NCBI GenBank assembly: GCA_902594405.1
Contig: CACJMB010000003.1
Location: 1 to 64,000, forward strand
Length of the DNA: 64,000 nt
Origin: an uncultured Pelagibacteraceae bacterium
Lineage (GTDB): Bacteria > Pseudomonadota > Alphaproteobacteria > Pelagibacterales > Pelagibacteraceae
Reading direction: 5' to 3'
Below the pieces are notes generated by a model. The model was given only the letters and a program-made list of their open reading frames with translations. It had not been told where the DNA came from and ran no database searches. A program made the translations under genes and the position numbers. How positions within the stretch are numbered: position 1 is the stretch's first letter; every line of letters begins with the position of its first letter. Of this stretch, positions 1 to 64,000 are shown one piece after another.

Positions 1-188
1 AAGATAAAGATGTAAAAAAAAGATTAAGAAAAAGACCAAATTTTAACAACAAACTTATAAAAAAATTTAAAAAAATTCAATTCACACCTATATATAAAAA
101 AAGAAAAGCACAATTTATAATTAAAAATAAATTTACAAAAAAATCTGTTAATATTGGAGTAAAAAAAATTTTAAATAAAATTTTGTAA
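1..188 (+). CDS. coaE: Dephospho-CoA kinase, C-terminal fragment (cut by window edge)
   Basis: An open frame enters from the left edge and ends at TAA 186-188. The last ~61 residues are very basic and include KRLRKRPNFN, then YKKRKAQFIIKN and a final amphipathic helix. This resembles the CoaE end, where an Arg-rich lid is followed by a K-A-D-F-V-I-x-N-type strand. CoaE phosphorylates dephospho-CoA to CoA in the cytoplasm. The position immediately before dnaQ is the usual alphaproteobacterial order. The P-loop lies outside the window, so the call rests on the C-terminal pattern and context. Confidence 0.6.
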   Translation, partial: DKDVKKRLRKRPNFNNKLIKKFKKIQFTPIYKKRKAQFIIKNKFTKKSVNIGVKKILNKIL

Positions 189-854
189 ATGAAAGAAATT
201 GTTTTAGATACAGAAACAACGGGAATATCAGTAGCCGAAGGTCATCGAATTGTTGAGATAGGCTGTATAGAGTTAGACAATTTAATACCAACAAAAAACA
301 AATTTCATTTTTATTTAAACCCAGAGCGAAAAGTTTCTGAAAAAGCATTTCAGGTACATGGGTATTCTGATGATTTTTTATTTAAACAAAAAAAATTTAA
401 AGAAATAAAAGACGATTTTCTTAAATTTATTAAAGATAAAACATTAATAATTCATAATGCAGAATTTGACCTCGCTCATTTAAATAATGAGTTAAGTTTA
501 ATTGGTGAAAATAAAATCCAAAATAAATTCGTAGATACTCTTGTTTTGGCTAGAGATAAATTTCCTGGTTCGTCTGTAAGTCTTGATGCTTTATGTAAAC
601 GCTTTAGAATAGATAACTCTAAAAGAATTCAGCACACAGCACTGATCGATTGTGAACTATTATCTAAAGTTTATATAAATTTAATTGATCAAAAAGAACC
701 AACCTTAAATTTTTCTGATAAAGACGTAAATATCAAAACAGAAAATACTAAAAAAGTTGAATATTATAAAAAAGTAATTTTACCTTCAAAAAATGATTTG
801 AAAGCGCATAAAGAGTATTTAAGTAAACAATTAAAAAAAAACTATTTTAATTAA
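189..854 (+). CDS. dnaQ: DNA polymerase III epsilon subunit (3'-5' proofreading exonuclease)
   Basis: This DEDDh exonuclease edits mismatched 3' ends as part of the Pol III core. ExoI is DTETTG (D7, E9), ExoII is the NAEFDLAHL segment (D94), and ExoIII-epsilon is QHTALIDCELL (H149, D154), so all catalytic residues are present. The 221-residue length is close to the usual ~230-245. The C-terminal ~45 residues are Lys-rich and variable, where other epsilon subunits bind the alpha subunit. ATG follows the upstream TAA without a gap, suggesting translational coupling to coaE. The 3' end overlaps convergent secB by 8 bases. Confidence 0.95.
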   Translation: MKEIVLDTETTGISVAEGHRIVEIGCIELDNLIPTKNKFHFYLNPERKVSEKAFQVHGYSDDFLFKQKKFKEIKDDFLKFIKDKTLIIHNAEFDLAHLNNELSLIGENKIQNKFVDTLVLARDKFPGSSVSLDALCKRFRIDNSKRIQHTALIDCELLSKVYINLIDQKEPTLNFSDKDVNIKTENTKKVEYYKKVILPSKNDLKAHKEYLSKQLKKNYFN

Positions 855-1269
855 ACCTTTTATTATAAAGATCCTCAAAATTTATTTCTTTTCCTATTTT
901 CATATCTGTGTAGCCTGAATTATTCAACATATTCTCAAATGAATTTTTTAATTCAGGATATATTTCTACCTGCACATCACATAATATAATTTTTTCAATA
1001 TCTTTTTTTTCATTCACTTCATTATTAATTTTGATCACGGAAGAAAAAACCATTTCAAAATAAGATTTTTTATCATTATTTTCTTTATCACCAAATTTTA
1101 AAGTAGTGTTTATTTCTACATGTTTATCTTTTAATGCTTTAGATTGAATATCTATGTTTAGCGAATATTTAGATATTTGCTCTTTTACAAAAAGATAAGT
1201 TTCTAAGTTTGGTGTCTCACTAGACATATCTTTTATATATTTAGTTAAAATTTTATATTTTTTTGTCAT
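847..1269 (-). CDS. secB: Protein-export chaperone SecB
   Basis: SecB is a cytosolic tetramer that holds preproteins unfolded and passes them to SecA. The N-terminal strand reads YIKDMSSETPN, the counterpart of the family's YIKDLSFENPN. It is followed by alternating strands and a V-Q-V-E-I-Y-P-E segment. The usual short Gly-rich tail is reduced. ATG at 1269 is chosen; another in-frame ATG at 1281 would add four residues and lengthen the overlap with fxsA from 17 to 29 bases. Sequence divergence is high, but the SecB motif and the secB-fxsA-timA context support the call. Confidence 0.85.
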   Translation of the reverse strand: MTKKYKILTKYIKDMSSETPNLETYLFVKEQISKYSLNIDIQSKALKDKHVEINTTLKFGDKENNDKKSYFEMVFSSVIKINNEVNEKKDIEKIILCDVQVEIYPELKNSFENMLNNSGYTDMKIGKEINFEDLYNKRFN

Positions 1270-1684
1270 TATTGTTTTCATCCTCTATATCTTCATATTC
1301 TCCTTCAATAAAATCTTTTGTTTTTATACTTTTATTGTTGAATTTTTTAAGTATCCTATGAAAGATAAGTCTTCGTGTGATTGGAAAAATCATTAAAAAG
1401 CCCAATGTGTCTGTAGCAAAACCTGGTATTATAAGAAGTATGGCGGCAAAAGCAATTGCTGCACCTGAAAAAATCTCATAAGTAGGTTTTTTGTTTTCAT
1501 TCAGCTGCTTAACTGCAGATTTTATTGTATTTAAGCCTTCATACTTTGCATAATAAATTCCAATTACAGCAGTAGCAAATATTAATGAAATTGTAGTAAA
1601 AGCACCAATTTGAGATCCTAGCTTTATAAATAAGTAGATTTCAATTACAGGAATTAAAATAATTGATAAAAAAAATGGGTTCAT
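1253..1684 (-). CDS. fxsA: FxsA-family inner-membrane protein
   Basis: A 143-residue membrane protein with three or four hydrophobic helices (roughly residues 2-18, 27-46 and 68-98) and a polar, acidic C-terminal tail. The motifs EIYLFIKLG near the start and IPGFATDTLG in the third hydrophobic block are typical of FxsA (UPF0716). FxsA is named for suppressing F-plasmid exclusion of phage T7; its normal role is unknown. It diverges from timA and overlaps secB downstream, the common alphaproteobacterial arrangement. Confidence 0.88.
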   Translation of the reverse strand: MNPFFLSIILIPVIEIYLFIKLGSQIGAFTTISLIFATAVIGIYYAKYEGLNTIKSAVKQLNENKKPTYEIFSGAAIAFAAILLIIPGFATDTLGFLMIFPITRRLIFHRILKKFNNKSIKTKDFIEGEYEDIEDENNNDKKI

Positions 1685-1742
1685 TTGTCCTTAATCTAAA
1701 TTGCTAGTTGAAATTAATCAACATAGTAATTACTATAATATC

Positions 1743-2339
1743 ATGAGTTACAGTTTTGAATACATTGACATAATTTTATTAGCAATGATTGCAGGTTTTA
1801 TTTTCTTAAGATTAAGAGGGATACTTGGTAAAAGAACTGGATTTGAGGGTGAACCTCAATCTAAATTAAAAGAAGTTTTAAAAACTGTAAATCAAGATCG
1901 GCCAAATAAAATAAACGAAAAATTTGATGATGATGCTCAAAAAGAATTTTTAAAGGGAGCAAAAATTGCTTATGAAACTGTAATTACTGATTTTAGTGAC
2001 AATGATAATAAAATAACTACCAGCAGATCTCTATTAAATGATCAAATTTATAATCAATTTAACGATGCACTTAAAGAAAGAAGTATAAGAGGTCACTATG
2101 CAGAGATCACATTTATAGGTGTAAATTCTGCAATTATTAAAGAACATAAAAAAATTGGTAAAATACTTAACGTGACTGTAGATTTTATAGCGGAAGTAAT
2201 TACATGTATAAGAGATAAAGAAAAAAAAATCGTATCTGGTGATCCCGAAAAAATAAAGAAAATTTATGATACATGGGTTTTTTCTCGAGACACAACATCA
2301 TCCAATCCAAATTGGCAGCTTGTTAATATTCTTACTTAA
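1743..2339 (+). CDS. timA: Tim44/TimA-family membrane-anchored protein
   Basis: The product has 198 residues. An N-terminal hydrophobic anchor (about residues 7-23, IILLAMIAGFIFLRL) is followed by the linker GKRTGFEG and then a Tim44-like domain containing EFLKGAKIAYETVITDF and, at the end, DTWVFSRD...NPNWQLV. These are hallmarks of the bacterial relatives of mitochondrial Tim44, periplasmic or membrane-associated proteins of uncertain role. ATG 1743 is preferred over an upstream in-frame TTG at 1701 because the family begins a few residues before the anchor. The next gene starts directly after this stop. Confidence 0.85.
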   Translation: MSYSFEYIDIILLAMIAGFIFLRLRGILGKRTGFEGEPQSKLKEVLKTVNQDRPNKINEKFDDDAQKEFLKGAKIAYETVITDFSDNDNKITTSRSLLNDQIYNQFNDALKERSIRGHYAEITFIGVNSAIIKEHKKIGKILNVTVDFIAEVITCIRDKEKKIVSGDPEKIKKIYDTWVFSRDTTSSNPNWQLVNILT

Positions 2340-2768
2340 TTGATCAAAGATATTTCAGATAAGGATAAAAAGGATTGGGATAAATTTATTAACAGCGATG
2401 AAAAATTACCAAACAAAGACTTAAATAAAGAAAATAAGAAAAATTTTAAGATTAGATCTATAGATTTGCATGGTTATACTTTGGCAGATGCAAACAAGTT
2501 GGTAGAGGAATTTATAAATAAATCATTTTTGGAAAATATTAACAAATTGATTGTGGTAACTGGAAAAGGTCTGCATTCTGATAATGAAAAAAATCCTTAT
2601 GTATCAAAAGACCTTAGTATTTTAAAATATTCTGTTCCTGAGTTTATTTCAAACAATCAAAACTTAATGGATAAAATAAGTGAGATATCAGAAGCCAAAA
2701 TAGAAGATGGTGGAGCTGGATCTTTTTATATTTTTTTAAAAAAAAAAAGAAGTAATGGTTTACTATAA
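2340..2768 (+). CDS. Smr-domain protein (putative DNA/RNA nicking domain)
   Basis: A 142-residue protein whose second half is a small MutS-related domain. It has IDLHGYTLADANKLVEEFI (the D-L-H-G motif), then VVTGKGLHS with the T-G-x-G motif, and ends with a strand before FYIFLKKK. Stand-alone Smr domains bind or nick branched nucleic acids. Translation seems to start at TTG directly abutting the timA stop (taaTTG), implying coupling. In many alphaproteobacteria a murein transglycosylase gene (mltA) sits between timA and smr; it is absent here. Confidence 0.85.
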   Translation: MIKDISDKDKKDWDKFINSDEKLPNKDLNKENKKNFKIRSIDLHGYTLADANKLVEEFINKSFLENINKLIVVTGKGLHSDNEKNPYVSKDLSILKYSVPEFISNNQNLMDKISEISEAKIEDGGAGSFYIFLKKKRSNGLL

Positions 2769-2771
2769 TAT

Positions 2772-3629
2772 ATGATCTTGTGGTTAGCATCATATCCTAA
2801 AAGTGGAAATACATATTTGCGAGCTTTAATTGCAGCATATTTTTTTACAAAAGATGGAAACTTTGATTTTGATAAATTAAAATTTATAAAATTTTTTCCT
2901 CACATTAATTTATTTAAAAATCTGGGTATAGATATTACTGATGAAAACGAAGTGTTAAAAAATTATATTAAAGCCCAGGAAATGATTAATAAAAAATATA
3001 AAAAATCTATCTTATTTGTAAAAACTCATAGTACATTTCAATCAATAAATGGTAATCAGTTCACCAATCTTGATAATACTATAGGTGCAATTTACATTGT
3101 AAGAGATCCGAGAAACGTCATTACTTCATATTCCAATCATTACGAAACTTCTATTGAGCAGTCAGCAAGTGATATGTTTACAAATACTTATTTAAAAGGA
3201 ATGGTGGATTATGATAGTTTTCAAAATCATGTTTTAACTCATTTAGGAACATGGGCAGATAACTATAATTCATGGAAACATTTGAATAAATTCAACAAAT
3301 ATTTATTAATTAAATATGAGGACATTGTCTCAAAACCAGATGTAATTTTTCAAGATGTGCTTAAATTTATTGCCAAGATCTCTAACACAAATCTTAAAAT
3401 TGATAAAAAAAAAATGGAAAATGCTATAAATACAACCAATTTTGAAAATTTAAAACAAATGGAAGAAAAAAATGGTTTTATCGAAGCGGTTAAAAGAAAA
3501 GATAATAATAATATTACTTTTTTTAAACAAGGTTCTAATAGGGATTGGAAAAAATTACTAACAAACGAATTAAAAAATAAAATCGAGAAATCATTTAATA
3601 CAGAAATGAGAGAACTTGGATATCTTTGA
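2772..3629 (+). CDS. Sulfotransferase-domain protein
   Basis: A 285-residue PAPS-dependent sulfotransferase family member. The 5'-phosphosulfate loop is YPKSGNT (residues 8-14), the candidate catalytic base is His86 in KTHST, and the 3'-phosphate motif is RDPRNVITSYSNHY (111-124). The end, GSNRDWKK...FNTEMRELGYL, matches the family's G-x-x-G-x-W-K region. Such enzymes move sulfate from PAPS to hydroxyl or amino groups of lipids, sugars or small molecules; the acceptor cannot be inferred. It lies 3 bases after smr and converges on hslU. Confidence 0.88.
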   Translation: MILWLASYPKSGNTYLRALIAAYFFTKDGNFDFDKLKFIKFFPHINLFKNLGIDITDENEVLKNYIKAQEMINKKYKKSILFVKTHSTFQSINGNQFTNLDNTIGAIYIVRDPRNVITSYSNHYETSIEQSASDMFTNTYLKGMVDYDSFQNHVLTHLGTWADNYNSWKHLNKFNKYLLIKYEDIVSKPDVIFQDVLKFIAKISNTNLKIDKKKMENAINTTNFENLKQMEEKNGFIEAVKRKDNNNITFFKQGSNRDWKKLLTNELKNKIEKSFNTEMRELGYL

Positions 3630-3634
3630 TTTTT

Positions 3635-5008
3635 TTAAAGAATAAACTTTGATAAATCAGTATCTTTAACCAAAGTATCTAAATTTTTATTTATATATTC
3701 TTTGTTGATAATTATTTTTTCACCTGCTCGATCTGTTGCTGTGAAACTAATCTCATCCAAAATTTTCTCTATAATTGTGTGTAGTCTTCTGGCACCAATA
3801 TTCTCTACTGTAGCATTTACCTCTGATGCAATATTAGCAATTGCATCTATTCCATCATCAGAAAACTCAAGATCCACATTTTCGGTTTTTAAAAGAGCTA
3901 TATATTGTTTGATTAAACTAAAATCAGGTTCTCTTAAAATTCTTTTAAAATCTTCACTAGTTAAAGCTTCTAATTCAACTCTTATCGGTAGTCTCCCTTG
4001 TAATTCAGGAAGTAAATCAGATGGCTTAGCAAGCTGAAATGCACCTGATGCTATAAATAAAATATGATCAGTTTTAATTGGACCATGTTTTGTGTTAACA
4101 GTTGTTCCTTCAATTAAAGGCAATAAATCTCTTTGAACACCTTCTCTTGAGACATCCCCACCAACTCTATCTGTCCTAGCTGAAATTTTATCAATCTCAT
4201 CTAGAAAGACTATTCCGTTGTTTTCAGTTGAAAGTTTTGCTGCTTTAATAATTTTGTCTTGTTCAATTAATTTATCTGACTCATCATTTATTAAAATTTC
4301 ATGGGATTCTTTAACTGTCATTTTTTTCTTTTTTTCTTTATTCCCCATTGATTTACCGATCATTTCACCAATATTAATCATTCCAACATTAGCACCTGGC
4401 ATTCCAGGTATTTCAAAAGATGCACCACCTGAACTAGTGTCACTTACAGCTATCTCAATTTCATTATCATCTAGATCACCATTTCTTAATCTTTTTCTAA
4501 AACTTTCTCTTGTAGCCAAACTCGCTTTTTTTCCAACTAAAGCGTCTAAAACTTTCTCCTCAGCAGCTTTTTGAGCTTGTGCAAAAACTTCTTTTCTTTT
4601 TTTTACCTTCTCCATTGAGATAGCAATCTCAATTAAATCTCTTACAATTTGTTCAACGTCTCTTCCAACATACCCAACTTCTGTGAACCTTGTGGCTTCA
4701 ACTTTTACAAAAGGAGCTTCTGCTAATTTCGATAACCTTCTTGAAATCTCGGTTTTTCCAACCCCAGTTGGCCCAATCATTAAAATATTTTTAGGTAGAA
4801 CTTCATTCTTCATTTCACCTTTAAGAGCCTGTCTTCGCCATCTATTTCTCAATGCAACCGAAACAGCTCTTTTAGCTTTATTTTGTCCAACAACAAACCT
4901 ATCTAATTCTGAAACTATTTCCCTAGGAGACAAAGAGCTTACTAAAGATACTTCTTCTTTTTGATTTTTATCTTTTGGGTGTAGCTGTGTTACGTTTGAA
5001 TTATCCAT
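3635..5008 (-). CDS. hslU: ATP-dependent protease ATPase subunit HslU (ClpY)
   Basis: The 457-residue AAA+ unfoldase feeds substrates into the HslV protease. The N-domain has [16 protein letters not shown]. Walker A is GPTGVGKT (79-86), followed by the pore-type motif GYVGRDVE, a long I-domain insertion (roughly 115-255), Walker B IVFLDEID, and the C-terminal end DTDLSKFIL that docks into HslV. ATG 5008 overlaps the hslV stop by one base (TAATG). A longer in-frame start at 5050 would add 14 non-family residues and is rejected. Confidence 0.96.
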
Positions 5009-5523
5009 TAAATTTTTTCTATTTTTACATTCTCGTTTGTGAATACACATATATCGGCTGCAACTTTGATTGCTTTTTTAGCAACTTCTTCCGCAGACAT
5101 ATTGCCTTCCATTAAAACTTTCCCAGCTGCTAAAGCGTAATTTCCACCTGAACCAATTCCAATTACATCTCCTTCTGGCTCTAGCACGTCTCCTGTTCCA
5201 GAAATAATATAGCTATTGTTTTTATCTCCAACAGCCATTAATGCTTCTAATCTTCTTAAATATTTATCTGTTCTCCAATCTTTTGCTAACTCAACAGCGG
5301 CTCTAGATAAGTTGCCCGCATGTTTTTCTAATTTTCCTTCAAGCCTTTCAAATAAAGTTAATGCATCAGCAGTTGATCCTGCAAATCCAGCAACCACATC
5401 TCTTTTTTCAATTTTTCTGACTTTTGAAGCTGTACTTTTAACAACAGTATTTCCCATACTGACTTGTCCATCACCAGCGACTACGACTTCATTATTTTTT
5501 CTAACCAGAACAATTGTTGTCAT
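5008..5523 (-). CDS. hslV: ATP-dependent protease proteolytic subunit HslV (ClpQ)
   Basis: HslV is a threonine protease forming a double hexameric core, related to proteasome beta subunits. After Met removal the N-terminus is TTIVLVR, with catalytic Thr2. The motifs [31 protein letters not shown] and [13 protein letters not shown] are all intact. Its 171 residues match the usual ~175. It is the first gene of the hslVU operon and diverges from hisB across 89 bases. Confidence 0.97.
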
Positions 5524-5572
5524 ACCTAATAAATGGTAACTATTTTTGATACTTCAAGTGCTCAGACTGATA

Positions 5573-5601
5573 TTGATATAGTGTGATTATGTATGTATAC
5601 C
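5573..5601 (+). promoter_or_regulatory. Sigma70-like promoter for the hisBHAFE operon
   Basis: TTGATA (5573-5578) and TATACC (5596-5601) are separated by 17 bases. The -10 ends 11 bases before the hisB ATG at 5613, so transcription would begin about five bases before the start codon, giving an almost leaderless mRNA. There is no Shine-Dalgarno sequence, attenuator hairpin or His-rich leader peptide. Confidence 0.45.
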
Positions 5602-5612
5602 ATTAAAAATAT

Positions 5613-6203
5613 ATGGCTAGAAAAGGAAAAGTATCTCGAAAAACAAAAGAAACCAGTATCAATGTTGAAGTAAACATTGACGGCAAAGGAAAATACCAAA
5701 TTGACACTGGGATAGGTTTTCTAGATCACATGCTTGAACAATTATCAAAGCATTCACTAATTGATTTAAAAGTTAAAGCAAAAGGGGACACTCATATAGA
5801 TCTTCACCACACAACAGAAGATACAGGTATTGCAATTGGTGAGGCTTTAAAGAAAGCTGCTAAAAAATTTGTAGGAATAAAAAGATATGCGCACACAGTT
5901 ATTCCAATGGATGAAACATTAACAAGAGTTGCGATAGATGTTTCAAACAGACCTTATTTAATTTGGAAAGTAAAATTAAAAGTTGAGAAACTAGGTGAGA
6001 TGGATACAGAGCTATTTAAAGAATGGTTCCAAGCATTTTCTCAATCCGCAGGCATTACTATGCACGTTGAAAATATTTATGGAGATAATAGCCATCATAT
6101 CATTGAGTCTTGTTATAAAGCATTAGCAAGATCATTAAGGGCTGCGCTAGAGATGGATCCAAGAAATAAAAAGAGTATTCCATCCACTAAAGGCTCATTA
6201 TAA
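5613..6203 (+). CDS. hisB: Imidazoleglycerol-phosphate dehydratase
   Basis: This Mn-dependent enzyme dehydrates imidazole-glycerol-3-phosphate to imidazole-acetol-phosphate in histidine synthesis. Metal and active-site motifs are present: [32 protein letters not shown] and the second-half [17 protein letters not shown]. The 196-residue length is that of the stand-alone dehydratase, with no phosphatase domain. It is the first gene of the his operon, with hisH 5 bases downstream. Confidence 0.97.
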
Positions 6204-6208
6204 GTTTA

Positions 6209-6835
6209 ATGAAAGTCACAATTGTTGATTATAATTCGGGCAATATTAGCTCGGTGATAAACTCCTTTAAGGAAGTTGCCAAAGATAAAGTAAATATCGA
6301 GGTAACCTCAGATTTAAATAAGATTAAATCTTCAGATAAAGTAGTTTTACCAGGGCAGGGTTCGTTTAAGAGTTGTGTTGATGCACTTAACAACATCAGT
6401 GGTTTGGTTGATACGTTAAGTGAATTTGCAATAAATAATAAAAAACCACTTCTTGGAATTTGCGTGGGACTTCAAATGTTTGCAGATATTGGTTACGAAC
6501 AAACAGAAACCAGGGGTCTTGGTTGGATTTCTGGAAAAGTATCAAAAATAGATAATCAAAATGGAGATTACAAACTTCCTCATATTGGCTGGAATCAAAT
6601 AAATATTTTGAAAGATAGTAAGATTTATAAAAATATAGAAAATAATTCGCATATGTATTTTGTGCATAGTTATGAATTTATACCTGAAGATAAAACTGTA
6701 ATTTCAGCTACGACAGATTATTCTTCAAATATTGTTTGCTCTGTTGAAAAAGAAAATATTTTTGGAACACAGTTCCACCCAGAGAAAAGTGACAAAACTG
6801 GGCTTAAAATAATAGATAATTTTATAAATTTATAA
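6209..6835 (+). CDS. hisH: Imidazole glycerol phosphate synthase, glutaminase subunit HisH
   Basis: A class-I glutamine amidotransferase that supplies ammonia to HisF. The nucleophile is C85 in GICVGLQMF; the partners are H190 and E192 in QFHPEKS. The oxyanion region PGQGSF (48-53) is also typical. Its 208 residues match the family. The stop overlaps hisA by one base (TAATG). HisH and HisF form the heterodimer that makes imidazole-glycerol-phosphate and AICAR; AICAR is the substrate of PurH, also encoded in this window. Confidence 0.96.
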   Translation: MKVTIVDYNSGNISSVINSFKEVAKDKVNIEVTSDLNKIKSSDKVVLPGQGSFKSCVDALNNISGLVDTLSEFAINNKKPLLGICVGLQMFADIGYEQTETRGLGWISGKVSKIDNQNGDYKLPHIGWNQINILKDSKIYKNIENNSHMYFVHSYEFIPEDKTVISATTDYSSNIVCSVEKENIFGTQFHPEKSDKTGLKIIDNFINL

Positions 6836-7560
6836 TGAAAATATTTCCCGCGATAGATATTAAAGATAAGAAGTGTGTGAGACTAGTCAAAGGTGACTTT
6901 GATAATAAAACTGAATACAACATGTCTCCAGTGGAACAAGCTGAAAAATATAAAGATCATGGATTTAAAAATTTGCATATAGTTGATTTAGATGGGGCAT
7001 TAAGTGGTGAGACAGTAAATCTAGATATTATCCAAGAAATTGTTAAAAAATCTAATTTAAAAATTGAAGTAGGGGGTGGTGTTAGAAGTATTGGTAGTAT
7101 TCATAAATATACTGATGCTGGTGTTGAAAAAGTTATTTTAGGAAGTGCAGCTATAAAAGATAAAAACTTTTTAAAAGAGGCATGTGAAAAATTCCCAAAT
7201 AAAATTGCTTTAGGTTTAGATGCTAAGGATGGGTATTTATCAGTTTCAGGTTGGAAAGAAAATTCAAACCAATTAACTCTAGATTATTTAAAAGAGGTGA
7301 ATGATTTTGGTGCAAGTAGATTGATTTATACTGATATAAACAGAGATGGGATGAAGCAAAGTCCTAATTTTGAAGAGACAGCAAAGATTGCTAATACATC
7401 CAATTGTCCAGTAATCATATCTGGTGGAGTTTCATCAATAGATGATATTAAAAAGGCTAAGGAATTAAATAATAAAAACATTGAAGGTATCATAGTTGGA
7501 AAAGCTATCTATGATGGTGATATTAAATTAGAAGAATTAGTGAAAGAATTAGATGCTTAA
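6835..7560 (+). CDS. hisA: HisA, ProFAR isomerase
   Basis: A (beta/alpha)8 barrel that carries out the Amadori rearrangement of ProFAR to PRFAR. The catalytic acids are visible: D8 in [14 protein letters not shown] and D129 in GLDAKDG. Phosphate-binding loops are EVGGGVRS (near 78-85) and ISGGVSS late in the protein. 241 residues is normal. It overlaps hisF by 8 bases. Confidence 0.97.
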
Positions 7561-8308
7561 AAATAGAATTATACCATGTTTAGACGTTAAAAATGGACGT
7601 GTTGTAAAAGGAATTAATTTTGTTGATCTGCAGGATGCAGGCGATCCCGTCGAACAAGCTAAAATTTATTCTGACAGTGGAGCAGATGAAATTTGCTTTT
7701 TAGATATTACTGCATCAAATGAAAATAGAGATACTATTTACGATGTAGTAGAGAAAACGTCGAAGAAATGTTTTGTTCCTCTGACAGTTGGAGGTGGTGT
7801 TAGAAGTGTTGAGGACATCAACAAACTACTAAACTGTGGGGCAGACAAAGTATCAATTAATACTGCTGCAGTTCAAAATCCAAAAGTAGTAGTAGAAAGC
7901 TCAAAAAAATTTGGTTCACAATGTATTGTTGTTGCATTAGATGCAAAAAAAAATGGAAGTAAATGGGAAATTTTTACACATGGTGGAAGAAATAATACAG
8001 GTATTGATGCAATTGAATTTGCAAAAAAAATGGAAGTCAGTGGAGCAGGTGAGCTTCTAGTAACATCAATGGATCGGGATGGTACTCAAGTTGGTTATGA
8101 TATTGATCTAATGTCTAAGATATCTTCAAAGGTAAATATTCCAGTAATAGCATCTGGTGGAGTTGGAAATTTAGATCATATGGTAGATGGAATTAAATTA
8201 GGAAATGCAAGCGCAGTTTTAGCGGCATCAATATTTCATTATGGTAAGCACTCTGTGAAAGAGGCCAAGGAATATTTGGACTCAAAAGGAATTCCTGTTA
8301 GAATTTAA
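7553..8308 (+). CDS. hisF: Imidazole glycerol phosphate synthase, cyclase subunit HisF
   Basis: The barrel partner of HisH, closing the imidazole ring. D11 ([14 protein letters not shown]) and D130 (VALDAKKNG) are the catalytic acids. TVGGGVRS and IASGGVGN are the two phosphate-binding loops. 251 residues is normal for the family. Start ATG 7553 lies inside the hisA end, indicating coupled translation. Confidence 0.97.
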
Positions 8309-8309
8309 T

Positions 8310-8582
8310 ATGCTTAATACATTAGAAAACTTAATCAAACTTGCACGAGAGAGAAAATCTTCACCTGTTGAAGGTTCGTACACTAATAAGCTGCTCACTG
8401 ACAAATCATTAAGCAAGGCAAAGGTCTTAGAGGAAGTTAATGAATTGATAGAGGCAGTGGAGGAAAATTCTAACAAAACTCATGAAGCAGCAGATGTTTT
8501 TTATCATCTATTAATGTATCTCGAAGCTAATGATATAAAAATTGAAGAAGTAATGTCAGAATTAGAAAAAAGGAAAAAATGA
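8310..8582 (+). CDS. hisE: Phosphoribosyl-ATP pyrophosphatase
   Basis: A 90-residue all-alpha MazG-like enzyme that hydrolyses PR-ATP to PR-AMP. Acidic Mg-binding motifs EEVNELIEAVEE (around 41-52) and HEAADVFYHLLMYL (around 58-71) are present, and the N-terminus has the family's S-P-V-E-G-S-Y-T motif. It is stand-alone with no fused hisI. It begins one base after hisF and overlaps the HIT gene by 4 bases (ATGA). hisD, hisG, hisC and hisI are not in this window. Confidence 0.95.
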   Translation: MLNTLENLIKLARERKSSPVEGSYTNKLLTDKSLSKAKVLEEVNELIEAVEENSNKTHEAADVFYHLLMYLEANDIKIEEVMSELEKRKK

Positions 8583-8944
8583 GTTACGACGATAATAATA
8601 TTTTTGCAAAAATTTTACGTGGAGAAGTACCTTGTAATAAAATTTATGAGGATGATTTTGTTTTGTCATTTCATGACATTAATCCACAAAAAAAAATTCA
8701 TGCTTTAGTTATTCCTAAAGGTAAATATATTGATTTAGATGATTTTAGTCTGAATGCTTCTTCAGAGGAGATGGTTGGATTATTTAAAGGCATTAATATA
8801 GTTGCTAAAAAGCTTGGTATTTCAACAGAAGAAGGACAGGGCTATAGAGCTTTAGCAAATATAAGTGATCATGGTGGTCAAGAGGTTCCACACTTGCACT
8901 TTCATTTATTTGGAGGAGAAAAAGTCGGAAAAATGGTAGAGTGA
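8579..8944 (+). CDS. HIT-family nucleotide-binding protein (HinT-like)
   Basis: A 121-residue histidine-triad protein. It opens with NIFAKILRGEVPCNKIYEDD, typical of the HinT/PKCI branch, and carries the active-site triad HLHFHLF at residues 105-111. These proteins hydrolyse adenosine 5'-phosphoramidates. It is placed as the sixth gene of the his operon, which is common in alphaproteobacteria (hisE-hit). The stop overlaps the GTG start of the next gene. Confidence 0.93.
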   Translation: MSYDDNNIFAKILRGEVPCNKIYEDDFVLSFHDINPQKKIHALVIPKGKYIDLDDFSLNASSEEMVGLFKGINIVAKKLGISTEEGQGYRALANISDHGGQEVPHLHFHLFGGEKVGKMVE

Positions 8945-9447
8945 TAAAAGAAGTTAAAAGAAATTATCTAGAAATAAATTCACTTAAAGATCTCAAAGAA
9001 ACCTTTAAACCTTCTGAGGATTTTTCATTAAGCTTAATAAAGCCAATTGATTTTCAATTAAATAAATTCTTTTATAAAAATATTGGAAAAAAGCATCAAT
9101 GGGTAGATAGATTAATTTGGTCAGAAGAAAATTGGATAAGTCATCTCTCCAATGAAAATATAAAAGTTTACGTGCTTAAGTACAATAATGATTTAGTTGG
9201 ATATTTCGAACTAATTTTTCATTTAAAAATTTATGAAGTTGAATTAGCGTATTTTGGAATACTTGAAGAGTATCAAAATAAAAAATTAGGATCTTATTTA
9301 CTCTCAGAAGCTATTAAAAAATCGTTCATAAATGATAGAGTAAAACGTTTATGGGCACACACGTGTTCTTTAGATCATAAACATGCTTTAAGTAATTATA
9401 TGGCAAGGGGTATGAAAATTTTTAAAACTGAAATCATTAATATTTAA
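8941..9447 (+). CDS. GNAT-family N-acetyltransferase
   Basis: A 168-residue protein starting at GTG, which shares bases with the HIT stop (GTGA). The acetyl-CoA site is degenerate but recognisable: FGILEEYQNKKLGSYLLSEAI, where the usual Q/R-x-x-G-x-G/A reads Q-N-K-K-L-G-S. It is followed by RLWAHTCSLDHKHALSNYMARGMK, a typical GNAT C-terminal half. The substrate is unknown. It converges on lolA with a 4-base overlap. Confidence 0.8.
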   Translation: MIKEVKRNYLEINSLKDLKETFKPSEDFSLSLIKPIDFQLNKFFYKNIGKKHQWVDRLIWSEENWISHLSNENIKVYVLKYNNDLVGYFELIFHLKIYEVELAYFGILEEYQNKKLGSYLLSEAIKKSFINDRVKRLWAHTCSLDHKHALSNYMARGMKIFKTEIINI

Positions 9448-9992
9448 TTTTGAGGTGGCAATTTAAATAAATTTTCTGAAAGGACTCTATTTTTTCTTAT
9501 TGATGAAATAAAAGTAATATTAAAATTTTGGTAAATATCTATATTTTGCCAACCAATCAAGTCATAACTCTGTTTATCAAAAAATATATTTATTTCAGTA
9601 TCTTTTTCTACAATTGTAAAATTGACAAGATTTTCATTAACAATTCTTTCACGAAGTTTATAAATTTTATTAATTAAAAAATCTTTATCTAAAATTAAAT
9701 ATAAAGGTGTCTTATTAAGTGGATATCTGTAATAACTTGCTCTAGTTTTAATCACTAAAGATTTTCCATTTGATACTAAAATTTTATTATTACTTCTTGC
9801 ATATTCACAATAAATTTTTTTTGGATATTCAATTGTACAATTTCCATTTTCTATTTTTCCATTTATATTTTGTTCAAATTTAAAATTTAAATTATTAGTA
9901 TTTATTAAATTTTGAATTATTTTATCCTTAATTTCAGCATTTGAATGAGAAGCTAAAATAAATAAAAAAAATATTAAAAAATATTTTAACAT
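9444..9992 (-). CDS. lolA: Outer-membrane lipoprotein carrier LolA-like protein
   Basis: A 182-residue periplasmic protein with signal peptide MLKYFLIFFLFILASHSNA. The body has short strands including FKFEQNINGKIENGNCTI and YCEYARSNNKILVSNGKSL, as in LolA (F-x-Q...G-x-x-x-Y), and it ends in LFKLPPQN, close to the usual F-x-L-P-x-x-N. LolA ferries lipoproteins across the periplasm. It follows ftsK with one base of overlap, the classical ftsK-lolA pair. Confidence 0.82.
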   Translation of the reverse strand: MLKYFLIFFLFILASHSNAEIKDKIIQNLINTNNLNFKFEQNINGKIENGNCTIEYPKKIYCEYARSNNKILVSNGKSLVIKTRASYYRYPLNKTPLYLILDKDFLINKIYKLRERIVNENLVNFTIVEKDTEINIFFDKQSYDLIGWQNIDIYQNFNITFISSIRKNRVLSENLFKLPPQN

Positions 9993-12076
9993 TAAAGAAC
10001 ATCTCTTTTACCAACATGGTTAGCTTTGCTAACTATTCCATCAGCTTCCATCATGTCAATTATCCTTGCTGCTCTATTATAACCTATTTGAAGTTTTCTT
10101 TGAAGAAAGGAAGTGGATGCTTTTCCTTCAGACTTAATTATTTCTAAGGCTTGCTGATACAATTCATCTTTGTCTCCTGCAATTTGATTTTCTCCAATTT
10201 CTTTTTCATCTGCAAAACTTAATATTTCATCCACATAATCTGGTTCTGCTTGAGATCTTAATGAATTATTAATTTTTTCAATTTCATTATCAGACACAAA
10301 AGGTGCATGAATTCTAACTATACGATTGGCAGATGACATATACAGCATATCTCCTTTTCCTAATAATTGTTCCGCACCCTGTTCTCCTAAAATAGTTCGA
10401 CTGTCTATCTTGGAGGTGACCTGAAAAGATATTCTTGTTGGAAAGTTAGCTTTAATTGTACCTGTAATTACATCAACACTAGGCCTTTGTGTTGCCATAA
10501 TAATATGAATTCCAGCTGCTCTTGCCATTTGAGATAATTTTTGAATATAGTTTTCAATTTCCTTCCCAGCCACTAGCATTAAATCTGACATTTCATCAAC
10601 TACAACAACTATATAAGGCATTGGGAGTTTATGTTTTAAATTGTACCCATCAATATTTCTTACCCCTTCTTTTGTCATTAGCCTATATCGACTTTCCATT
10701 TCTTTAACTACCCATCCAAGCACTGAAGCAGCTTTCTTAGCTTCAGTGATAACCGGACATAATAAATGTGGAATTCCTTCATATGTTGAAAGTTCAAGCA
10801 TTTTAGGGTCTATTAAAATAAATTTACATTTTTCTGGTGTATGTCGATAAAGAAGAGACAAAATAATGGTATTGATACAGACAGATTTACCTGACCCCGT
10901 TGTACCTGCGATAAGTAGATGGGGCATTGACGATAAGTCCCCGACTATAGGTTTACCAGAGATACTTTTTCCTAGTGCGATAGGCAATTTAATGTCTCTT
11001 TTTTTAAAATCAGGACTGTTTAAAATTTCCCTTAAATAAACATTCTCTCTAGAATTGTTTGGAAGTTCAATGCCAATAGTATTGCTTCCTGGTATTGTAG
11101 CTATTCTTGCAGACTCTGAACTAGTATTTCTTGCAATGTCATCAGATAAATTAATTATTTTTGAAACCTTCACACCAGCTGCTGGCTCAAATTCATTTAA
11201 AGTTACTACAGGTCCATGACTCACTTTCTTAATATTTCCACTAACACCAAAATCTAAGAGAATTTTTTCTAAAAATTCAGGATCTTGAGATTCAATTTTT
11301 TCAAGATTTTCTCTTTCTTTTTTAGAAGGAGTCTTCAATAAATCTAAGTCTGGTAATTTAAATTTAGTTGTATTTCTGCTTTTACTCTCAGCCTTTATAA
11401 AAGGCAAATCCTCTTGAATAAGGTTTCTTATTTCTTCTTGAGGTATGTATTCACTTATTACTTCACTTTTATCAGTATAATTTTGTTTTTCTTTTTTTGT
11501 AAAAACTTGATTTATATTTTTAATTAGTACATAAAATTTTATTGGATTAAAATTAACACTGATTAAAAATAAAAAAAAATTTAAAATAATTAAAAAATAA
11601 TAAAAAATTACTTCGTTAGTTAATATTATTGAATTTAAAAATGTTTGATTTAAATAACCTCCTATAAAGCCCCCATTGCCGTTTATATAAAGAGTAAAAG
11701 CTTCTGAATAAAAATGCGCAAAAAATAAAGTCCCTAGTATTAAATAAATTATTGCAAAGAATATATTTTCAATTAATAAAAAAAATTTCTTGCTTCTAGT
11801 AATGTTGATACCAGTTACAATCAAAGTAAATGAGAATAAATATGAAATTAAGCCTATTGATTGAAAAAATAAGTCCGAAATAAAACTTCCATAAAAACCC
11901 AAAATATTTTCAATCTTAGTGTTTTCTGGAAAAATGAAATTAGGGTCTTCTGGTGAATAGGTTAACAGTGCTAATAATAATAAAATGCCAGCACTGAAAA
12001 CAGTTATACCAAAAATTTCCGCTATCCTTTTAATGGTAAAATTAGCAAATAAATTGGCTGTTTTTTTTATATCCAT
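9992..12076 (-). CDS. ftsK: DNA translocase FtsK
   Basis: This 694-residue division-septum DNA pump has about four membrane helices (22-40, 61-92, 103-122, 155-175), a short linker (about 195-245, far shorter than in E. coli), a RecA-like motor with Walker A GTTGSGKS (391-398) and the VVVVDEMSDLM Walker B. The C-terminal gamma winged helix (about 630-694, with RKLQIGYNRAARIIDMME) reads KOPS-type polarity sequences in relatives. It acts in the final separation of chromosomes at division. It diverges from the UbiH-like gene across 62 bases. Confidence 0.96.
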   Translation of the reverse strand: MDIKKTANLFANFTIKRIAEIFGITVFSAGILLLLALLTYSPEDPNFIFPENTKIENILGFYGSFISDLFFQSIGLISYLFSFTLIVTGINITRSKKFFLLIENIFFAIIYLILGTLFFAHFYSEAFTLYINGNGGFIGGYLNQTFLNSIILTNEVIFYYFLIILNFFLFLISVNFNPIKFYVLIKNINQVFTKKEKQNYTDKSEVISEYIPQEEIRNLIQEDLPFIKAESKSRNTTKFKLPDLDLLKTPSKKERENLEKIESQDPEFLEKILLDFGVSGNIKKVSHGPVVTLNEFEPAAGVKVSKIINLSDDIARNTSSESARIATIPGSNTIGIELPNNSRENVYLREILNSPDFKKRDIKLPIALGKSISGKPIVGDLSSMPHLLIAGTTGSGKSVCINTIILSLLYRHTPEKCKFILIDPKMLELSTYEGIPHLLCPVITEAKKAASVLGWVVKEMESRYRLMTKEGVRNIDGYNLKHKLPMPYIVVVVDEMSDLMLVAGKEIENYIQKLSQMARAAGIHIIMATQRPSVDVITGTIKANFPTRISFQVTSKIDSRTILGEQGAEQLLGKGDMLYMSSANRIVRIHAPFVSDNEIEKINNSLRSQAEPDYVDEILSFADEKEIGENQIAGDKDELYQQALEIIKSEGKASTSFLQRKLQIGYNRAARIIDMMEADGIVSKANHVGKRDVL

Positions 12077-12138
12077 ATTTATGAATCAATTTTATCACTT
12101 TGTATCATCTAATTTTTGTTGTTAAAATTAAAAATAAT

Positions 12139-13215
12139 ATGAGAGTTTGTATACTTGGTTCGGGTTTGACTGCTTTAACTTTAGCAAAAGCTTTAGTTAA
12201 TCAAAATATTTTTGTTGATTTAGTTTCATCTAACAAAAATAATAAAATTAATAATTCTAGAACGATAGGCATTTCAAAGACTAACTTTAATTATTTTAAC
12301 GAAAATATAATAAATATAGAAAAAATTAGCTGGAAATTAAAAAAAATAGAAATTTATATTCATAAAAATAAAAATGAAAAAATATTAAATTTTGAAAATA
12401 GTAACAATCAACTTTTTTCGATAATAAAAAACTACCAGTTATATGAGATCTTAAATAAAAAGTTATATAAAAATAAATATTTTAAAAAAATAATATCAAA
12501 AAAAAAATTAATAAAACAAGAAAAATATAATTTAATAGTAAATACTGATTACAATAATGCTTTTACAAAAAAATATTTTAGTAAAAAAATCGAAAAAATT
12601 TACAATAGTTCTGCCTATACAACTTTAATTAATCATGAAAAAATTCCAAACCAAATTGCTGTTCAAATATTTACTAAAATTGGTCCACTAGCTTTTTTAC
12701 CATTATCGAAAAATAAAACCTCAATTGTTTATTCAATATATAACTCAAAAAATATTGGAAGGAAAAAAATAATACATCTTATAAATCAACATAATATTAA
12801 ATATAAAATAAAAAAAATAGAGAAGATTGAAAATTTTGAGCTAAAATCTTTAAATTTAAGATCTTATTATCATAACAATATTTTAGCGTTTGGTGATTTA
12901 GTGCATAGAATTCATCCACTTGCTGGTCAGGGTTTTAATATGACAATTAGAGATATAAATTTATTTATTAATATTATTAAAAATAAAATAGACTTAGGTT
13001 TGCCTCTCGACAGCTCTGTAAATTATGAATTTGAAAAAAATATAAAACATAAAAATTATATTTTTTCAAATAGTATTGATTTAGTTCAAGAATTTTTTAA
13101 TTTTGAGAGAAAATTTAATAATAATATTCTAAACAAATCTGTGAAAATTTTAGGAAAAAACCCTTTTATAAATAAATTATTTACTAAAGTGGCTGATAAG
13201 GGAATAAACTTTTAA
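12139..13215 (+). CDS. UbiH/UbiF/Coq6-family FAD-dependent hydroxylase (divergent)
   Basis: A 358-residue flavoprotein monooxygenase, probably a ubiquinone-ring hydroxylase. The N-terminal dinucleotide fold is CILGSGLTALTLAKAL. The C-terminal GDLVHRIHPLAGQGFNMTIRD is the second FAD motif characteristic of the UbiH/VisC/Coq6 group. The middle is unusually degenerate and Lys/Asn/Ile-rich. ATG 12139 is chosen because MRVCILGSG starts the Rossmann strand; an upstream TTG at 12100 would add an unlikely leader. Which ring position it hydroxylates cannot be told. Confidence 0.82.
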   Translation: MRVCILGSGLTALTLAKALVNQNIFVDLVSSNKNNKINNSRTIGISKTNFNYFNENIINIEKISWKLKKIEIYIHKNKNEKILNFENSNNQLFSIIKNYQLYEILNKKLYKNKYFKKIISKKKLIKQEKYNLIVNTDYNNAFTKKYFSKKIEKIYNSSAYTTLINHEKIPNQIAVQIFTKIGPLAFLPLSKNKTSIVYSIYNSKNIGRKKIIHLINQHNIKYKIKKIEKIENFELKSLNLRSYYHNNILAFGDLVHRIHPLAGQGFNMTIRDINLFINIIKNKIDLGLPLDSSVNYEFEKNIKHKNYIFSNSIDLVQEFFNFERKFNNNILNKSVKILGKNPFINKLFTKVADKGINF

Positions 13216-13216
13216 A

Positions 13217-13861
13217 TTATTGAATGGTTGTGTTATCAAAATTATCAAAAGTATAAGTACTTAAAATCTGAGAAATTTTTTCTTTTCTATTATCTAAATT
13301 TTGAGCTTCTAACAAAACTTGTTTTTCCTCTAAAGAAAACGGTGATGCCATAGCAAGCGCATTAATTGTTTCATCAAGACTTTGTTGCTCTAAGGCTTTC
13401 CAATTAATTATAAAGCCTCTTTTTTCAAATAGTGATTTTAAATCTTTAAAAATTAATTCAAGATCAGTAAATTTTAAATCTTCTCTTTTGTTTTCTAGGT
13501 CTTGATAGAAATCTTTAAAATTTATTTGTAAGACTCTGTATTTATTTTCTGTACTCAATTCTGTAATTTTTCTAAACCTAATTAAACCTTTAATTTCAAT
13601 TAAAAACCTCTCGTCTTTTGTTTCTCTAAAACTAGTGATTTTTCCAAGACAACCAACCTCATGTAATTCAGGCTTAATTTGTTTAATATTTGAGGTTTTT
13701 GGTTGTATCATTCCAACCAATTTATTCGATTTCATACTGTCGTTGATCATATCTATATAACGTGGTTCGAATATATTTAATGGTACAGTAGTTTTTGGAA
13801 ATATTATAAAATTACTCAAAGGAAATACTGGGATTTTATCTGGAAGATCTTTTATTTTCAT
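13217..13861 (-). CDS. LON substrate-binding-domain protein
   Basis: A 214-residue protein corresponding to the N-terminal domain of Lon without ATPase or protease parts. It has IPVFPLSNFIIFPKTTVPLNIFEPRYIDMI near the start, then VGMIQPK and GCLGKITSF, followed by a helical C-terminal part. Such COG2802 proteins are common in alphaproteobacteria and their function is unknown. It converges on the UbiH-like gene with 1 base between. Confidence 0.87.
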   Translation of the reverse strand: MKIKDLPDKIPVFPLSNFIIFPKTTVPLNIFEPRYIDMINDSMKSNKLVGMIQPKTSNIKQIKPELHEVGCLGKITSFRETKDERFLIEIKGLIRFRKITELSTENKYRVLQINFKDFYQDLENKREDLKFTDLELIFKDLKSLFEKRGFIINWKALEQQSLDETINALAMASPFSLEEKQVLLEAQNLDNRKEKISQILSTYTFDNFDNTTIQ

Positions 13862-13997
13862 AATTTAAACATACCACATATAATTTTTTTAATAATATTG
13901 TAGTTTGTCACAAACCCAAATAATAAATTTATTTTCTAATTATTTTGTCTCTTGCTTAATATTAAAAAAGGCACTAATTTTAATACTTATAGAACAA

Positions 13998-14072
13998 GCG
14001 GGCATAGCTCAGTGGTAGAGCGTCTCGTTGCCAACGAGAAGGTCGAGGGTTCGACCCCCTTTGCCCGCTCCA
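13998..14072 (+). tRNA. tRNA-Gly (anticodon GCC)
   Basis: The 75-base cloverleaf has acceptor GCGGGCA pairing with TGCCCGC, D arm GCTCAGTGGTAGAGC, anticodon stem TCTCG/CGAGA around loop TTGCCAA (anticodon GCC), and T arm GAGGG-TTCGACC-CCCTT. T is the discriminator base and CCA is encoded (14070-14072). Its GC content stands far above the surroundings. It is the only RNA gene found in the window. An FkbM methyltransferase reading frame begins within 10 bases of its end. Confidence 0.98.
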
Positions 14073-14078
14073 AAAATT

Positions 14079-14993
14079 GTGATTAAATCGAAATTATTAA
14101 CATCAATATTCCAAAATTACTTAAGTTCTAGAGATATTCGAACTTATAAAGATAGTATTATTTATTATTTGATATTTAGAATGATTAGAGGTTTTTTAGT
14201 TCATGATTTAGTTTTAAACATCTATGATTTTAGAGTTTTTGGAAGTATAAAAAAAAATAAAACATCTTATTTTTTGCTCAAAAAATGTGAGTTTGGTGAT
14301 TATCATGAATTAGATACAATTAAAAAGTTTTCAAAAAAAAATAAAATAATTTTTTTTGATTGTGGTTGTAATTATGGATTTTACTCTTTTTATGTAGCAT
14401 CATTATCAGCAAAAAATCGAGTGTTTGCCATTGAAGCTTCAAAACAAACTTCGAAAGATTTTTTAAAAAATATAGATTTAAATAAATTTTCAAATATATC
14501 TTTTTTGAATAATGCAATTTCAAATATAGATGACGAAAATATATTATTTAATGAAAGTGAAAACGATTGGGAGAGCTCTCAAGCACATAAAAACTTTAAG
14601 CTTTCATCAATTTCAGAAGTTAAATCTGTTAAAATTGATTCTTTATTAAAATCTTCAGATTATTTAGATTATCAGATTATTATAAAACTAGACATTGAGG
14701 GCAATGAAATGAGAGCAATTCAGGGTTCGTTAGAAACTATTGAAAAAATGTCGCCACTAATAATAATTGAATTCTCTAAATATATTTTTAACAAAAAAGA
14801 CAATATTAAATATTTAGAAAATTTTCTGTATAGATATAAATATTCAATATATGATAGAAATAAATATAAAATTGACTTAGATAATATTATTATAAAGATT
14901 AATAATCTAGTGAAAGGTTATGATACTATAGGAAATTATTATTTAATTAAAAATGGTTCAAAAATGTTAGAAGAGTTTCTGATAAATGAGTGA
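14079..14993 (+). CDS. FkbM-family SAM-dependent methyltransferase
   Basis: A ~304-residue protein with SAM-binding motif FFDCGCNYGFYSFYVASL, then VFAIEAS (acidic residue for the ribose), and the FkbM-specific IIKLDIEGNEMRAIQGS. Family members O-methylate sugars, glycolipids or secondary metabolites. The frame stays open back into the tRNA (TTG 14028), but that extension translates tRNA sequence. GTG 14079 is the first sensible start, only 6 bases beyond the CCA end; ATG 14181 is an alternative. Composition is extremely AT-rich and Lys/Asn-rich, as in SAR11 surface-modification genes. Confidence 0.85.
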   Translation: MIKSKLLTSIFQNYLSSRDIRTYKDSIIYYLIFRMIRGFLVHDLVLNIYDFRVFGSIKKNKTSYFLLKKCEFGDYHELDTIKKFSKKNKIIFFDCGCNYGFYSFYVASLSAKNRVFAIEASKQTSKDFLKNIDLNKFSNISFLNNAISNIDDENILFNESENDWESSQAHKNFKLSSISEVKSVKIDSLLKSSDYLDYQIIIKLDIEGNEMRAIQGSLETIEKMSPLIIIEFSKYIFNKKDNIKYLENFLYRYKYSIYDRNKYKIDLDNIIIKINNLVKGYDTIGNYYLIKNGSKMLEEFLINE

Positions 14994-15330
14994 TTTAGCA
15001 AATAAGAAATGTACACCATGTGAAGGGAACATCCCCCCCTTTAGTGCTGATGAAATACATAAATATCTAAAAAAAGTTGATGGCTGGGAAGTTTTAGAAG
15101 ATAAAATTGATGGTTTTCATTTATTAAAAAGTTTTAAATTTGATAATTTTTTAAAAAGTCAGGAATTTGTAAATAAAGTCGGAGAAATAGCTGAGTCCGA
15201 AGGTCACCACCCTGATTTATGGTTTGGATGGGGTTATGCAAGAATTAAAATATTTACACATGCAATTAAAGGTCTAGCCGAGAGTGATTTTATTCTTGCA
15301 GCAAAAATAGATCAAATATCTAATGTCTAA
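14986..15330 (+). CDS. phhB: 4a-hydroxytetrahydrobiopterin dehydratase (pterin-4a-carbinolamine dehydratase)
   Basis: A 114-residue protein with the diagnostic AESEGHHPDLWFGWGYARIKIFTH block, including the catalytic His pair, and an N-terminal Cys pair (C9, C12 in KKCTPCEG). PCDs recycle oxidised pterin cofactor in phenylalanine hydroxylation and occur widely without a hydroxylase nearby. Start ATG overlaps the FkbM end by 8 bases. It converges on purH with 11 bases of overlap. Confidence 0.93.
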   Translation: MSDLANKKCTPCEGNIPPFSADEIHKYLKKVDGWEVLEDKIDGFHLLKSFKFDNFLKSQEFVNKVGEIAESEGHHPDLWFGWGYARIKIFTHAIKGLAESDFILAAKIDQISNV

Positions 15331-16858
15331 AGTGTCTTGTCTTTGAAAAAAGAAGCACGGTATCCGTTTCATTTGCAAAATTAATTATTTCTTTGTCCCT
15401 TATAGATCCAAATGGTTGAACTATGGCTCTAACACCTGATTGGACTAATTTTTCAATGCCATCTACAAAAGGAAAGAATGCATCTGAGGCAGCAACTAAA
15501 TTATGATTCTGAAGATTAAATTTTTTCATTTTATTTATTGCTATTTGACAACTATCTAATCTGCTTGGTTGACCAGAACCAATACCAACAGTAGTTTCGT
15601 TTGATGCTAACACTATTGCGTTTGATTTTACATATCTGCATACATTGAAAGCAAAAATAAGATCTTTAAGTTGTTTTGCAGTTGGTTTTCTTTTTGAAAC
15701 AATTTTAAAATGCTTAGTTGAAAATAAATTTAGGTCCTCTGATTGTATCATTATATCTTGGTTGAATGATACAAATTTAAGACGTTCTTCTGATGTATAA
15801 TTTGTTCCATCAATTAATCTTAAGTTTTTTTTAGTTTTTAAGATTTTAATAGCATCGCTATCAAACCCATTTGCAATTATCACTTCTAAAAATAGCTTAT
15901 TTAATTCTATAGCTAAATTTCTTTTAATTTTAAAATTACAAGAAACTATTCCACCAAAAGCACTTATGGGATCACAAGAAAGAGCCGATTTATAACTCTC
16001 TAAATAATCATTTTTAGTAGAAACTCCACATGGATTTGCATGTTTAACTATGACTGTTCCTTTACCTTTTGGTAAAGATCTTGAAATGGTTAGAGCACTA
16101 AATATATCATTATAATTGTTGTAACTTAGTTGTTTTCCATGAATTTGTTTCAAATTTGTATTCGAACTACTTGAATAGATTGCACTTTGTTGATGAGGAT
16201 TTTCTCCGTATCTAAGTTCTTCTTTAAGATTTCCATGCAAAATTTTTTTCTTAGGGAAATTAGTATTTGTTTTTTTATTAAAATAGCCTGAAATAACAGA
16301 GTCATAATAAGCCGTTTCAGTAAAAGCTGTCCTTGATAGCTTTTCCCTAAAACTTAAGGAAGTAGATCCTTTGAACTTTTTTAATTCTTTAATTAATTCC
16401 TCATACTGGTCTGAAGAGGTTATTACAGTCACATCATTATAGTTTTTAGCTGCAGACCTAACCATTGTAGGACCACCCACATCTATATTTTCTATAATTT
16501 TTTTATGGTTTTTTGTTTTTTTAAGAGTGTTTTCAAATGGATAAAAATTAACAATGACTAAATCAATATTCTCAAAACCATGATCTTTTAGATCTTTTGA
16601 GTGAGATTTTTTTTCTCTTTTATTTAGAATACCTGCATGAATTTTGGGATGTAGAGTTTTTACTCTGCCTTCTAAAATCTCAGGAGAATTAGTAAATTTA
16701 GAAACCTCTAAACATTTAAATTTTAATCTTTTAATTTCTTTGTAGGTACCACCTGAGCTAATTATTTTTATTTTATTTTTTTTTAAAATATTCAATAATG
16801 GTTTTAAATTTTTTTTGTCAGATACAGAAATAAGAGCTGTTTTGATTTTTTTCTTCAT
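15320..16858 (-). CDS. purH: Bifunctional AICAR formyltransferase / IMP cyclohydrolase
   Basis: A 512-residue enzyme for the last two steps of IMP synthesis. The N-terminal MGS-like cyclohydrolase domain has ALISVSDKKNL, ISSGGTYKEI and VVNFYPFE. The C-terminal formyltransferase has LRYGENPHQQSA, VKHANPCGVS and the later GIGSGQPSRLDSCQIA and DAFFPFVDGIE. Length matches the family. It uses 10-formyl-THF, which FolD (also in this window) helps supply. Its ATG abuts the stop of the heparinase-like gene. Confidence 0.96.
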   Translation of the reverse strand: MKKKIKTALISVSDKKNLKPLLNILKKNKIKIISSGGTYKEIKRLKFKCLEVSKFTNSPEILEGRVKTLHPKIHAGILNKREKKSHSKDLKDHGFENIDLVIVNFYPFENTLKKTKNHKKIIENIDVGGPTMVRSAAKNYNDVTVITSSDQYEELIKELKKFKGSTSLSFREKLSRTAFTETAYYDSVISGYFNKKTNTNFPKKKILHGNLKEELRYGENPHQQSAIYSSSSNTNLKQIHGKQLSYNNYNDIFSALTISRSLPKGKGTVIVKHANPCGVSTKNDYLESYKSALSCDPISAFGGIVSCNFKIKRNLAIELNKLFLEVIIANGFDSDAIKILKTKKNLRLIDGTNYTSEERLKFVSFNQDIMIQSEDLNLFSTKHFKIVSKRKPTAKQLKDLIFAFNVCRYVKSNAIVLASNETTVGIGSGQPSRLDSCQIAINKMKKFNLQNHNLVAASDAFFPFVDGIEKLVQSGVRAIVQPFGSIRDKEIINFANETDTVLLFSKTRHFRH

Positions 16859-18483
16859 TATAATTTACTGATCTCCCATTTTATTATCTGCTCTTTTTCA
16901 TTATTCATTCCCGAGATAAAAATATTCTGGTTTTCCTTAGATGAATTTTTATTACCGAAATATAAACCATTATCAATATTAATATCAAAGTTATCACAAC
17001 TAAATTTCCAACCTTCTTCATCTATTTCAATTAGAATAGATTTGTTATCTTGAGTTTTCATTACTTTTGAGCTCGGATCAAGATGAAATCTTATATCAAA
17101 TTTAATTTCTTTATTAGGTGTTTTTCTAAATAACTTATCATAGCCAATAAATTTCATTTGTTCTGGATAAAACTCAATCTCTCTTTCATAAATTGTTCCA
17201 AATTTAATTAAATACCCATCATGTGCACCTGATATTTTCCAATAATTATTTTCAAAGACTACATTTTTTTTCGATACTTTAAGTCCTTTATTAATAATTA
17301 AACTTTTTTGATGCTTAGTAAAATTACAAGAAGAATAATCTTCAATGGTTAAAGCACAATGAAGAGAAGTACTTCTTGATAATTTATTAAATTTATTATT
17401 TCTATCTGAGTAATAACCAGCATTTGAAATTAATTTTTTTTCATTTGAAAATATTTCAAACGATAGTGCACCTGCTTGATAGTCGTTGGAAAAAGTTTTG
17501 TTAGGACTAGAACCTATATCAACAGCAAGAATTATTTTTTTATTTTTAAGAATTGCATATCCGCCAAGTTCATTAATTTGGTTTTTGAAAGTATAACCAA
17601 ACCTTTTTAAATATTGATCAAATTCTTTATTTTCAGAAGAATAATTACCATTAAAAAAAATATCTTGTTTTATATTTTGCCATATGAAAGCGTAACTTGA
17701 GCCTAAATAATAAATGGTCTCATCAATATATTCAGGAATTAAACTCTGAGATTCTTTGAACCACTCTCTAATAATTATAAAATATTTTAAATAAAATATT
17801 AGTTGTCGGATATTTCTTGATTTTGTAAATCCTTGATTATCAATTGAGAATTTAATGATATTTTTTAATAAATTCAATCCACTTTCAAGATATTGTTTTG
17901 TATTTTTGTAAGCTAATCCAGTTAAAATTATTGCAGCGCATCCAATCATCTTATTTTCCACCTCTTTTGAGTTTTTGATTTCATTTAACAAATGATTAGC
18001 CTGTTTTTGAATCATGTGATCAAAAGTAGATCTGTACTTTTGGTCACTATCTTCATAGGTGAGTTGGTGATTTGATAACCATGAAATAATTCTTTTTGCT
18101 GTTAAATCAAATTCCCAGCTTCTTTTTTGATATTTACTATTATTTGAAATCCAGTTTTTAATAACTGTTTGTGTATTTTTTTTTGAAGATTTTAAATCTA
18201 AGCTAAAAAACCAGAAAAAATTATTCAATTTTTCATAATCTTCTGAGCTTAAATTATTTTGCCAAATTGATTCAATAGCAAAGTCTTCAATTTTATATTT
18301 CTTATTTTGGTATTTTATTATAGACGAAAGTAAATGAGGACTTGGTTTATATTCAAAATTACTATCAAAAGTTTTTGATATTTTTTTTTCGTAAAAATTT
18401 GAATTTTGATAAATTGATTTAAAACTTTCTTTTATATTAGAATAAAATTGACCTAAAATGCCCAAGGAATTTGTATTAATCAT
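16858..18483 (-). CDS. Heparinase II/III-like protein
   Basis: A 541-residue protein of the family lying between rpe/rsmB and purH in many alphaproteobacteria. The N-terminal half is alpha-helical (WEFDLTAKRIISWLSNHQ, about residues 120-140). The C-terminal half is a beta-sandwich with GGYAILKNKKIILAVDIG, SLHCALTIEDYSSC and ISGAHDGYL, resembling the heparinase II/III C-terminal domain (HGAH-type). No signal peptide is evident, so polysaccharide lyase activity is doubtful. The substrate is unknown. Confidence 0.8.
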   Translation of the reverse strand: MINTNSLGILGQFYSNIKESFKSIYQNSNFYEKKISKTFDSNFEYKPSPHLLSSIIKYQNKKYKIEDFAIESIWQNNLSSEDYEKLNNFFWFFSLDLKSSKKNTQTVIKNWISNNSKYQKRSWEFDLTAKRIISWLSNHQLTYEDSDQKYRSTFDHMIQKQANHLLNEIKNSKEVENKMIGCAAIILTGLAYKNTKQYLESGLNLLKNIIKFSIDNQGFTKSRNIRQLIFYLKYFIIIREWFKESQSLIPEYIDETIYYLGSSYAFIWQNIKQDIFFNGNYSSENKEFDQYLKRFGYTFKNQINELGGYAILKNKKIILAVDIGSSPNKTFSNDYQAGALSFEIFSNEKKLISNAGYYSDRNNKFNKLSRSTSLHCALTIEDYSSCNFTKHQKSLIINKGLKVSKKNVVFENNYWKISGAHDGYLIKFGTIYEREIEFYPEQMKFIGYDKLFRKTPNKEIKFDIRFHLDPSSKVMKTQDNKSILIEIDEEGWKFSCDNFDINIDNGLYFGNKNSSKENQNIFISGMNNEKEQIIKWEISKL

Positions 18484-18487
18484 TAAC

Positions 18488-19147
18488 TTATTTTAATTTT
18501 AATAAATTAATATTTTTCTTTATATCTCCATCATTACTTTTGAACACTGTTGTGCCGGAAACAAGAATGTTTGCTCCAGCGTCAATTGCACTTTTGCAAT
18601 TATCAAAATTAATCCCACCATCAATTTCTATGTCAAAATCTATCTTTTTTTGTTCTTTTATTTTCTTTAGATCTTTTATTTTATCTAAAACTTCTGGCAT
18701 AAATTTTTGACCTCCAAATCCAGGATTTACACTCATAATTAATACTAAATCTATTTGATCTAATAAATCTAAAATCAAATCAATTTTAGTTTCGGGATTA
18801 AGTGAAACTCCAACTTTTTTATTTTTTTCTTTTATTTTTTTAATTGAATTTTCTAAATTGTCAGTAGCTTCAGGGTGAATAGTAATTATATCTGCTCCAG
18901 CATCAGCGTAAGCATCTATGTATTTATGGACTGGTGATATCATTAAATGAACATCAAATTTTAATGAACAATGTTTTCGAAGAGCTTTAATTACAGGTGG
19001 TCCTATTGTTAAATTAGGAACAAAATGACCGTCCATTACATCTACATGAATCATATCAGCACCGCCTTCTTCAAGTCTTTTTATTTCTGAACCTAACTGA
19101 CTGAAGTCAGCTGATAAAATTGATGGAGAAATTTGTATATTTTTCAT
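18488..19147 (-). CDS. rpe: Ribulose-phosphate 3-epimerase
   Basis: A 219-residue barrel enzyme interconverting ribulose-5-P and xylulose-5-P. Metal and active-site motifs are SILSADFSQLG, MIHVDVMDGHFVPN, FDVHLMI, VLIMSVNPGFGGQKF and DIEIDGGINFDN. It is the upstream member of the rpe-heparinase-like-purH run, 4 bases before the heparinase-like gene. Confidence 0.97.
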   Translation of the reverse strand: MKNIQISPSILSADFSQLGSEIKRLEEGGADMIHVDVMDGHFVPNLTIGPPVIKALRKHCSLKFDVHLMISPVHKYIDAYADAGADIITIHPEATDNLENSIKKIKEKNKKVGVSLNPETKIDLILDLLDQIDLVLIMSVNPGFGGQKFMPEVLDKIKDLKKIKEQKKIDFDIEIDGGINFDNCKSAIDAGANILVSGTTVFKSNDGDIKKNINLLKLK

Positions 19148-19181
19148 TGATTGCTAGATTAACTAGTATCAATTTTAAAAA

Positions 19182-19532
19182 TTAAAATGAATTAAAAAAT
19201 TGATAAATTTGTCTAGAAATTTCACTCTCCAACGGAAATGACAACATCCCCATCACCGAATAGCCTAAGATCCAAGGCATTAAATAAAATCTGATCATGT
19301 AGAAAAACCAAGCAACATACAAAGGTACTAATGGCCCAATGATAAATGAGGGTGTTATTGGTTTAAAAAATTTTATCAGAGGATTGGTGTATTTCACAAA
19401 TACTCTCATGAAAAAGAATTGTGAGTCTTCTTTTTGAAAAATATTCATCGCTACTCTTCCAATAAGAGTCCACATGATGATCCCAAGCAAATAATCAATA
19501 AAATATACTAAAGGATGAAAATTTGCTGACAT
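19182..19532 (-). CDS. YggT-family membrane protein
   Basis: A 116-residue protein with hydrophobic helices near residues 8-28 and 63-97. The pattern GRVAMNIF, FVKYTNPLIKFFKPITPSF and PLYVAWFFYMIRF resembles YggT proteins (R-x-x-x-S-W..., T-x-P-x-x-x-x-I-R-x-x-P). YggT is an inner-membrane protein of unclear function, linked to osmotic or division-related phenotypes. A second family member is at 28783. It lies between the actP terminator and rpe. Confidence 0.65.
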   Translation of the reverse strand: MSANFHPLVYFIDYLLGIIMWTLIGRVAMNIFQKEDSQFFFMRVFVKYTNPLIKFFKPITPSFIIGPLVPLYVAWFFYMIRFYLMPWILGYSVMGMLSFPLESEISRQIYQFFNSF

Positions 19533-19564
19533 TCAAAATTTATATTGGAAAATTTATTGAAATA

Positions 19565-19590
19565 AAAGGGGCGAAATTAATCGCCCCTTT
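19565..19590 (-). terminator. Rho-independent terminator of the actP operon
   Basis: A 10-bp perfect stem (19565-19574 with 19581-19590, core GGGGCGA/TCGCCCC) encloses a 6-base AATTAA loop. Read on the minus strand it is followed by TTTTATT. It lies 11 bases after the actP stop. It is the clearest intrinsic terminator in the window. Confidence 0.85.
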
Positions 19591-19600
19591 AAAAGATTAT

Positions 19601-21412
19601 TTAGTGTGATTTACCAAGAATTGATTTACCACTCGGTACACGAACATCATCAACCATTTTTTGAGTAGCTTTATCTGGTTCTGCAGTCATTAAACTAACT
19701 ACTACCATTAAAACTAAACTAACAGCTGATCCGAAGATACCAAATGTTAACTGTGTAATTCCTAGGAATCCACTTCCGCCAGTTCGTACCCAAACTAAGT
19801 ACCAAGCACCGGCGATTAGACCTCCTAGCATACCAGCAATCGCACCTTGTCTATTAGCTCTCTTCCACCATACACCAAGTACAAGTGGGAAGAACAATCC
19901 AGACATCGCAAAATCAAAAGCCCAGATAACCGAACCTAAGATTCCTTGAATCTCCATTGCTGCAATAGTTGCTCCAGCAAAACCAATTATTACAAGTAAT
20001 ACCCTTGCAACAAGTAGTCGTTTTGCAGTTTCCGCTTTTGGATCAATGATCTTATAGTAAACATCATGTGATATAGCGTTTGCAATTGCTAGAATTAAAC
20101 CATCAGCAGTAGACATGGCAGCTGCCATACCTCCCGCAGCAACTAGACCTGAAATTACATAAGGTAATCCAGCTATCTCTGGTGTTGCTAATACAACGGC
20201 TTTACCACCCATGAAGAACTCATTTAATTCTAGAGTTCCATTTCCGTTAAAGTCGCTGATAAACATTAGGTTTGCTTGGTTCCAGTTTTGGTACCAATCT
20301 ATCGCTTCCACTTCTGCAAATGTCTTACCGATAATACCAGTTGGTAAATTCGGGTCGATCAATGATAACTTAGATAATGTAGCTAACATTGGAGCAGAAG
20401 AATAAAGTAGGAAGATAAAGAATAATGACCAACCTACTGATTTTCTAGCTGCTTTTACACTTGGAGTAGTAAAGTATCTCATCATCACGTGCGGTAATGA
20501 AGCTGTTCCCATCATCATCGCTAGTGCTAATGAAATAAATGCCCAAGGTGTAGCGTTCACTGCAGAGTGAGCTTTAGTTATTCCTGCTAAGCCTTTAGGT
20601 ACTGATTTTAGATCAGCAGCCGCGTTTTTAACAAAACCGAACTGTTGTTCTAATTCACCAATTCTAGCTACCTCGTCAGCTAACATAAAGTGAGGGAAGA
20701 AACCCGCACCCATTTTGTTACTGATCCAGAATACTGGAAGTAGGTAAGCTATAATCAGTACGATATATTGTGCAACCTGTGTCCAAGTTACCCCTCTCAT
20801 ACCACCTAACATTGAACATAATAAAATACTTATTAGTCCAACATAAACTGCGTATTGGAATGGGATATCAAGTGCAACAGATGCAATAGTACCCGTAGCG
20901 TTAATTTGTGCAGTCACATAAGTAAATGAAGCAACAGTTAAAACTACAACTGCGCTAAATCTAGCTAAATTACCACCGTATCTAGTACCTATAAAATCTG
21001 GAACTGTATAACAGCCAAATTTCCTTAAGTATGGTGCTAATAAAGATGCAACAAGCACGTAACCACCAGTCCAACCTACAAGTAGAGCCATATAACCATA
21101 ACCTTTAAAGTAAATACCACCAGCCATTGCAACGAATGAAGCACCAGACATCCAGTCTGCTGCAGTCGCCATTCCGTTGAAGACCGTTGGTACTTGTCTA
21201 CCAGCTACGTAATATGCATCTGCTTGGGCTGTTCTTGATAGCCAACCGATTAATGCATAGATGAATACAGTAAATGCAACGAAAGCGATACCAATTGCTT
21301 TAGCTGTCATACCCATCTGTTCAGCAATTGCCATGATGATTATAAAACCTATAAATCCTCCAGTATAGATTCCATAAACCTTTGGCAAATTATCTATGAA
21401 ATTACCTTTCAT
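19601..21412 (-). CDS. actP: Sodium:solute symporter, ActP-like acetate/short-chain acid transporter
   Basis: A 603-residue SSS-family permease with about 13-14 membrane helices. AAADWMSGASFVAMAGGIYFKGY (residues 84-106), the long GCYTVPDFIGTRYGG and GGMRGVTWTQVAQYIVL are typical of the ActP/DUF4212-associated branch. It should import acetate or related monocarboxylates with Na+. Residues 387-398 (D-F-N-G-N-G-T-L-E-L-N-E) form an EF-hand-type loop between helices. The small subunit is encoded directly upstream, with one base of overlap, and Acs lies 1 kb further on. The exact substrate is inferred. Confidence 0.85.
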   Translation of the reverse strand: MKGNFIDNLPKVYGIYTGGFIGFIIIMAIAEQMGMTAKAIGIAFVAFTVFIYALIGWLSRTAQADAYYVAGRQVPTVFNGMATAADWMSGASFVAMAGGIYFKGYGYMALLVGWTGGYVLVASLLAPYLRKFGCYTVPDFIGTRYGGNLARFSAVVVLTVASFTYVTAQINATGTIASVALDIPFQYAVYVGLISILLCSMLGGMRGVTWTQVAQYIVLIIAYLLPVFWISNKMGAGFFPHFMLADEVARIGELEQQFGFVKNAAADLKSVPKGLAGITKAHSAVNATPWAFISLALAMMMGTASLPHVMMRYFTTPSVKAARKSVGWSLFFIFLLYSSAPMLATLSKLSLIDPNLPTGIIGKTFAEVEAIDWYQNWNQANLMFISDFNGNGTLELNEFFMGGKAVVLATPEIAGLPYVISGLVAAGGMAAAMSTADGLILAIANAISHDVYYKIIDPKAETAKRLLVARVLLVIIGFAGATIAAMEIQGILGSVIWAFDFAMSGLFFPLVLGVWWKRANRQGAIAGMLGGLIAGAWYLVWVRTGGSGFLGITQLTFGIFGSAVSLVLMVVVSLMTAEPDKATQKMVDDVRVPSGKSILGKSH

Positions 21413-21672
21413 TATTCGTCCTCTCTTTCGCTAAAGCCGAACTCTTCATCGATTTTTTCTTGTCTATTCGCAAACCAGAAAATTAGGATTACGAAAGCAC
21501 CAAGAGATCCCTGACACGTAAACCAATATGTCCATGGATAACCGAAAGGTCCTGTGACCTCGTTCATTTCAGCTCCAAAGAGAAAGATGCCAATTGAGAA
21601 AACAAACCAGATTGCAAGTGTTATAAATAACAATCCCCTGGTTTTTTCCCAGTGTTTTTGTTGATTTGACAT
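21412..21672 (-). CDS. DUF4212 small subunit of sodium:solute symporter
   Basis: An 86-residue protein with two helices (about 13-33 and 45-68). KHWEKTRGLLFITLAIWFVFS and the second-helix WTYWFTCQGSLGAFVILIFWFANR are the DUF4212/TIGR03647 signature. The acidic tail EEFGFSEREDE faces the cytoplasm. It is always paired with an SSS permease. A strong AGAGAGG Shine-Dalgarno (21678-21684) precedes ATG 21672, and the perfect palindrome AGTTATAACT lies at 21689-21698 in its leader. Confidence 0.92.
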   Translation of the reverse strand: MSNQQKHWEKTRGLLFITLAIWFVFSIGIFLFGAEMNEVTGPFGYPWTYWFTCQGSLGAFVILIFWFANRQEKIDEEFGFSEREDE

Positions 21673-21781
21673 TTATACCTCTCTTTTTAGTTATAACTGG
21701 ATAAAACCATAACCATTATGAGAGCTTTGAAAACCCTAAAAATTGATCATATTAGGTACTTATTTACTTGCTTTTTTAAGA

Positions 21782-21787
21782 TATAAT
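21782..21787 (+). promoter_or_regulatory. TATAAT -10 element upstream of the 21808 gene
   Basis: A perfect TATAAT sits 20 bases before ATG 21808, giving a leader of about 14 bases. The -35 is poor (CTTATT or similar near 21759-21764). It lies in the 135-base divergent region shared with the DUF4212/actP operon. Confidence 0.4.
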
Positions 21788-21807
21788 TGGCGCACTTACA
21801 AATTAAC

Positions 21808-22431
21808 ATGGGAAAATATAAATTAACTTGGAGAGACGTAAAACTTGAGGATTTTAAAACATACTTATTCGCCATGTTTAAGGCGTTTATTCCAAAGAAA
21901 AAAATAAAAACTTTAGATGAATTAGAGCAGTTTATTCAAACTAAATCTGCATGGGCCACTCAAGTTACTTTATATAATTATCTGAAAACTAGAATGGGAA
22001 CAAGGTACGTTCTTCATTTTGATAACGATGAATTTATGTCATCAGTAAATCTTGCTAAATGGAATATTTATTCAGTTGCATTACAAGATTTAACTTTTTT
22101 TACTTTTTCATATTTGAAGGTTAATTTTGATTATCAGGATATTCATAAAGCTAATGAAATTTTCAATAAAATTTTAGATGATGAAATTTCTAATAAGATG
22201 CCATTAAATATTATTGATGAAGCCAGGAAAAGTTTTGATGAAAGATTAGAGAAAATAAATTGGGATGGCTATTATCAAGACTTACCTTTTAATCCTAGTG
22301 CACTCTCTTTATATAAATGGGCTCCAATTGCAGATGAATTAAAAACTTTAGATCGAAAGATTGTTTTAAATTCGATGATTTTAAAATGGGATGTTGTTAA
22401 ACAAGAATTTAAAGATTTAATACAGTTTTAA
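21808..22431 (+). CDS. Conserved hypothetical protein, unrecognised
   Basis: A ~207-residue soluble protein starting [21 protein letters not shown]. It is rich in aromatic residues, with [35 protein letters not shown] in the middle (spanning ~83-117) and [27 protein letters not shown] late. There is no signal peptide or membrane segment. An upstream TTG at 21787 overlaps the -10 element, so ATG 21808 is preferred. I do not recognise the family. It converges on acs with a 4-base overlap and diverges from the acetate symporter. Confidence 0.75.
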
Positions 22432-24524
22432 ATATTTTTTCTATTTTCAACCAAACTATCAACAACACTTGGATCTGCCAGAGTAGTTGTGTCTCCTAAT
22501 TCACCATGCTCATTAGCAGCAATCTTTCTTAGAATTCTTCTCATAATTTTTCCTGACCTTGTCTTGGGCAGACCTGGAGTAAAATGAATAAGGTCTGGAG
22601 TTGCTAAAGGTCCGATTTGTTTTCTAACCCAAAGTTTTAGATCTCTTTCAAGTTCACCTGTTTCTGTTTCTCCTGCGTTTAAGGTTACATAACAATATAA
22701 CCCATTACCTTTTATATCGTGAGGGTAACCAACTACAGCAGCTTCAGCTACTTTTGGATGAGCAACAAATGCACTTTCAATTTCAGCAGTTCCCAGGTTA
22801 TGACCTGAAACAATAATTACATCATCTACACGACCAGTGATCCAGTAATAACCATCTTTATCTCTTCGACATCCATCTCCAGTGAAATATTTTCCATTAA
22901 ACTGAGAAAAGTACGTATCGATAAATCTTTGATGATCTCCATACACTGTTCTCATTTGGCCAGGCCAAGATTGAGCTATACATAATCTTCCTTCACCAGC
23001 TCCTTTAATTTCTTTTCCATTTTTATCAACCAATACTGGCTTAATTCCGTAGAAAGGTTTTGTTGCAGATCCAGGTTTAAGAGGAATAGCTCCCGTTTGA
23101 GGAGCAATCATTATCCCTCCAGTTTCAGTTTGCCACCAAGTATCTACAATTGGGCATTTTGAATTTCCGACAGTTTTATAATACCACATCCAGGCCTCCG
23201 GATTTATTGGTTCTCCTACTGTTCCTAAAAGCTTGAGTGATTTCCTAGACGTTTTTTTAACTGGTTTATCTCCCTCACGCATTAATGCTCTAATTGCAGT
23301 TGGGGCTGTATAAAAAGTATTCACTTTATATTTATCAACTATTTGCCACCATCTAGAGCTATCAGGATAATTTGGAATTCCTTCAAACATTATTGTCGTT
23401 GCACCATTCGAAAGTGGACCATAAATAATGTAACTATGTCCAGTTACCCAGCCAATATCAGCAGTACACCAATAAATATCTTTTGGTTTGTAGTTGAAAA
23501 TATATTGATGAGTCATCGATGCATAAACCATATATCCACCAGTAGTATGAAGAACTCCTTTTGGTTTACCTGTTGAACCCGAAGTATATAAAATAAACAA
23601 CGGATCCTCTGCATTCATTTCTTCAGGCTCACAATGGTTAGGAACGTCTTTAATTAAATCATGAAACCAAACATCTCTATTTTGATCCCAGTTTATGTAA
23701 TTACCTGTTCGTTTTACAACAATACATTTCTTAACATTTGGGCAACTCATTAAAGCTTCATCGACTGTATATTTCAGCGGTATAGTTTTTCCACCCCGCA
23801 CTCCTTCATCAGCAGTAATAATGTATTCAGACTCGCAATCATTAACTCTTCCTGAGATAGAGTCTGCTGAAAAACCTCCAAAAATAATCGAATGAACTGC
23901 ACCAATTCTCACACAGGCCAGCATTAAAATTGCTAACTCTGGTATCATCGTCAAATAAATTGTTACACGATCACCTTTTTTAATTCCTAATTTTTTTAAA
24001 CCATTTGCTGCTTTAGAAACTTTTTGATGAAGTTGTTTATAAGAAATTTTTTGACTATCTTTTGGATCATCTCCTACCCAAATAATAGCTGTTTTATCTT
24101 TTTTATCTTTTAGATGTCTATCAATACAATTCGCTGAAGCATTTAAAGTGCCATCTTCAAACCATTTAATTTTTACTTCTTTGGTACTGTATTTTACATC
24201 TTTAATTTTTTTATAAGGTTTGATCCAAGTAATTCTTTTTCCTTCTTTTCTCCAAAATTCATCATTACTCTTTATAGATTGAGAATATTTTTGCTGGTAT
24301 TTACTTTTGTTTGCTAAGCTACTTTTAACCCATTCTGGTTTTGTTTTAATAACAACTTCAGGAGGTGTATTTCCATTTTCTTTTTTTGCTTTAATTCTTT
24401 TTTTTGGTTTTTTAGAAGATCTTTTTCTAACTTTAGATCTTCTCTTCACCTTTTTTGAGGTTTTTTTTCTAATTTTAGACTTTTTTTTTCTTACCTTGCT
24501 TTTCTTCTTCTTTTTTTTTGGCAT
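22428..24524 (-). CDS. acs: Acetyl-CoA synthetase with Lys/Arg-rich N-terminal tail
   Basis: A 698-residue adenylate-forming enzyme making acetyl-CoA from acetate, ATP and CoA. Core motifs are [67 protein letters not shown] and [12 protein letters not shown], where the Lys is acetylated in relatives. Typical Acs is about 650 residues. Here residues 1-48 are an extra tail of K, R and S with a repeating KSKVRKK-type unit, unlike anything in the catalytic fold. Together with the ActP-like symporter it forms an acetate uptake and activation route. Confidence 0.96.
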
Positions 24525-24539
24525 AGGACAATTTTTTTT

Positions 24540-24953
24540 TTAAATCTTACTCATGTTATTTATAATTTTCCAGCTTTTATAATCAACAGGCATTACAGAG
24601 AGCCTACTTTGCTTTATCAGAGCTAAATGGCTTAAATCCTTATTTTTTTTAATACTTTCGAGTGATATAGGCTTTGAAAATTTAGACTTAAATTGAACAG
24701 TAACGGCAACAAATCTCCCTGTTTTGTCTGTTTTATCTATATACGATTCTTTAATAACTTTTACTATTCCAACTATCTCTTTTCCTATGTTTGAATGATA
24801 AAAAAAACATAGATCTCCTTTACTCATACTTTTTAAATTTTTTGCAGCTTGATAATTTCTGACACCATCCCAAGGTGCACCTTTAATTCCAGCTTTTTTT
24901 TGTTGGTCAATTGACCAAACATCTGGTTCAGATTTCATCAACCAATATTTCAT
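24540..24953 (-). CDS. EVE-domain protein
   Basis: A 137-residue PUA-like protein with MKYWLMKSEPDVWSI, then PWDGVRNYQAAKNLK, GDLCFFYHSN and HLALIKQSRLSVMPV, all typical EVE motifs. EVE domains bind modified bases in DNA or RNA. The gene abuts tsaD, which makes the t6A tRNA modification and is its frequent neighbour in alphaproteobacteria. The product is probably cytoplasmic; the ligand is unknown. Confidence 0.93.
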   Translation of the reverse strand: MKYWLMKSEPDVWSIDQQKKAGIKGAPWDGVRNYQAAKNLKSMSKGDLCFFYHSNIGKEIVGIVKVIKESYIDKTDKTGRFVAVTVQFKSKFSKPISLESIKKNKDLSHLALIKQSRLSVMPVDYKSWKIINNMSKI

Positions 24954-26026
24954 TACAATTGAACCCCGGCACCTTTAAGAAAAGCTGCATCTTCATCTAA
25001 AGGCCATCTAGGTTTTGCTGGATAATCTAAATCATCAAATTGATTTATTTTAAATTTTTCCAAACCTACCATTGCAATCATCGCTGCATTATCTCCACAG
25101 AACTCTATAGGTGGAAAAATACTTTTATAATTTTTTTCTTCACATAGATTAATTAACATAGACCTAATTTTTTTATTTGCTGCAACTCCTCCAGCAACAA
25201 CAAAAATTTTTTCATCTAATTCATTTATTTTTTCAAATTCTGTAAAGGCAATCTTTGTTTTTTTATATAAAATTTCCTCAATTGTTTTTTGAAAAGATGC
25301 CGCAAGATCATATTTATCTTGTTCTGATTTAATTTTTTTGCTGATTTTCAACACTGCAGTTTTTAGACCGGCAAAAGATAGATTACATCCTCCTTTGCTG
25401 AAAATTGGTTTTGGTAAATCATATTTTTCTGGATTACCTTTTTTAGCTAAAACTTCAATTTGAGGTCCTCCTGGAAATTCTACCCCTAAAAGTTTTGCTG
25501 TTTTGTCAAACGCCTCACCTAATGCATCATCAATAGTTGTTCCTAATCTTTTATATTTTCCAAGATTTTGAACACTTAAATATTGTGAGTGCCCACCTGA
25601 AATTAAAAGAAGTAAATATGGATAATTTAGATTTGAATTTAGTTTTGGACTTAAAGCATGTCCCTCTAAATGATTAACAGCAATAAAAGGTTTATTCATT
25701 GCTGTTGCGAAAGCTTTACCAAAACTTAATCCAACTGACAGACAAACAATTAATCCAGGACCGGCGGTAGAAGCAACCGCATCTATCTCTTCAATTTTTT
25801 TCCCACTTTCCTCTATAGCTTTTTTGACAATCCAATCAATTTTTTCAATGTGTGAACGAGCTGCTAGTTCTGGAACTACACCACCAAACTCCCTATGAAC
25901 CTCTACTTGGCTAGAAACAATATTCGACAAAACTACTGGGAATCCTTCTTCATTTTCAGTTATTAAAGAAGCTGCAGTTTCATCACAACTAGATTCTATT
26001 CCAAGAATTAAGGGTTTTTTGCTCAT
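24953..26026 (-). CDS. tsaD: tRNA N6-threonylcarbamoyladenosine transferase TsaD
   Basis: A 357-residue ASKHA-fold enzyme placing threonylcarbamoyl on A37 of ANN-decoding tRNAs. The start is ILGIESSCDETAAS. Metal ligands are H119 and H123 in VNHLEGHAL and the Asp in FCGDNAAMIA. GGHSQYL and FPGGPQIE are also conserved. Length is normal. Its stop overlaps the EVE gene start by 1 base. It diverges from hemC across 54 bases, a frequent tsaD-hemC arrangement. Confidence 0.97.
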   Translation of the reverse strand: MSKKPLILGIESSCDETAASLITENEEGFPVVLSNIVSSQVEVHREFGGVVPELAARSHIEKIDWIVKKAIEESGKKIEEIDAVASTAGPGLIVCLSVGLSFGKAFATAMNKPFIAVNHLEGHALSPKLNSNLNYPYLLLLISGGHSQYLSVQNLGKYKRLGTTIDDALGEAFDKTAKLLGVEFPGGPQIEVLAKKGNPEKYDLPKPIFSKGGCNLSFAGLKTAVLKISKKIKSEQDKYDLAASFQKTIEEILYKKTKIAFTEFEKINELDEKIFVVAGGVAANKKIRSMLINLCEEKNYKSIFPPIEFCGDNAAMIAMVGLEKFKINQFDDLDYPAKPRWPLDEDAAFLKGAGVQL

Positions 26027-26080
26027 TCAAATAGTTTTTAATAATTGTACAATCTTAATACAAGTAAGAAATAAATTTTT

Positions 26081-26998
26081 ATGAGTAAAAAAATAATAAT
26101 TGGATCTAGAGGTAGTAAGCTTGCCTTACTTTATGCTCAACAAGCTAAAGATAAAATTATTGAAAATACTGATCTAAGTAATGATGATATTTTGATTAAA
26201 TCGATCACAACCAAAGGTGATGAGGTGCAGAATATAAGATTGTCAGAAGTTGGAGGTAAAGGTTTGTTTTCCAGCAATATTGAAAAAGAACTTCAGTTAA
26301 AAAATATTGATATTGCTGTCCATGCGCTGAAAGACATGCCTGCTAATGAGACAGAAGGATTAAGGACAGATTCTTTCCTTGAAAGAAATGATCCTAGGGA
26401 AATTTTAATTACAAAGGATAAAAAGAAACTTAAAGACTTAAATGAAAAGTCAATTGTTGGAACCTCTTCATACAGAAGAGAATTTCAAATAAAAAAAATT
26501 AGACAAGATTTAAACTGCAAATTAATTAGAGGAAATGTTGATACTAGAATTAGAAAATTAAATGAAGGAATTTATGATGCTATTATATTGTCTTACGCAG
26601 GTATCAAATTTTTAAAATTTGAAGATGAAATCTCTGAAATTTTTTCAGCTCAAGAAATAATTCCTAGCGCAGGACAAGGTGTAATTGCTCTTCAGTGCAG
26701 GGAGAATGATAGCAAGATAATTTCTACTTTAAAAAAAATTAATCATGAGGAAACACATAAAAGAGCTCACCTTGAAAGAAATATTTTGAAAGTTTTAGAT
26801 GGAGATTGTGAAACAGCAATTGGTGCTCATTCAGTGATTGATGGAGATAAGATTATTGTGGAGGCTGAACTTTTTTCTCTTGACGGCAAACAAAGATTTT
26901 ATGAAAAAAAGGTTGGTAATTTGAATGAATTTAAAGAACTTGGTAAGGAAGTTGGAATACTTTTAAAAGCAAAATCAAACAATTCATATAAAAGATAG
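26081..26998 (+). CDS. hemC: Porphobilinogen deaminase (hydroxymethylbilane synthase)
   Basis: The enzyme polymerises four porphobilinogens in haem synthesis. The N-terminal IGSRGSKLALLYAQQAKD, the GGKGLFSSNIEKEL and HALKDMPA motifs, and C243 in GDCETAIGAH, which holds the dipyrromethane cofactor, are present. 305 residues is normal. It begins a hemC-hemD-mscS-yggT-folD run with gaps of 1 to 9 bases. Confidence 0.97.
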   Translation: MSKKIIIGSRGSKLALLYAQQAKDKIIENTDLSNDDILIKSITTKGDEVQNIRLSEVGGKGLFSSNIEKELQLKNIDIAVHALKDMPANETEGLRTDSFLERNDPREILITKDKKKLKDLNEKSIVGTSSYRREFQIKKIRQDLNCKLIRGNVDTRIRKLNEGIYDAIILSYAGIKFLKFEDEISEIFSAQEIIPSAGQGVIALQCRENDSKIISTLKKINHEETHKRAHLERNILKVLDGDCETAIGAHSVIDGDKIIVEAELFSLDGKQRFYEKKVGNLNEFKELGKEVGILLKAKSNNSYKR

Positions 26999-26999
26999 T

Positions 27000-27698
27000 A
27001 TGCATATTTTATTAACTAGACCATTAGAAGATTGTTCCAAAATGATATTGAAATTTAAATCATTAGGACATCAAGTTTCTCATCTTCCATTAATAAGAAT
27101 TGAAAAAGTTAACTATGAAGAAATTAATTTTTCTGAATATGGTGGAATTGTTTTTACTAGTGCAAATGCAGTAAAATTTTTAAACACAGTAAAATTAGAT
27201 AAAAATATTAAATGCTTTTGTGTTGGAAACGCTACAGAAAACAAAGCAAGAAGCGTTGGTTTTCAAAATACAATTGCGGCTGAAGGAAATGTAACAAACT
27301 TAAAGGAGTTAATTATACAAAGTTATGAGTCTAAAAATAAAGAATTACTTTACATTAGTGGTGAAACAATATCGGTTGATTTAGATCAACAGTTATTAAG
27401 AGAAGGTTTTAAGGTAAAAAGAATTATTAATTACAGAGTAGATCATAATCAAAAATTTGATGAGAAATTTGTTAATGAATTAAAATTAAATATACCTGAT
27501 ATGGTCTATGTTTACTCTAAAAATAGTGCATCAAGTTTCTTAAATTTCATAAAGATTTACCAAACCGAAAATTTATGGATGAATACAAATTTGATGTGTA
27601 TAGGTGAAAAAACCTCGTCAATACTGAACGAAATCAAATGGAAAAAGATTTTTCTTTTTAACCCTGGAGAAGAAGAGTTTTTGTTATATAAAATTTAG
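27000..27698 (+). CDS. hemD: Uroporphyrinogen-III synthase
   Basis: A 232-residue two-domain enzyme that closes and inverts ring D of hydroxymethylbilane. ILLTRPLEDCSKM, GIVFTSANAVKFL, ELLYISGE and YSKNSASSFL followed by LMCIGEKTSS fit the weakly conserved HemD pattern. It sits one base after hemC, which makes the call firm despite low conservation. Confidence 0.9.
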   Translation: MHILLTRPLEDCSKMILKFKSLGHQVSHLPLIRIEKVNYEEINFSEYGGIVFTSANAVKFLNTVKLDKNIKCFCVGNATENKARSVGFQNTIAAEGNVTNLKELIIQSYESKNKELLYISGETISVDLDQQLLREGFKVKRIINYRVDHNQKFDEKFVNELKLNIPDMVYVYSKNSASSFLNFIKIYQTENLWMNTNLMCIGEKTSSILNEIKWKKIFLFNPGEEEFLLYKI

Positions 27699-27700
27699 AA

Positions 27701-28786
27701 ATGGAATTAATTAATAATTTTTCAGAGATATTTTTATCAGTATGGAATAAAGGAATTCTTGGTGTTGATATTTTTCAAATCTTAATTGGTATTGGAATAT
27801 TTTTACTATTCTTAATTTTTAGAGGTCTAATAAGCAAATTAGTTATTAAAAAATTAGAAATTATATCAAAAAGAACAACTAATAAATTAGATGATACTTT
27901 TGTTCAATCACTTGTAGGTCCAGCAAGATTTTTACCAATTGTATTAGGATTTTTTATTGCAAGCCACTATATGACTTTCTCACTAGAAGGAAGAGAGGTG
28001 GTAGATACAATTAATAGAACGTTGATTACTATTTTAATTTTTTGGGTAATTCACCAAATCATAGAACCAATTTCATACATACTTAGTGGTTTAGATAAAT
28101 TATTAACAAGAGAACTTATTGGCTGGATAATTAAATCATTAAAAATTTTAATTTTTATTTTAGGTTTAGCAGCAGTTTTAGAATTGTGGGGAATTAAAAT
28201 AGGTCCAATTATTGCAGGTCTTGGACTGTTTGGTGTTGCTGTTGCATTAGGCGCACAAGATTTATTTAAAAATCTAATTTCAGGAATTTTAGTTTTAGTT
28301 GAAAAGAGATTTAAAATTGGAGACTGGATTGCAGTTGAGGGAATTATTGAAGGTATAGTAGAAAAGATTGGATTTAGATCAACAACGATTAGAAAGTTTG
28401 ATAAGTCTCTTGCAATTATCCCAAATTTTCAGTTTGCAGAAAATGCAGTAGTAAACGTAAGTGAAACTTCCAATTGGTTGATTAGTTGGATTATCACACT
28501 TCAATATGACACTACAGTAGATCAATTGAAAAAGATTAGAGATGAAATAGAAAATCACATTAACTCAAGTGAAGATTATAATACTTCAATTGGAGTTGCG
28601 GTAAGAGTTGATAAATTTTCTGATAGTTCGATAGATATGTATGTTAGGTGTTTCACAAAATCAGGAAGTTGGAATAATTGGCTAGATGTTAAAGAAAGGT
28701 TAGCAATTGCGATTAAAGAAATCGTTGAAAAAAATGGTGCTTCATTTGCGTTCCCAAGTCAGTCGATTTATGTTGAGAAAAAATGA
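27701..28786 (+). CDS. MscS-family mechanosensitive channel
   Basis: A 361-residue membrane protein with an N-terminal membrane region of four hydrophobic segments (about 22-45, 70-90, 103-125, 145-165). The pore helix GLGLFGVAVALGAQDLFKNLISGILVLVE leads to the beta domain KRFKIGDWIAVEGIIEGIVEKIGFRSTTIR. It should open on hypo-osmotic shock to release solutes. It is in the same run as hemCD and overlaps the YggT gene by 4 bases. Confidence 0.92.
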   Translation: MELINNFSEIFLSVWNKGILGVDIFQILIGIGIFLLFLIFRGLISKLVIKKLEIISKRTTNKLDDTFVQSLVGPARFLPIVLGFFIASHYMTFSLEGREVVDTINRTLITILIFWVIHQIIEPISYILSGLDKLLTRELIGWIIKSLKILIFILGLAAVLELWGIKIGPIIAGLGLFGVAVALGAQDLFKNLISGILVLVEKRFKIGDWIAVEGIIEGIVEKIGFRSTTIRKFDKSLAIIPNFQFAENAVVNVSETSNWLISWIITLQYDTTVDQLKKIRDEIENHINSSEDYNTSIGVAVRVDKFSDSSIDMYVRCFTKSGSWNNWLDVKERLAIAIKEIVEKNGASFAFPSQSIYVEKK

Positions 28787-29073
28787 TAGCTATTTTTTAT
28801 TTAGTTTTACAAGTTTTAAAATTGTACTCTTATGTTGTAATCGCCAATGTTATTGTAAGTTGGTTAATAGCTTTTAACGTTCTTAATACTCAAAATAGGT
28901 TTGTGTATGCAATTTTAGAGTTGAGTTACAAATTAACCGAGCCTTTCCTGAATAAAATCAGACGTTTTTTGCCAAATTTAGGTTCACTAGATATTTCTCC
29001 AATCATTCTTCTTTTATTGATTTGGTTTATCGAAATGTGTATGAAGCTGTACATTGCACCAATGATTTTTTAG
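28783..29073 (+). CDS. yggT: YggT-family membrane protein
   Basis: A 96-residue protein with two membrane helices (about 3-30 and 67-92). YVVIANVIVSWLIAFNVLN, the T-E-P-F-L-N-K-I-R-R-F-L-P segment and LDISPIILLLLIWFIE are clear YggT motifs (R/N-x-x-x-S-W, T-E-P-x-L-x-x-I-R, D-x-S-P). It overlaps mscS by 4 bases, which suggests a shared membrane or osmotic role. Confidence 0.92.
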   Translation: MIAIFYLVLQVLKLYSYVVIANVIVSWLIAFNVLNTQNRFVYAILELSYKLTEPFLNKIRRFLPNLGSLDISPIILLLLIWFIEMCMKLYIAPMIF

Positions 29074-29082
29074 AAAAGAAAT

Positions 29083-29928
29083 ATGATTTTAATTGATGGA
29101 AAAAAAGCAGCCGCAGAATTAAGAGCAGAGTTAAAGGAAGAAGTCGCAGGGTTAAAATCAAAACATAATAAAGTACCAGGTTTAACAGTTATACTTATTG
29201 GTGATTTAACACCTAGTCAGATTTATGTGAGAAACAAAGAGAAATCAGCAAATGAGGTAGGATTAAAATCAGAAGTTATTAAATATCCAGACTCAGTTGA
29301 AGAAAAGACTGTTCTAGAAAAAATTCAAGAACTAAACAGTGATGAAACTGTTTCAGGAATTTTAGTTCAACTTCCTTTACCTAAGCATATTGATAAGCAG
29401 AAGGTTATAGAAGCTATTGATCCCTCAAAAGATGTAGATGGATTTCATCCAATGAATGTAGGCAATCTTTCATCTGGTTACGAAAGTTCGATACCTTGTA
29501 CTCCGCTTGGATGTTATTTGTTGATAAAAAAAATTGAACCTAATTTAAGTGGTAAAAAAGCTGTGGTTGTGGGTAGATCAAATTTAAATGGTAAACCAAT
29601 GACACAACTTCTATTAAAAGAAAATTGCACCGTAACTATAACTCATTCAAAAACTAAAGATTTAAAAGCTGAATGTTTAGAGGCGGATATAATTGTTGCA
29701 GCTGTAGGTATACCCGAACTTGTTAGAGGAGATTGGGTTAAGAAAGATGCTATTGTTATTGATGTTGGTATAAATAAAACTGACAATGGTATAGTTGGTG
29801 ATGTTCATTTTGATGAAGTTTCAAAAAATGCAAAAGCACTTACTCCAGTTCCTGGCGGTGTAGGTCCAATGACAATTGCTTGTTTATTAAAAAATACTAT
29901 TGAGTGTTTTAAAAGATCACAAAAATAA
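29083..29928 (+). CDS. folD: Methylenetetrahydrofolate dehydrogenase / cyclohydrolase
   Basis: A 281-residue bifunctional enzyme interconverting 5,10-methylene-THF and 10-formyl-THF with NADP. YVRNKEKSANEVG carries the catalytic Lys, GILVQLPLPKHI and DVDGFHPMNVG are the folate-site motifs, and VVGRSNLNGKPMTQLL starts the Rossmann domain. The end has TPVPGGVGPMTIACLL. It is the last gene of the hemC run. The 79 bases after it carry no clear terminator. Confidence 0.97.
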   Translation: MILIDGKKAAAELRAELKEEVAGLKSKHNKVPGLTVILIGDLTPSQIYVRNKEKSANEVGLKSEVIKYPDSVEEKTVLEKIQELNSDETVSGILVQLPLPKHIDKQKVIEAIDPSKDVDGFHPMNVGNLSSGYESSIPCTPLGCYLLIKKIEPNLSGKKAVVVGRSNLNGKPMTQLLLKENCTVTITHSKTKDLKAECLEADIIVAAVGIPELVRGDWVKKDAIVIDVGINKTDNGIVGDVHFDEVSKNAKALTPVPGGVGPMTIACLLKNTIECFKRSQK

Positions 29929-30007
29929 ACACTTTTTCTTATAAGTTTAATTGTCTCAAGGTTATTTAAATCAATTTAATTTTAATTGTATTTGATAAGC
30001 TTAATTT

Positions 30008-30223
30008 ATGAAAAAACCGAAATATGAATACAGGATTGCAATAATAATGATTTTGTTAACTGCAATACCAATTGGTGCGACCCAATTAGGGTGGTATTTA
30101 TATGGTAAACAAGTTGGTTTTGATTATGGTATGATTGCAGGAGTTTTTTCTGTTATCCTAGCAGGGTATTTAATGTACAGAAAAGGTTGGAGAAACGAAG
30201 AAGAGGACGAGGACGAGGATTAA
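30008..30223 (+). CDS. Small membrane protein, unrecognised
   Basis: A 71-residue protein with two predicted helices (about 9-30 and 38-56), a GATQLGWYLYGKQVGFDYG connector and a strongly acidic tail (NEEEDEDED). No family is recognised. It is one base upstream of the SHOCT-domain gene, so the two are probably co-expressed and may associate in the membrane. Confidence 0.65.
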   Translation: MKKPKYEYRIAIIMILLTAIPIGATQLGWYLYGKQVGFDYGMIAGVFSVILAGYLMYRKGWRNEEEDEDED

Positions 30224-30224
30224 T

Positions 30225-30497
30225 ATGGAAAAAGTAATTTTTTTTGCACTTGCTGTACCAATACTAGGTTTTGTATTTTACTTAGGTGGCACAGCTATAA
30301 TGAAAGGTTTCAAAGCAAAAGTTGAAAACAAACCAGCCAAACCAGAAGAAAAAGAAGAAGAAAATGAAACTCAAGTTTCTTCATCAAGTAGTAATGATCT
30401 TAGCAGCGAAATTACAAAATTAAACGAACTACACAAAAGTGGAGTTTTAACCCAAGAAGAGTTCGAAAAGGCAAAAAATAAACTATTAAATAATTAA
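30225..30497 (+). CDS. Membrane-anchored SHOCT-domain protein
   Basis: A 90-residue protein. Residues 4-26 form one membrane helix, followed by a charged and Ser-rich linker (30-60). The C-terminal SHOCT motif, EITKLNELHKSGVLTQEEFE, is typically an oligomerisation or interaction element at protein ends. The function is unknown. It sits between the small two-helix protein and the dehalogenase-like hydrolase. Confidence 0.8.
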   Translation: MEKVIFFALAVPILGFVFYLGGTAIMKGFKAKVENKPAKPEEKEEENETQVSSSSSNDLSSEITKLNELHKSGVLTQEEFEKAKNKLLNN

Positions 30498-30507
30498 TAG
30501 TTTAATC

Positions 30508-31395
30508 ATGTTCAGTGGATTTAAAAAAAAATTTATAAAAGTAAATAAAGGGAAAATTTTTTGTAGATTTAAAGGGAACGGTCCTCCCTTATTGCTACTT
30601 CATGGATACCCTCAAACCCATGTAATGTGGCACAAAACTGCCCCAGAGCTTAGTAAATATTTTACAGTAATTGTCGCTGATCTAAGGGGTTATGGAGATA
30701 GTTTTGTTTTACCTGGTGGAATTAATCATAAAAATTATTCAAAAAGAGAAATGGCTAAAGATATGGTTCAGTTGATGAATAAATTAAATTTTAAAAAATT
30801 TTTTGTTGCTGGACATGATAGGGGCGGAAGAGTTGCACATAGAATGGCAAGAGATTATAGAAATAAAATTATGGCTTTTAGTGTATTAGATATTTGTCCA
30901 ACTCTAGATATGTACGAGCATACAGATATGAAATTTGCAAAAGGATATTTTCATTGGTTTTATTTAATACAGCCCGCACCTTTACCAGAGAAAATGATAA
31001 TGGCAGACCCTAAAAGATGGTTACATAGTCGGTTTAATAGATCATCTAAACGTGCGATTGGAAGAGTTGAAGATGAATATTTTAGAGCCTTTAAACAAAG
31101 TAAAAGAATTCATGCCACATGTGAAGATTATAGAGCTGCGGCCACTATAGACTTAGAGCACGATAAAAAAGACAGAAATAAAAAATTAAATATTCCTATC
31201 CAAGTTTTGTGGGGGAAAAAAGGAGTAGTAGGAAAGCAATTTAATTCGATTAAAATTTGGCAAAAATATACATTTAAAAAAATTTATGGTGCAGAAATTA
31301 ATTCTGATCATTTCATTCCAGAGGAAAGCCCCAAACAAACTATAAATCACCTAAAAAAATTTTTTTTAAAAAATGTTAAAGATAATTCCAAATAA
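30508..31395 (+). CDS. Alpha/beta hydrolase, fluoroacetate/haloacetate dehalogenase-like
   Basis: A 295-residue hydrolase. LLLHGYPQTHVMWHK is the oxyanion region. GHDRGGRVAHRMA holds an Asp nucleophile with the R-x-x-R-type halide/carboxylate-binding arginines. HWFYLIQPAPLPEKMI and CEDYRAAATIDLEHD are characteristic of fluoroacetate dehalogenase. SDHFIPEE carries the catalytic His. These enzymes hydrolyse 2-haloacids, but close homologues may act on other small acids or epoxides. It overlaps the TauD-like gene by 23 bases. Confidence 0.85.
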   Translation: MFSGFKKKFIKVNKGKIFCRFKGNGPPLLLLHGYPQTHVMWHKTAPELSKYFTVIVADLRGYGDSFVLPGGINHKNYSKREMAKDMVQLMNKLNFKKFFVAGHDRGGRVAHRMARDYRNKIMAFSVLDICPTLDMYEHTDMKFAKGYFHWFYLIQPAPLPEKMIMADPKRWLHSRFNRSSKRAIGRVEDEYFRAFKQSKRIHATCEDYRAAATIDLEHDKKDRNKKLNIPIQVLWGKKGVVGKQFNSIKIWQKYTFKKIYGAEINSDHFIPEESPKQTINHLKKFFLKNVKDNSK

Positions 31396-32164
31396 AAAAA
31401 ATATTGGAGCTGAAATAATTGTAAATTTAATAGACATTACGAATAAAGATATTTTAAAAATTAAGAAAGCACTGAATAAATATGGAATGTTATATTTTAA
31501 GGAACAAAAATTAACTTCTAAACTTTACATTAAGTTTGCAAAATATTTCGGAAATTTAGCCAATTATCCAAGACTAAAAGGTTTAAATAAAAAATTTCCT
31601 CAAATTACAGTAGTGCAAAGAAAATCAACTGATAAAGGACCAAGTTTTGGTGAACAGTTTCATACCGATTCAATTTATACAAAAAAGCCACCAAGATTTA
31701 CAATGTTGCTTTCTAAACTTGTGCCAAAAAAAGGAAAAGCTAATACAGAATTTTGTTCTCAATATCTTGCTTATAAAGAATTACCAAATTCAATAAAAAG
31801 AAAATTTAAAAATGTTAAAGCTAAATATTCCTCTGAAGGTCCAATTTCGGTTACAACAAAAGAAAGAGTAAAAGAAAAAGGAAAAAATATTAAAGAACTT
31901 AAATCTTCCCATAAAATAATTAGAAAAATCAGTGCAAATCATTCGATTTATTGTAGTCCAGGACACTTTGTTGGTTTTAGTTCTAAGATAAAAAATCAAG
32001 AAAAGTTAAAAAAATTTTTATTTAAGCATCAAATTAAGAAGAAGTTTCAATTTTCATTGCCTTGGGAAAAAAATCAATTGGCTATATGGGATAACAGATC
32101 TATGCTTCATCAAGCAACTCCTTTTAAAGGAAATAGAATAATGCATAGAATAACAATCAAATAA
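31373..32164 (+). CDS. TauD/TfdA-family Fe(II)/2-oxoglutarate dioxygenase
   Basis: A 263-residue cupin oxygenase. The iron motif is HTD in GEQFHTDSIY, and the distal His is in WDNRSMLHQATPF. The 2-oxoglutarate Arg lies in the final RIMHRITIK. GMLYFKEQKL near the start is also a family trait. Relatives release sulfite from taurine, cleave aryloxy-acids or hydroxylate small acids; this substrate is unknown. Overlap with the dehalogenase-like gene suggests they act on the same compound class. Confidence 0.88.
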   Translation: MLKIIPNKKNIGAEIIVNLIDITNKDILKIKKALNKYGMLYFKEQKLTSKLYIKFAKYFGNLANYPRLKGLNKKFPQITVVQRKSTDKGPSFGEQFHTDSIYTKKPPRFTMLLSKLVPKKGKANTEFCSQYLAYKELPNSIKRKFKNVKAKYSSEGPISVTTKERVKEKGKNIKELKSSHKIIRKISANHSIYCSPGHFVGFSSKIKNQEKLKKFLFKHQIKKKFQFSLPWEKNQLAIWDNRSMLHQATPFKGNRIMHRITIK

Positions 32165-32167
32165 TTT

Positions 32168-33094
32168 ATGTTCACAATTTTTTTAGGACTAACTCCATTT
32201 ATATTTATTACTTTTTTAGGGTTTGTATTTGGTAAGTTAAAAGTCTTAGACCTTAGCCATGCTAAAATTTTAAATCTTTTCTTGTTCTATATTGCGGTCC
32301 CCGCATTGATCATTAAACTAATAGCACAAAATGAAATTGGACAAGTAGATTTCAAACAAATTTTCTCTTATTTAATTATGCAATCGATATGTGGAATTAT
32401 CGCTTACTTAATTACTTCAAAATATTTTAAAAGATCAATCACAGAGTCTATAATTTGGGCTTTAACAGTTGCATTATCAAACCATGTGACTTTGCTTTTG
32501 CCAATAACAGAAATATATTTTCAACAATATGTAATTACACAAGTTGCAAGTATCATATTAATGGATGGGATAATTTTATTATCTGTAATTGCTTTTTTTC
32601 TAGAATTATCTACAAAAAAAAATGTAAATTTATTTAATTTTATTAAAAATTTATTTTTAAACCCATTTATTCTTTCAATAATTATAGGTTTATTATTTTT
32701 ATTATTAAATTTAAATATTGATCAAACACCGATTGAATACACTTTGTCTAAACTTGCAGCATGTGTTTCACCAGTTGGATTGTTTGCAATTGGCATAACT
32801 CTTTCATTTTATACTAAAAATGTAATTAATAAATTATCCGTTTCTATTTCAGTTTTAAAATTAGTCATTTCCCCGATAATTTTATTGTTAATTGGATTAT
32901 TGTTTTTTAATGCAGGATTACCAGCTGAAATACCAGGTGCTTTCTTTGTGAGTGTTGCACCTTGCGGAGTTACTTCTATAGTTTTATGTTCCGCTTATAA
33001 TGTAAGTCCCGAAAATATAATTAAAGCAATTTTTGTCTCTACTATTGCTTCTATATGGACTATATTTTTTGCAATTAAGTATTTAACTCTATAA
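32168..33094 (+). CDS. AEC-family transporter (auxin efflux carrier type)
   Basis: A 308-residue permease with about ten hydrophobic helices. It contains FLFYIAVPALIIKLIA early, then a central hydrophilic break, and ends with PGAFFVSVAPCGVTSIVLCSAYN, a typical AEC pattern. Members export or import malonate, malate or other organic acids. It lies 3 bases after the dioxygenase, and with it and the hydrolase may form a small-acid uptake and degradation unit. It converges on the MBL gene with a 6-base overlap. Confidence 0.85.
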   Translation: MFTIFLGLTPFIFITFLGFVFGKLKVLDLSHAKILNLFLFYIAVPALIIKLIAQNEIGQVDFKQIFSYLIMQSICGIIAYLITSKYFKRSITESIIWALTVALSNHVTLLLPITEIYFQQYVITQVASIILMDGIILLSVIAFFLELSTKKNVNLFNFIKNLFLNPFILSIIIGLLFLLLNLNIDQTPIEYTLSKLAACVSPVGLFAIGITLSFYTKNVINKLSVSISVLKLVISPIILLLIGLLFFNAGLPAEIPGAFFVSVAPCGVTSIVLCSAYNVSPENIIKAIFVSTIASIWTIFFAIKYLTL

Positions 33095-34072
33095 CAATTT
33101 ATCTAGAGGACTAACTTCTCCAATTTTAAAAATAATTGCATCTTCTTTATTAAAACCATATTTTTCAGCATTATCTTTAAATCTAATTGGGGGTTCCATA
33201 ATTGGCTCCAATGACAAAACAAATGTTCCCCAATGCATTCCTAATACTTTTTTACTTTTTAGATCTTTTGCAACATTCAGAGCTTCTTCTGGTGTAGTAT
33301 GATAAATAGTTTTATCAAACATTGGTTTGAAATTATAAGCCCCAATATTAATCATTGTCAGATCAATAGGACCATATTTTTCACCTAGTTCTTTGTAGAC
33401 TTCCCCATATCCAGTGTCACACGCAAATAAAATTTTTTTATTTTTATATTCTATAAGAAAATTACCCCACAAAGTTTTATTAGTGTCTGTTAAACTTCTC
33501 TTTGACCAATGAACTGCAGGAAGTAAAGAAATTTTCAAATCCCCATTTATAAATATTTGATCATACCAATCCATTTCGTTTACATCTTTATATCCTTTAA
33601 AATATTTACCGAGGTTTAGTGGTGTTAATACTTTTGTGCTCTTAAAAGGAAAATTTCTAATTGTTGACATGTCCTGATGATCGTAATGATTATGAGTGAG
33701 TAAAAATATATCCGTTTTAGGTATCTCATTTAATTTTATTGCAGGATTAGTAAATCTTTTTGGACCAAAGATTAGTGGTCCAGCGTTCTTTGAAAATACA
33801 GGATCTGTTATAATTGTAGTTCCACCTAATTTTATAAGATATGTCGCGTGACCTATCCAAGCAATATAATCATTATCTTTATATCTTTCTAAATCAGCTA
33901 ATACTTTTTGTTTTTCAATAACATGTTCTTTCGGATATGATAAATCAACTTTTTTTCTCAATTTACTAAAAGTTCTATAAGAAAATTTTCCTGACTTGGA
34001 TATTATTACTGGAGATCCTTTTGGATTTCTGAAAGTGCCATCAGGCAAATGATGATAAGGTCTTTCTTTCAT
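33089..34072 (-). CDS. Metallo-beta-lactamase-fold hydrolase (NAPE-PLD/UlaG-like)
   Basis: A 327-residue zinc hydrolase. WIGHATYLIKLGGTTIITDPVFS, then LLTHNHYDHQDMST (the H-x-H-x-D-H motif, written HNHYDHQ), PAVHWSKRS, ACDTGYG and the late LGMHWGTFVLS complete the metal ligands. The start MKERPYHHLPDGTFRNP is typical of the NAPE-PLD-like branch, which cleaves phosphodiester bonds in N-acyl-phosphatidylethanolamine; bacterial substrates vary. It is one base downstream of the PQQ-type dehydrogenase. Confidence 0.88.
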   Translation of the reverse strand: MKERPYHHLPDGTFRNPKGSPVIISKSGKFSYRTFSKLRKKVDLSYPKEHVIEKQKVLADLERYKDNDYIAWIGHATYLIKLGGTTIITDPVFSKNAGPLIFGPKRFTNPAIKLNEIPKTDIFLLTHNHYDHQDMSTIRNFPFKSTKVLTPLNLGKYFKGYKDVNEMDWYDQIFINGDLKISLLPAVHWSKRSLTDTNKTLWGNFLIEYKNKKILFACDTGYGEVYKELGEKYGPIDLTMINIGAYNFKPMFDKTIYHTTPEEALNVAKDLKSKKVLGMHWGTFVLSLEPIMEPPIRFKDNAEKYGFNKEDAIIFKIGEVSPLDKLL

Positions 34073-34073
34073 A

Positions 34074-35141
34074 TTATTTTTTTTTCTCCATTAACCATAA
34101 GCTATTTCCTGCAAGAAAATATATTTTTCCATTAACAGGGTGAACTTGTATATCTCTTATTCTTCCAATTTTATCTTTGAAAATAATTGTTTCTTCAATC
34201 TTGGATAAATTTTGAAATTTTAATTTTCTCATTGATTTATCTTTTAAAGAAGTAATTAGCGCCTCGCCGTTCCACTCTTTAAATTCATTTCCCTTATAAA
34301 TAGTTATGGCACTTGCTGCTATTGAAGGCACCCAGTATTGGATTGCCTTTGTAAAACCTGGTTTCCATTTAGGTCCGATTTTTGAGCCTGAATAATTTGT
34401 TCCACCCCAACCTAAAATTTTCCAACCATAATTTTCTCCCTTTTTTACCTCACCAAACCAATCACCACCTTTTGCACCATGGTTGCTTGCATAAATTTTT
34501 CCATCAAAAGAGGAATAGGTTAGACCTTGAGGATTGCGAACACCAATTTGATAAATCTCTGGTAACCAATTTGATTTTCCTTCAAACTTAGGGTTATCTT
34601 TTGGAATACTACCATCTAAATGAATTCTGATAATACTTCCAGGGTGGTTTGTTGGATCTTGAGCAATCATACCCCCACCTCTTTCACCAGCTGATGCAAA
34701 AAGATAATTATCTTTTATGGCTAGTCTTGAACCGAAATGATAACCAGATTCTATTGGTGGTTCAGCTTGAAATATATTTTTAAAATCTAAATTTTTTTTA
34801 TTTAATTTAGCTTTTGCAATCGAGGTACTTGTTTTCCAATCTCCTCGATTTTCTGAATAAGAAATCCATAAGTAATTATTTTGATAGATAATATCTAACA
34901 AGCCTCCTTGTCCGTGAACAAAATAATTTAAGTTATGTTCAACTTCATAAAATTCTTCAGAAATAATATTTACTATTTTTATACTTCCAGTTTTTTCAGT
35001 GATAATAAGCTCTTCATCACTTATAAAACTCGATCCCCATGGATCATTTAAATCTGCTAATTTTTTAAAAGTAAAATTTTCAGAAAAACTTTCGGATGAA
35101 AATAAAAAAAGGAAAAATATAGAAAAAAAATATTTGATCAC
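34074..35141 (-). CDS. Exported PQQ-dependent sugar dehydrogenase-like protein (YliI/sGDH family)
   Basis: A ~355-residue periplasmic beta-propeller. GTG 35141 gives signal peptide MIKYFFSIFFLFLFSSESFS; an ATG at 35177 overlaps the SDR gene and adds non-signal residues, so it is rejected. The motifs LNDPWGSSFI, GERGGGMIAQDP, GVRNPQGLTY, NHGAKGGDW and ENYGWKILGWGG match aldose sugar dehydrogenases binding PQQ and calcium. No PQQ synthesis genes occur in the window. The substrate is unknown. Confidence 0.85.
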   Translation of the reverse strand: MIKYFFSIFFLFLFSSESFSENFTFKKLADLNDPWGSSFISDEELIITEKTGSIKIVNIISEEFYEVEHNLNYFVHGQGGLLDIIYQNNYLWISYSENRGDWKTSTSIAKAKLNKKNLDFKNIFQAEPPIESGYHFGSRLAIKDNYLFASAGERGGGMIAQDPTNHPGSIIRIHLDGSIPKDNPKFEGKSNWLPEIYQIGVRNPQGLTYSSFDGKIYASNHGAKGGDWFGEVKKGENYGWKILGWGGTNYSGSKIGPKWKPGFTKAIQYWVPSIAASAITIYKGNEFKEWNGEALITSLKDKSMRKLKFQNLSKIEETIIFKDKIGRIRDIQVHPVNGKIYFLAGNSLWLMEKKK

Positions 35142-35142
35142 T

Positions 35143-35853
35143 TTAAGAAAGTTTAGACCTACCACCATCAACTGCAATTATTTGGCCTGTAACCCAAGAA
35201 CTATCTTCTGTAAGTAAGAATTTAGCAAGAGCAGCGGAGTCTTTACCTTCACCCAATCTTTTAAGGGGATGTGCTTTTGCAATGCCTTCAGCTATAGCAG
35301 TGTTTTTTAACATTGGTTCTGCTATTTTAGATTTTGTTAAACTTGGTGCCACACAATTTACTCTTATGTTAGGAGCAAATTCAGCCGCAAGAGAAACCGT
35401 CAAACCTTCAACAGCTGCTTTTGCTGATGCTATTATTGCATGATTGGTAAAACCTCTTTGAGCAGCAACAGTTGAAAATAACACTATTGAACCTTTATTT
35501 TTTTTTAAACTTTCCTGATATCCTTTAATAGCCTCTACAGCAGAATAAAGATTAAGTTTCATGCATTTCTGAAAGTCCTGTTCATTTACCATTCTTAATG
35601 GTTTCAAATCAATTGAACCTACACAATATGCTAGGCCTTTGATTTCAGAAATATCTGATTTAACTTTTTCTATAAACCCATCCTCTAAAACATCTGCAAC
35701 AGTATGTGAGCATCCAAGTTTTTCAGAGATAGAACTAAGTTCACTTTCATTTCTTCCAACTAAATGAATATCGTTTCTAGAGTTTTTTAATTGTTCCGCT
35801 AAACTTGATCCAATAGAACCTGTCGCACCAAAAATTACATATTTTTCTGACAT
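35143..35853 (-). CDS. SDR-family oxidoreductase with atypical active site
   Basis: A 236-residue Rossmann protein. The cofactor loop is FGATGSIGSSLAEQL, VGRN suggests a basic NADP-binding position, and SIVLFSTVAAQRGF holds the catalytic Ser. The Y-x-x-x-K motif instead reads I-A-S-A-K in NHAIIASAKAAVEGL, so the usual catalytic Tyr is Ile. This H-x-I-I-x-x-x-K pattern recurs in some SDR branches. Its end lies 1 base before the GTG of the dehydrogenase, so they are probably co-transcribed. It diverges from the photolyase gene. Confidence 0.88.
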   Translation of the reverse strand: MSEKYVIFGATGSIGSSLAEQLKNSRNDIHLVGRNESELSSISEKLGCSHTVADVLEDGFIEKVKSDISEIKGLAYCVGSIDLKPLRMVNEQDFQKCMKLNLYSAVEAIKGYQESLKKNKGSIVLFSTVAAQRGFTNHAIIASAKAAVEGLTVSLAAEFAPNIRVNCVAPSLTKSKIAEPMLKNTAIAEGIAKAHPLKRLGEGKDSAALAKFLLTEDSSWVTGQIIAVDGGRSKLS

Positions 35854-35880
35854 AAAAAATTTTATTAGTTATATTTAACT

Positions 35881-37371
35881 ATGAAGTTATTTTTTATACT
35901 TGGTAATCAATTATTTCCAACAAAATACCTAGACCGCTTCAAAAAAGACCACCTATTTTTTATGGCTGAAGATAAGGGTTTATGCACTTATGAAAAGCAT
36001 CATAAACAAAAAATTTTATTATTTTTATCTTCTATGCGTTCTTATGCAGACGGATTAAGAAAAAACAAATTTAAATTAGATTACTTTAAAATCGAAGATA
36101 AAGAATTTAATGAAGATTATTTAAAAAAATTAAAAAAAATAATTACACAAAAAAAAGTAAAAGAAATTTCAAGTTTTGAAGTTGAAGATAAATTTTTTGA
36201 AAAAAAAATTTTACAATTTTTTAAAAAAGAAAAAATAAGCTGGAATATTGTTCAAACTCCTATGTTCTTAAATTCAAGAGCTGAATTTAAAAATTATTTA
36301 TCAAAATCAAAAAAACCTTTTATGGCAACTTTCTACAAAGATGTTAGAAAAAAATCTGGAATATTGATGGGTTCAGATGGTAATCCAATCGGGGGCAAAT
36401 GGAGCTTTGATGAAGATAACAGAAATAAATTACCTAAAAATATTTCAATTCCTAAATTTCCAAAAATAAATGAAACCAGTCACACAAAAAAATTAAAGCC
36501 TATTATTGAAAAGGAATTTAAAAATCACCCAGGGAGTACAAATAATTTTTGGTTTGCAACAGAATACGAAGATGTAGTTAAACTTTTAAATTTTTTTATA
36601 AAAGAAAAATCAAACTTATTTGGTGATTATGAGGATGCAGTTGATCAAAAAGATAATATTTTGTTCCATAGTGCATTAAGTCCTTATATAAATTTAGGTT
36701 TAATTACTCCTGAATTTGTTATCCAAAAAGTTTTAGAATTTCATAAGAAAAATAAAATTAGAATGAATTCTTTAGAGGGCTACATCCGCCAGGTGATTGG
36801 TTGGCGAGAATTTATGCGTGGAATTTATCAGTCTTATTCACAAGAAATGGAAACTGGAAATTTTTTTAAACAAAATAGAAAAATGAAAAGTTCTTGGTAT
36901 GATGGTACCACTGGTCTTCCACCTTTAGATTATGCAATTAAAAATGCTGTTAATCACGGTTGGTCACATCACATTGAAAGATTAATGATCTTATCAAACA
37001 TAATGAACCTTTGTGAGTTAAAGCCAACAATTGTTTACAAATGGTTCATGGAGATGTTTGTAGACTCCTCAGATTGGGTAATGGTTCCAAATGTATATGG
37101 GATGGGATTATTTAGCGATGGAGGAACTTTTGCAACCAAACCTTATATTTGTGGATCTGCATATTTTATGAAAATGATGGACTTTAAGAAAGGTGATTGG
37201 TGTAACATTATGGATGGTCTTTATTGGAGATTTATTGACCGAAATAGAAAATTTTTTTTAAAAAATCCTCGTTTGTCAATGATGGTAAGAATATTTGATA
37301 AAATGAAATCTGATAGAAAAAAATTAATTTTATCTGAAGCTGATAAATTTATTAAACTAAATACAATTTGA
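35881..37371 (+). CDS. Photolyase/cryptochrome of the FeS-BCP (PhrB-like) group with incomplete cluster site
   Basis: A 496-residue flavoprotein. The N-terminal antenna-type domain opens [14 protein letters not shown], as in the Lrp/PF04244 group. The catalytic FAD domain includes [47 protein letters not shown] and [24 protein letters not shown]. PhrB-type (6-4) photolyases bind a [4Fe-4S] cluster with four Cys. Here C378 (NLCEL) and C441 ([11 protein letters not shown]) match the first and last, but the C-x-x-C pair between them is missing, with a shortened loop. It likely repairs UV lesions or senses light. DUF2256 follows with overlapping stop and start. Confidence 0.88.
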
Positions 37372-37499
37372 TGAAAAAAGAAAATTTACCAACAAAAATT
37401 TGTCCAGTTTGTAAAAGACCATTTACTTGGCGAAAAAAATGGAAGTTAAATTGGGATAGAGTAAAATATTGTTCCAAGAAGTGTTCTAAGCTAAGTTAA
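37371..37499 (+). CDS. DUF2256 small zinc-ribbon-like protein
   Basis: A 42-residue protein that starts inside the photolyase stop (TGATG). [14 protein letters not shown] and, 18 residues further, YCSKKC give two C-x2-C / C-x3-C knuckles, the DUF2256 signature that commonly adjoins PhrB-like photolyase genes. The role is unknown; metal binding is likely. The frame ends at TAA 37497-37499, five bases before the next GTG. Confidence 0.9.
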
Positions 37500-37504
37500 G
37501 CTTA

Positions 37505-38224
37505 GTGAACATAATAGTATTACAACATATCAAAATAGAAGATCCAGGTTACATTAAAGATTTAATGTTAGCTGATGGATTTAACTTAACTACCATTGAG
37601 TTAGATGAAGGTAAAAAAATACCAGACGATTTAAGTAAATTTGATGGAATGTTTTGTATGGGAGGTCCAATGGATACCTATATGGAAGAAGAATATCCTT
37701 GGTTAATAGAAGAAAAGAAAAGAATTAAAGAATTTGTTGTAGATTTAAAAAAACCCTATTTAGGTTTTTGTTTAGGTTGTCAGCTTTTAGGAGAAGTAGT
37801 TGGTGGAAAAGTGGTCAAATCTAAACCAGCAGAAATAGGGATTATGGATATTAATTTTTCTAATGAAAAAAACGAAGATAAACTATTTTCAAAATTTCCT
37901 AATACGATTAAAAGTTTACAATGGCACTCTTATGAAGTTCAAGGTATTGAAAATAATAAAGATGTAACTTTATTAGCTTCTTCCCCAATCACTAAGTATC
38001 AAATCTTTAAATATCAAAACCATGCTTATGGAATTCAATTTCATATAGAAATAAAAGATACCACGGTCAATGAGTGGGGGTGTGTTCCAGAATACAAAAA
38101 AGCTTTAGAGGATCAGCTTGGTAATGGTGCATTAGAGAAGTTTGATCAATCTGCAAAAGATAACATGAAAGATATGAATAACTATTCTACAATCCTTTAT
38201 AATAATTTTAAAAAACTTTTATGA
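37505..38224 (+). CDS. Type 1 glutamine amidotransferase-like protein
   Basis: A 239-residue stand-alone class-I GATase domain resembling the GuaA glutaminase part. The nucleophile Cys is in LGFCLGCQLLGEVVGG, MGGPMDTY is the oxyanion strand, and QFHIEIKD gives the His and Glu. The start is GTG 37505, with no better ATG before the first strand IIVLQHIKIEDPG. Such proteins hydrolyse glutamine for an unknown acceptor, or gamma-glutamyl amides. It overlaps the small membrane protein by 4 bases. Confidence 0.87.
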   Translation: MNIIVLQHIKIEDPGYIKDLMLADGFNLTTIELDEGKKIPDDLSKFDGMFCMGGPMDTYMEEEYPWLIEEKKRIKEFVVDLKKPYLGFCLGCQLLGEVVGGKVVKSKPAEIGIMDINFSNEKNEDKLFSKFPNTIKSLQWHSYEVQGIENNKDVTLLASSPITKYQIFKYQNHAYGIQFHIEIKDTTVNEWGCVPEYKKALEDQLGNGALEKFDQSAKDNMKDMNNYSTILYNNFKKLL

Positions 38225-38442
38225 ATAATAAGATCTTTGAATGGGCAGGGGTTATAACTGCAATATTATATTCTTTGTTTGTTGCTTTAAATATAGGAAT
38301 AGAATTTTTTGGTTTTTGTCTATTGCTTTTGTCAGCTATTTTAATTGGAATTTGGGCTTATAGGGGTGGTCATAAAGGAATTTTATTATTACAATTTTTT
38401 TATGCAACAGCTGGAATTATTGGGATGGTTCGTTGGTTTTAG
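38221..38442 (+). CDS. Small three-helix membrane protein, unrecognised
   Basis: A 73-residue hydrophobic protein with helices at about 7-25, 28-46 and 52-70. The end GHKGILLLQFFYATAGIIGMVRWF resembles small conserved proteins found beside photolyase or PnuC-type genes, but I cannot name the family. It overlaps the GATase end and converges on the second photolyase-like gene by 4 bases. Confidence 0.7.
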   Translation: MNNKIFEWAGVITAILYSLFVALNIGIEFFGFCLLLLSAILIGIWAYRGGHKGILLLQFFYATAGIIGMVRWF

Positions 38443-39578
38443 TTAAAAGTCGAAACTATTTTGGGAATATAATTTTTAAAATTAAAAAATCCTTTATTGC
38501 AGTATTGCCAAGCCAATTGATCAAGATTTCTATATAAAAAATCTATCTTTAAATTATTCGAATTTAAAAAATCTAAATTTTCACCTACTGTTGGATATAA
38601 ACCATAACAATTTTCAATTTTTGTTAATTCACTTATATCTACAACCTGGCAATCAATAGATTGATTTTTTAATCTTTGCTCTTGGTCTTCTATTAAATGA
38701 GATTTAAATTTCACTAATTTTTCACTGAGTTTTATTGTTCTATTTTCATTTTTATTAGAAACTAAGTAAATATTTTTAAAATTATTTTCTTTAAAGTCAG
38801 TGATTTCAAACGAAAGATTATTTTCAAAAATTAAAAGATTTTTTTCTTCAATATTTTGCGGGTTATTGAAATCTTGTTTAATTATTTGGTAAGATTTTTC
38901 AGATATTTTGGGAGGAGCATTTTCATTTAATTTTATATTTTGAAATCTATTGTTAGTAAATTTTTTGATATTCCATTCAGTTGCAAGGTAATGTTTTCCT
39001 TGCGTTTGGATACCTGCAACCCATCGCCACCCAAGAGTATTTGATGCAGCATCTCCATCATAAAGATGTTGCATGAAAAATTCTGCACCTAATTGCCATG
39101 GTAATTCTAAAGTAAAAATCCAAACACTAGCAAACCACATTCTAGTGTGATTATGTAAATAGTTGTTCTCCTTAAGCTCTTTTACCCACTCATTAAAGCA
39201 ATCTATGTTTGTTTTTCCCTCAATTGCATTAAGATAATTTTGATTATTTTGAAATTCATTTTTTATTTGATTTAGTTCAACAAGATAATCTGTCCAAACA
39301 TTTGGTCTTAGTTCTAACCAACCTTTCCAGTAAGTTCGCCATAGAACTTCTTGAATAAACTTTTCATTTTTTGAAAAAGAAAGTTTACTCAGCGCTTTCT
39401 GAATGACTTCTTGTTCATTAATTATTCCATGAGTTATATATGGCGATAAGCAAGATATATTAGATCTTTTTTCAGGCCCAAAATCAAAATTTCTTAATTT
39501 TGAATATTCTCCAAGATTATTATCAACAAAATTATTTAACTGATTTAAGGCCTTGGCCCTTGAAGCTTCAAATATCAT
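38439..39578 (-). CDS. Photolyase-like FAD-binding protein with unusual domain order
   Basis: A 379-residue protein that begins directly with the photolyase FAD domain: CLSPYITHGIINEQEV (43-58), FIQEVLWRTYWKGWLELRPN (74-93), HNHTRMWFASVWIFTLELPW (142-161) and DGDAASNTLGWRWVAGIQT (174-192). These are the FAD- and DNA-contact motifs of class I photolyases. The N-terminal antenna domain is absent. Instead residues ~245-379 form an alpha/beta-like region beginning NLLIFENNLSFEITDF. The function may be light sensing, repair or neither. Confidence 0.8.
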   Translation of the reverse strand: MIFEASRAKALNQLNNFVDNNLGEYSKLRNFDFGPEKRSNISCLSPYITHGIINEQEVIQKALSKLSFSKNEKFIQEVLWRTYWKGWLELRPNVWTDYLVELNQIKNEFQNNQNYLNAIEGKTNIDCFNEWVKELKENNYLHNHTRMWFASVWIFTLELPWQLGAEFFMQHLYDGDAASNTLGWRWVAGIQTQGKHYLATEWNIKKFTNNRFQNIKLNENAPPKISEKSYQIIKQDFNNPQNIEEKNLLIFENNLSFEITDFKENNFKNIYLVSNKNENRTIKLSEKLVKFKSHLIEDQEQRLKNQSIDCQVVDISELTKIENCYGLYPTVGENLDFLNSNNLKIDFLYRNLDQLAWQYCNKGFFNFKNYIPKIVSTFN

Positions 39579-39584
39579 TTAAAA

Positions 39585-39965
39585 TTATTTTGATTTTTTT
39601 TTCTTTAGACCCAATTTGTCACTATGTCTTAATCTTAAAACAACAATTGCTCCAGCGATTAATAAAATTGCAACTGCTTCATAAACAAGTGCAGTAGGGT
39701 CCATTTCTTTACCTTGCAAAATAATAAATCGCGCTAGTGCGGTAATTGCAATAAGAAGTGGAAGGGTAATACTTATAGATTGTTGGCTCCAAAAAACTCT
39801 TACCATTGCTAAAACTTCTAAATATAGAAACATTAAAAGTAAATCTGCTAGCGTAACTGATTGGTTAGTGAACATGTTTTTAATTTCAATCCCAACAGCA
39901 ATAACCGTACTGATTAATATAATAACCATTAAAGCTAATTGTAAGTTTTTCGCTATCTTGTCCAT
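39585..39965 (-). CDS. PsiE-like membrane protein
   Basis: A 126-residue protein with four helices. LLLMFLYLEVLAMVRVFW and the later ISITLPLLIAITALARFIIL match the phosphate-starvation-inducible PsiE family. A basic tail (RHSDKLGLKKKKSK) follows the last helix. Its biochemical role is not known, and no Pho-box-like sequence was seen. It overlaps the upstream membrane gene by one base. Confidence 0.8.
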   Translation of the reverse strand: MDKIAKNLQLALMVIILISTVIAVGIEIKNMFTNQSVTLADLLLMFLYLEVLAMVRVFWSQQSISITLPLLIAITALARFIILQGKEMDPTALVYEAVAILLIAGAIVVLRLRHSDKLGLKKKKSK

Positions 39966-40423
39966 TATTTATCTTTACTAAATGGTAGCCATTTTTCAAT
40001 TGCAGATTTTAAGGGACCATCATAAGGGATTGAATAAGAGTTTGGATTTGGACTAGTTAAAACTTCAATTCCTTTTGAAAATACAAATATAAATACTATT
40101 ACAAACACGATGACCATGATTTTAAAAGGATCAAAATTTTTTGTTTGAAAAACACTAGCTGATTTTGCTTCTGCTTTATGAAATTGTTTAAACGTCATGT
40201 AGACAGCAAATATTAAACCAATATGAGCTAAAAAAAGTCCAGCCCATCCAAATGCAAAAGTTGTGTATGAAAATATATATAAACTAAAAACTGTGGTCCA
40301 AATAAAACTTAAAACTAATAAAATTTGCAGTCTAACTGTTTTTGGAAGTGCACGCAGATCATTTTTACTATCGTCAAATAAAATATTTGCAGCATCTTTC
40401 ATCCAGTTCTTTATTGATTCCAT
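39965..40423 (-). CDS. Three-helix membrane protein, unrecognised
   Basis: A 152-residue protein. Hydrophobic segments at about 33-53, 57-77 and 103-122 are followed by a hydrophilic C-terminus with NPNSYSIPYDGPLKSAIEKWLPF. The amphipathic N-terminus MESIKNWMKDAANILFDDS may lie on the membrane surface. I do not recognise it. It runs into the PsiE-like gene (TAATG overlap) and is 57 bases downstream of argG. Confidence 0.7.
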   Translation of the reverse strand: MESIKNWMKDAANILFDDSKNDLRALPKTVRLQILLVLSFIWTTVFSLYIFSYTTFAFGWAGLFLAHIGLIFAVYMTFKQFHKAEAKSASVFQTKNFDPFKIMVIVFVIVFIFVFSKGIEVLTSPNPNSYSIPYDGPLKSAIEKWLPFSKDK

Positions 40424-40480
40424 TTAATTAGGATATAATTTTTGGTAATTTAAACAAATGTCAATTTGTCCTAAACCTAC

Positions 40481-41668
40481 CTATGAACGAAGCTTTTTTT
40501 TGTGAAAATTGATAAATCTTTCAACGTTAGATTTATTAAATGACTTATTTTCTTCAAATGAGACTTTTTTCATCGAGTAAGCGCTGCTATTAGTAACTCT
40601 AGATTGAATTATAATATTTCCTTTATACAATTTAAGTTTAACTGAGCCATTAACTTTGCTTCTTTTTAAATCTACAATTTTTTGAAGTTTAAATCTTTCT
40701 TTTGAATACCAATAACCATTGTAAATTAACTCTGCATATCTAGACATTATCTGATCTTTTTTATGCATAGTTTCTTTGTCTAAGGTAACAGACTCAATTG
40801 CTCTATGAGCATTTATTAAAAGAGTCCCACCAGGTGTTTCATACACTCCTCTAGATTTAATACCTAAAAATCTATTCTCTACTAAGTCAACTCTTCCAAT
40901 TCCATTTTTGCCTGCTAGATCATTTAACCTTGTTAATAATTTAGCTGGAGATAATTTTTTTCCATTAATCCCAAAAGGATCGCCATTTTTAAAATTAATA
41001 GTAACAAAAGATGGTTTGTTAGGTGCTTTTTCAGGAGAAACTGTTCGTTGAAAAATAAATTCTGGTGCAAAATTTTTTGGATTTTCTAAAACCTTACCTT
41101 CAGTTGATGTATGAAATAAATTATCATCCACTGAAAAAGGAGGTGCACCTTTTTTATCTTTAGGAATAGCTATGCCATGTTTCTTTGCATAATTAATTAA
41201 GTCTGTTCTAGATTTTAGTTTCCAAATTCTCCACGGAGCTATGATTTTAATTTTAGGACCAAAATAATGATAACCTAATTCAAACCTAACTTGGTCATTT
41301 CCTTTACCAGTTGCTCCATGTGAAACTGCATAAGCCTTAAATTTTTTAGCTACTCTTACTTGATCTTTTGCAATAAGAGGTCTTGCTATCGATGTCCCTA
41401 ATAAATAAACACCTTCATAGATCGCATGTCCTCTGATCATTGGATAAACATAATCCTTAACAAAAATATCTTTTAAATCTTTAATAATTATATTTTTAAC
41501 ACCAAATTTTTTTGCATTAGTTATAATTTTTTTTTTATCAATTTCTTGTCCTACATCTGCTGTATAACAAACCACATCTGCATCATAATTTTCTTGAAGC
41601 CATTTTAAAATTATAGAGGTATCGAGCCCTCCAGAATAAGCTAGAACAATTTTCTTTTTTGATTTCAT
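40481..41668 (-). CDS. argG: Argininosuccinate synthase
   Basis: A 395-residue enzyme condensing citrulline and aspartate with ATP in arginine synthesis. AYSGGLDTSIILKWL is the PP-loop, SHGATGKGNDQVRFE the citrulline/ATP site, and IGRVDLVENRFLGIKSRGVYETPGGTLL the conserved C-terminal block (given here by its ends 'IGRVDLVENRF' and 'GVYETPGGTLL'). Length is normal. It follows the IalB-family gene by 4 bases on the minus strand. Confidence 0.97.
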   Translation of the reverse strand: MKSKKKIVLAYSGGLDTSIILKWLQENYDADVVCYTADVGQEIDKKKIITNAKKFGVKNIIIKDLKDIFVKDYVYPMIRGHAIYEGVYLLGTSIARPLIAKDQVRVAKKFKAYAVSHGATGKGNDQVRFELGYHYFGPKIKIIAPWRIWKLKSRTDLINYAKKHGIAIPKDKKGAPPFSVDDNLFHTSTEGKVLENPKNFAPEFIFQRTVSPEKAPNKPSFVTINFKNGDPFGINGKKLSPAKLLTRLNDLAGKNGIGRVDLVENRFLGIKSRGVYETPGGTLLINAHRAIESVTLDKETMHKKDQIMSRYAELIYNGYWYSKERFKLQKIVDLKRSKVNGSVKLKLYKGNIIIQSRVTNSSAYSMKKVSFEENKSFNKSNVERFINFHKKKLRS

Positions 41669-41672
41669 CGAA

Positions 41673-42185
41673 TTAACTACAAGCTTTTCTTGAAGCGTTA
41701 TAAGCTTTAGTAAATCCTAGTAATGAGTAATGATCAATTGTTTGAGAACCTTGTTGATTGTATCCGGTAATCATAATTCTAGATCCTTTTCTCATTTGTT
41801 TGATCATTTTTAGTTCAATTTTGTTGTCAGCAATCCATGCAAAACCTTGTTCTTTAATATCAAATTTAAATTTGTTTTTTCCTGAAGCAGCAGTTACTGA
41901 ATTATTTTTGTTAAATTCATAACCTGGGGTAACACTTACCTCATTTTTTATGTTGTCGTTTGGTCTGAATGCTACAAATAATTTTGCATCTCTTTTATTA
42001 GTTTTGGGTGCTTGTAAAATGGGCAGTGATTGAGCAAAGCATACTTTGCCATCAGCATCCATTACAACCATTGCCTCCCAATCTTTATATTTACCAATTT
42101 TTTTAATTTCCTGAGCTGAAACTTGAGCAACACTACTTATAAAAAATATTCCTAACAATATTGTAATTTTTTTAATTATGGACAT
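41673..42185 (-). CDS. Invasion-associated locus B (IalB) family exported protein
   Basis: A 170-residue periplasmic protein with signal peptide MSIIKKITILLGIFFISSVAQVSAQ. The mature part shows KIGKYKDWEAMVVMD, KVCFAQSLP, a V-A-F-R-P-N strand pattern and the final SLLGFTKAYNASRKAC, matching IalB proteins. The family was named in Bartonella for erythrocyte invasion, but it is widespread in free-living alphaproteobacteria with unknown role. Two Cys (in KVCF and near the end) could form a disulfide. It overlaps the aldo/keto reductase by 10 bases. Confidence 0.85.
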   Translation of the reverse strand: MSIIKKITILLGIFFISSVAQVSAQEIKKIGKYKDWEAMVVMDADGKVCFAQSLPILQAPKTNKRDAKLFVAFRPNDNIKNEVSVTPGYEFNKNNSVTAASGKNKFKFDIKEQGFAWIADNKIELKMIKQMRKGSRIMITGYNQQGSQTIDHYSLLGFTKAYNASRKACS

Positions 42186-43210
42186 GGATTTGGATAAATT
42201 GTTTGTACTTGGTTAATTTCTTTAATGACATCATCAGATAACTTTACATTTACACTTTCTATATTTGTTTTCAACTGCTCCATTGTAGTCGCTCCAATTA
42301 TTACACTAGTCATAAAGTCTTGGATTTCACAAAATTTAATAGACATTTGACTCATATCTAAATCAAATTTTTCACTAATTTTGTAATAACGCTCAACTGC
42401 ATCCTCAGTATTCGGCTTTCTATACCTTGTCCAAAAATCAAAATCTCTCTCCATTCTTGATCCTTTTGGGAAATTCTTGTTTCTATACTTTCCACTTAAA
42501 TATCCACTTGCTAATGGTGAGTAAGCTAAGCAGCCAATATTTTCTCTTATAGAAACTTCAGCTAGTCCAATTTCGTAAGATCTATTTAATAAACTATAAG
42601 GATTTTGAATTGACATCATCCTTGGTAATTTTTTGTCTTTAGATAATTGAAGATAATTTAAAACTCCCCAAGGGGTCTCATTTGATAAACCAACGTATCT
42701 TATTTTTCCTTGATCAATATATTTATTTAACTCTGCAAGAACATCTTCAAATTTATTCCATTCATTTTCTTTATGAATATAACCAAGTCTTCCAAAATTA
42801 TTTACATTTCTTTCTGGCCAATGAAGTTGATATAAATCTATATAATCAGTTTTAAGTCTTTTAAGACTGTCATTTAAAGCAGATTCTAAGTTTGGACCTG
42901 TAAAACTATTTTCTCCACTTCTTAAATAATCTCTTGCTGGACCAGCGACTTTTGTTGCAAGAATGACTTTGTCTCTTTTTTTTGTTTTTTCAAACCAGTT
43001 CCCAATAATTTCTTCTGTATCACCGTAAGTTTCTTTTCTAGGAGGTACTGCATATAATTCAGCAGTGTCCCAAAAGTTTACTCCTTTATCTAATGAAAAA
43101 TCCATTTGTTCAAATGCTTCAAGTTCAGTATTTTGTTCTCCCCATGTCATAGTACCGAGACAAATTGTACTTACTTTAATGTCGGTATTACCTAAATTTT
43201 TGTAATTCAT
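42176..43210 (-). CDS. Aldo/keto reductase (Tas-like)
   Basis: A 344-residue NADPH-dependent barrel. ICLGTMTWGEQNTELEAFEQ and GVNFWDTAELYAVPPRKET (catalytic Asp and Tyr), ILATKVAGPAR (Lys), YQLHWPERNVN (His) and SVIIGATTMEQLKTNI (cofactor) are characteristic of the Tas/YakC branch. The substrate is unknown, probably aldehydes. It diverges from the BI-1 gene across 78 bases. Confidence 0.92.
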   Translation of the reverse strand: MNYKNLGNTDIKVSTICLGTMTWGEQNTELEAFEQMDFSLDKGVNFWDTAELYAVPPRKETYGDTEEIIGNWFEKTKKRDKVILATKVAGPARDYLRSGENSFTGPNLESALNDSLKRLKTDYIDLYQLHWPERNVNNFGRLGYIHKENEWNKFEDVLAELNKYIDQGKIRYVGLSNETPWGVLNYLQLSKDKKLPRMMSIQNPYSLLNRSYEIGLAEVSIRENIGCLAYSPLASGYLSGKYRNKNFPKGSRMERDFDFWTRYRKPNTEDAVERYYKISEKFDLDMSQMSIKFCEIQDFMTSVIIGATTMEQLKTNIESVNVKLSDDVIKEINQVQTIYPNPCP

Positions 43211-43251
43211 TAGAAATATTAAGTTAAATTTTGTTTATCTTTTAAGGTATC

Positions 43252-43281
43252 TTGAATAATTAGTAAAAGAATATATATATT
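43252..43281 (+). promoter_or_regulatory. Promoter candidate for the BI-1 family gene
   Basis: TTGAAT (43252-43257) and TATATT (43276-43281) with an 18-base spacer. The -10 ends 7 bases before ATG 43289, so the transcript would begin at or next to the start codon. No Shine-Dalgarno is present, consistent with a leaderless mRNA. Confidence 0.4.
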
Positions 43282-43288
43282 ACTCATT

Positions 43289-44050
43289 ATGGAATTTGAT
43301 AAAAACGGAATACTAAATAGAGCTAAAGCAGCACAACAAACAGCTGCAGTGATGGATGAAGGCTTAAGAGCCTACATGCTAAAAGTTTATAACTACATGG
43401 CAACAGGTATATTGCTAACTGGAATAGTAGCACTATTAACATTTAAAATGTCTGTTGTTACTAATGATGCGGGTTCAATCGTTGGTCTAACGCAGATGGG
43501 GAATGCAATTTATTTATCAGGTCTTAAGTGGCTTGTAATGTTAGCTCCTCTAGGTATCGTTTTTTATATGAGTTTTGGTATTAACAAGATGAGTGCATCA
43601 AAAGCACAAACTACGTTTTGGGTTTTCGCAGCTTTGATGGGTCTATCATTATCTTCAATTTTATTGGTTTATACTGGAATGAGTGTAACAAGAGTTTTCT
43701 TCATTACATCTGCAACATTTGGAGCGATGAGTATTTATGGATACACAACTAAAAGAGATCTTACGAAGTTTGGATCTTTTTTAATGATGGGTCTAATTGG
43801 AATAATTATAGCTTCAATTGTTAATATCTTTATGAAATCTTCCATGATGTATTTTGTGATTTCAATTCTAGGTGTTTTAATATTTGTTGGTTTAACAGCT
43901 TATGACACTCAAAAAATCAAAAATATGTATGTTGCTTCAGATTCAGGTGAGTTGATGGGCAAGAAAGCTGTAATGGGCGCTTTAACTTTATATCTAGATT
44001 TTATCAATCTATTTATAATGTTGTTAAGATTATTTGGTCAAAGAAGATAA
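43289..44050 (+). CDS. Bax inhibitor-1 / YccA-family membrane protein
   Basis: A 253-residue protein with seven helices from about residue 30. MDEGLRAYMLKVYNYMATGILLTGIVAL begins it (residues 22-49 approx.), TAYDTQKIKNMY and ALTLYLDFINLFIMLLRLFG end it; the Asp-rich pair in these last helices is the BI-1 pH-sensor region. Bacterial BI-1 proteins are cation or Ca2+ leak channels or FtsH-interacting YccA proteins. It converges on DUF2794. Confidence 0.93.
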   Translation: MEFDKNGILNRAKAAQQTAAVMDEGLRAYMLKVYNYMATGILLTGIVALLTFKMSVVTNDAGSIVGLTQMGNAIYLSGLKWLVMLAPLGIVFYMSFGINKMSASKAQTTFWVFAALMGLSLSSILLVYTGMSVTRVFFITSATFGAMSIYGYTTKRDLTKFGSFLMMGLIGIIIASIVNIFMKSSMMYFVISILGVLIFVGLTAYDTQKIKNMYVASDSGELMGKKAVMGALTLYLDFINLFIMLLRLFGQRR

Positions 44051-44052
44051 AT

Positions 44053-44400
44053 TTATTTTTGAAGCTTCTTCCAGTTGGTATTTTTTAATAAAATTCTAAG
44101 ATCGTAAGAATTTTTTAGTATTTTACCACTCGTATCAGTAATCAAATATTTAAGATTTTTATTTTTAGGCTTAAAATTTTTACAAATTTTATATAGGGCA
44201 TTTTCAGTAGCATTTCTAAAAACACTAAACCCCACTTGTTTACTTGAAATACTTAAACCGTAATCTTTCCAAGAACCTTCAGAAACCATCTTGGCATATA
44301 AGTCTAATATAATTTTTAGCTCATCTTTTTCAAAAAAATGTTTTTCTTCTATTTTATTATGCGGATTATTTACTACTAATTTTAAATTACTACGCATCAA
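44053..44400 (-). CDS. DUF2794 protein
   Basis: A 115-residue soluble protein. HFFEKDELKIILDLYAKMVSEGSWKDYGL, VGFSVFRNATENALYKICK and SGKILKNSYDLRILLK match DUF2794, an alphaproteobacterial family without known function. Two Met codons open the frame and either could be the start. It overlaps the YciB gene by 11 bases, a common pairing in the class. Motif blocks are at about residues 21-49, 56-74 and 90-105. Confidence 0.88.
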   Translation of the reverse strand: MMRSNLKLVVNNPHNKIEEKHFFEKDELKIILDLYAKMVSEGSWKDYGLSISSKQVGFSVFRNATENALYKICKNFKPKNKNLKYLITDTSGKILKNSYDLRILLKNTNWKKLQK

Positions 44401-44941
44401 TCTTATGTTTATTAATTAATGGTACCTGAAACCCTGTAAATATTATTGTTATTGGAAGCATTCCCCATACTTTAAAATTAACCCAAAATTCTTCTGTTTG
44501 AGTTCTCCAAACAATTTCATTTAATAAAGCAAGACCAAAGAAAAAATACATCCATCGTTTATTAAGAATTTCCCAACCAATATCAGTTAAAGGAATAGAT
44601 TTACCCATAATTTTTTTAAGAATAGGTTCATTGGTAAAATATTTCCCAAAAAATAACGCAAGAGCAAACATAATGTTAATGATAGTTGGTTTAACGTAAA
44701 TAAATATAGGATCATTAAAGTAGATTGTTAATCCACCAAAAAAAGTAATTAAAATTCCACTTATCAAAGGCATTGGAGGAATTTTTTTTTCAAAAAACCA
44801 AACTACTGCTAATGCAACTAAAGTTGCAACTATCAGTGGAGGTATTGCTACTGATAAATTTTTACCACTATTGTAATAATAGAAAAAAAATATTGCTAAA
44901 GGACCGAAATCAGTAACAAATTTTAAAAAAGATTTATTCAC
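44390..44941 (-). CDS. yciB: Inner-membrane septation protein YciB/IspZ
   Basis: A 183-residue protein with five helices. FVTDFGPLAIFFFYYYNSG opens it; LISGILITFFGGLTIYFNDPIFIYVKPT is the hallmark (in two parts, LISGILITFFGG and IFIYVKPTI), and WEILNKRWMYFFFGLALLNEIVWR (ending NEIVWR) closes it. YciB affects cell-envelope integrity and septation in enterics. It is separated by 87 bases from the divergently oriented hspQ. Confidence 0.92.
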   Translation of the reverse strand: MNKSFLKFVTDFGPLAIFFFYYYNSGKNLSVAIPPLIVATLVALAVVWFFEKKIPPMPLISGILITFFGGLTIYFNDPIFIYVKPTIINIMFALALFFGKYFTNEPILKKIMGKSIPLTDIGWEILNKRWMYFFFGLALLNEIVWRTQTEEFWVNFKVWGMLPITIIFTGFQVPLINKHKIDA

Positions 44942-45028
44942 TAAAAAGATATTAACATATTTGCCACATCACAAAACATTTATATTTTTAGCATTGATTT
45001 TTATTTTTAAATACCCATACTAAGATCA

Positions 45029-45349
45029 ATGCCAGTCCAAAAAGCAAAATTTTCAATTGGAGACATCGTAAAGCATAAACACTTTGAATTTAGAGGTGTG
45101 ATTTATGATGTTGATTTTGAATTTAATAATTCTGAGGAATGGTATCAATCTATTCCAAAAAATGTGAGACCAAGAAAAGATCAACCGTTTTATCACCTAT
45201 TAGCAGAAAATGATGAGATAACTTATGAAGCTTATGTTTCTGAGCAAAACTTGCTGATGGATGACTCTGATGAACCAATAAAACACCCTTTAATTGAAGA
45301 GATTTTTTCAGGAAAAAAAGGATCTAGTTATTTCAAGCTTTCTAATTAA
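45029..45349 (+). CDS. hspQ: Heat-shock protein HspQ (YccV-like hemimethylated-DNA-binding domain)
   Basis: A 106-residue protein. KFSIGDIVKHKHFEFRGVIYDVD, then PFYHLLAEND and YVSEQNLLMDDSDEPIKHP are the YccV/HspQ signature. In enterics HspQ is a specificity factor for Lon and binds hemimethylated DNA. It stands alone, followed by 179 bases without a gene, before ccmC. Confidence 0.93.
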   Translation: MPVQKAKFSIGDIVKHKHFEFRGVIYDVDFEFNNSEEWYQSIPKNVRPRKDQPFYHLLAENDEITYEAYVSEQNLLMDDSDEPIKHPLIEEIFSGKKGSSYFKLSN

Positions 45350-45528
45350 GGCAACCATCATTCAACCACATTTAGCTCAAATCTAGGCCATACAAATTAG
45401 CTATATTTTTAGTATCTTCTGGTCAAGAGTGTTAAACGTTAATTTCAATCTTATTATTTCCCCTCTGCATTCTTGATCAGAAAACTATTTCATAATAGAA
45501 ATCACCAAAAAAAATTCTAAATTAAAAT
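45350..45528. other. Gene-free stretch with possible structured RNA
   Basis: At 179 bases this is the longest gap in the window and is visibly less AT-rich than other gaps. A 13-bp stem can form between 45419-45431 and 45468-45480 (CTGGTCAAGAGTG with CATTCTTGATCAG, including two G-U pairs if transcribed as plus). A shorter TAGCT/AGCTA pair lies upstream. No ORF, tRNA, tmRNA, SRP or recognised riboswitch consensus was found. It could be a small RNA or a leader of ccmC. Confidence 0.35.
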
Positions 45529-46236
45529 ATGTTTAAACTTTTTGAACCTAACAAGATTTTCAAAATTACGTCAAAAGCACCTAAGTACGTTCTATTTTTG
45601 TTTATTGTTGTATTAAGTGTTGGTTTAGTTGAAGCATTAGTCATATCTCCTGAAGATTATAAACAAAGTGATGCAGTCAGGATTATGTATGTTCATGTAC
45701 CTGCTGCTTGGATCTCACTTGGAATATTTTCTTCTATAACTTTGTTATCTATTTGTGGTTTTGTATTTAGAAACAAAAACTTTTTTTTAATTTCTAAAAG
45801 TTTAGCTCCTTCGGGATTTGTTTTTAATATTATAGCTTTAGTTACAGGATCAATTTGGGGAAAACCAACCTGGGGAACATGGTGGGCTTGGGATGCAAGA
45901 ATTACTTCAATGCTAATTTTAGCTTTGTTCTACGCAATGTATTTAATTGTATGGAGAATTTATGATAAGGAAGAAAAAGTCTATAAGATTTCAACTTTTA
46001 TAACTATTTTAGGAATTATTAATGTTCCAATTATAAAGTACTCAGTTGATTGGTGGAATACACTCCATCAACCTGCATCTATTAATATTTTGTCAAAAAG
46101 CTCAATTCATTCATCAATGCTTTACCCATTATTGATAATGACTGCGGCATTTGCTCTTTTTTCATTGTTAATTTTCTTAATGAAATATAATACAGAACTG
46201 ATAAAAATTAAAAATAAAGGCTTAGATAGATTATGA
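45529..46236 (+). CDS. ccmC: Haem exporter permease / haem lyase component CcmC
   Basis: A 235-residue protein with six helices. MYVHVPAAWISLGIF holds an axial haem His, and GKPTWGTWWAWDARITSML is the WWD motif. CcmC loads haem onto CcmE on the periplasmic side. It begins a six-gene ccmCDEFGH set with overlaps or gaps up to 10 bases. ccmA, ccmB and ccmI are not in the window. Confidence 0.96.
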   Translation: MFKLFEPNKIFKITSKAPKYVLFLFIVVLSVGLVEALVISPEDYKQSDAVRIMYVHVPAAWISLGIFSSITLLSICGFVFRNKNFFLISKSLAPSGFVFNIIALVTGSIWGKPTWGTWWAWDARITSMLILALFYAMYLIVWRIYDKEEKVYKISTFITILGIINVPIIKYSVDWWNTLHQPASINILSKSSIHSSMLYPLLIMTAAFALFSLLIFLMKYNTELIKIKNKGLDRL

Positions 46237-46460
46237 TAAATGAATTACTTTTTATGAACGGATATACAGTGTACGTGTTGTCTGCTTTTAGCTTTACCTT
46301 ATTAAGTTTCCTAGGTTTATATTTGGTAACTAAAATGCAATTTGTTAAAGAACAAAACAAATTTGTTGCTAAATTTGGGTCACTTACTACTGAACAAGCT
46401 AATTCTGCAAAATCACAAAGAATAAATAAAGAAATTTTAGCAAACGTAACAAATAATTAA
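46233..46460 (+). CDS. ccmD: CcmD-like haem exporter protein
   Basis: A 75-residue protein with one helix (about 11-33, YTVYVLSAFSFTLLSFLGLYL) and a charged C-terminal stretch. CcmD is defined mainly by size, single helix and place between ccmC and ccmE; it helps release haem-loaded CcmE. It overlaps ccmC by 4 bases. At 75 residues it is a little longer than most. Confidence 0.8.
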   Translation: MINELLFMNGYTVYVLSAFSFTLLSFLGLYLVTKMQFVKEQNKFVAKFGSLTTEQANSAKSQRINKEILANVTNN

Positions 46461-46470
46461 CTTTTAAACC

Positions 46471-46890
46471 ATGTATGGTCGAAAAGTTAAATTAAGATTT
46501 CTGTTTGTAGTAATAATCTTAATTACTTTAATTTTAACAACATTTTTGATTTTAAAATCATTAGAGGAAAATGTTGTATATTTTCAATCTCCTTCTGAAA
46601 TAAAATCTCTTTCTGAAATAGATAAAAGTAAAATAAGAATTGGAGGAATGGTTAAAAAAAACTCTATTTTTATAAGTTCAAATGAAGTTAATTTTATAAT
46701 TACTGACTTTAAAAATGAAATAAATGTTACTTACTCAGGAGCCGTACCAAATTTATTTGCCGAAGAAAAAGGGGTTGTTGCAGAAGGTTTTTTAAAAGAT
46801 AGAAACTTTTTCTCTGCAACAAAAATTTTAGCTAAACATGATGAAAATTATATGCCACCGGAAGTAAAAGAAGCATTAGGAGAAAAATAA
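46471..46890 (+). CDS. ccmE: Haem chaperone CcmE
   Basis: A 139-residue periplasmic haem carrier anchored by one N-terminal helix (about 8-29). The OB-fold contains [12 protein letters not shown] and VVAEGFL. H123 in [11 protein letters not shown] is the residue that binds haem covalently, followed by the conserved Tyr. Length and placement are normal. Confidence 0.95.
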
Positions 46891-46891
46891 A

Positions 46892-48766
46892 TTGATCTAT
46901 AGTCTTATTGGATACTATTCATTAATAATAGGATTAATAATTGGATTATCATTATTTTATTTTTCATATAAAAATTTTAATAACTCAAACATATTAGATG
47001 CAAAAATATTATCATTTACATTTTTACAATTATTTTTTGTTATCATTAGTTTTTTGTGTTTGATTTTTTCTTTTGTTATTTCGGATTTTAGTAATGAAAC
47101 AGTATTTAATAATTCTCACACTACCAAACCATTATTTTACAAAATAAGTGGAACCTGGGGGAATCATGAAGGTAGTTTATTATTATGGTTACTCGTTTTA
47201 ACGTTATTTATTTTTTTATTTTTAGTAAGGACTAAAAATCAACCAGTAAAATACAAAATTTTAACTCTAGTTTTTCAACAAATAATAATAGTTGGTTTCT
47301 TTTTATTTTTAATTAAAACATCAAATCCATTTAATTTTATTTTTCCAATACCTACTGAAGGTCTTGGATTAAATCCAATTTTACAAGACCCTGCTTTAGC
47401 AATTCATCCACCTGTTTTATATTTAGGCTATGTTGGTTCTTCAATTATTTTTTCATCTGTTTTGGCAGCAACAAGTTTAAAAATTATTTCTACTAGTTGG
47501 GCATCACATATAAAAAAATGGATCATAATTTCTTGGATATTTTTGACCTTAGGAATACTGCTTGGATCAATTTGGGCTTATTACGAATTGGGCTGGGGAG
47601 GTTTTTGGTTTTGGGATCCAGTTGAGAATGTTTCTCTAATGCCGTGGCTTGCATTAACCACTCTTTTACATTGTATTTTAGTATTAGAAAAAAAATCTAT
47701 TTTAACTTCGTGGGTAATAATTCTTTCTATAGCAACATTTACACTAAGTATGTGTGGAACATTTTTAGTAAGATCAGGAATATTAAATTCAGTTCATACA
47801 TTTGCTAATGATCCTGAAAGGGGTTTATTTATTCTTGTTTTTTTATTCATTTTGATTTTTTTATCTATTTTAATTTTTTTCTTTTTTCATAAAGATAATG
47901 ACAGAAAATCTTATAGTTTTTTTTGGTTGAGCAAAGAAACTTCAATATTAATTAACAACTGGTTTATGATGTATTTTTTATCAGTTGTATTAATAGGTAC
48001 CGTATATCCAATTTTTTTAGATGTAATTTCTTCCCAAAAAATATCTGTAGGACCACCATTTTATCATAAATTGATTATTCCATTCTTAATTCCATTTTTA
48101 TTTATGATGGCGATAGGTCCAAAATTAAAATGGATCAAATCTCAACTAGAAGATAAGATCTATTTAATTTCTTTTTTAATTATCTCAATTTTATTAGCAT
48201 TTTTAGTATTAAAAAATTTTAATCAAAATATTTTAATAAATACAATTTTGATATCCAGTGCGCTTTATTTATTCTTTATTACCTTGCGAGATTTTTTTGT
48301 AAAAAAATATAAAAATATTTCACAAAATATTGCTCATTTTGGATTTAGTTTATTGATCCTAAGTATCTTGTTTAACAATATATTTGCAAGCGAAATTATA
48401 ACAAATCTTAAGGTTGGTGAAACTTTTGAAAATTCGAAAACCAAGATATTTTTTGAAAGTGTTGAACAGAAAAAAGAAAAAAATTATAATGCTATTATTG
48501 CGAATTTTTCTATAAGTAATTTAAATGGTGAAGAAGATAAATTTTCGCCAGAACTGAGAATTTATAATCAACCTGTCATTGCCACAAGTGAAGCTGATAT
48601 CAAAACAACACTTATGTCAGATAAATTTATTGTAATTAATCTGGTTCAAAATCAAGATTTTTTCAACGTAAGATACCAAGTTAAACCATTTATGTTATGG
48701 ATCTGGTTATCAGTAATTCTAATATCTTTTGCTGGCATTGTTAGCTTTTTACAAAAAAGATCATGA
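46892..48766 (+). CDS. ccmF: Cytochrome c haem lyase subunit CcmF
   Basis: A 624-residue, ~15-helix protein transferring haem from CcmE to apocytochromes. GTWGNHEGSLLLW, then PALAIHPPVLYLGYVG and the WWD-type motif WGGFWFWDPVENVSLMPWL, with GTFLVRSGILNSVHTFA, are all family hallmarks. The likely start is TTG 46892, one base after the ccmE stop, because the first helix begins immediately. It overlaps ccmG by 4 bases. Confidence 0.96.
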   Translation: MIYSLIGYYSLIIGLIIGLSLFYFSYKNFNNSNILDAKILSFTFLQLFFVIISFLCLIFSFVISDFSNETVFNNSHTTKPLFYKISGTWGNHEGSLLLWLLVLTLFIFLFLVRTKNQPVKYKILTLVFQQIIIVGFFLFLIKTSNPFNFIFPIPTEGLGLNPILQDPALAIHPPVLYLGYVGSSIIFSSVLAATSLKIISTSWASHIKKWIIISWIFLTLGILLGSIWAYYELGWGGFWFWDPVENVSLMPWLALTTLLHCILVLEKKSILTSWVIILSIATFTLSMCGTFLVRSGILNSVHTFANDPERGLFILVFLFILIFLSILIFFFFHKDNDRKSYSFFWLSKETSILINNWFMMYFLSVVLIGTVYPIFLDVISSQKISVGPPFYHKLIIPFLIPFLFMMAIGPKLKWIKSQLEDKIYLISFLIISILLAFLVLKNFNQNILINTILISSALYLFFITLRDFFVKKYKNISQNIAHFGFSLLILSILFNNIFASEIITNLKVGETFENSKTKIFFESVEQKKEKNYNAIIANFSISNLNGEEDKFSPELRIYNQPVIATSEADIKTTLMSDKFIVINLVQNQDFFNVRYQVKPFMLWIWLSVILISFAGIVSFLQKRS

Positions 48767-49281
48767 AAAATAAAATATTACCTTTTTCAGTTATTATTAT
48801 TTTTGGAATAATATTTTTTATTTTTTATAAAGGTTTAGAAGACTCAAAAATATACACTCCAGATGTTAATGCAAAAAAAGAGATACCAGTGTTTAATACT
48901 AAAGAATTTTTTTCTGGAGAAAATGTGAAATCATCAAGTATCTTTGAGCTAGATAAGGTTTATTTATTAAATATTTGGTCATCTTGGTGTGTACCATGTC
49001 GACAAGAGCACCCTCTTTTGATGAATTTAAATTTAGAGAATAAATTAAATATTATTGGTATGAATTATAAGGATAATTTAAAAAATGCGGAAAATTTTTT
49101 AAAAGAACTAGGAAACCCTTATAAAGAAATTTTTATTGATTTAGATGGCACAATTGCAATTGAGTGGGGGGCATATGGGGTTCCTGAATCTTTTTTAATT
49201 TATAATAAAGAAATTATTAAAAAATATATTGGACCTCTTAACCAAGAAAAAGTTGATGAAATTAATTTATTGATAAAATGA
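48763..49281 (+). CDS. ccmG: Thiol:disulfide oxidoreductase CcmG/DsbE
   Basis: A 172-residue periplasmic thioredoxin-fold protein with an N-terminal anchor (about 5-23). The active site is C76-V-P-C79 in WSSWCVPCRQEHP, and the cis-Pro region is YGVPESFLI. It reduces apocytochrome c haem-binding Cys. It overlaps ccmF and ccmH by 4 bases each. Confidence 0.95.
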   Translation: MKNKILPFSVIIIFGIIFFIFYKGLEDSKIYTPDVNAKKEIPVFNTKEFFSGENVKSSSIFELDKVYLLNIWSSWCVPCRQEHPLLMNLNLENKLNIIGMNYKDNLKNAENFLKELGNPYKEIFIDLDGTIAIEWGAYGVPESFLIYNKEIIKKYIGPLNQEKVDEINLLIK

Positions 49282-49640
49282 AATTTCTAAAATTGTTTTT
49301 AATTGTTATAATATTATTCCCTTTAAGTAGTATTAATGCTGAGGAGAACGATACAAGAAATAAAATAACTAAAAATTTACGATGTCTTATATGTCAAGGT
49401 CAATCGGTTTATGATTCAGACTCTGAATTTGCAAACAGTTTAAAAATTGTAGTTGATAAAAAGCTTCAAGAAGGTTTTTCTGAAGATCAAATTTATGAGT
49501 ATTTTAAAACTAAATATGGAGAATGGATACTTTACGATCCTGGTTTAAATAAAAACACATATATTCTTTGGTTATTGCCGATATTGATATTTTTAATCGG
49601 AGGTGCAATAATCTACAAAAGCTTTATAGCTAAAAAATAA
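49278..49640 (+). CDS. ccmH: Cytochrome c maturation protein CcmH
   Basis: A 120-residue protein with signal/anchor at 1-21, redox motif LRCLICQGQS (C36, C39), the conserved YGEWILYDPG block and a C-terminal helix (about 95-116). It is the short CcmH/CcmL form without the TPR (CcmI) part. It works with CcmG on apocytochrome reduction and haem ligation. Confidence 0.94.
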   Translation: MKFLKLFLIVIILFPLSSINAEENDTRNKITKNLRCLICQGQSVYDSDSEFANSLKIVVDKKLQEGFSEDQIYEYFKTKYGEWILYDPGLNKNTYILWLLPILIFLIGGAIIYKSFIAKK

Positions 49641-49651
49641 ATTAATTAATT

Positions 49652-50164
49652 ATGAATTTAAAAAAAATTATAATCAATCTGCTAATAATCACATTTGCAC
49701 TTTCTTCGATTGCAGAGGAAAAAGTTTTAAAAGATCAAAATACAGAATTCAGTGTTTATACAGGTATGTTTGATTTTAGTGATGATGGAAAAAAATCAAC
49801 TTTAATTGGTTTTCAACATCAAAATGAAAATTTAAATAGAGATACTTTTTTAGGTAATCTTTCACCGATTACGGGTGCATTGTTAACAGCTGATAGCGCT
49901 GGGTATATTTATACAGGTGTTCAGGCTCAATATAAGTTAGGAGTATTAAATTTTACTCCAAGCTTTACCCCAGGATTATATTTCGAGGGTGATGGTAAAG
50001 ATTTAGGTCATTTAATTGAATTCAAAAGTGAATTACAAATTTCGCTAGATCTCTCTAGATCAAGTGAATTAGGTTTTTCTTACAATCATATATCTAATGC
50101 TAGCTTAGGAGACAAAAACCCTGGGGCAAATAGTTATATGTTTAATTTCTTTAAAAGCTTCTAG
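49652..50164 (+). CDS. PagL-like lipid A deacylase / acyloxyacyl hydrolase family outer-membrane protein
   Basis: A 170-residue exported protein with signal peptide to about residue 21 (ending SSIAEE) and an alternating beta-strand pattern ending in Phe (FNFFKSF), as in outer-membrane barrels. GFSYNHISNASLGDKNPGAN holds the PagL catalytic pair H146 and S148. The position of the Pseudomonas PagL Glu (about 14 residues after the His) appears to be Asn160. It may trim lipid A acyl chains. It follows ccmH by 11 bases but is functionally unrelated. Confidence 0.8.
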   Translation: MNLKKIIINLLIITFALSSIAEEKVLKDQNTEFSVYTGMFDFSDDGKKSTLIGFQHQNENLNRDTFLGNLSPITGALLTADSAGYIYTGVQAQYKLGVLNFTPSFTPGLYFEGDGKDLGHLIEFKSELQISLDLSRSSELGFSYNHISNASLGDKNPGANSYMFNFFKSF

Positions 50165-50176
50165 TAGACATCCATC

Positions 50177-51328
50177 ATGAATATTAAAGATTGTTATAAT
50201 TTTGAAGATTTTAGAAAATTAGCTAAAAAAAAATTACCAGCTCCTATTTTTCATTATATTGATGGTGGAGCAGATGACGAAGTCACTTTAAATAGAAATA
50301 CAAAAGCTTTTAATGATTGTGATTTAGTTCCCAATATTCTTAATAGTGTTGGCGAGCCAGATTTATCTACCACTGTTTTTGGCAGAAAAATTAGTATGCC
50401 ATTATTTTTATCTCCTACAGCAATGCAAAGTTTGTATGATCCAGAGGGTGACAAAGCTTCTGCAAGAGCCGCAGAGAAATTTGATACAATTTACAGTATG
50501 TCAACGATGGCATCTTTTTCAATTGAAGAGGTTGCAAATGTTTCTAGTGGGCCAAAACTGTTTCAACTTTATATTCATAAAGATAAATCAATCACTGATG
50601 ATTTGATTGAAAGATGTAGTAGAGCTAATTTTGATGGAATGTGTATTACTGTTGATACACTTGTTGCTGGAAATAGAGAAAGAGATCACAGAACTGGATT
50701 TACCACACCACCAAAATTTACTTTGGACAGTTTATTGAGTTTTGCAATGAGACCTGGATGGGTTTTCAAATACTTTACTAATAAAAAATTTGAATTAGCA
50801 AACATTAAAAATAAAACCGATAAAGGTACCAATATTGCAAAATCAGTTATGGATTATATTAATGAGCAGTATGATCCTGCAATGAATTGGAAAGATGCAG
50901 AATACTGTATAAAAAAATGGAACAAGCCTATGGCACTTAAAGGTGTAATGTCAGTTGAAGATGCTAAAAGAGCAATAGATATTGGTTGTACAGCAATAAT
51001 GATTTCAAATCATGGAGGAAGACAACTTGATGGATCAAGGTCTCCATTTGATCAAGTTAAAGCAATTTCAGATGCAGTTGGTGATAAATTAGAAATTATT
51101 CTTGATGGTGGTGTAAGGAGAGGAACACATGTTCTTAAAGCTTTAGCCGCAGGAGCAACAGCATGTAGTTTTGGAAAAGCATTTCTTTTTAGCTTAGGTG
51201 CCGGTGGGCAAAAAGGTGTTGAAAGACTTTTAGAAAACATGCAAAAAGAAATTAGAAGAAATATGATTTTAATGGGGTGTAAGTCTGTTAAAGATCTTGA
51301 TGCGTCAAAAATAATATATAGAGACTAA
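50177..51328 (+). CDS. lldD: FMN-dependent alpha-hydroxy acid dehydrogenase (LldD-like)
   Basis: A 383-residue barrel flavoprotein. FHYIDGGADDEVTLNRN begins it; SMSTMASFSIEE, FQLYIHKDK, GMCITVDTLVAGNRERD, LKGVMSVEDAKRA, and the active-site ISNHGGRQLDG (His and Arg) with LDGGVRRGTHVLKALAAGA follow. It oxidises L-lactate, glycolate or similar 2-hydroxy acids to keto acids, passing electrons to the quinone pool. It heads a block devoted to hydroxy and keto acids. The precise substrate is uncertain. Confidence 0.9.
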   Translation: MNIKDCYNFEDFRKLAKKKLPAPIFHYIDGGADDEVTLNRNTKAFNDCDLVPNILNSVGEPDLSTTVFGRKISMPLFLSPTAMQSLYDPEGDKASARAAEKFDTIYSMSTMASFSIEEVANVSSGPKLFQLYIHKDKSITDDLIERCSRANFDGMCITVDTLVAGNRERDHRTGFTTPPKFTLDSLLSFAMRPGWVFKYFTNKKFELANIKNKTDKGTNIAKSVMDYINEQYDPAMNWKDAEYCIKKWNKPMALKGVMSVEDAKRAIDIGCTAIMISNHGGRQLDGSRSPFDQVKAISDAVGDKLEIILDGGVRRGTHVLKALAAGATACSFGKAFLFSLGAGGQKGVERLLENMQKEIRRNMILMGCKSVKDLDASKIIYRD

Positions 51329-51433
51329 AATAAAGGAGATTTAACAATTAATTAATAAAATTAATTATTTTATCTAAATAGACAAAGACCTATTTTTCGT
51401 TTAGTTTGCCAACTTTAATTTAAAATTTTAATT

Positions 51434-52597
51434 ATGGAACTAGCAAAATCTTTAAGTAGACTTGGAACAGAAAGTGCCTTTTCAGTTTTAGCTGAAGCAA
51501 AAAAACTTGAAGCACAAGGCAAACCAATGATTCATTTAGGATTAGGTCAACCTGATTTTAAAACTCCAAAACATGTTGTTGATGCAGCTAAAAAAGCTTT
51601 AGATGACGGTCATCATGGATATGTTCTTTCAAATGGAATTTTAGAATGCAGACAAGCAGTAACTAGATGGATAAAAAAACGTTACAGTGCAGAAGTAGAT
51701 CCTGAAAGAATTATAATTATGCCAGGTGGAAAACCAACGATGCATTATGCAATACAATGTTTTGGTGAGCCTGGAGTTGAAATTATTCATCCAACACCTG
51801 CTTTCCCAATTTATGAGTCTATGATTAATTATACTGGCTCAACATCAGTTCCTTATGATTTAACAGAAGATAAAGATCTTAAATTTAGTGCAGATAAAAT
51901 TTTATCTTTAATTACTGATAAAACTAGATTGTTAATTTTAATCAATCCAAACAATCCAACAGGAAGTTTTGTAGAAAAACCAGAAATAGATAAGTTAGCT
52001 GAAGGTTTAAAAAAACATCCTCACGTAACTATTTTAAGTGATGAAATTTATAGTAGACAAATTTTTGATGGAAAAGAAATGCCTACATTTTTTAATTATC
52101 CTGAATTAAGAGAAAGATTAATTGTGTTAGAAGGCTGGAGTAAAGCTTATTCTATGACGGGTTGGAGACTTGGTTGGAGTTTTTGGCCAGAGAATTTAGT
52201 TGAGCATGTAAATAAATTATTAATCAATAGTGTTTCATGTGTAAATGCAGCAGCACAGTTTGCAGGTATTGCAGCTTTAGATGGGCCTGATGATTCAATT
52301 AACGAGATGATGGAAAAATTTACATTGAGAAGAAAATTAATTCATGAAGGCTTGAATAGCTTACCAGGTGTAGAATGTAGTTTACCAGGTGGAGCATTTT
52401 ATGCATTTCCTAAAGTTATTGGAACCGGAATGGATGGAAGTGAATTCTGTAAAAGAGCTATGCATGAAGCAGGTGTTGCTATAGTTCCGGGTACTGCTTT
52501 TGGTAAAACATGTAAAGATTACGTCAGATTTAGCTTTGCAGCCTCTCGAGATAACATTTCTAACGCATTGGAAAATATCAAAAAAATGCTAGGCTAA
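51434..52597 (+). CDS. PLP-dependent aminotransferase, class I/II
   Basis: A 387-residue aminotransferase. MIHLGLGQPDFKTPKHVVDA, LINPNNPTGSFV, LSDEIYSRQIF and the PLP-Lys motif LEGWSKAYSMTGWRLGW are visible, with the carboxylate-binding Arg in DYVRFSFAAS. The substrate may be aspartate, alanine or glycine/glyoxylate. It lies 4 bases before glcD, suggesting it transaminates the glyoxylate made there, but that is inference. Confidence 0.9.
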   Translation: MELAKSLSRLGTESAFSVLAEAKKLEAQGKPMIHLGLGQPDFKTPKHVVDAAKKALDDGHHGYVLSNGILECRQAVTRWIKKRYSAEVDPERIIIMPGGKPTMHYAIQCFGEPGVEIIHPTPAFPIYESMINYTGSTSVPYDLTEDKDLKFSADKILSLITDKTRLLILINPNNPTGSFVEKPEIDKLAEGLKKHPHVTILSDEIYSRQIFDGKEMPTFFNYPELRERLIVLEGWSKAYSMTGWRLGWSFWPENLVEHVNKLLINSVSCVNAAAQFAGIAALDGPDDSINEMMEKFTLRRKLIHEGLNSLPGVECSLPGGAFYAFPKVIGTGMDGSEFCKRAMHEAGVAIVPGTAFGKTCKDYVRFSFAASRDNISNALENIKKMLG

Positions 52598-52600
52598 GCT

Positions 52601-54097
52601 ATGTCTGAAATAGCTTTGCCAAAAGTTGATAGAACAGTAGTCAGTAAAAAAGACTTAATTGTAAATAATCTTAAACAATTTACCGATAAAAAAAATGTTT
52701 TAAGTGAATTAGATGAAATAAGACCTTACGAAACAGATGCACTAGCTGCTTACAAAAATTTACCTTTAGCCGTTGTACTACCTGAAAATACTCAGGAAGT
52801 AAGTGAGATATTAAAGTTTTGCCATAGAGAAAATATTAAAGTTATTCCAAGAGGAGCAGGAACTGGTCTTTCAGGTGGAGCTCTTCCATTAAATGATGCA
52901 ATTTTATTAGGACTTGGAAAATTTAATAAAATTTTAGATATAGATTTTGATAACAAGTGTGTTGTTACTCAACCGGGTGTTACAAATTTATCAATTACTC
53001 ATGCAGTTAAGCATAAGGGATATTACTATGCCCCAGATCCTTCAAGTCAGTTAGCTTGCTCAATAGGTGGAAATGTTGCTGAAAACTCCGGAGGTGTTCA
53101 TTCATTAAAATACGGAACCACAACAAATAACATTTTAGGAGTTGAGATGGTTATGATGGATGGAACTATTTGTAGAATAGGTGGAAAAACTTTAGATCAA
53201 GAGGGATACGATTTATTAGGACTAATCTGTGGATCTGAAGGATTGTTAGGTGTGATTACAGAAGTGACAGTTAAAATTTTAAAAAATCCACAAACTGTTA
53301 AAGCTGCTTTAATTGGTTTTCCAACAATTGAAGACGGAGGGAATTGTGTAACAGATATTATTTCAAATGGAATTACACCAGCAGGTATGGAAATAATGGA
53401 TAAAGCTTTAATTGATGCAACAGAGAAATTTGTTCATGCAGGTTATCCCATGGATGCCGAAGTTTTAATGATTGTTGAACTTGATGGAACGAAATCTGAG
53501 GTGGAAGAATTGTTTAAACAAATAAAACAAATAGCAGAAAAAAATAAATCAAATAGCTTTAAGTTAAGTAAAAATGAAAAAGAAAGATTAGGATTTTGGT
53601 CAGGAAGAAAAGCAGCTTTTCCCGCATGTGGAGCAATGGCACCTGATTATTATTGTATGGATGGAACAATTCCGAGAGGAAAGCTTTCAGAAATTCTTAA
53701 AGAGATAAGTAGATTATCAAAGAAATATAATTTGGGAGTAGCAAATGGTTTTCATGCTGGAGATGGTAATTTACATCCATTAATTCTTTTTGATGGAAGC
53801 AATAAAGAGGAACTTAGAAGAACAGAGGAATTTGGTGCTGAAATTCTTAAAGCTTGTGTCAGAATGGGTGGAGCATTATCTGGTGAACATGGGATAGGAA
53901 TTGAAAAAAGAGAGTTAATGTGTGAAGCATTTAATGACAATGATATTCAGCAACAAATAAATATTAAAATGTCATTAGATGAAAAAAATCTTTTAAATCC
54001 TGGAAAAGTTTATCCAATATTAAGAAAATGTGCGGAGGAAGGAAGAGTTCATGTTCACAGAGGAGAAGAAAAATTCCCAGATCTTCCAAGATTCTAA
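52601..54097 (+). CDS. glcD: Glycolate oxidase FAD subunit GlcD
   Basis: A 498-residue FAD-linked oxidase. The PP-type FAD domain has VIPRGAGTGLSGGALP, CVVTQPGVTNLSI and ACSIGGNVAENSGGVHSLKYG. The C-terminal FAD-oxidase domain has GFHAGDGNLHPLI and GALSGEHGIGIEKRELM. GlcDEF oxidises glycolate to glyoxylate at the membrane. It overlaps the glcE start by 47 bases. Confidence 0.96.
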   Translation: MSEIALPKVDRTVVSKKDLIVNNLKQFTDKKNVLSELDEIRPYETDALAAYKNLPLAVVLPENTQEVSEILKFCHRENIKVIPRGAGTGLSGGALPLNDAILLGLGKFNKILDIDFDNKCVVTQPGVTNLSITHAVKHKGYYYAPDPSSQLACSIGGNVAENSGGVHSLKYGTTTNNILGVEMVMMDGTICRIGGKTLDQEGYDLLGLICGSEGLLGVITEVTVKILKNPQTVKAALIGFPTIEDGGNCVTDIISNGITPAGMEIMDKALIDATEKFVHAGYPMDAEVLMIVELDGTKSEVEELFKQIKQIAEKNKSNSFKLSKNEKERLGFWSGRKAAFPACGAMAPDYYCMDGTIPRGKLSEILKEISRLSKKYNLGVANGFHAGDGNLHPLILFDGSNKEELRRTEEFGAEILKACVRMGGALSGEHGIGIEKRELMCEAFNDNDIQQQINIKMSLDEKNLLNPGKVYPILRKCAEEGRVHVHRGEEKFPDLPRF

Positions 54098-55322
54098 TCA
54101 TCTGTCACCCACAAGTGAGTTAGAGGTTTCAGAACTAATCAAAGAAGCTTATAAAAAAAAATTTCCAATTGATATTCACGGAAGTAATAGTAAAAAATTT
54201 ATTGGATATAATGTTCAAGCGGCAAAGAGCTTAGATTTTTCAAGTTTATCTGGAGTAATCGAATATCTTCCTGAGGAGCTGTATATAAAGGTCAAACCAG
54301 GAACACTGATAAAAGATATAGAAAATATTTTAGAAAAAAATAATCAAGAACTTTCATTTGAGCCAACTGATTTTGGTTACCTTAAAGAAGGAAAATCAAA
54401 TAAAGGGACGGCTGGCGGATGTGTTTCTTGCAATTTTGCAGGCTCAAGAAGATTTAAAGTAGGTAGTGTAAGAGATTTTATTTTAGGTTTTAGAGGGGTC
54501 AATGGAAAGGGCGACATAATTAAATCAGGAGGCACAGTTGTTAAAAATGTGACTGGATATGATTTATCTAAATTAGTTAGTGGTTCTTTTGGAACATTGG
54601 TTGCTCTTACAGAAGTCACTTTAAAAATCTCAGCAAAAAAACCATCTCAAAATACAATTATTATTTATGAGAAAGATCCAAAAATAATTTCAGACTTATT
54701 TAATATGGTTTTGAGTTCTAGCAATGAAATATCAGGTGCAGTGTTTGTACCAGATGAACCCAAATCTAAAAAATTCACACCAAATAAAAGTAAAGCATTT
54801 AAATTAAATGATTTAGATCAAGAGGGTGCTTTTTTTGCATTTAGAATTGAAGGGGATCAAAATTCTATTAAGGAAAGAATTAAGGATATTTCAAACGAAA
54901 TGAATTTAAAAAAATACAAAACATCAAATTTAGATATTTATCAATCCGATCTTTTTTGGAAAAGTATAAATAGTTTACAATTATTTTCTGAAACCAAAAA
55001 TAATCTTTTAAGAGCAGTTGTGCCTCCTTCAAAGTCTGAAAAAATGATGAGTTTTCTCAATAATAAATACAGATATTTTATTGATTGGTCTGGGGCATTA
55101 TTTTGGATTGAGGTACCTGGTGATCAAAATATAAAAGAAGTAAAAAATACAATAATTCAAAATAACGGATATGTAACAATAATTAAAAAATCCGAGGATT
55201 TTGAATTTACAGAAAAATTATTTACGATTGATGATACAAAATTAATGATATCAAAAAAAATCAAAGAAAGTTTTGACCCTAGAGGATTATTTAATCCTGG
55301 AAAAATGTATAAGGACTTTTAA
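54051..55322 (+). CDS. glcE: Glycolate oxidase FAD-binding subunit GlcE
   Basis: A ~423-residue FAD-binding protein lacking the catalytic C-terminal domain of GlcD. PIDIHGSNSKKFIG, IKVKPGTLIKDIE, TAGGCVSCNFAGSRRFKVGSVRDFILG (as TAGGCVSCNFAGSRR) and GGTVVKNVTGYDLSKLVSGSFGTL (as VVKNVTGYDLSKL) match GlcE. ATG 54051 is preferred over GTG 54030 because a strong GGAGG (54034-54038) lies at suitable distance inside glcD. The stop overlaps glcF by one base. Confidence 0.93.
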   Translation: MFTEEKKNSQIFQDSNHLSPTSELEVSELIKEAYKKKFPIDIHGSNSKKFIGYNVQAAKSLDFSSLSGVIEYLPEELYIKVKPGTLIKDIENILEKNNQELSFEPTDFGYLKEGKSNKGTAGGCVSCNFAGSRRFKVGSVRDFILGFRGVNGKGDIIKSGGTVVKNVTGYDLSKLVSGSFGTLVALTEVTLKISAKKPSQNTIIIYEKDPKIISDLFNMVLSSSNEISGAVFVPDEPKSKKFTPNKSKAFKLNDLDQEGAFFAFRIEGDQNSIKERIKDISNEMNLKKYKTSNLDIYQSDLFWKSINSLQLFSETKNNLLRAVVPPSKSEKMMSFLNNKYRYFIDWSGALFWIEVPGDQNIKEVKNTIIQNNGYVTIIKKSEDFEFTEKLFTIDDTKLMISKKIKESFDPRGLFNPGKMYKDF

Positions 55323-56611
55323 TGCAAACAAGTTTCACAGAAACTCAACTTAAAGATAAAGACAATCAGTCTTCTGAAAAAATATTTAAAAAATGTGTTC
55401 ATTGTGGAATGTGTAACGCAACGTGTCCTACGTATGGAATTTTAGGAGACGAATTAGACGGCCCTAGAGGTAGAATTTATTTAATTAAAGATATGTTGGA
55501 AAATAATAAAAAGCCAACTGAAAAAGTTGTTAAACATATAGACAGATGTCTTTCATGCTACAGCTGTATGACTACATGTCCAGCTGGTGTTAATTACATG
55601 CATCTAATCGATCATGGAAAAAAATATATCGAAAAAAATTATGAAAGATCTACTTTTGATAAATTAATTAGATATTTTTTATCTATTACCCTTCCAAATA
55701 CTAAAGTTTTTAGACTATCAAGTTTTTTAGTTAAATTAAGTAAACCTTTTAAATTTTTAATGCCTTCAAGGATTAAAGATATGATCGATTTGATGCCAAG
55801 TAGTTTTCCAAAAAAAAATTTGCCAATTAAGGAAGTTTATAAAGCTTCAGGTAAAAAGAAAGTTGCAAGGGTAGCATTATTGACTGGTTGTGTACAAAAA
55901 GAAATATCTCCTCAAATAAATGAAGCAACAATAAGATTATTAAACAGACATGGTGTTGAGGTAGTTGTTCCAAAAAAAATTCGTTGCTGCGGATCATTAA
56001 ATCATCATTTAGGAAAAGAGGAAGATGCTCATCAAGATTTTAAAAATAATATTAATACTTGGTATGAGGAGCATCAAAAAGGTAATTTAGATGCAATTTT
56101 ATCAAATACATCAGGCTGTGGAACGACTATGAAAGATTATGGATTTATTTTTAGAGATGATAAAGAGCTTAGTAAAAAAGCTAAAGTGATATCTGATTTA
56201 ACAAGGGATATATCCGAATATATTTTTGATAGTTTAAAATTGGATATAAAATCAAAAGGAAAAAAATATAAGGTTGCTTATCACTCTGCATGCTCAATGC
56301 AGCATGGGCAAAAAGTTCATGCTCAACCAATATCTTTGCTTGAAAAAACTAATAATGAAATAATGGAAATACCAGAGGGACATATATGTTGTGGATCAGC
56401 AGGAACTTACAACATCTTACAATCAAAAATTGCAAAACAATTATTAGAGAAAAAAGTTAATAATATAGAGAGTTTAAATCCTGATTTTATTTCTACGGGA
56501 AATATTGGTTGTATTACCCAAATTTCTCATGGTACTAAAGTTCCTATATTACATACAATTGAAGTTTTAGATTGGTACACAGGCGGACCAAAACCTGAAA
56601 TTTTAAAATAG
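55322..56611 (+). CDS. glcF: Glycolate oxidase iron-sulfur subunit GlcF
   Basis: A 429-residue protein with two [4Fe-4S] ferredoxin motifs: CVHCGMCNATCPTYG near residues 25-39 and CLSCYSCMTTCPAG near 76-89. Two CCG domains follow, with RCCGSLNHH and HICCGSAGTYNIL. It relays electrons from GlcD/E to quinones. It is the last member of the glcDEF set, with hydroxy-acid dehydrogenases immediately downstream. Confidence 0.96.
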   Translation: MQTSFTETQLKDKDNQSSEKIFKKCVHCGMCNATCPTYGILGDELDGPRGRIYLIKDMLENNKKPTEKVVKHIDRCLSCYSCMTTCPAGVNYMHLIDHGKKYIEKNYERSTFDKLIRYFLSITLPNTKVFRLSSFLVKLSKPFKFLMPSRIKDMIDLMPSSFPKKNLPIKEVYKASGKKKVARVALLTGCVQKEISPQINEATIRLLNRHGVEVVVPKKIRCCGSLNHHLGKEEDAHQDFKNNINTWYEEHQKGNLDAILSNTSGCGTTMKDYGFIFRDDKELSKKAKVISDLTRDISEYIFDSLKLDIKSKGKKYKVAYHSACSMQHGQKVHAQPISLLEKTNNEIMEIPEGHICCGSAGTYNILQSKIAKQLLEKKVNNIESLNPDFISTGNIGCITQISHGTKVPILHTIEVLDWYTGGPKPEILK

Positions 56612-56616
56612 GATTT

Positions 56617-57570
56617 ATGAAAAAAGTTTTAATTACAAGACGTTTAATAAGAGAAAGTGAAGATAAAGCTTCTAAATTATTTGATGCGAAGTTTAATACT
56701 AATGATGAACTTTATTCTCAAAAAAAAATAATAGAAATGAGTGAAGGATGTGATGGAATTTTATCATCATTAACTGAAAAATTAGATGCAGAAACTATTA
56801 ATCAATTACCAAGCTCAGTAAAAATTATCTCTAATTTTGCAGTTGGATTTGGAAACATTGATTTAGAGGCAGCAAAAAATAGAGGTATAGCAGTAACAAA
56901 TACACCAGAAGTTTTATCAGATGCAACAGCAGAAATTGGAATTTTATTAATTTTAGGAGCATGTAGAAGAGCTTCCGAAGGGATTGAGTCTGCAAAAGAA
57001 GGTGGATGGAAATGGTCTGCTGATTATTTAATTGGAAAACAATTAACGGGAACAAGATTAGGAATTTTAGGTATGGGTCGTATTGGCCAAAAAATTGCAA
57101 AAATTGCAAAATCTTTAGGTATGGTTATTCATTATCATAATCGTTCAAAATTAAGTGAAGATAAAGAACAAGATGCAACATATCATGACAGTATAAAAAG
57201 TCTTTTTTCAGTCTCAGATGTTTTATCAATTTGTTGTCCAGCCACAAAAGAAACAGAGAACTTAATTAATAAAGAGACTGTTGAGTATTTTCCTAAAGGT
57301 GCTGTCATAACTAATGTTGCAAGAGGCGATATAGTTGATGATGAAGCTTTAATTGATGCATTGAATAGAAGAAAAATTTATGCAGCAGGATTAGATGTTT
57401 ATAAAAATGAACCAAATTTAAATCCTGGTTATTTAAAAATTCCAAGTGCTTTTGTTTTACCTCATCTGGGGAGTGCAACAAAAGATACAAGAATTGCAAT
57501 GGGAAATTTAGCAGTTGATAATCTAGATGAGTTTTTTAGAACTGGAAACTGTATCAATAAAGTAAATTAA
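56617..57570 (+). CDS. D-2-hydroxyacid dehydrogenase, glyoxylate/hydroxypyruvate reductase-like
   Basis: A 317-residue NAD(P)-dependent enzyme. IISNFAVGFGNIDLEAAKNRGI, TNTPEVLSDATAEIG, LGILGMGRIGQKIAK (the G-x-G-x-x-G site), ITNVARGDIVDDEAL with the catalytic Arg, and LPHLGSATKDTR with the catalytic His are conserved. The VLSDATAEI form favours glyoxylate reductase (GyaR/GhrB-like). It would reduce glyoxylate made by GlcDEF or act in reverse on hydroxypyruvate. Confidence 0.92.
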   Translation: MKKVLITRRLIRESEDKASKLFDAKFNTNDELYSQKKIIEMSEGCDGILSSLTEKLDAETINQLPSSVKIISNFAVGFGNIDLEAAKNRGIAVTNTPEVLSDATAEIGILLILGACRRASEGIESAKEGGWKWSADYLIGKQLTGTRLGILGMGRIGQKIAKIAKSLGMVIHYHNRSKLSEDKEQDATYHDSIKSLFSVSDVLSICCPATKETENLINKETVEYFPKGAVITNVARGDIVDDEALIDALNRRKIYAAGLDVYKNEPNLNPGYLKIPSAFVLPHLGSATKDTRIAMGNLAVDNLDEFFRTGNCINKVN

Positions 57571-57571
57571 A

Positions 57572-58486
57572 ATGTCTCAATCAATAGCTTTCATTGGTGT
57601 TGGCAACATGGGTTGTCCAATGGCTGAAAATTTAATGAAGGCAGGAAAATCTGTAAAAGTTTTTGATGTTTCAAAAAAAATGCTTGAGATTGCAAAAGAT
57701 AAAAATCTTAAGACAATTGAAAATTTAGATGACCTAATTACACATGATGTAGAAACAGTTATAACAATGCTTCCAGAGGGTAAGCATTCTAAGGAAGTTT
57801 ATTTAGGAGATAATGGAATAATAAATAAAGTATCAAAAAATTGTTTGCTAATTGATTGTTCAACAATTGATATTCAAACTTCTATTGAAATTGGAAAAAA
57901 AGCTTCAGAATTAGGAATTGAAATGATTGATGCGCCAGTTAGTGGCGGAGTAATGGGAGCCCAAAAAGCAACTTTAAATATAATGGTTGGTGGATCGAAA
58001 AAAGCATTTGAAAAAGCGCTCCCTTTATTAAAAATTATGGGAAAAAATATATTTCATGCAGGTGATTTAGGTAGTGGTAATGGTGCCAAAATTTGTAACA
58101 ACATGGCCTTAGGTATTGCAATGATTGCTGCTTCAGAGTCATTAATGTTAGCAAAAAGATTAAACATAGATATTAAAAAAGTTCATGAAATTATGAAAAA
58201 TGCATCTGGTAATAGTTGGCCAATTTCAGTGTATCCTCCTTTACCTGGTTTAATTGATGGTACACCCTCTAATAATAATTATCGTCCAGGTTTCTCTGCA
58301 GGAATGATGAATAAAGATCTTAAACTTGCAAATGATTGTGCCAAGAGTGTGAATGCAGAAACACCATTAGGAAAAATGGCTTTAGAAATTTATGACCAAT
58401 TTTGTAAAGATGGAAACGATACTAAAGATTTTTCAGCTATTTCTAAAGTTATAGGTGGTAGTGCTTGGGACTATCCCATTGATTAA
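57572..58486 (+). CDS. mmsB: 3-hydroxyisobutyrate dehydrogenase-like protein (MmsB)
   Basis: A 304-residue beta-hydroxyacid dehydrogenase. AFIGVGNMGCPMAENLMKAG is the cofactor site, MIDAPVSGGVMGAQKATL the substrate loop, and GSGNGAKICNNMALG carries the catalytic Lys (GNGAKICNN). The NASGNSWPISVYPPLPGL and NYRPGFSAGMMNKDL segments favour MmsB over tartronate semialdehyde reductase. It oxidises 3-hydroxyisobutyrate in valine degradation. The context of glyoxylate enzymes leaves tartronate semialdehyde reductase as an alternative. Confidence 0.85.
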   Translation: MSQSIAFIGVGNMGCPMAENLMKAGKSVKVFDVSKKMLEIAKDKNLKTIENLDDLITHDVETVITMLPEGKHSKEVYLGDNGIINKVSKNCLLIDCSTIDIQTSIEIGKKASELGIEMIDAPVSGGVMGAQKATLNIMVGGSKKAFEKALPLLKIMGKNIFHAGDLGSGNGAKICNNMALGIAMIAASESLMLAKRLNIDIKKVHEIMKNASGNSWPISVYPPLPGLIDGTPSNNNYRPGFSAGMMNKDLKLANDCAKSVNAETPLGKMALEIYDQFCKDGNDTKDFSAISKVIGGSAWDYPID

Positions 58487-58492
58487 AATAGT

Positions 58493-59581
58493 TTACTGTA
58501 AGTGTTTATAAATTGTTGTTCTTGAAACACCTAATTTCCTTGATGCTGCAGAAATATTATTTGTTTCATTAAATGTTGATCTAATTAAAACACATTTTTC
58601 TCTTTTAATTTTAGTATCTTCGCAATTTTTGCATGCAGAAGTTCTCTTTTCTGATTTTGTTTCAATAAATTTGTTTTCTTTAAAAATTTGACTTTTAACT
58701 ACAAACACAGATGAACCTAAATGGTCTGTGATCTTTAATGTCTTATTATTTAATAAATCTGATGCAATAGATGAAAATGAGTTAGTAAAAATTTTATTAA
58801 AATTTTCATTTTTTAGGTCAACCAATCCATTAAGCATTATTTTTGCATTGCTATTTGCACCTACAATTAGGCCATCTCCATTTACAGCTAATAATCCAAC
58901 ACTTGTTGTTGATAAATACTCTTGTCTAGGATGAAAAGATAAAATCAATTCATGTTCAAATTTTTTTAAAAATAACTTTGTTTCGATACTTCTAGTTGCA
59001 AGTTTGACTAAAGCCAGAGTGTGTTGTTCTCTTGACATATAGTCAGTTGAGGCATCTATAATTCCAATAGTTTTACCGTCATAATTGATTATTGGACTTG
59101 CGAAACAGGATATATTTTCATGTGCTATAAAAAAATGCTCTTTTCCAGAAACTATTGTTGGTTTTTTTAATTCAACGGATAATCCTAAACCATTTGTACC
59201 ACAGACTTTCTCAGCCCAAATAGATCCTGGTATTACAGTTTTACCTACATCTGTTTGAAGACAAGTTTTATCATAAATTGTATCAAGCACTAAACCATTC
59301 TCATCTGAATACGCGACCATAAAATTAGTACCAGCAATTTGAGAGTATAAAAGTTCTAATTCAGGAAGAACTATTTTTCTAAGAGCATCATTTTTTTCTT
59401 TAATCTCTTTTAATTCAATTGAAGATACGACGCTTTGTTTTGGATCTTGAAAGGGATTAAGCCCCTCAGCAATACACCTCGACCAGCTATCAGAAATTTC
59501 TTTGCCCATCTCATAAGACATCATTCCTCTTTTTTTTAGAATATTTTTAAATTCTTTACTTGTTGAAGATAAATTTCCCAT
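58493..59581 (-). CDS. AcoR-like transcription regulator: GAF, PAS-like, Cys motif, Fis-type HTH; no AAA+ domain
   Basis: A 362-residue regulator. Residues ~15-60 contain SDSWSRCIAEGLNP, typical of AcoR-type activators. A GAF domain (about 85-215) with VGKTVIPGSIWAEKVCGTNG and HENISCFASPI follows, then a PAS-like segment starting VGLLAVNGDGLIVGANS. C317, C320 and C330 (C-K-N-C ... C) may bind metal. The end, ISAASRKLGVSRTTIYKHLQ, is a Fis-type HTH. The sigma54-contact AAA+ domain of AcoR is absent. ATG 59581 is chosen; upstream Met codons run into the adh gene. It likely controls adh. Confidence 0.85.
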   Translation of the reverse strand: MGNLSSTSKEFKNILKKRGMMSYEMGKEISDSWSRCIAEGLNPFQDPKQSVVSSIELKEIKEKNDALRKIVLPELELLYSQIAGTNFMVAYSDENGLVLDTIYDKTCLQTDVGKTVIPGSIWAEKVCGTNGLGLSVELKKPTIVSGKEHFFIAHENISCFASPIINYDGKTIGIIDASTDYMSREQHTLALVKLATRSIETKLFLKKFEHELILSFHPRQEYLSTTSVGLLAVNGDGLIVGANSNAKIMLNGLVDLKNENFNKIFTNSFSSIASDLLNNKTLKITDHLGSSVFVVKSQIFKENKFIETKSEKRTSACKNCEDTKIKREKCVLIRSTFNETNNISAASRKLGVSRTTIYKHLQ

Positions 59582-59725
59582 TTTTGAAAGATAAATAAAA
59601 TTAAAGTGTTCAACAACTAACCACAGGTTGTATTTGTAAACTATTTGGACACTTAAAAGCGGCATTGACTCCATCGAACTTCGATTTTTTAATAAGGTTT
59701 TGAAAATTAAAAGGGAGAGAAAACG
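59582..59725. promoter_or_regulatory. Divergent control region between AcoR-like regulator and adh
   Basis: 144 bases. TTGACT (59665-59670) and TTTAAT (59688-59693), 17 bases apart, form a sigma70-like promoter for adh. The 13-base palindrome ATCGAACTTCGAT (59673-59685) fills the spacer. An imperfect inverted pair AAGTGTTC/GGACACTT lies upstream (about 59604-59611 and 59647-59654). GGGAGAG (59713-59719) is the adh ribosome-binding site. The palindrome and inverted pair are candidate operators. Confidence 0.5.
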
Positions 59726-60787
59726 ATGAAAGCACAGGTTTTGCACAAGTATGACCCAGAAATGAAAGAAAAAGTTTGGGTTACAGGCGAAGAAATGCCA
59801 GATCCAAAAATCGAAAAAGCATCAGATGTAATTGTTAAAATTGGTGCTGCAGGAGTTTGCAGAACAGATTTACATATTATTGAAGGAGTATGGAAACATA
59901 TTCAAGATCCAGATGGAACTTTATTACCATGTGTAATGGGACATGAAAATGCTGGATGGGTTGAGGATGTTGGTAAAGACGTAACTGATTTTAAAAAAGG
60001 TGATCCAGTTATTTTACATCCATTAATTTCAGGAACAGGTGGTACTTGTTTGGACTGCAGAAGAGGTAATGATATGCATGCTGCTTCTGGAGCATTTCCT
60101 GGATTAAGTATTAAAGAAGGTGGATACTCAGAGTTATTAAAAACAAGTGTTAGAAATTTAATTAAACTTCCAAAAGTTTTAGCACCTAAAGATGTTGCAC
60201 CTTTTTCAGATGCAGGTCTTACAGCTTATAGAGTTGTTAAAAAGGCAACTAGACATTTGTTGCCAGGTCAAAGCTGTACGATAATTGGTGCTGGAGGTTT
60301 AGGACATATTGCTATTCAATGTTTGAAAGCGATGTGTGCAGCTGACATTATTATTGTTGAGAAATCTGAAACAGCCTTAAAACATGCAATGGAACTTGGT
60401 GGTGATCACGGAGTTTTAATTGATGGAAATGAAATTGAAAAAGTTCAAGAACTAACTAAAGGAAAAGGTTCAGAAGCTGTTATCGATTTCGTAGGTGAAA
60501 AAGGATCTACTGCCATGGGAATTCAAATGACTTCTAATGGTGGTTTTTACTACATTGTTGGATACGGAGAAGAAATTAAATCATTAGCAGTTGATTTAAT
60601 TATTTCTGAAAAAACAATCGTAGGTAATTTAGTGGGAACGTGGTCTGAGTTATATGAATTGATGGAGTTAGCTGATCGAGGAAAAGTGAAGCTATCCATG
60701 CAAGAATATAAATTAGACGATGCTAATAAAGCGCTCCATGATCTTAACGACGGTAAGGTTAAGGGAAGAGCTGTTTTAGTTCCGTAA
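59726..60787 (+). CDS. Zinc-type NAD(P)-dependent alcohol dehydrogenase
   Basis: A 353-residue MDR. Catalytic zinc ligands are C45 (GVCRTDLH) and H73-E74 (GHENAGWVEDVG); D162 in DAGLTAYR takes the third position. The Rossmann motif is GAGGLGH (188-194). Of the four structural-zinc Cys positions, only C108 and C111 remain; the others are G105 and A119. The family oxidises primary or secondary alcohols and polyols. It heads the adh-SBP-permease set and has a strong Shine-Dalgarno. Confidence 0.92.
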   Translation: MKAQVLHKYDPEMKEKVWVTGEEMPDPKIEKASDVIVKIGAAGVCRTDLHIIEGVWKHIQDPDGTLLPCVMGHENAGWVEDVGKDVTDFKKGDPVILHPLISGTGGTCLDCRRGNDMHAASGAFPGLSIKEGGYSELLKTSVRNLIKLPKVLAPKDVAPFSDAGLTAYRVVKKATRHLLPGQSCTIIGAGGLGHIAIQCLKAMCAADIIIVEKSETALKHAMELGGDHGVLIDGNEIEKVQELTKGKGSEAVIDFVGEKGSTAMGIQMTSNGGFYYIVGYGEEIKSLAVDLIISEKTIVGNLVGTWSELYELMELADRGKVKLSMQEYKLDDANKALHDLNDGKVKGRAVLVP

Positions 60788-60813
60788 TTAAGTAAAGGAA
60801 GAGAGAGGTAATA

Positions 60814-62352
60814 ATGAAAATAATGAAAACTTGCTTGACGGCTTTAATATCAAGTTTGATGATATTTAGTCCTATGGCATATGCTGATAAGTGGAGCGAT
60901 CAGTTTCCGCATATTAAAGCTACAGGAGATATTCCTGGTGACTGTTCTTATGAGAAGATGTCTAAGAAAAATTACAAAGGAAAAACTCTTAAAATAAATA
61001 CTCACGCAATACCGGTAATGGGTGAGCCAACAGCTCTACACGCTGAACAGTTTGAGAAATTAACTGGTGCAAAAGTTGAAGTTACACATACACCAGCAGG
61101 TGATTTGTACTCAAAAGCAATGGTTCCTTTCCAAGCTGGACAAGCTCCTTACGATGTTGTGTTTGGATTTTCTAACTTCATTAATGACTGGAAAAGATAT
61201 TTAGCACCAGTTCCTAAGAAGTATATGAACTCACCTGAGATGAAAGACGTAACAAAATCTCACATGGGTGTATCATCTTGGGATGGAACTATGTACCAAT
61301 ACCCAGTTGATGGTGACAGACATTATCTAAAATACAGAAAAGATGTCATTGATAATCCAGAAATGCAGAAGAAATATAAAGCTGACACAGGTAATGAGTT
61401 AAGAGTTCCAAGAACTTGGAAAGAATACGCTCAAATGGCTAAATATTTCAATGATTGGGATTGGGATGGAGATGGTGAAAAAGAATATGGTTCAGCTGAA
61501 GTTATGAAAAAAGATGACTTAATGTTTGCAGCTTTTTTCAGCAGATCAGTTGCTTATGCTAAAAACCCTAGAACTCCAGGTGGTTTCTTTTTTGATTTAG
61601 AAACTATGAAACCAAATATCAATAACCCAGGTTTTGTTGAAGCATTAACTGATTGGGTTGAAGCTACTAAATATGTTCCTCCAGGAGGAACTAACTTTGG
61701 TCTAGGTGATGAAATCGGATCATTTGGTGGTGGACAAACTTTATTTAGTTTCTCTTGGGACGATGCATTTATTGCAGCAATGCAAGATGATAGCCCAATT
61801 AAAAATAAAGTTGGTGCAGCTCCACTTCCAGGCGCTGATAGAGTTTGGAACAGAGTTACAAATAGCTGGGAAAACCAATACAACCAAGCTCCTTACATTG
61901 TTTGGGGTTGGGCTGTAGGTGTTGCTAAGAAAAGTAAAGTAAAAGATATGGCATTTGATTATCTTTGCTTCTTTTCTAATGGTGCAAACCACCAAGCTGA
62001 TTTAGCTATTGGTAGATTTGGTGTTAACCCATTTAAAAACTCAGACTTTGACCCTAACATTTATATTAATAGTATGGGTTGGGATCCAGAGATCGCTAAC
62101 AGTTACACTCAAACACTTTTAGATATGGAAAAAAGTAATAACAGAGTTTTCCCTTTAAGAGTTCCAGGTGTATTTGAATTTACAAGTGCTGTTGCTACAG
62201 GAACTTCAAAAGCTTTAGCAGGACAATTATCTCCTCAAGAAGCTTTAGACGAAGTTGCTAAAGAGTGGGAAGCAATTGTAAGCAGAGTAGGTAAAAAAGC
62301 AGTTCAAGATGCCTATGCTGTTGGTGTTAAAATGGAAGACAACAAGCTATAA
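60814..62352 (+). CDS. ABC transporter family-1 extracellular solute-binding protein
   Basis: A 512-residue periplasmic protein with signal peptide MKIMKTCLTALISSLMIFSPMAYA. KINTHAIPVMGEPTALHAEQFEKLTG (beginning KINTHAIPVMG), VVFGFSNFINDW, NDWDWDGDGEKEYG (Ca-type loop D216-x-D218-x-D220) and WGWAVGVAKKSK are visible. The fold and MalF/MalG partners point to a sugar, polyol or glycoside ligand. A purine-rich GAGAGAGG (60801-60808) precedes ATG 60814, implying strong translation. The adjacent dehydrogenase suggests that an alcohol or polyol is imported and oxidised. Confidence 0.9.
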   Translation: MKIMKTCLTALISSLMIFSPMAYADKWSDQFPHIKATGDIPGDCSYEKMSKKNYKGKTLKINTHAIPVMGEPTALHAEQFEKLTGAKVEVTHTPAGDLYSKAMVPFQAGQAPYDVVFGFSNFINDWKRYLAPVPKKYMNSPEMKDVTKSHMGVSSWDGTMYQYPVDGDRHYLKYRKDVIDNPEMQKKYKADTGNELRVPRTWKEYAQMAKYFNDWDWDGDGEKEYGSAEVMKKDDLMFAAFFSRSVAYAKNPRTPGGFFFDLETMKPNINNPGFVEALTDWVEATKYVPPGGTNFGLGDEIGSFGGGQTLFSFSWDDAFIAAMQDDSPIKNKVGAAPLPGADRVWNRVTNSWENQYNQAPYIVWGWAVGVAKKSKVKDMAFDYLCFFSNGANHQADLAIGRFGVNPFKNSDFDPNIYINSMGWDPEIANSYTQTLLDMEKSNNRVFPLRVPGVFEFTSAVATGTSKALAGQLSPQEALDEVAKEWEAIVSRVGKKAVQDAYAVGVKMEDNKL

Positions 62353-62364
62353 TTATAAAATACT

Positions 62365-62396
62365 TTATGTGGCCATTAATTAAAATGGCCACGTAA
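62365..62396 (+). other. Intercistronic hairpin between binding-protein and permease genes
   Basis: A 13-bp stem (62365-62377 with 62384-62396, core GTGGCCATT/AATGGCCAC, one G-U pair) around an AATTAA loop lies 12 bases after the binding-protein stop. No run of T follows, so it is more likely an mRNA 3'-end protector or partial attenuator than a full terminator. Permease expression would be lower than that of the binding protein. Confidence 0.7.
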
Positions 62397-62426
62397 TATA
62401 AAAGTAATATAATCCTTTTTATATAA

Positions 62427-63290
62427 ATGAATTTTAAGCATAAATATTTCTTTCTGTTCCCAGGTTTATTTGTATTGATAGGAATACTAATTTTTCCAAT
62501 TATTTTCGTAGTTAGATTAAGTTTATCAGGATGGAATAGTTATAATCCTGGTTTAGATTACATAGGATTTGAAAATTACATAAGATTATTCACTGATGAC
62601 CCAAGATTTTGGGAATCATTTTTTAGATTAAGTTTTTTATCAGTTACAACAGTTATCTTACAATATGTGATTGGTTTTGCACTGGCACATATGGTTTGGA
62701 AAGATATTAAATTTAAAAGATTTTTTAGAGTTCTTTTTTTAGTTCCAATGATGACAACTCCAGTGATCATGACAGTTATTTGGAGAACTTTTTTTCATGA
62801 ATCATTAGGACCGGTAAATGATTTGTTATCAGTTTTTGGTGTAGCTCCCAAGTGGTTGACAGATCCAGTTATTGCAAAATTTACAGTCATAATAGTTGAG
62901 GTATGGCAATGGACACCATTTATGTTTTTACTTTTATTAGCAGGGTTGTTGTCATTACCTAAAGAACCATTTTTGGCTGCTGCGATTGATGGTGCTAGTC
63001 CAGTTAGAAAATTCATATATGTAACATTTCCATTGATGGCCCCCATCTCAATTGGAGCAATAATTATAAGGTTAATTGAGGCATCAAAGATTATGGATAC
63101 AGTTTATGTATTGACCTCAGGTGGTCCAGGTACCTCTACCGAAACTTCAAGTTTTTATATCTTTATTAAAGGATTGAGAGAATTTCAGATGGGTTATGCA
63201 GCGTCGATGTCATTTACTTACTTAATAATCATGATCATAAGTCTAACTATTATAGCAAAAGTATTAACTAAAGTTTTATTAAAAGAATAA
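62427..63290 (+). CDS. ABC sugar-type transporter permease, MalF/UgpA-like
   Basis: A 287-residue permease with six helices. IFPIIFVVRLSLSGWNSYNPG opens it (starting at about residue 22), and the EAA-loop for ATPase contact reads AAAIDGASPVRKFIYVTFPLM. VLTSGGPGTSTETSSFYIF is typical of the CUT1 family. No Shine-Dalgarno is obvious. It lies 75 bases beyond the binding protein. Confidence 0.93.
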   Translation: MNFKHKYFFLFPGLFVLIGILIFPIIFVVRLSLSGWNSYNPGLDYIGFENYIRLFTDDPRFWESFFRLSFLSVTTVILQYVIGFALAHMVWKDIKFKRFFRVLFLVPMMTTPVIMTVIWRTFFHESLGPVNDLLSVFGVAPKWLTDPVIAKFTVIIVEVWQWTPFMFLLLLAGLLSLPKEPFLAAAIDGASPVRKFIYVTFPLMAPISIGAIIIRLIEASKIMDTVYVLTSGGPGTSTETSSFYIFIKGLREFQMGYAASMSFTYLIIMIISLTIIAKVLTKVLLKE

Positions 63291-63293
63291 ATA

Positions 63294-64000
63294 ATGAATA
63301 AACTATATATTTTTTTGAAATATTTTTTTATTGTCGTTTGGACAGTATTTGTAGTTGCTCCTTTTCTTTGGGCTTTAACAACATCTTTCAAAGATTTCCA
63401 GTCTGTTAATGGAGGAGTAACATATATTCCATGGGTTGATTTTGAGCCAAACTTAGAAGGTTGGAAGGTTTTAATTAAATCTCCAGCCAAAGGTGGAGTA
63501 GATATAATTGAACCATATTTTAATAGTTTGTTTGTAACTTGTACTGCAAGTTTAATTAGTATTATTCTTGGAACATTGTCTGCTTACGCATTATCAAGAT
63601 ACACATTTAAGGCAGGTTTTGTAAAAAATAATGACATTACTTTTTTCTTTATTTCACAAAGAATTATGCCACCGATTGTTTTGTCAATTCCATTTTTTTT
63701 ATTTTTAAGTTCAATAAATTTATTAGATAGTCTGACAGGGCTAATTGTTGTTTATATTGTTTTATTAATGCCAATAGCAGTCTGGATTATGGTCGACTTT
63801 TTTAATAAAGTTCCAAGAGAAATTGACGAGACAGCTCTGATTGATGGTTGCAACCCTTATCAAGCATTTTTAAAAGTGGTCTTACCAAATTCAATACCTG
63901 GTTTAATTGTTGCAGGAATGTTTTGCATAATTTTTGGATGGATTGATTTTTTCTTTGCTTTTATTTTAACATTTACAGAGGTGCAGTTATTACCTGTTAA
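63294..64000 (+). CDS. ABC sugar-type transporter permease, MalG-like (cut by window edge)
   Basis: The frame opens at ATG 63294, three bases after the previous stop, and stays open to the window end (about 235 codons). FVVAPFLWALTTSFKD, SLFVTCTASLISIILGTLSAYALSRY (as SIILGTLSAYALSRY), QRIMPPIVLSIPFFL and the EAA-loop EIDETALIDGCNPYQAFLKV are those of MalG/UgpE. It should pair with the preceding permease. The ATPase gene is presumably beyond the edge. Confidence 0.92.
   Translation, partial: MNKLYIFLKYFFIVVWTVFVVAPFLWALTTSFKDFQSVNGGVTYIPWVDFEPNLEGWKVLIKSPAKGGVDIIEPYFNSLFVTCTASLISIILGTLSAYALSRYTFKAGFVKNNDITFFFISQRIMPPIVLSIPFFLFLSSINLLDSLTGLIVVYIVLLMPIAVWIMVDFFNKVPREIDETALIDGCNPYQAFLKVVLPNSIPGLIVAGMFCIIFGWIDFFFAFILTFTEVQLLPV

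Follow-up and report, generated by a model that had tools for sequence, protein, structure and literature searches.

Several described photolyases carry the FAD domain in front of a second domain. The NewPHL class is credited to Emmerich et al. 2020 by two papers (PMC13274461, PMC9426592). The former presents NewPHLs and SPLs as enzymes that repair CPDs in ssDNA and ascribes to them an "inverted domain topology" (PMC13274461). According to PMC9426592, Phr7 has its FAD domain at the N-terminus and, at the C-terminus, a Z-domain that represents a short photolyase domain of atypical kind; class members from two alphaproteobacteria were active on CPDs in ssDNA, and the split Phr4/Phr5 and fused Phr6 forms of marine Synechococcus/Cyanobium have a "reverse domain order". 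The class of SPLs (Xu et al. 2021) is described as a proposed ancestor of the photolyase family in three papers (PMC9178010, PMC9649867, PMC9498864).

The 379-aa protein encoded in the window, i.e., the whole stretch of 64,000 nucleotides of an uncultured Pelagibacteraceae bacterium (SAR11) that was analysed, very probably belongs to this known NewPHL/Phr7 class, an assignment made by architecture and published description, with a protein of Ruegeria sp. TM1040 as sequence proxy for the assayed proteins of Dinoroseobacter shibae (A8LJA9) and Methylobacterium mesophilicum (M7YZC8). The reversed order is real, but as an arrangement it had been described before: it rediscovers a class known since 2020. 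Literature searches listed no account of a SAR11 member, although one may stand in texts that pair photolyase and SAR11. The gene is divided as follows:

38439..39578, minus strand: reversed-order photolyase gene (NewPHL/Phr7 type), ATG start, 379 aa, stop codon included
38943..39578, minus strand: N-terminal catalytic FAD domain as predicted, residues 1-212 (Pfam, PDB alignment, site-residue mapping)
38847..38942, minus strand: linker, residues 213-244, replacing the canonical C-terminal FAD-domain helices (alignment; very low AF2 confidence)
38442..38846, minus strand: Rossmann-like domain at the C-terminus (residues 245-379), the counterpart of the NewPHL/Phr7 "Z-domain", predicted antenna-type fold (model, profiles)

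The open reading frame 38439-39578 was uninterrupted. Pfam assigned residues 74-198 to FAD_binding_7 (E 8e-18); with an E limit of 1 it listed neither DNA_photolyase (PF00875) nor DPRP (PF04244). This bears out the sequence-only reading, which had located class I FAD motifs in the first 200 residues and noted the absence of the antenna domain before them. Immediately upstream of the gene no antenna domain was present either, a PsiE-family gene being located there instead. Solved photolyases covered approximately residues 7-197 (1dnp, E 7.7e-18); the last 135 residues had no PDB sequence match at E up to 10 and no Pfam family, Usp included, at E up to 1. PDB chains matched by a 24-row family profile ended mostly near position 190-206, with one weak match, 8ijy, extending to 224. 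Since these matches end before the C-terminal domain, no solved chain of the PDB copy searched matches this domain by sequence.

Class I CPD photolyases have an N-terminal PF00875 domain followed by the FAD domain, and the (6-4)/FeS-BCP type starts with a DPRP domain (PF04244); the 379-aa protein has neither order, the latter being present in the neighbouring gene at 35881-37371. In SPLs with an FeS cluster a cysteine motif follows the FAD motifs and the protein ends there. The only cysteines of the SAR11 protein were at positions 43, 127, 310, 324 and 360, and an FeS-type motif (CxxC...CP after the FAD motifs, as in several SPLs) was absent. With NewPHLs, as described in print, it shares the N-terminal FAD domain without a preceding antenna domain, the separate small C-terminal domain thereafter and the alphaproteobacterial membership; the CPD-site residues are kept in it. 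Phr7 of Prochlorococcus also has the FAD domain first and a C-terminal Z-domain, and FeS cysteines, which PMC9426592 does not report for Phr7, are absent in the SPL pattern from the SAR11 protein as well, but Phr7 is cyanobacterial and is likened here by description. Phr4+Phr5 and Phr6 have the same succession of FAD domain and antenna-type domain; according to PMC9426592 they retain four cysteines for an FeS cluster, and their DNA photolyase domain is still recognisable, whereas the SAR11 protein is without FeS cysteines and its C-terminal domain is too diverged to be recognised by Pfam. The SPLs of this survey, short forms of about 245-295 aa, differ as a separate clade with the antenna-like domain in a separate downstream ORF. 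Class I photolyase PhrB of E. coli (1dnp) has in common the FAD domain, in which the FAD and CPD residues and two of the Trp chain can be aligned, but has the antenna domain first, the C-terminal FAD helices and the distal W306.

In our view the protein is highly probably a NewPHL/Phr7-class photolyase of reversed order, with an FAD half that splits CPDs and a rear half that is a diverged relative of the antenna domain. The N-terminal half would bind FAD, and the light-excited reduced FAD would donate an electron for the splitting of cyclobutane pyrimidine dimers. The C-terminal half may pack on the FAD domain and close the cofactor site, probably without an antenna pigment. By analogy to the two class members with ssDNA activity in the literature, the SAR11 protein would repair CPDs in ssDNA.

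The nature of the C-terminal half was studied by structure prediction. In the AlphaFold2 model of the whole protein (mean pLDDT 63), residues 134-234 were below 50 and residues 240-379 were better. Strands were predicted at 247-251, 270-274, 311-314, 324-327 and 346-348, helices at 286-305, 333-340, 351-360 and 364-378, the same strand-helix alternation that had been read from the letters. Modelled alone on 46 rows, residues 231-379 reached a pLDDT of 79.6 and a pTM of 0.75 and formed a Rossmann-like fold, a five-stranded alternating core with two final helices. Comparison of this model with solved structures by VIA-align yielded the N-domain of 8ijy as top match (Z 8.1, rmsd 2.7, 104 aligned), followed by 3zxs (Z 7.9) and 7ykn and 8a1h (both Z 7.5), all (6-4) photolyase N-domains. 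The strand order was shared, model positions 15-120 superposing on 8ijy 2-124. Hence this model is not a fold unrelated to the Rossmann-like photolyase N-domain. Foldseek gave no match for the domain at E 0.001 or better; 8a1h was at rank 9 (E 0.046, TMq 0.47).

The structural ranking bears on the alternative that survives best: the C-terminal domain could be an unrelated Rossmann/HUP domain, e.g., a universal-stress-protein-like one, fused independently to an antenna-less photolyase. Universal stress proteins (3hgm, Z 7.2) and 7ufp (Z 7.4) lie less than 1 Z below the leading photolyase and so tie with it, and by VIA-align's own warning Z values at such a level can reflect a common arrangement. 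Photolyase N-domains nevertheless took ranks 1-4 and eight of the 12 first entries. Moreover, the succession of an FAD domain and an antenna-like domain occurs also in other bacteria (for the forms treated there, also PMC9426592), which argues against an independent fusion.

Profile-profile comparisons were performed by hhalign with column shuffles as control. Alignment A3 comprised 19 of the 24 class loci L111-L134, the window protein and four relatives; the larger C-terminal set was drawn from 24 plus 26 of 29 loci, of which hhalign kept 45 of 50, and alignments A4 and A5 used 64 and 45 of 80 loci, respectively. The class I antenna set contained 23 of 30 loci, the Usp set 19 of 30 and the split-partner set nine of ten, others having been dropped as pattern misses. 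The relationship emerged stepwise. Pelagibacterales-side domains (11 rows) matched the other alphaproteobacterial domains (13 rows) with P 1.5e-16 over 139 columns. The latter matched a bridge set of 14 reversed-order or split antenna domains with P 1.8e-6 over 126 columns, a score reached by none of 150 shuffles, and still with P 2.6e-5 over 127 columns without a doubtful Persicobacter row. The bridge set in turn matched canonical class I antenna domains with P 1.1e-8 (1.5e-9 without Persicobacter; 0/100 shuffles as high). A direct comparison of the whole C-terminal set with class I antenna domains was not significant (P 0.043, reached by 4/200 shuffles); the larger C-terminal set gave P 0.011. 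The Pelagibacterales subset alone did not match the bridge set (P 0.47, or 0.39 without Persicobacter). Reversed-alignment controls had P 0.045 or worse, and the IF-2B control gave no match (P 0.17 and 0.2).

The missing direct link to class I speaks for an unrelated HUP domain, as does the weak Usp similarity: P 0.0066 over 44 columns for the whole set (0/200 shuffles as high), while the Alphaproteobacteria subset had P 6.6e-4 over 51 columns. The bridge set itself matched Usp with P 1e-5, but over 37 columns only; a common HUP-type motif thus contributes. Against this stands the match of the Alphaproteobacteria subset to reversed-order antenna domains over nearly the whole domain, above all 150 shuffles. 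We consider an independently fused HUP domain unlikely. The C-terminal domain is probably a diverged antenna-type domain, connected by a chain of links and not by one strong link. The profile comparison to photolyase N-domains suggested at the outset gave a link through the bridge set and no significant one in the direct class I test. Of the initial proposal, a circular permutation that moved an antenna-like domain to the C-terminus, the relocated domain is supported by fold and profile chain. As about 75 canonical residues after the last FAD motif are without recognisable equivalent before the new domain, "reversed domain order" is a better description than a strict permutation. At the level of sequence this provides an argument that the C-terminal domain of the NewPHL/Phr7 class may be a relocated, diverged antenna domain.

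Two further candidates were discarded. A specific tie to the DPRP-type antenna of (6-4) photolyases was indicated by the whole set (P 5.2e-5, 0/200 shuffles) and by the top structural matches. The tie was lost when the set was divided, with P 0.095 for the Alphaproteobacteria and P 0.0035 for the Pelagibacterales rows, thus no antenna subclass is claimed as source of the C-terminal domain. A circular permutation within the alpha/beta domain was ruled out by the collinearity of structural and profile matches.

Site residues of the FAD half were mapped through the alignment with E. coli photolyase (1dnp), whose residues Y222, S235, S238, E274, W277, R278, N341, M345, D372, D374, N378, W359, W382 and W384 we take to be FAD/CPD-site or Trp-chain residues, among them E274, W277, N341, M345 and W384 presumably as CPD contacts. 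The counterparts Y25, S45, E77, W80, R81, N143, M147, D174, D176, N180 and W184 were invariant in 24/24 family rows and 65/65 Pelagibacteraceae rows. S42 (S235) and W186 (W384) were conserved in all 65 Pelagibacteraceae rows and in 23 of the 24 family rows each, with one T and one Q, respectively. Two members of the Trp chain, W184 (W382) and W161 (W359), were likewise invariant (24/24 and 65/65 rows). At the distal position (E. coli W306), the 65 SAR11 rows had F, L or Y, and the position was variable or gapped elsewhere; this sets the SAR11 version apart from NewPHLs, the assayed ones being known here by description. Flavin photoreduction would proceed through W184 and W161 and, because the distal Trp is not conserved, then through other residues. 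W148 and W153, which are invariant as well, could represent an alternative electron exit route. Due to the conservation of the FAD- and CPD-site residues, light-driven CPD repair is the likely function of the SAR11 protein.

The neighbourhood contains a second photolyase-related gene:

35881..37371, plus strand: DPRP/(6-4)-type photolyase-related gene of canonical order, with FAD_binding_7 behind the DPRP domain (residues 5-225); a separate protein
39585-39965: PsiE-family membrane protein gene, 6 bases from the photolyase gene, before its start (Pfam)
38221-38442: 73-aa membrane ORF, tail to tail with the photolyase gene, 4-base overlap at the stop codon

Beyond the photolyase stop follow, tail to tail, the 73-aa membrane ORF, a GATase-like gene and the (6-4)-type gene, which thus lies within about 2 kb of the reversed-order gene, tail to tail. 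The (6-4)-type gene was found in 76 of 80 Pelagibacteraceae loci. Among the loci of more than 13,000 bases it was present in all 58, with at least 82% identity and a coverage above 0.93, usually on the opposite strand and at most three genes from the reversed-order gene. Its presence in 58/58 long loci characterizes a conserved neighbourhood of two photolyase-related genes. The reversed-order photolyase belongs to the presumed UV-repair set in many SAR11 genomes, beside the (6-4)-type photolyase gene. The 73-aa membrane ORF was present in 75 of the 80 loci of relatives.

Another full-length photolyase is encoded elsewhere in the own genome (C2:182658-183206). Together with the adjacent (6-4)-type gene it could already supply repair, and cryptochromes share the FAD domain, so that the SAR11 protein might serve as a blue-light sensor instead of a repair enzyme. 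The five residues aligned to the CPD contacts are, however, kept in 65/65 Pelagibacteraceae rows, and class members act on CPDs in ssDNA according to PMC9426592; a sensor function appears quite improbable.

Of the 37 genus genomes (the source genome among them), 23 carried essentially full-length copies without stop codons, as did two of the 24 genomes from a sister family within the order, there with 51-53% identity; several of the genomes are incomplete. Two further genomes of the genus had a piece only, residues 247-378 in G016 and residues 1-79 in G007. Near relatives in named genomes came from Pelagibacteraceae (SAR11) single-cell genomes and MAGs. In a class-wide draw of 289 genomes, 25 had a match of the reversed-order type (233 bits or more) and ten others a short FAD-only relative. 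A phylum-wide draw of 397 genomes yielded full-length matches in 32, all of the own class; five among the matches listed were from other classes and covered the FAD domain only, with the genomes G502, G593, G635 and G381 left out of closer reading. The protein of Ruegeria sp. TM1040, which shares its order with Dinoroseobacter, had 33% identity to the SAR11 photolyase over the full length. The C-terminal domain of all 24 ORFs L111-L134 of the class-wide draw ended in a G(F/Y)F motif, and the conserved C-terminal motif was GFF-x-FK-x-x-IP. Viral or phage copies were not confirmed by tblastn in viral_contigs, pattern matches numbered 0, and no phage record covered 80% of the query.

In a midpoint-rooted tree, in which bootstrap values were not settled and four of 28 DPRP loci were entered, the FAD domains of the 24 reversed-order rows formed one clade (support 100/100) apart from 30 class I, ten SPL and four DPRP rows; the ten SPL rows formed a clade with support 98/92. 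The survey of homologues for domain order, proposed with the initial observation, showed the reversed order to be kept across Alphaproteobacteria, and among these homologues none had the region 245-379 as a separate known domain. Copies in 23/37 and 2/24 genomes without stop indicate that the reversed order is neither chance nor a damaged gene. The missing N-terminal domain of ordinary photolyases might point to an assembly artefact or to an ordinary photolyase that is truncated or decaying. This reading is refuted by the conserved architecture, with the same length and order in the genus and in other alphaproteobacterial families, the C-terminal motif and the clade separate from class I, and retains practically no probability.

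The survey also provided observations on the SPLs. In all ten SPL-bearing alphaproteobacterial genomes of the class draw (289 genomes), the short FAD-only SPL directly preceded an antenna-like ORF, and the SPL stop and the ORF start often overlapped. Three further SPLs of the phylum draw, in G692, G702 and G672, had such an ORF downstream, the short protein of G702 being known from the phylum-draw match only. On a plasmid of Deinococcus sp. QL22 the pair was split, and its second ORF bore the annotation "hypothetical protein"; a fused reversed form was carried by three other Deinococcus plasmids (antenna HMM E 1e-25 to 1e-27). In these fused forms the FAD domain was followed by a CxxC...CP cysteine motif and then by a rear antenna domain that could still be recognised. 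The positions in the respective loci were:

L135:1034-1429, L136, L138, L139:2139-2600, L171-L177, L308-L310, L312, L303:3163-3684: antenna-like ORFs after SPLs
L301:2390-3760, L302:2411-3829, L304:1351-2724: fused reversed-order Deinococcus photolyases

As SPLs adjoin an antenna-like ORF in 10/10 genomes, they may be enzymes encoded by two genes and not primitive forms with a single domain. This bears on the published idea of SPLs without antenna domain as possible ancestor of all photolyases: with the ORF behind them, the lack of the domain becomes a weaker argument for their primitive state. The findings suggest one enzyme of two domains that occurs in split, rear-fused and canonical arrangements. 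For a wider scheme we see even chances: the antenna domain would occur in three arrangements, in front, as separate gene behind, or fused behind (NewPHL, Phr6, some Deinococcus), the SAR11 C-terminal domain would be a worn-down descendant of the split or rear antenna, and SPLs would be two-subunit enzymes.

Some related proteins had other C-termini. In G673 (L311) a longer SPL-like protein had a C-terminal extension unrecognised by the antenna HMMs, as had the SPL-like protein of Persicobacter at L298:2363-3538; the extension of the second Persicobacter protein (L305) was matched with E 5e-5 only. A DPRP-type region at G085:C1:818569-819212 contained stop codons inside one match and is possibly a decayed gene; the same genome keeps a split SPL pair.

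Follow-up and report, generated by a model that had tools for sequence, protein, structure and literature searches.

SAR11 cells contain few transcriptional regulators. The stretch of DNA analysed here (the window) is 64,000 nucleotides long and comes from an uncultured Pelagibacteraceae bacterium of this group. It encodes a protein that looks like an AcoR/DhaR-type activator without an AAA+ domain. How can such a protein act, and on what target? We consider it quite probable that it activates a single target, the divergent adh-ABC operon (Table 1), with sigma-70 and in a class I-like manner, that it was derived from an AcoR/DhaR-type sigma-54 enhancer-binding protein by excision of the AAA+ domain, that its GAF-PAS part senses an alcohol or carbonyl, and that it has a Cys3(-His) metal site.

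Table 1. Positions, in the window, of the regulator gene and its parts, the presumed control sites and the divergent operon
Feature	Position	Strand	Basis or remark
Regulator gene, 362 aa	58493..59581	-	N-terminal helical part, GAF, PAS, Cys linker and Fis HTH, without AAA+
N-terminal helices and GAF domain, residues 1-207	58961..59581	-	Pfam GAF 75-199; DhaR(N) fold
PAS-like domain, residues 208-297	58691..58960	-	Alignment; AlphaFold strands/helices 212-296; Foldseek DhaR(N), 311 columns
Short variable linker, residues 298-316, place of excised AAA+	58634..58690	-	Alignment gap; pLDDT <50 at 300-312
Conserved Cys cluster C317-x2-C320-x9-C330	58592..58633	-	AAA+-less homologues and Cys-type AAA+ relatives
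Fis-type trihelical HTH, residues 324-362	58496..58612	-	Pfam, AlphaFold, homologue comparison
H360, end of recognition helix, candidate fourth metal ligand	58502-58504	-	Conservation
Inverted repeat ACAAC-N9-GTTGT	59613..59631		66/70 distinct SAR11 intergenic regions
Putative operator TGTAAACTATTTGGACA (TGTnnA-N5-TnnACA)	59635..59651		Conservation
-35-like TTGACT	59665..59670	+	65/70 TTGACT, spacing 70/70
Weak -10-like TTTAAT, 17-bp spacer	59688..59693	+	Inferred from alignment
Zn-dependent medium-chain alcohol dehydrogenase (adh), target gene	59726..60787	+	
ABC substrate-binding protein (SBP), same operon	60814..62352	+	Order shared with Tabrizicola, Ponticoccus
ABC permease	62427..63290	+	Genes of another permease and two ATPases come next in the contig, at or past the end of the window

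The original prediction held that the gene encodes an AcoR-type regulator stripped of its ATPase, and domain searches bear this out. The protein matches the Pfam GAF family (26.2 bits, cut-off 22.4), and residues 333-361 match the Fis-type HTH_8 family slightly below its cut-off of 22 (21.4 bits, E 2e-4). The same Pfam scan finds no Sigma54_activat and no other AAA+ domain. Walker A/B motifs and the GAFTGA loop are absent from the protein and from all its AAA+-less relatives. The best NCBIfam match is DhaR (NF008485), at 73.9 bits, far below the 551-bit cut-off of that family. An AlphaFold model has a mean pLDDT of 85.2, and in a fold comparison, whose rows cover mainly residues 57-207 with the HTH part outside them, DhaR(N) is the clear top match (Z 26.8 vs 16.3 for the next). 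The two superpose at 1.6 A over 184 residues with 19% identity (model residues 25-211), and the Foldseek alignment extends the likeness through the PAS-like domain. As modelled, the N-terminal GAF-PAS fold is thus a DhaR/AcoR-type sensor. A GTG start further upstream (417 aa) was rejected; it would overlap adh, and in many homologues the open frame reaches only a few residues upstream of the ATG at 59581. E. coli DhaR acts at a sigma-70 promoter. It has the architecture GAF-PAS-AAA+-Fis HTH (PDB 4lrx, 4lry and 4lrz, N-terminal part) and shares the GAF-PAS sensor with the SAR11 protein, but it retains the AAA+ domain and its operon is dhaKLM rather than adh-ABC.

The partner that an activator of this type would need is also missing. 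A profile search finds no Sigma54_DBD (rpoN) in this genome, as had been suspected, and none in any of nine genomes that carry the AAA+-less regulator. These comprise five from SAR11 (this genome, G000, with G424, G082, G012 and G530, the latter four near-complete) and four from a second small-genome marine alphaproteobacterial lineage (G172 and the genomes of loci L083, L085 and L090). By contrast, rpoN is present in all six genomes examined that have AAA+-bearing relatives of the regulator. Only one other sigma-54-type AAA+ gene occurs in the genome, an NtrX-like gene with a receiver domain (L001, G000:C1:206897-207385). Its presence would allow the regulator to borrow an ATPase in trans, or perhaps another sigma factor, instead of acting alone at sigma-70. 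This is very improbable: NtrX has no GAFTGA loop, the genome has no rpoN, the target has no -24/-12 box (see below), and sigma-70 and sigma-32 are reportedly the sole sigma factors of SAR11 (PMC13198564).

Where the regulator came from can be read from its relatives. It is found in 11 of 150 SAR11 relatives and in 22 of 298 genomes of the order; 80 regulator loci are among those listed in named genomes. Every SAR11-group homologue with a complete gene lacks AAA+, as does the regulator of the second marine lineage (47-50% identity). The nearest full-length proteins, with 36-43% identity over GAF-PAS, are encoded on alphaproteobacterial plasmids and in two further genomes, G436 and G776. Aligned with these, the SAR11 protein is the full-length form minus AAA+; one clean gap separates PAS from the Cys cluster. 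The original prediction had PAS and the Cys motif replacing the ATPase. This is not the case, since PAS and, just ahead of the HTH, a C-x2-C-x9-C motif occur in the full-length relatives too; both are the ancestral neighbours of an AAA+ domain that was excised between them. The relatives that bear AAA+ likewise contain PAS in the alignment.

The AAA+ domain itself shows intermediate states. It is intact, with PF00158 scores of 191-195 bits and Walker A/B present, in Aminobacter and Rhizobium (GAFTNA loop) and in G472, which has GAFTGA and no Cys cluster. It has decayed in Tabrizicola (45 bits), G436 (28 bits) and G776 (23 bits), where GAFTGA is gone and Walker B is altered, and the Ponticoccus regulator, with the same two defects, gives no PF00158 match, nor does the SAR11 protein. 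The regulators of G436 and G776 (L102, L121) keep a Walker A-like motif in a strongly decayed AAA+ and represent a middle stage.

A tree was built on GAF-PAS and Cys-HTH, with the AAA+ columns excluded. The AAA+-less proteins of SAR11 and the second marine lineage form one clade (support 100/97), which adjoins Ponticoccus and G436/G776 (97/91) within a larger clade of Cys-bearing proteins (99/96); canonical GAFTGA regulators fall outside the latter. We define this larger clade as the Cys-type adh regulators, and the SAR11 protein shows both of its marks, C-x2-C-x9-C before the HTH and an adjacent orthologous adh. A second tree on a reduced set of rows has the same arrangement, its support values being a little lower (99/96, 92/96 and 89/88). 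The tree placement, together with the GAF-PAS fold and the Fis HTH, supports an AcoR/DhaR-type ancestry, in line with the prediction. Tabrizicola clusters weakly with the sigma-54 rows (84/27), and because the branches to the decayed-AAA+ rows are long, decay may have occurred more than once. Short GAF-Fis proteins without AAA+ also occur in Ruegeria TM1040 (L097) and Sphingomonas (L098), where they adjoin aldehyde/alcohol dehydrogenase genes as the SAR11 regulator adjoins adh. These proteins, which lie outside the rows of the tree, are, however, only 25-28% identical to it and have no Cys cluster; an origin from them is not favoured, and they probably reached this architecture independently.

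The SAR11 ADH is 62.7-66% identical to the ADH adjoining full-length regulators, and Tabrizicola and Ponticoccus, with a full-length regulator, have the same divergent order of regulator and adh-SBP-permease-permease-ATPase-ATPase. In the rhizobia Aminobacter and Rhizobium the same adh lies near a propane-monooxygenase-type cluster, and in Bradyrhizobium and Caballeronia the orthologous adh adjoins such clusters.

The promoters of these orthologous genes follow the state of the AAA+ domain. Genes whose regulator has an intact AAA+ show a near-perfect sigma-54 box upstream of adh, with scores of 12.5-12.7 of 13.2 and a shuffle p of 0.007 or less. With a decayed AAA+, or none, the score is at chance level, and at the SAR11 target the best -24/-12 box scores 7.5 of 13.2 (p ~0.79). 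A stepwise series can still be read from the sequences: intact AAA+ with a sigma-54 promoter, decayed AAA+ without that promoter, and no AAA+. It was originally proposed that a sigma-54 activator had been stranded by loss of its partner. The partner is indeed absent, but the data do not support its loss as the only cause: the full-length relatives nearest to SAR11, among them the rpoN-bearing G436, show decay of both AAA+ and the sigma-54 promoter.

Upstream of the SAR11 adh there is a putative operator, assigned, like the -35-like hexamer, by its conservation. All 70 distinct SAR11 intergenic regions contain it, and the distance to that hexamer is 13 bp in each; the chance of the pattern is ~0.5% per 300 bp. 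The site at 59635 is the sole perfect match in the 1.25 Mb genome. A genome-wide regulon scan shows no excess of near matches (18 vs 28 for a reversed-pattern control). The operator is also present in every class of relatives, matching TGTYYA-N5-TRRACA either fully or at all but one or two positions, and Aminobacter and G436/G776 have in common two sites 32 bp apart. At rhizobial sigma-54 loci the matching sites are at least roughly 55 bp upstream of the -24 box; the centre of the SAR11 operator would fall near -57 of the presumed adh start. An enhancer motif TGT-N10-12-ACA has been reported for AdhR and other bEBPs (PMC6615313), which the SAR11 operator (TGT-N11-ACA) fits. The -10 is weak, and a scan with a consensus promoter model did not call the adh promoter. 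Nonetheless, a -35-like hexamer at fixed spacing and the lack of a -24/-12 box speak for the sigma-70-like target that was predicted, and the geometry of the site fits a sigma-70 class I activator.

AAA+-free one-component regulators are often repressors, and if the promoter has been misplaced, its poor -10 could be an artefact. Perhaps, then, the protein represses the adh operon and is released by its ligand. We regard this as unlikely, as the operator lies entirely upstream of the -35 at an invariant distance, which is an activator layout, the ancestor was of an activator type, and the promoter has no strong -10. Class I-like activation by a DNA-bound dimer would better account for the arrangement.

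The operator is linked to the regulator. Wherever the regulator has been retained the operator is retained too, and nine of ten SAR11-group adh loci without a regulator lack both the operator and TTGACT, though these nine are mostly near-copies and represent few independent events. At the tenth locus (L148) the regulator is gone and the operator and TTGACT are kept, as after recent loss. The adh genes without a regulator (L146-L155) have a different leader and lie directly 3' of FAD-oxidase-like and D-2-hydroxyacid dehydrogenase genes. In one sublineage, SDR genes inserted before adh or replacing it have taken over the same operator-promoter. At L049, and by position at L050, an SDR-family dehydrogenase gene lies between the operator-promoter and adh; at L054 an SDR gene is in place of adh, of which a 3' fragment is left, and no adh is seen at L006 or L057 either.

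The patchy occurrence of the gene (11 of 150 relatives) and a premature stop in one homologue, that of G853, might suggest a truncated remnant on its way to loss. This is hardly tenable. The regulator has an overall dN/dS of 0.05-0.09, that is, strong purifying selection, and so is not a decaying remnant; a pseudogene is rejected on the same values. Retention of the operator wherever the regulator persists, and one old origin common to two lineages, also speak against it. By part, dN/dS is 0.01-0.10 for Cys-HTH and 0.06-1.2 for the linker left by AAA+; GAF and PAS are likewise strongly selected. The stop in the G853 homologue (L123) is an in-frame TAA that removes the very end of the recognition helix, which may reflect a pseudogene or an assembly error.

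The three cysteines have the positions and spacing originally described, and are invariant in all 114 AAA+-less homologues with an intact C-terminus (67-68 distinct tails); the linker just ahead of them shows 30-54% identity at most positions. All Cys-type AAA+ relatives have the cluster as well, and a SAR11 novelty is thereby rejected. A Tyr-x-His motif ends the recognition helix in 113 of the 114, the exception being the stop-shortened protein, and this His is found in every Cys-type member with a complete end; among the compared members that lack the Cys cluster, a His at the helix end occurs in just two. The pattern suggests a C3H metal site formed by the Cys trio and H360. Since the His accompanies the Cys in every member, a structural metal site appears more probable than a redox switch. 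NifA of alpha- and beta-proteobacteria also has conserved Cys near the HTH or AAA+, but with other spacing, and NifA is sigma-54 dependent and has an AAA+ domain (PMC10590331). Cys pairs within or after the NifA AAA+ domain have been linked to redox control (PMC10590331). That analogy, and the complete invariance of the Cys immediately before the DNA-binding domain, could mean that the cluster is a redox or metal sensor setting activity, with GAF-PAS secondary. We find this doubtful: the cluster predates the loss of AAA+, H360 is conserved with it, as fits a structural site, and GAF and PAS are under strong selection as well. Moreover, Gluconacetobacter NifA has a Cys pair ahead of its HTH, the nearest analogue to have been tested, and its DNA binding was the same whatever the redox state (PMC10590331), which again favours structure over redox sensing. 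The cluster is thus probably a structural metal site.

The sequences themselves show the descent from a sigma-54-dependent AcoR/DhaR-type enhancer-binding protein, from which the AAA+ motor was cut out between PAS and the Cys-HTH end, the absence of sigma-54 and its promoter, and a conserved operator that keeps a fixed distance to the -35 and goes with the regulator. DNA binding, activation as opposed to repression, the ligand and the metal are proposals, and the protein would work as follows. A dimer of the present regulator may bind the operator (59635-59651), an enhancer-type site inherited from the ancestor that now lies ~57 bp upstream of where the operon presumably starts, and help sigma-70 RNA polymerase in class I fashion; the promoter there has a good -35 but its -10 is poor. 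The trigger would be an alcohol or carbonyl that binds to GAF-PAS; this ligand is suggested by adh itself and by analogy with alcohol-responsive relatives such as BmoR (PMC8784404). The Cys3(-His) cluster would bind a metal and stiffen the stand-alone HTH. Alcohol-responsive bEBPs of the AcoR/BmoR type, which adjoin or control alcohol genes (PMC7017808, PMC8784404), and AdhR of Clostridium beijerinckii share the GAF(-PAS) sensor and Fis HTH, but depend on sigma-54 and on an AAA+ ATPase. The SAR11 system has neither, and its operator adjoins a -35-like box. A literature search on SAR11 AcoR returned nothing relevant, and one on AAA+-less GAF-Fis regulators gave general sigma-54 papers only.

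Sigma-54 and sigma-70 promoters differ in mechanism, and where a regulator has crossed between the two types, usually only the end points are known, as for NtrC without GAFTGA. A more detailed reading, in which we have about even confidence, is that the sigma factor changed in steps within one orthologous operon. AAA+/GAFTGA and the -24/-12 promoter would have decayed while the lineage still had rpoN; then the motor would have been excised and the enhancer become promoter-proximal at fixed spacing, with a Cys3-His metal site holding the HTH. If this is correct, coupling to sigma-54 was lost before rpoN and not after. Other bEBPs without GAFTGA act at sigma-70 promoters, namely NtrC of Rhodobacter capsulatus and Caulobacter, and VspR (PMC10274813). 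These are also sigma-54 family members changed to sigma-70, as proposed here, but they retain the AAA+ domain that is deleted from the SAR11 regulator. It should be added that intact, decayed and motor-free forms of the regulator coexist beside the same target, each with its promoter, so that the steps are testable by part swaps. The locus also shows a local, one-target regulator maintained by selection in SAR11 despite the small number of regulators there.

On the other side of the regulator, and facing it, the window contains genes for a 3-hydroxyisobutyrate dehydrogenase and a glyoxylate-reductase-like protein together with several that resemble glycolate oxidase genes (GlcF 440.9 bits), all within 52601-58486.
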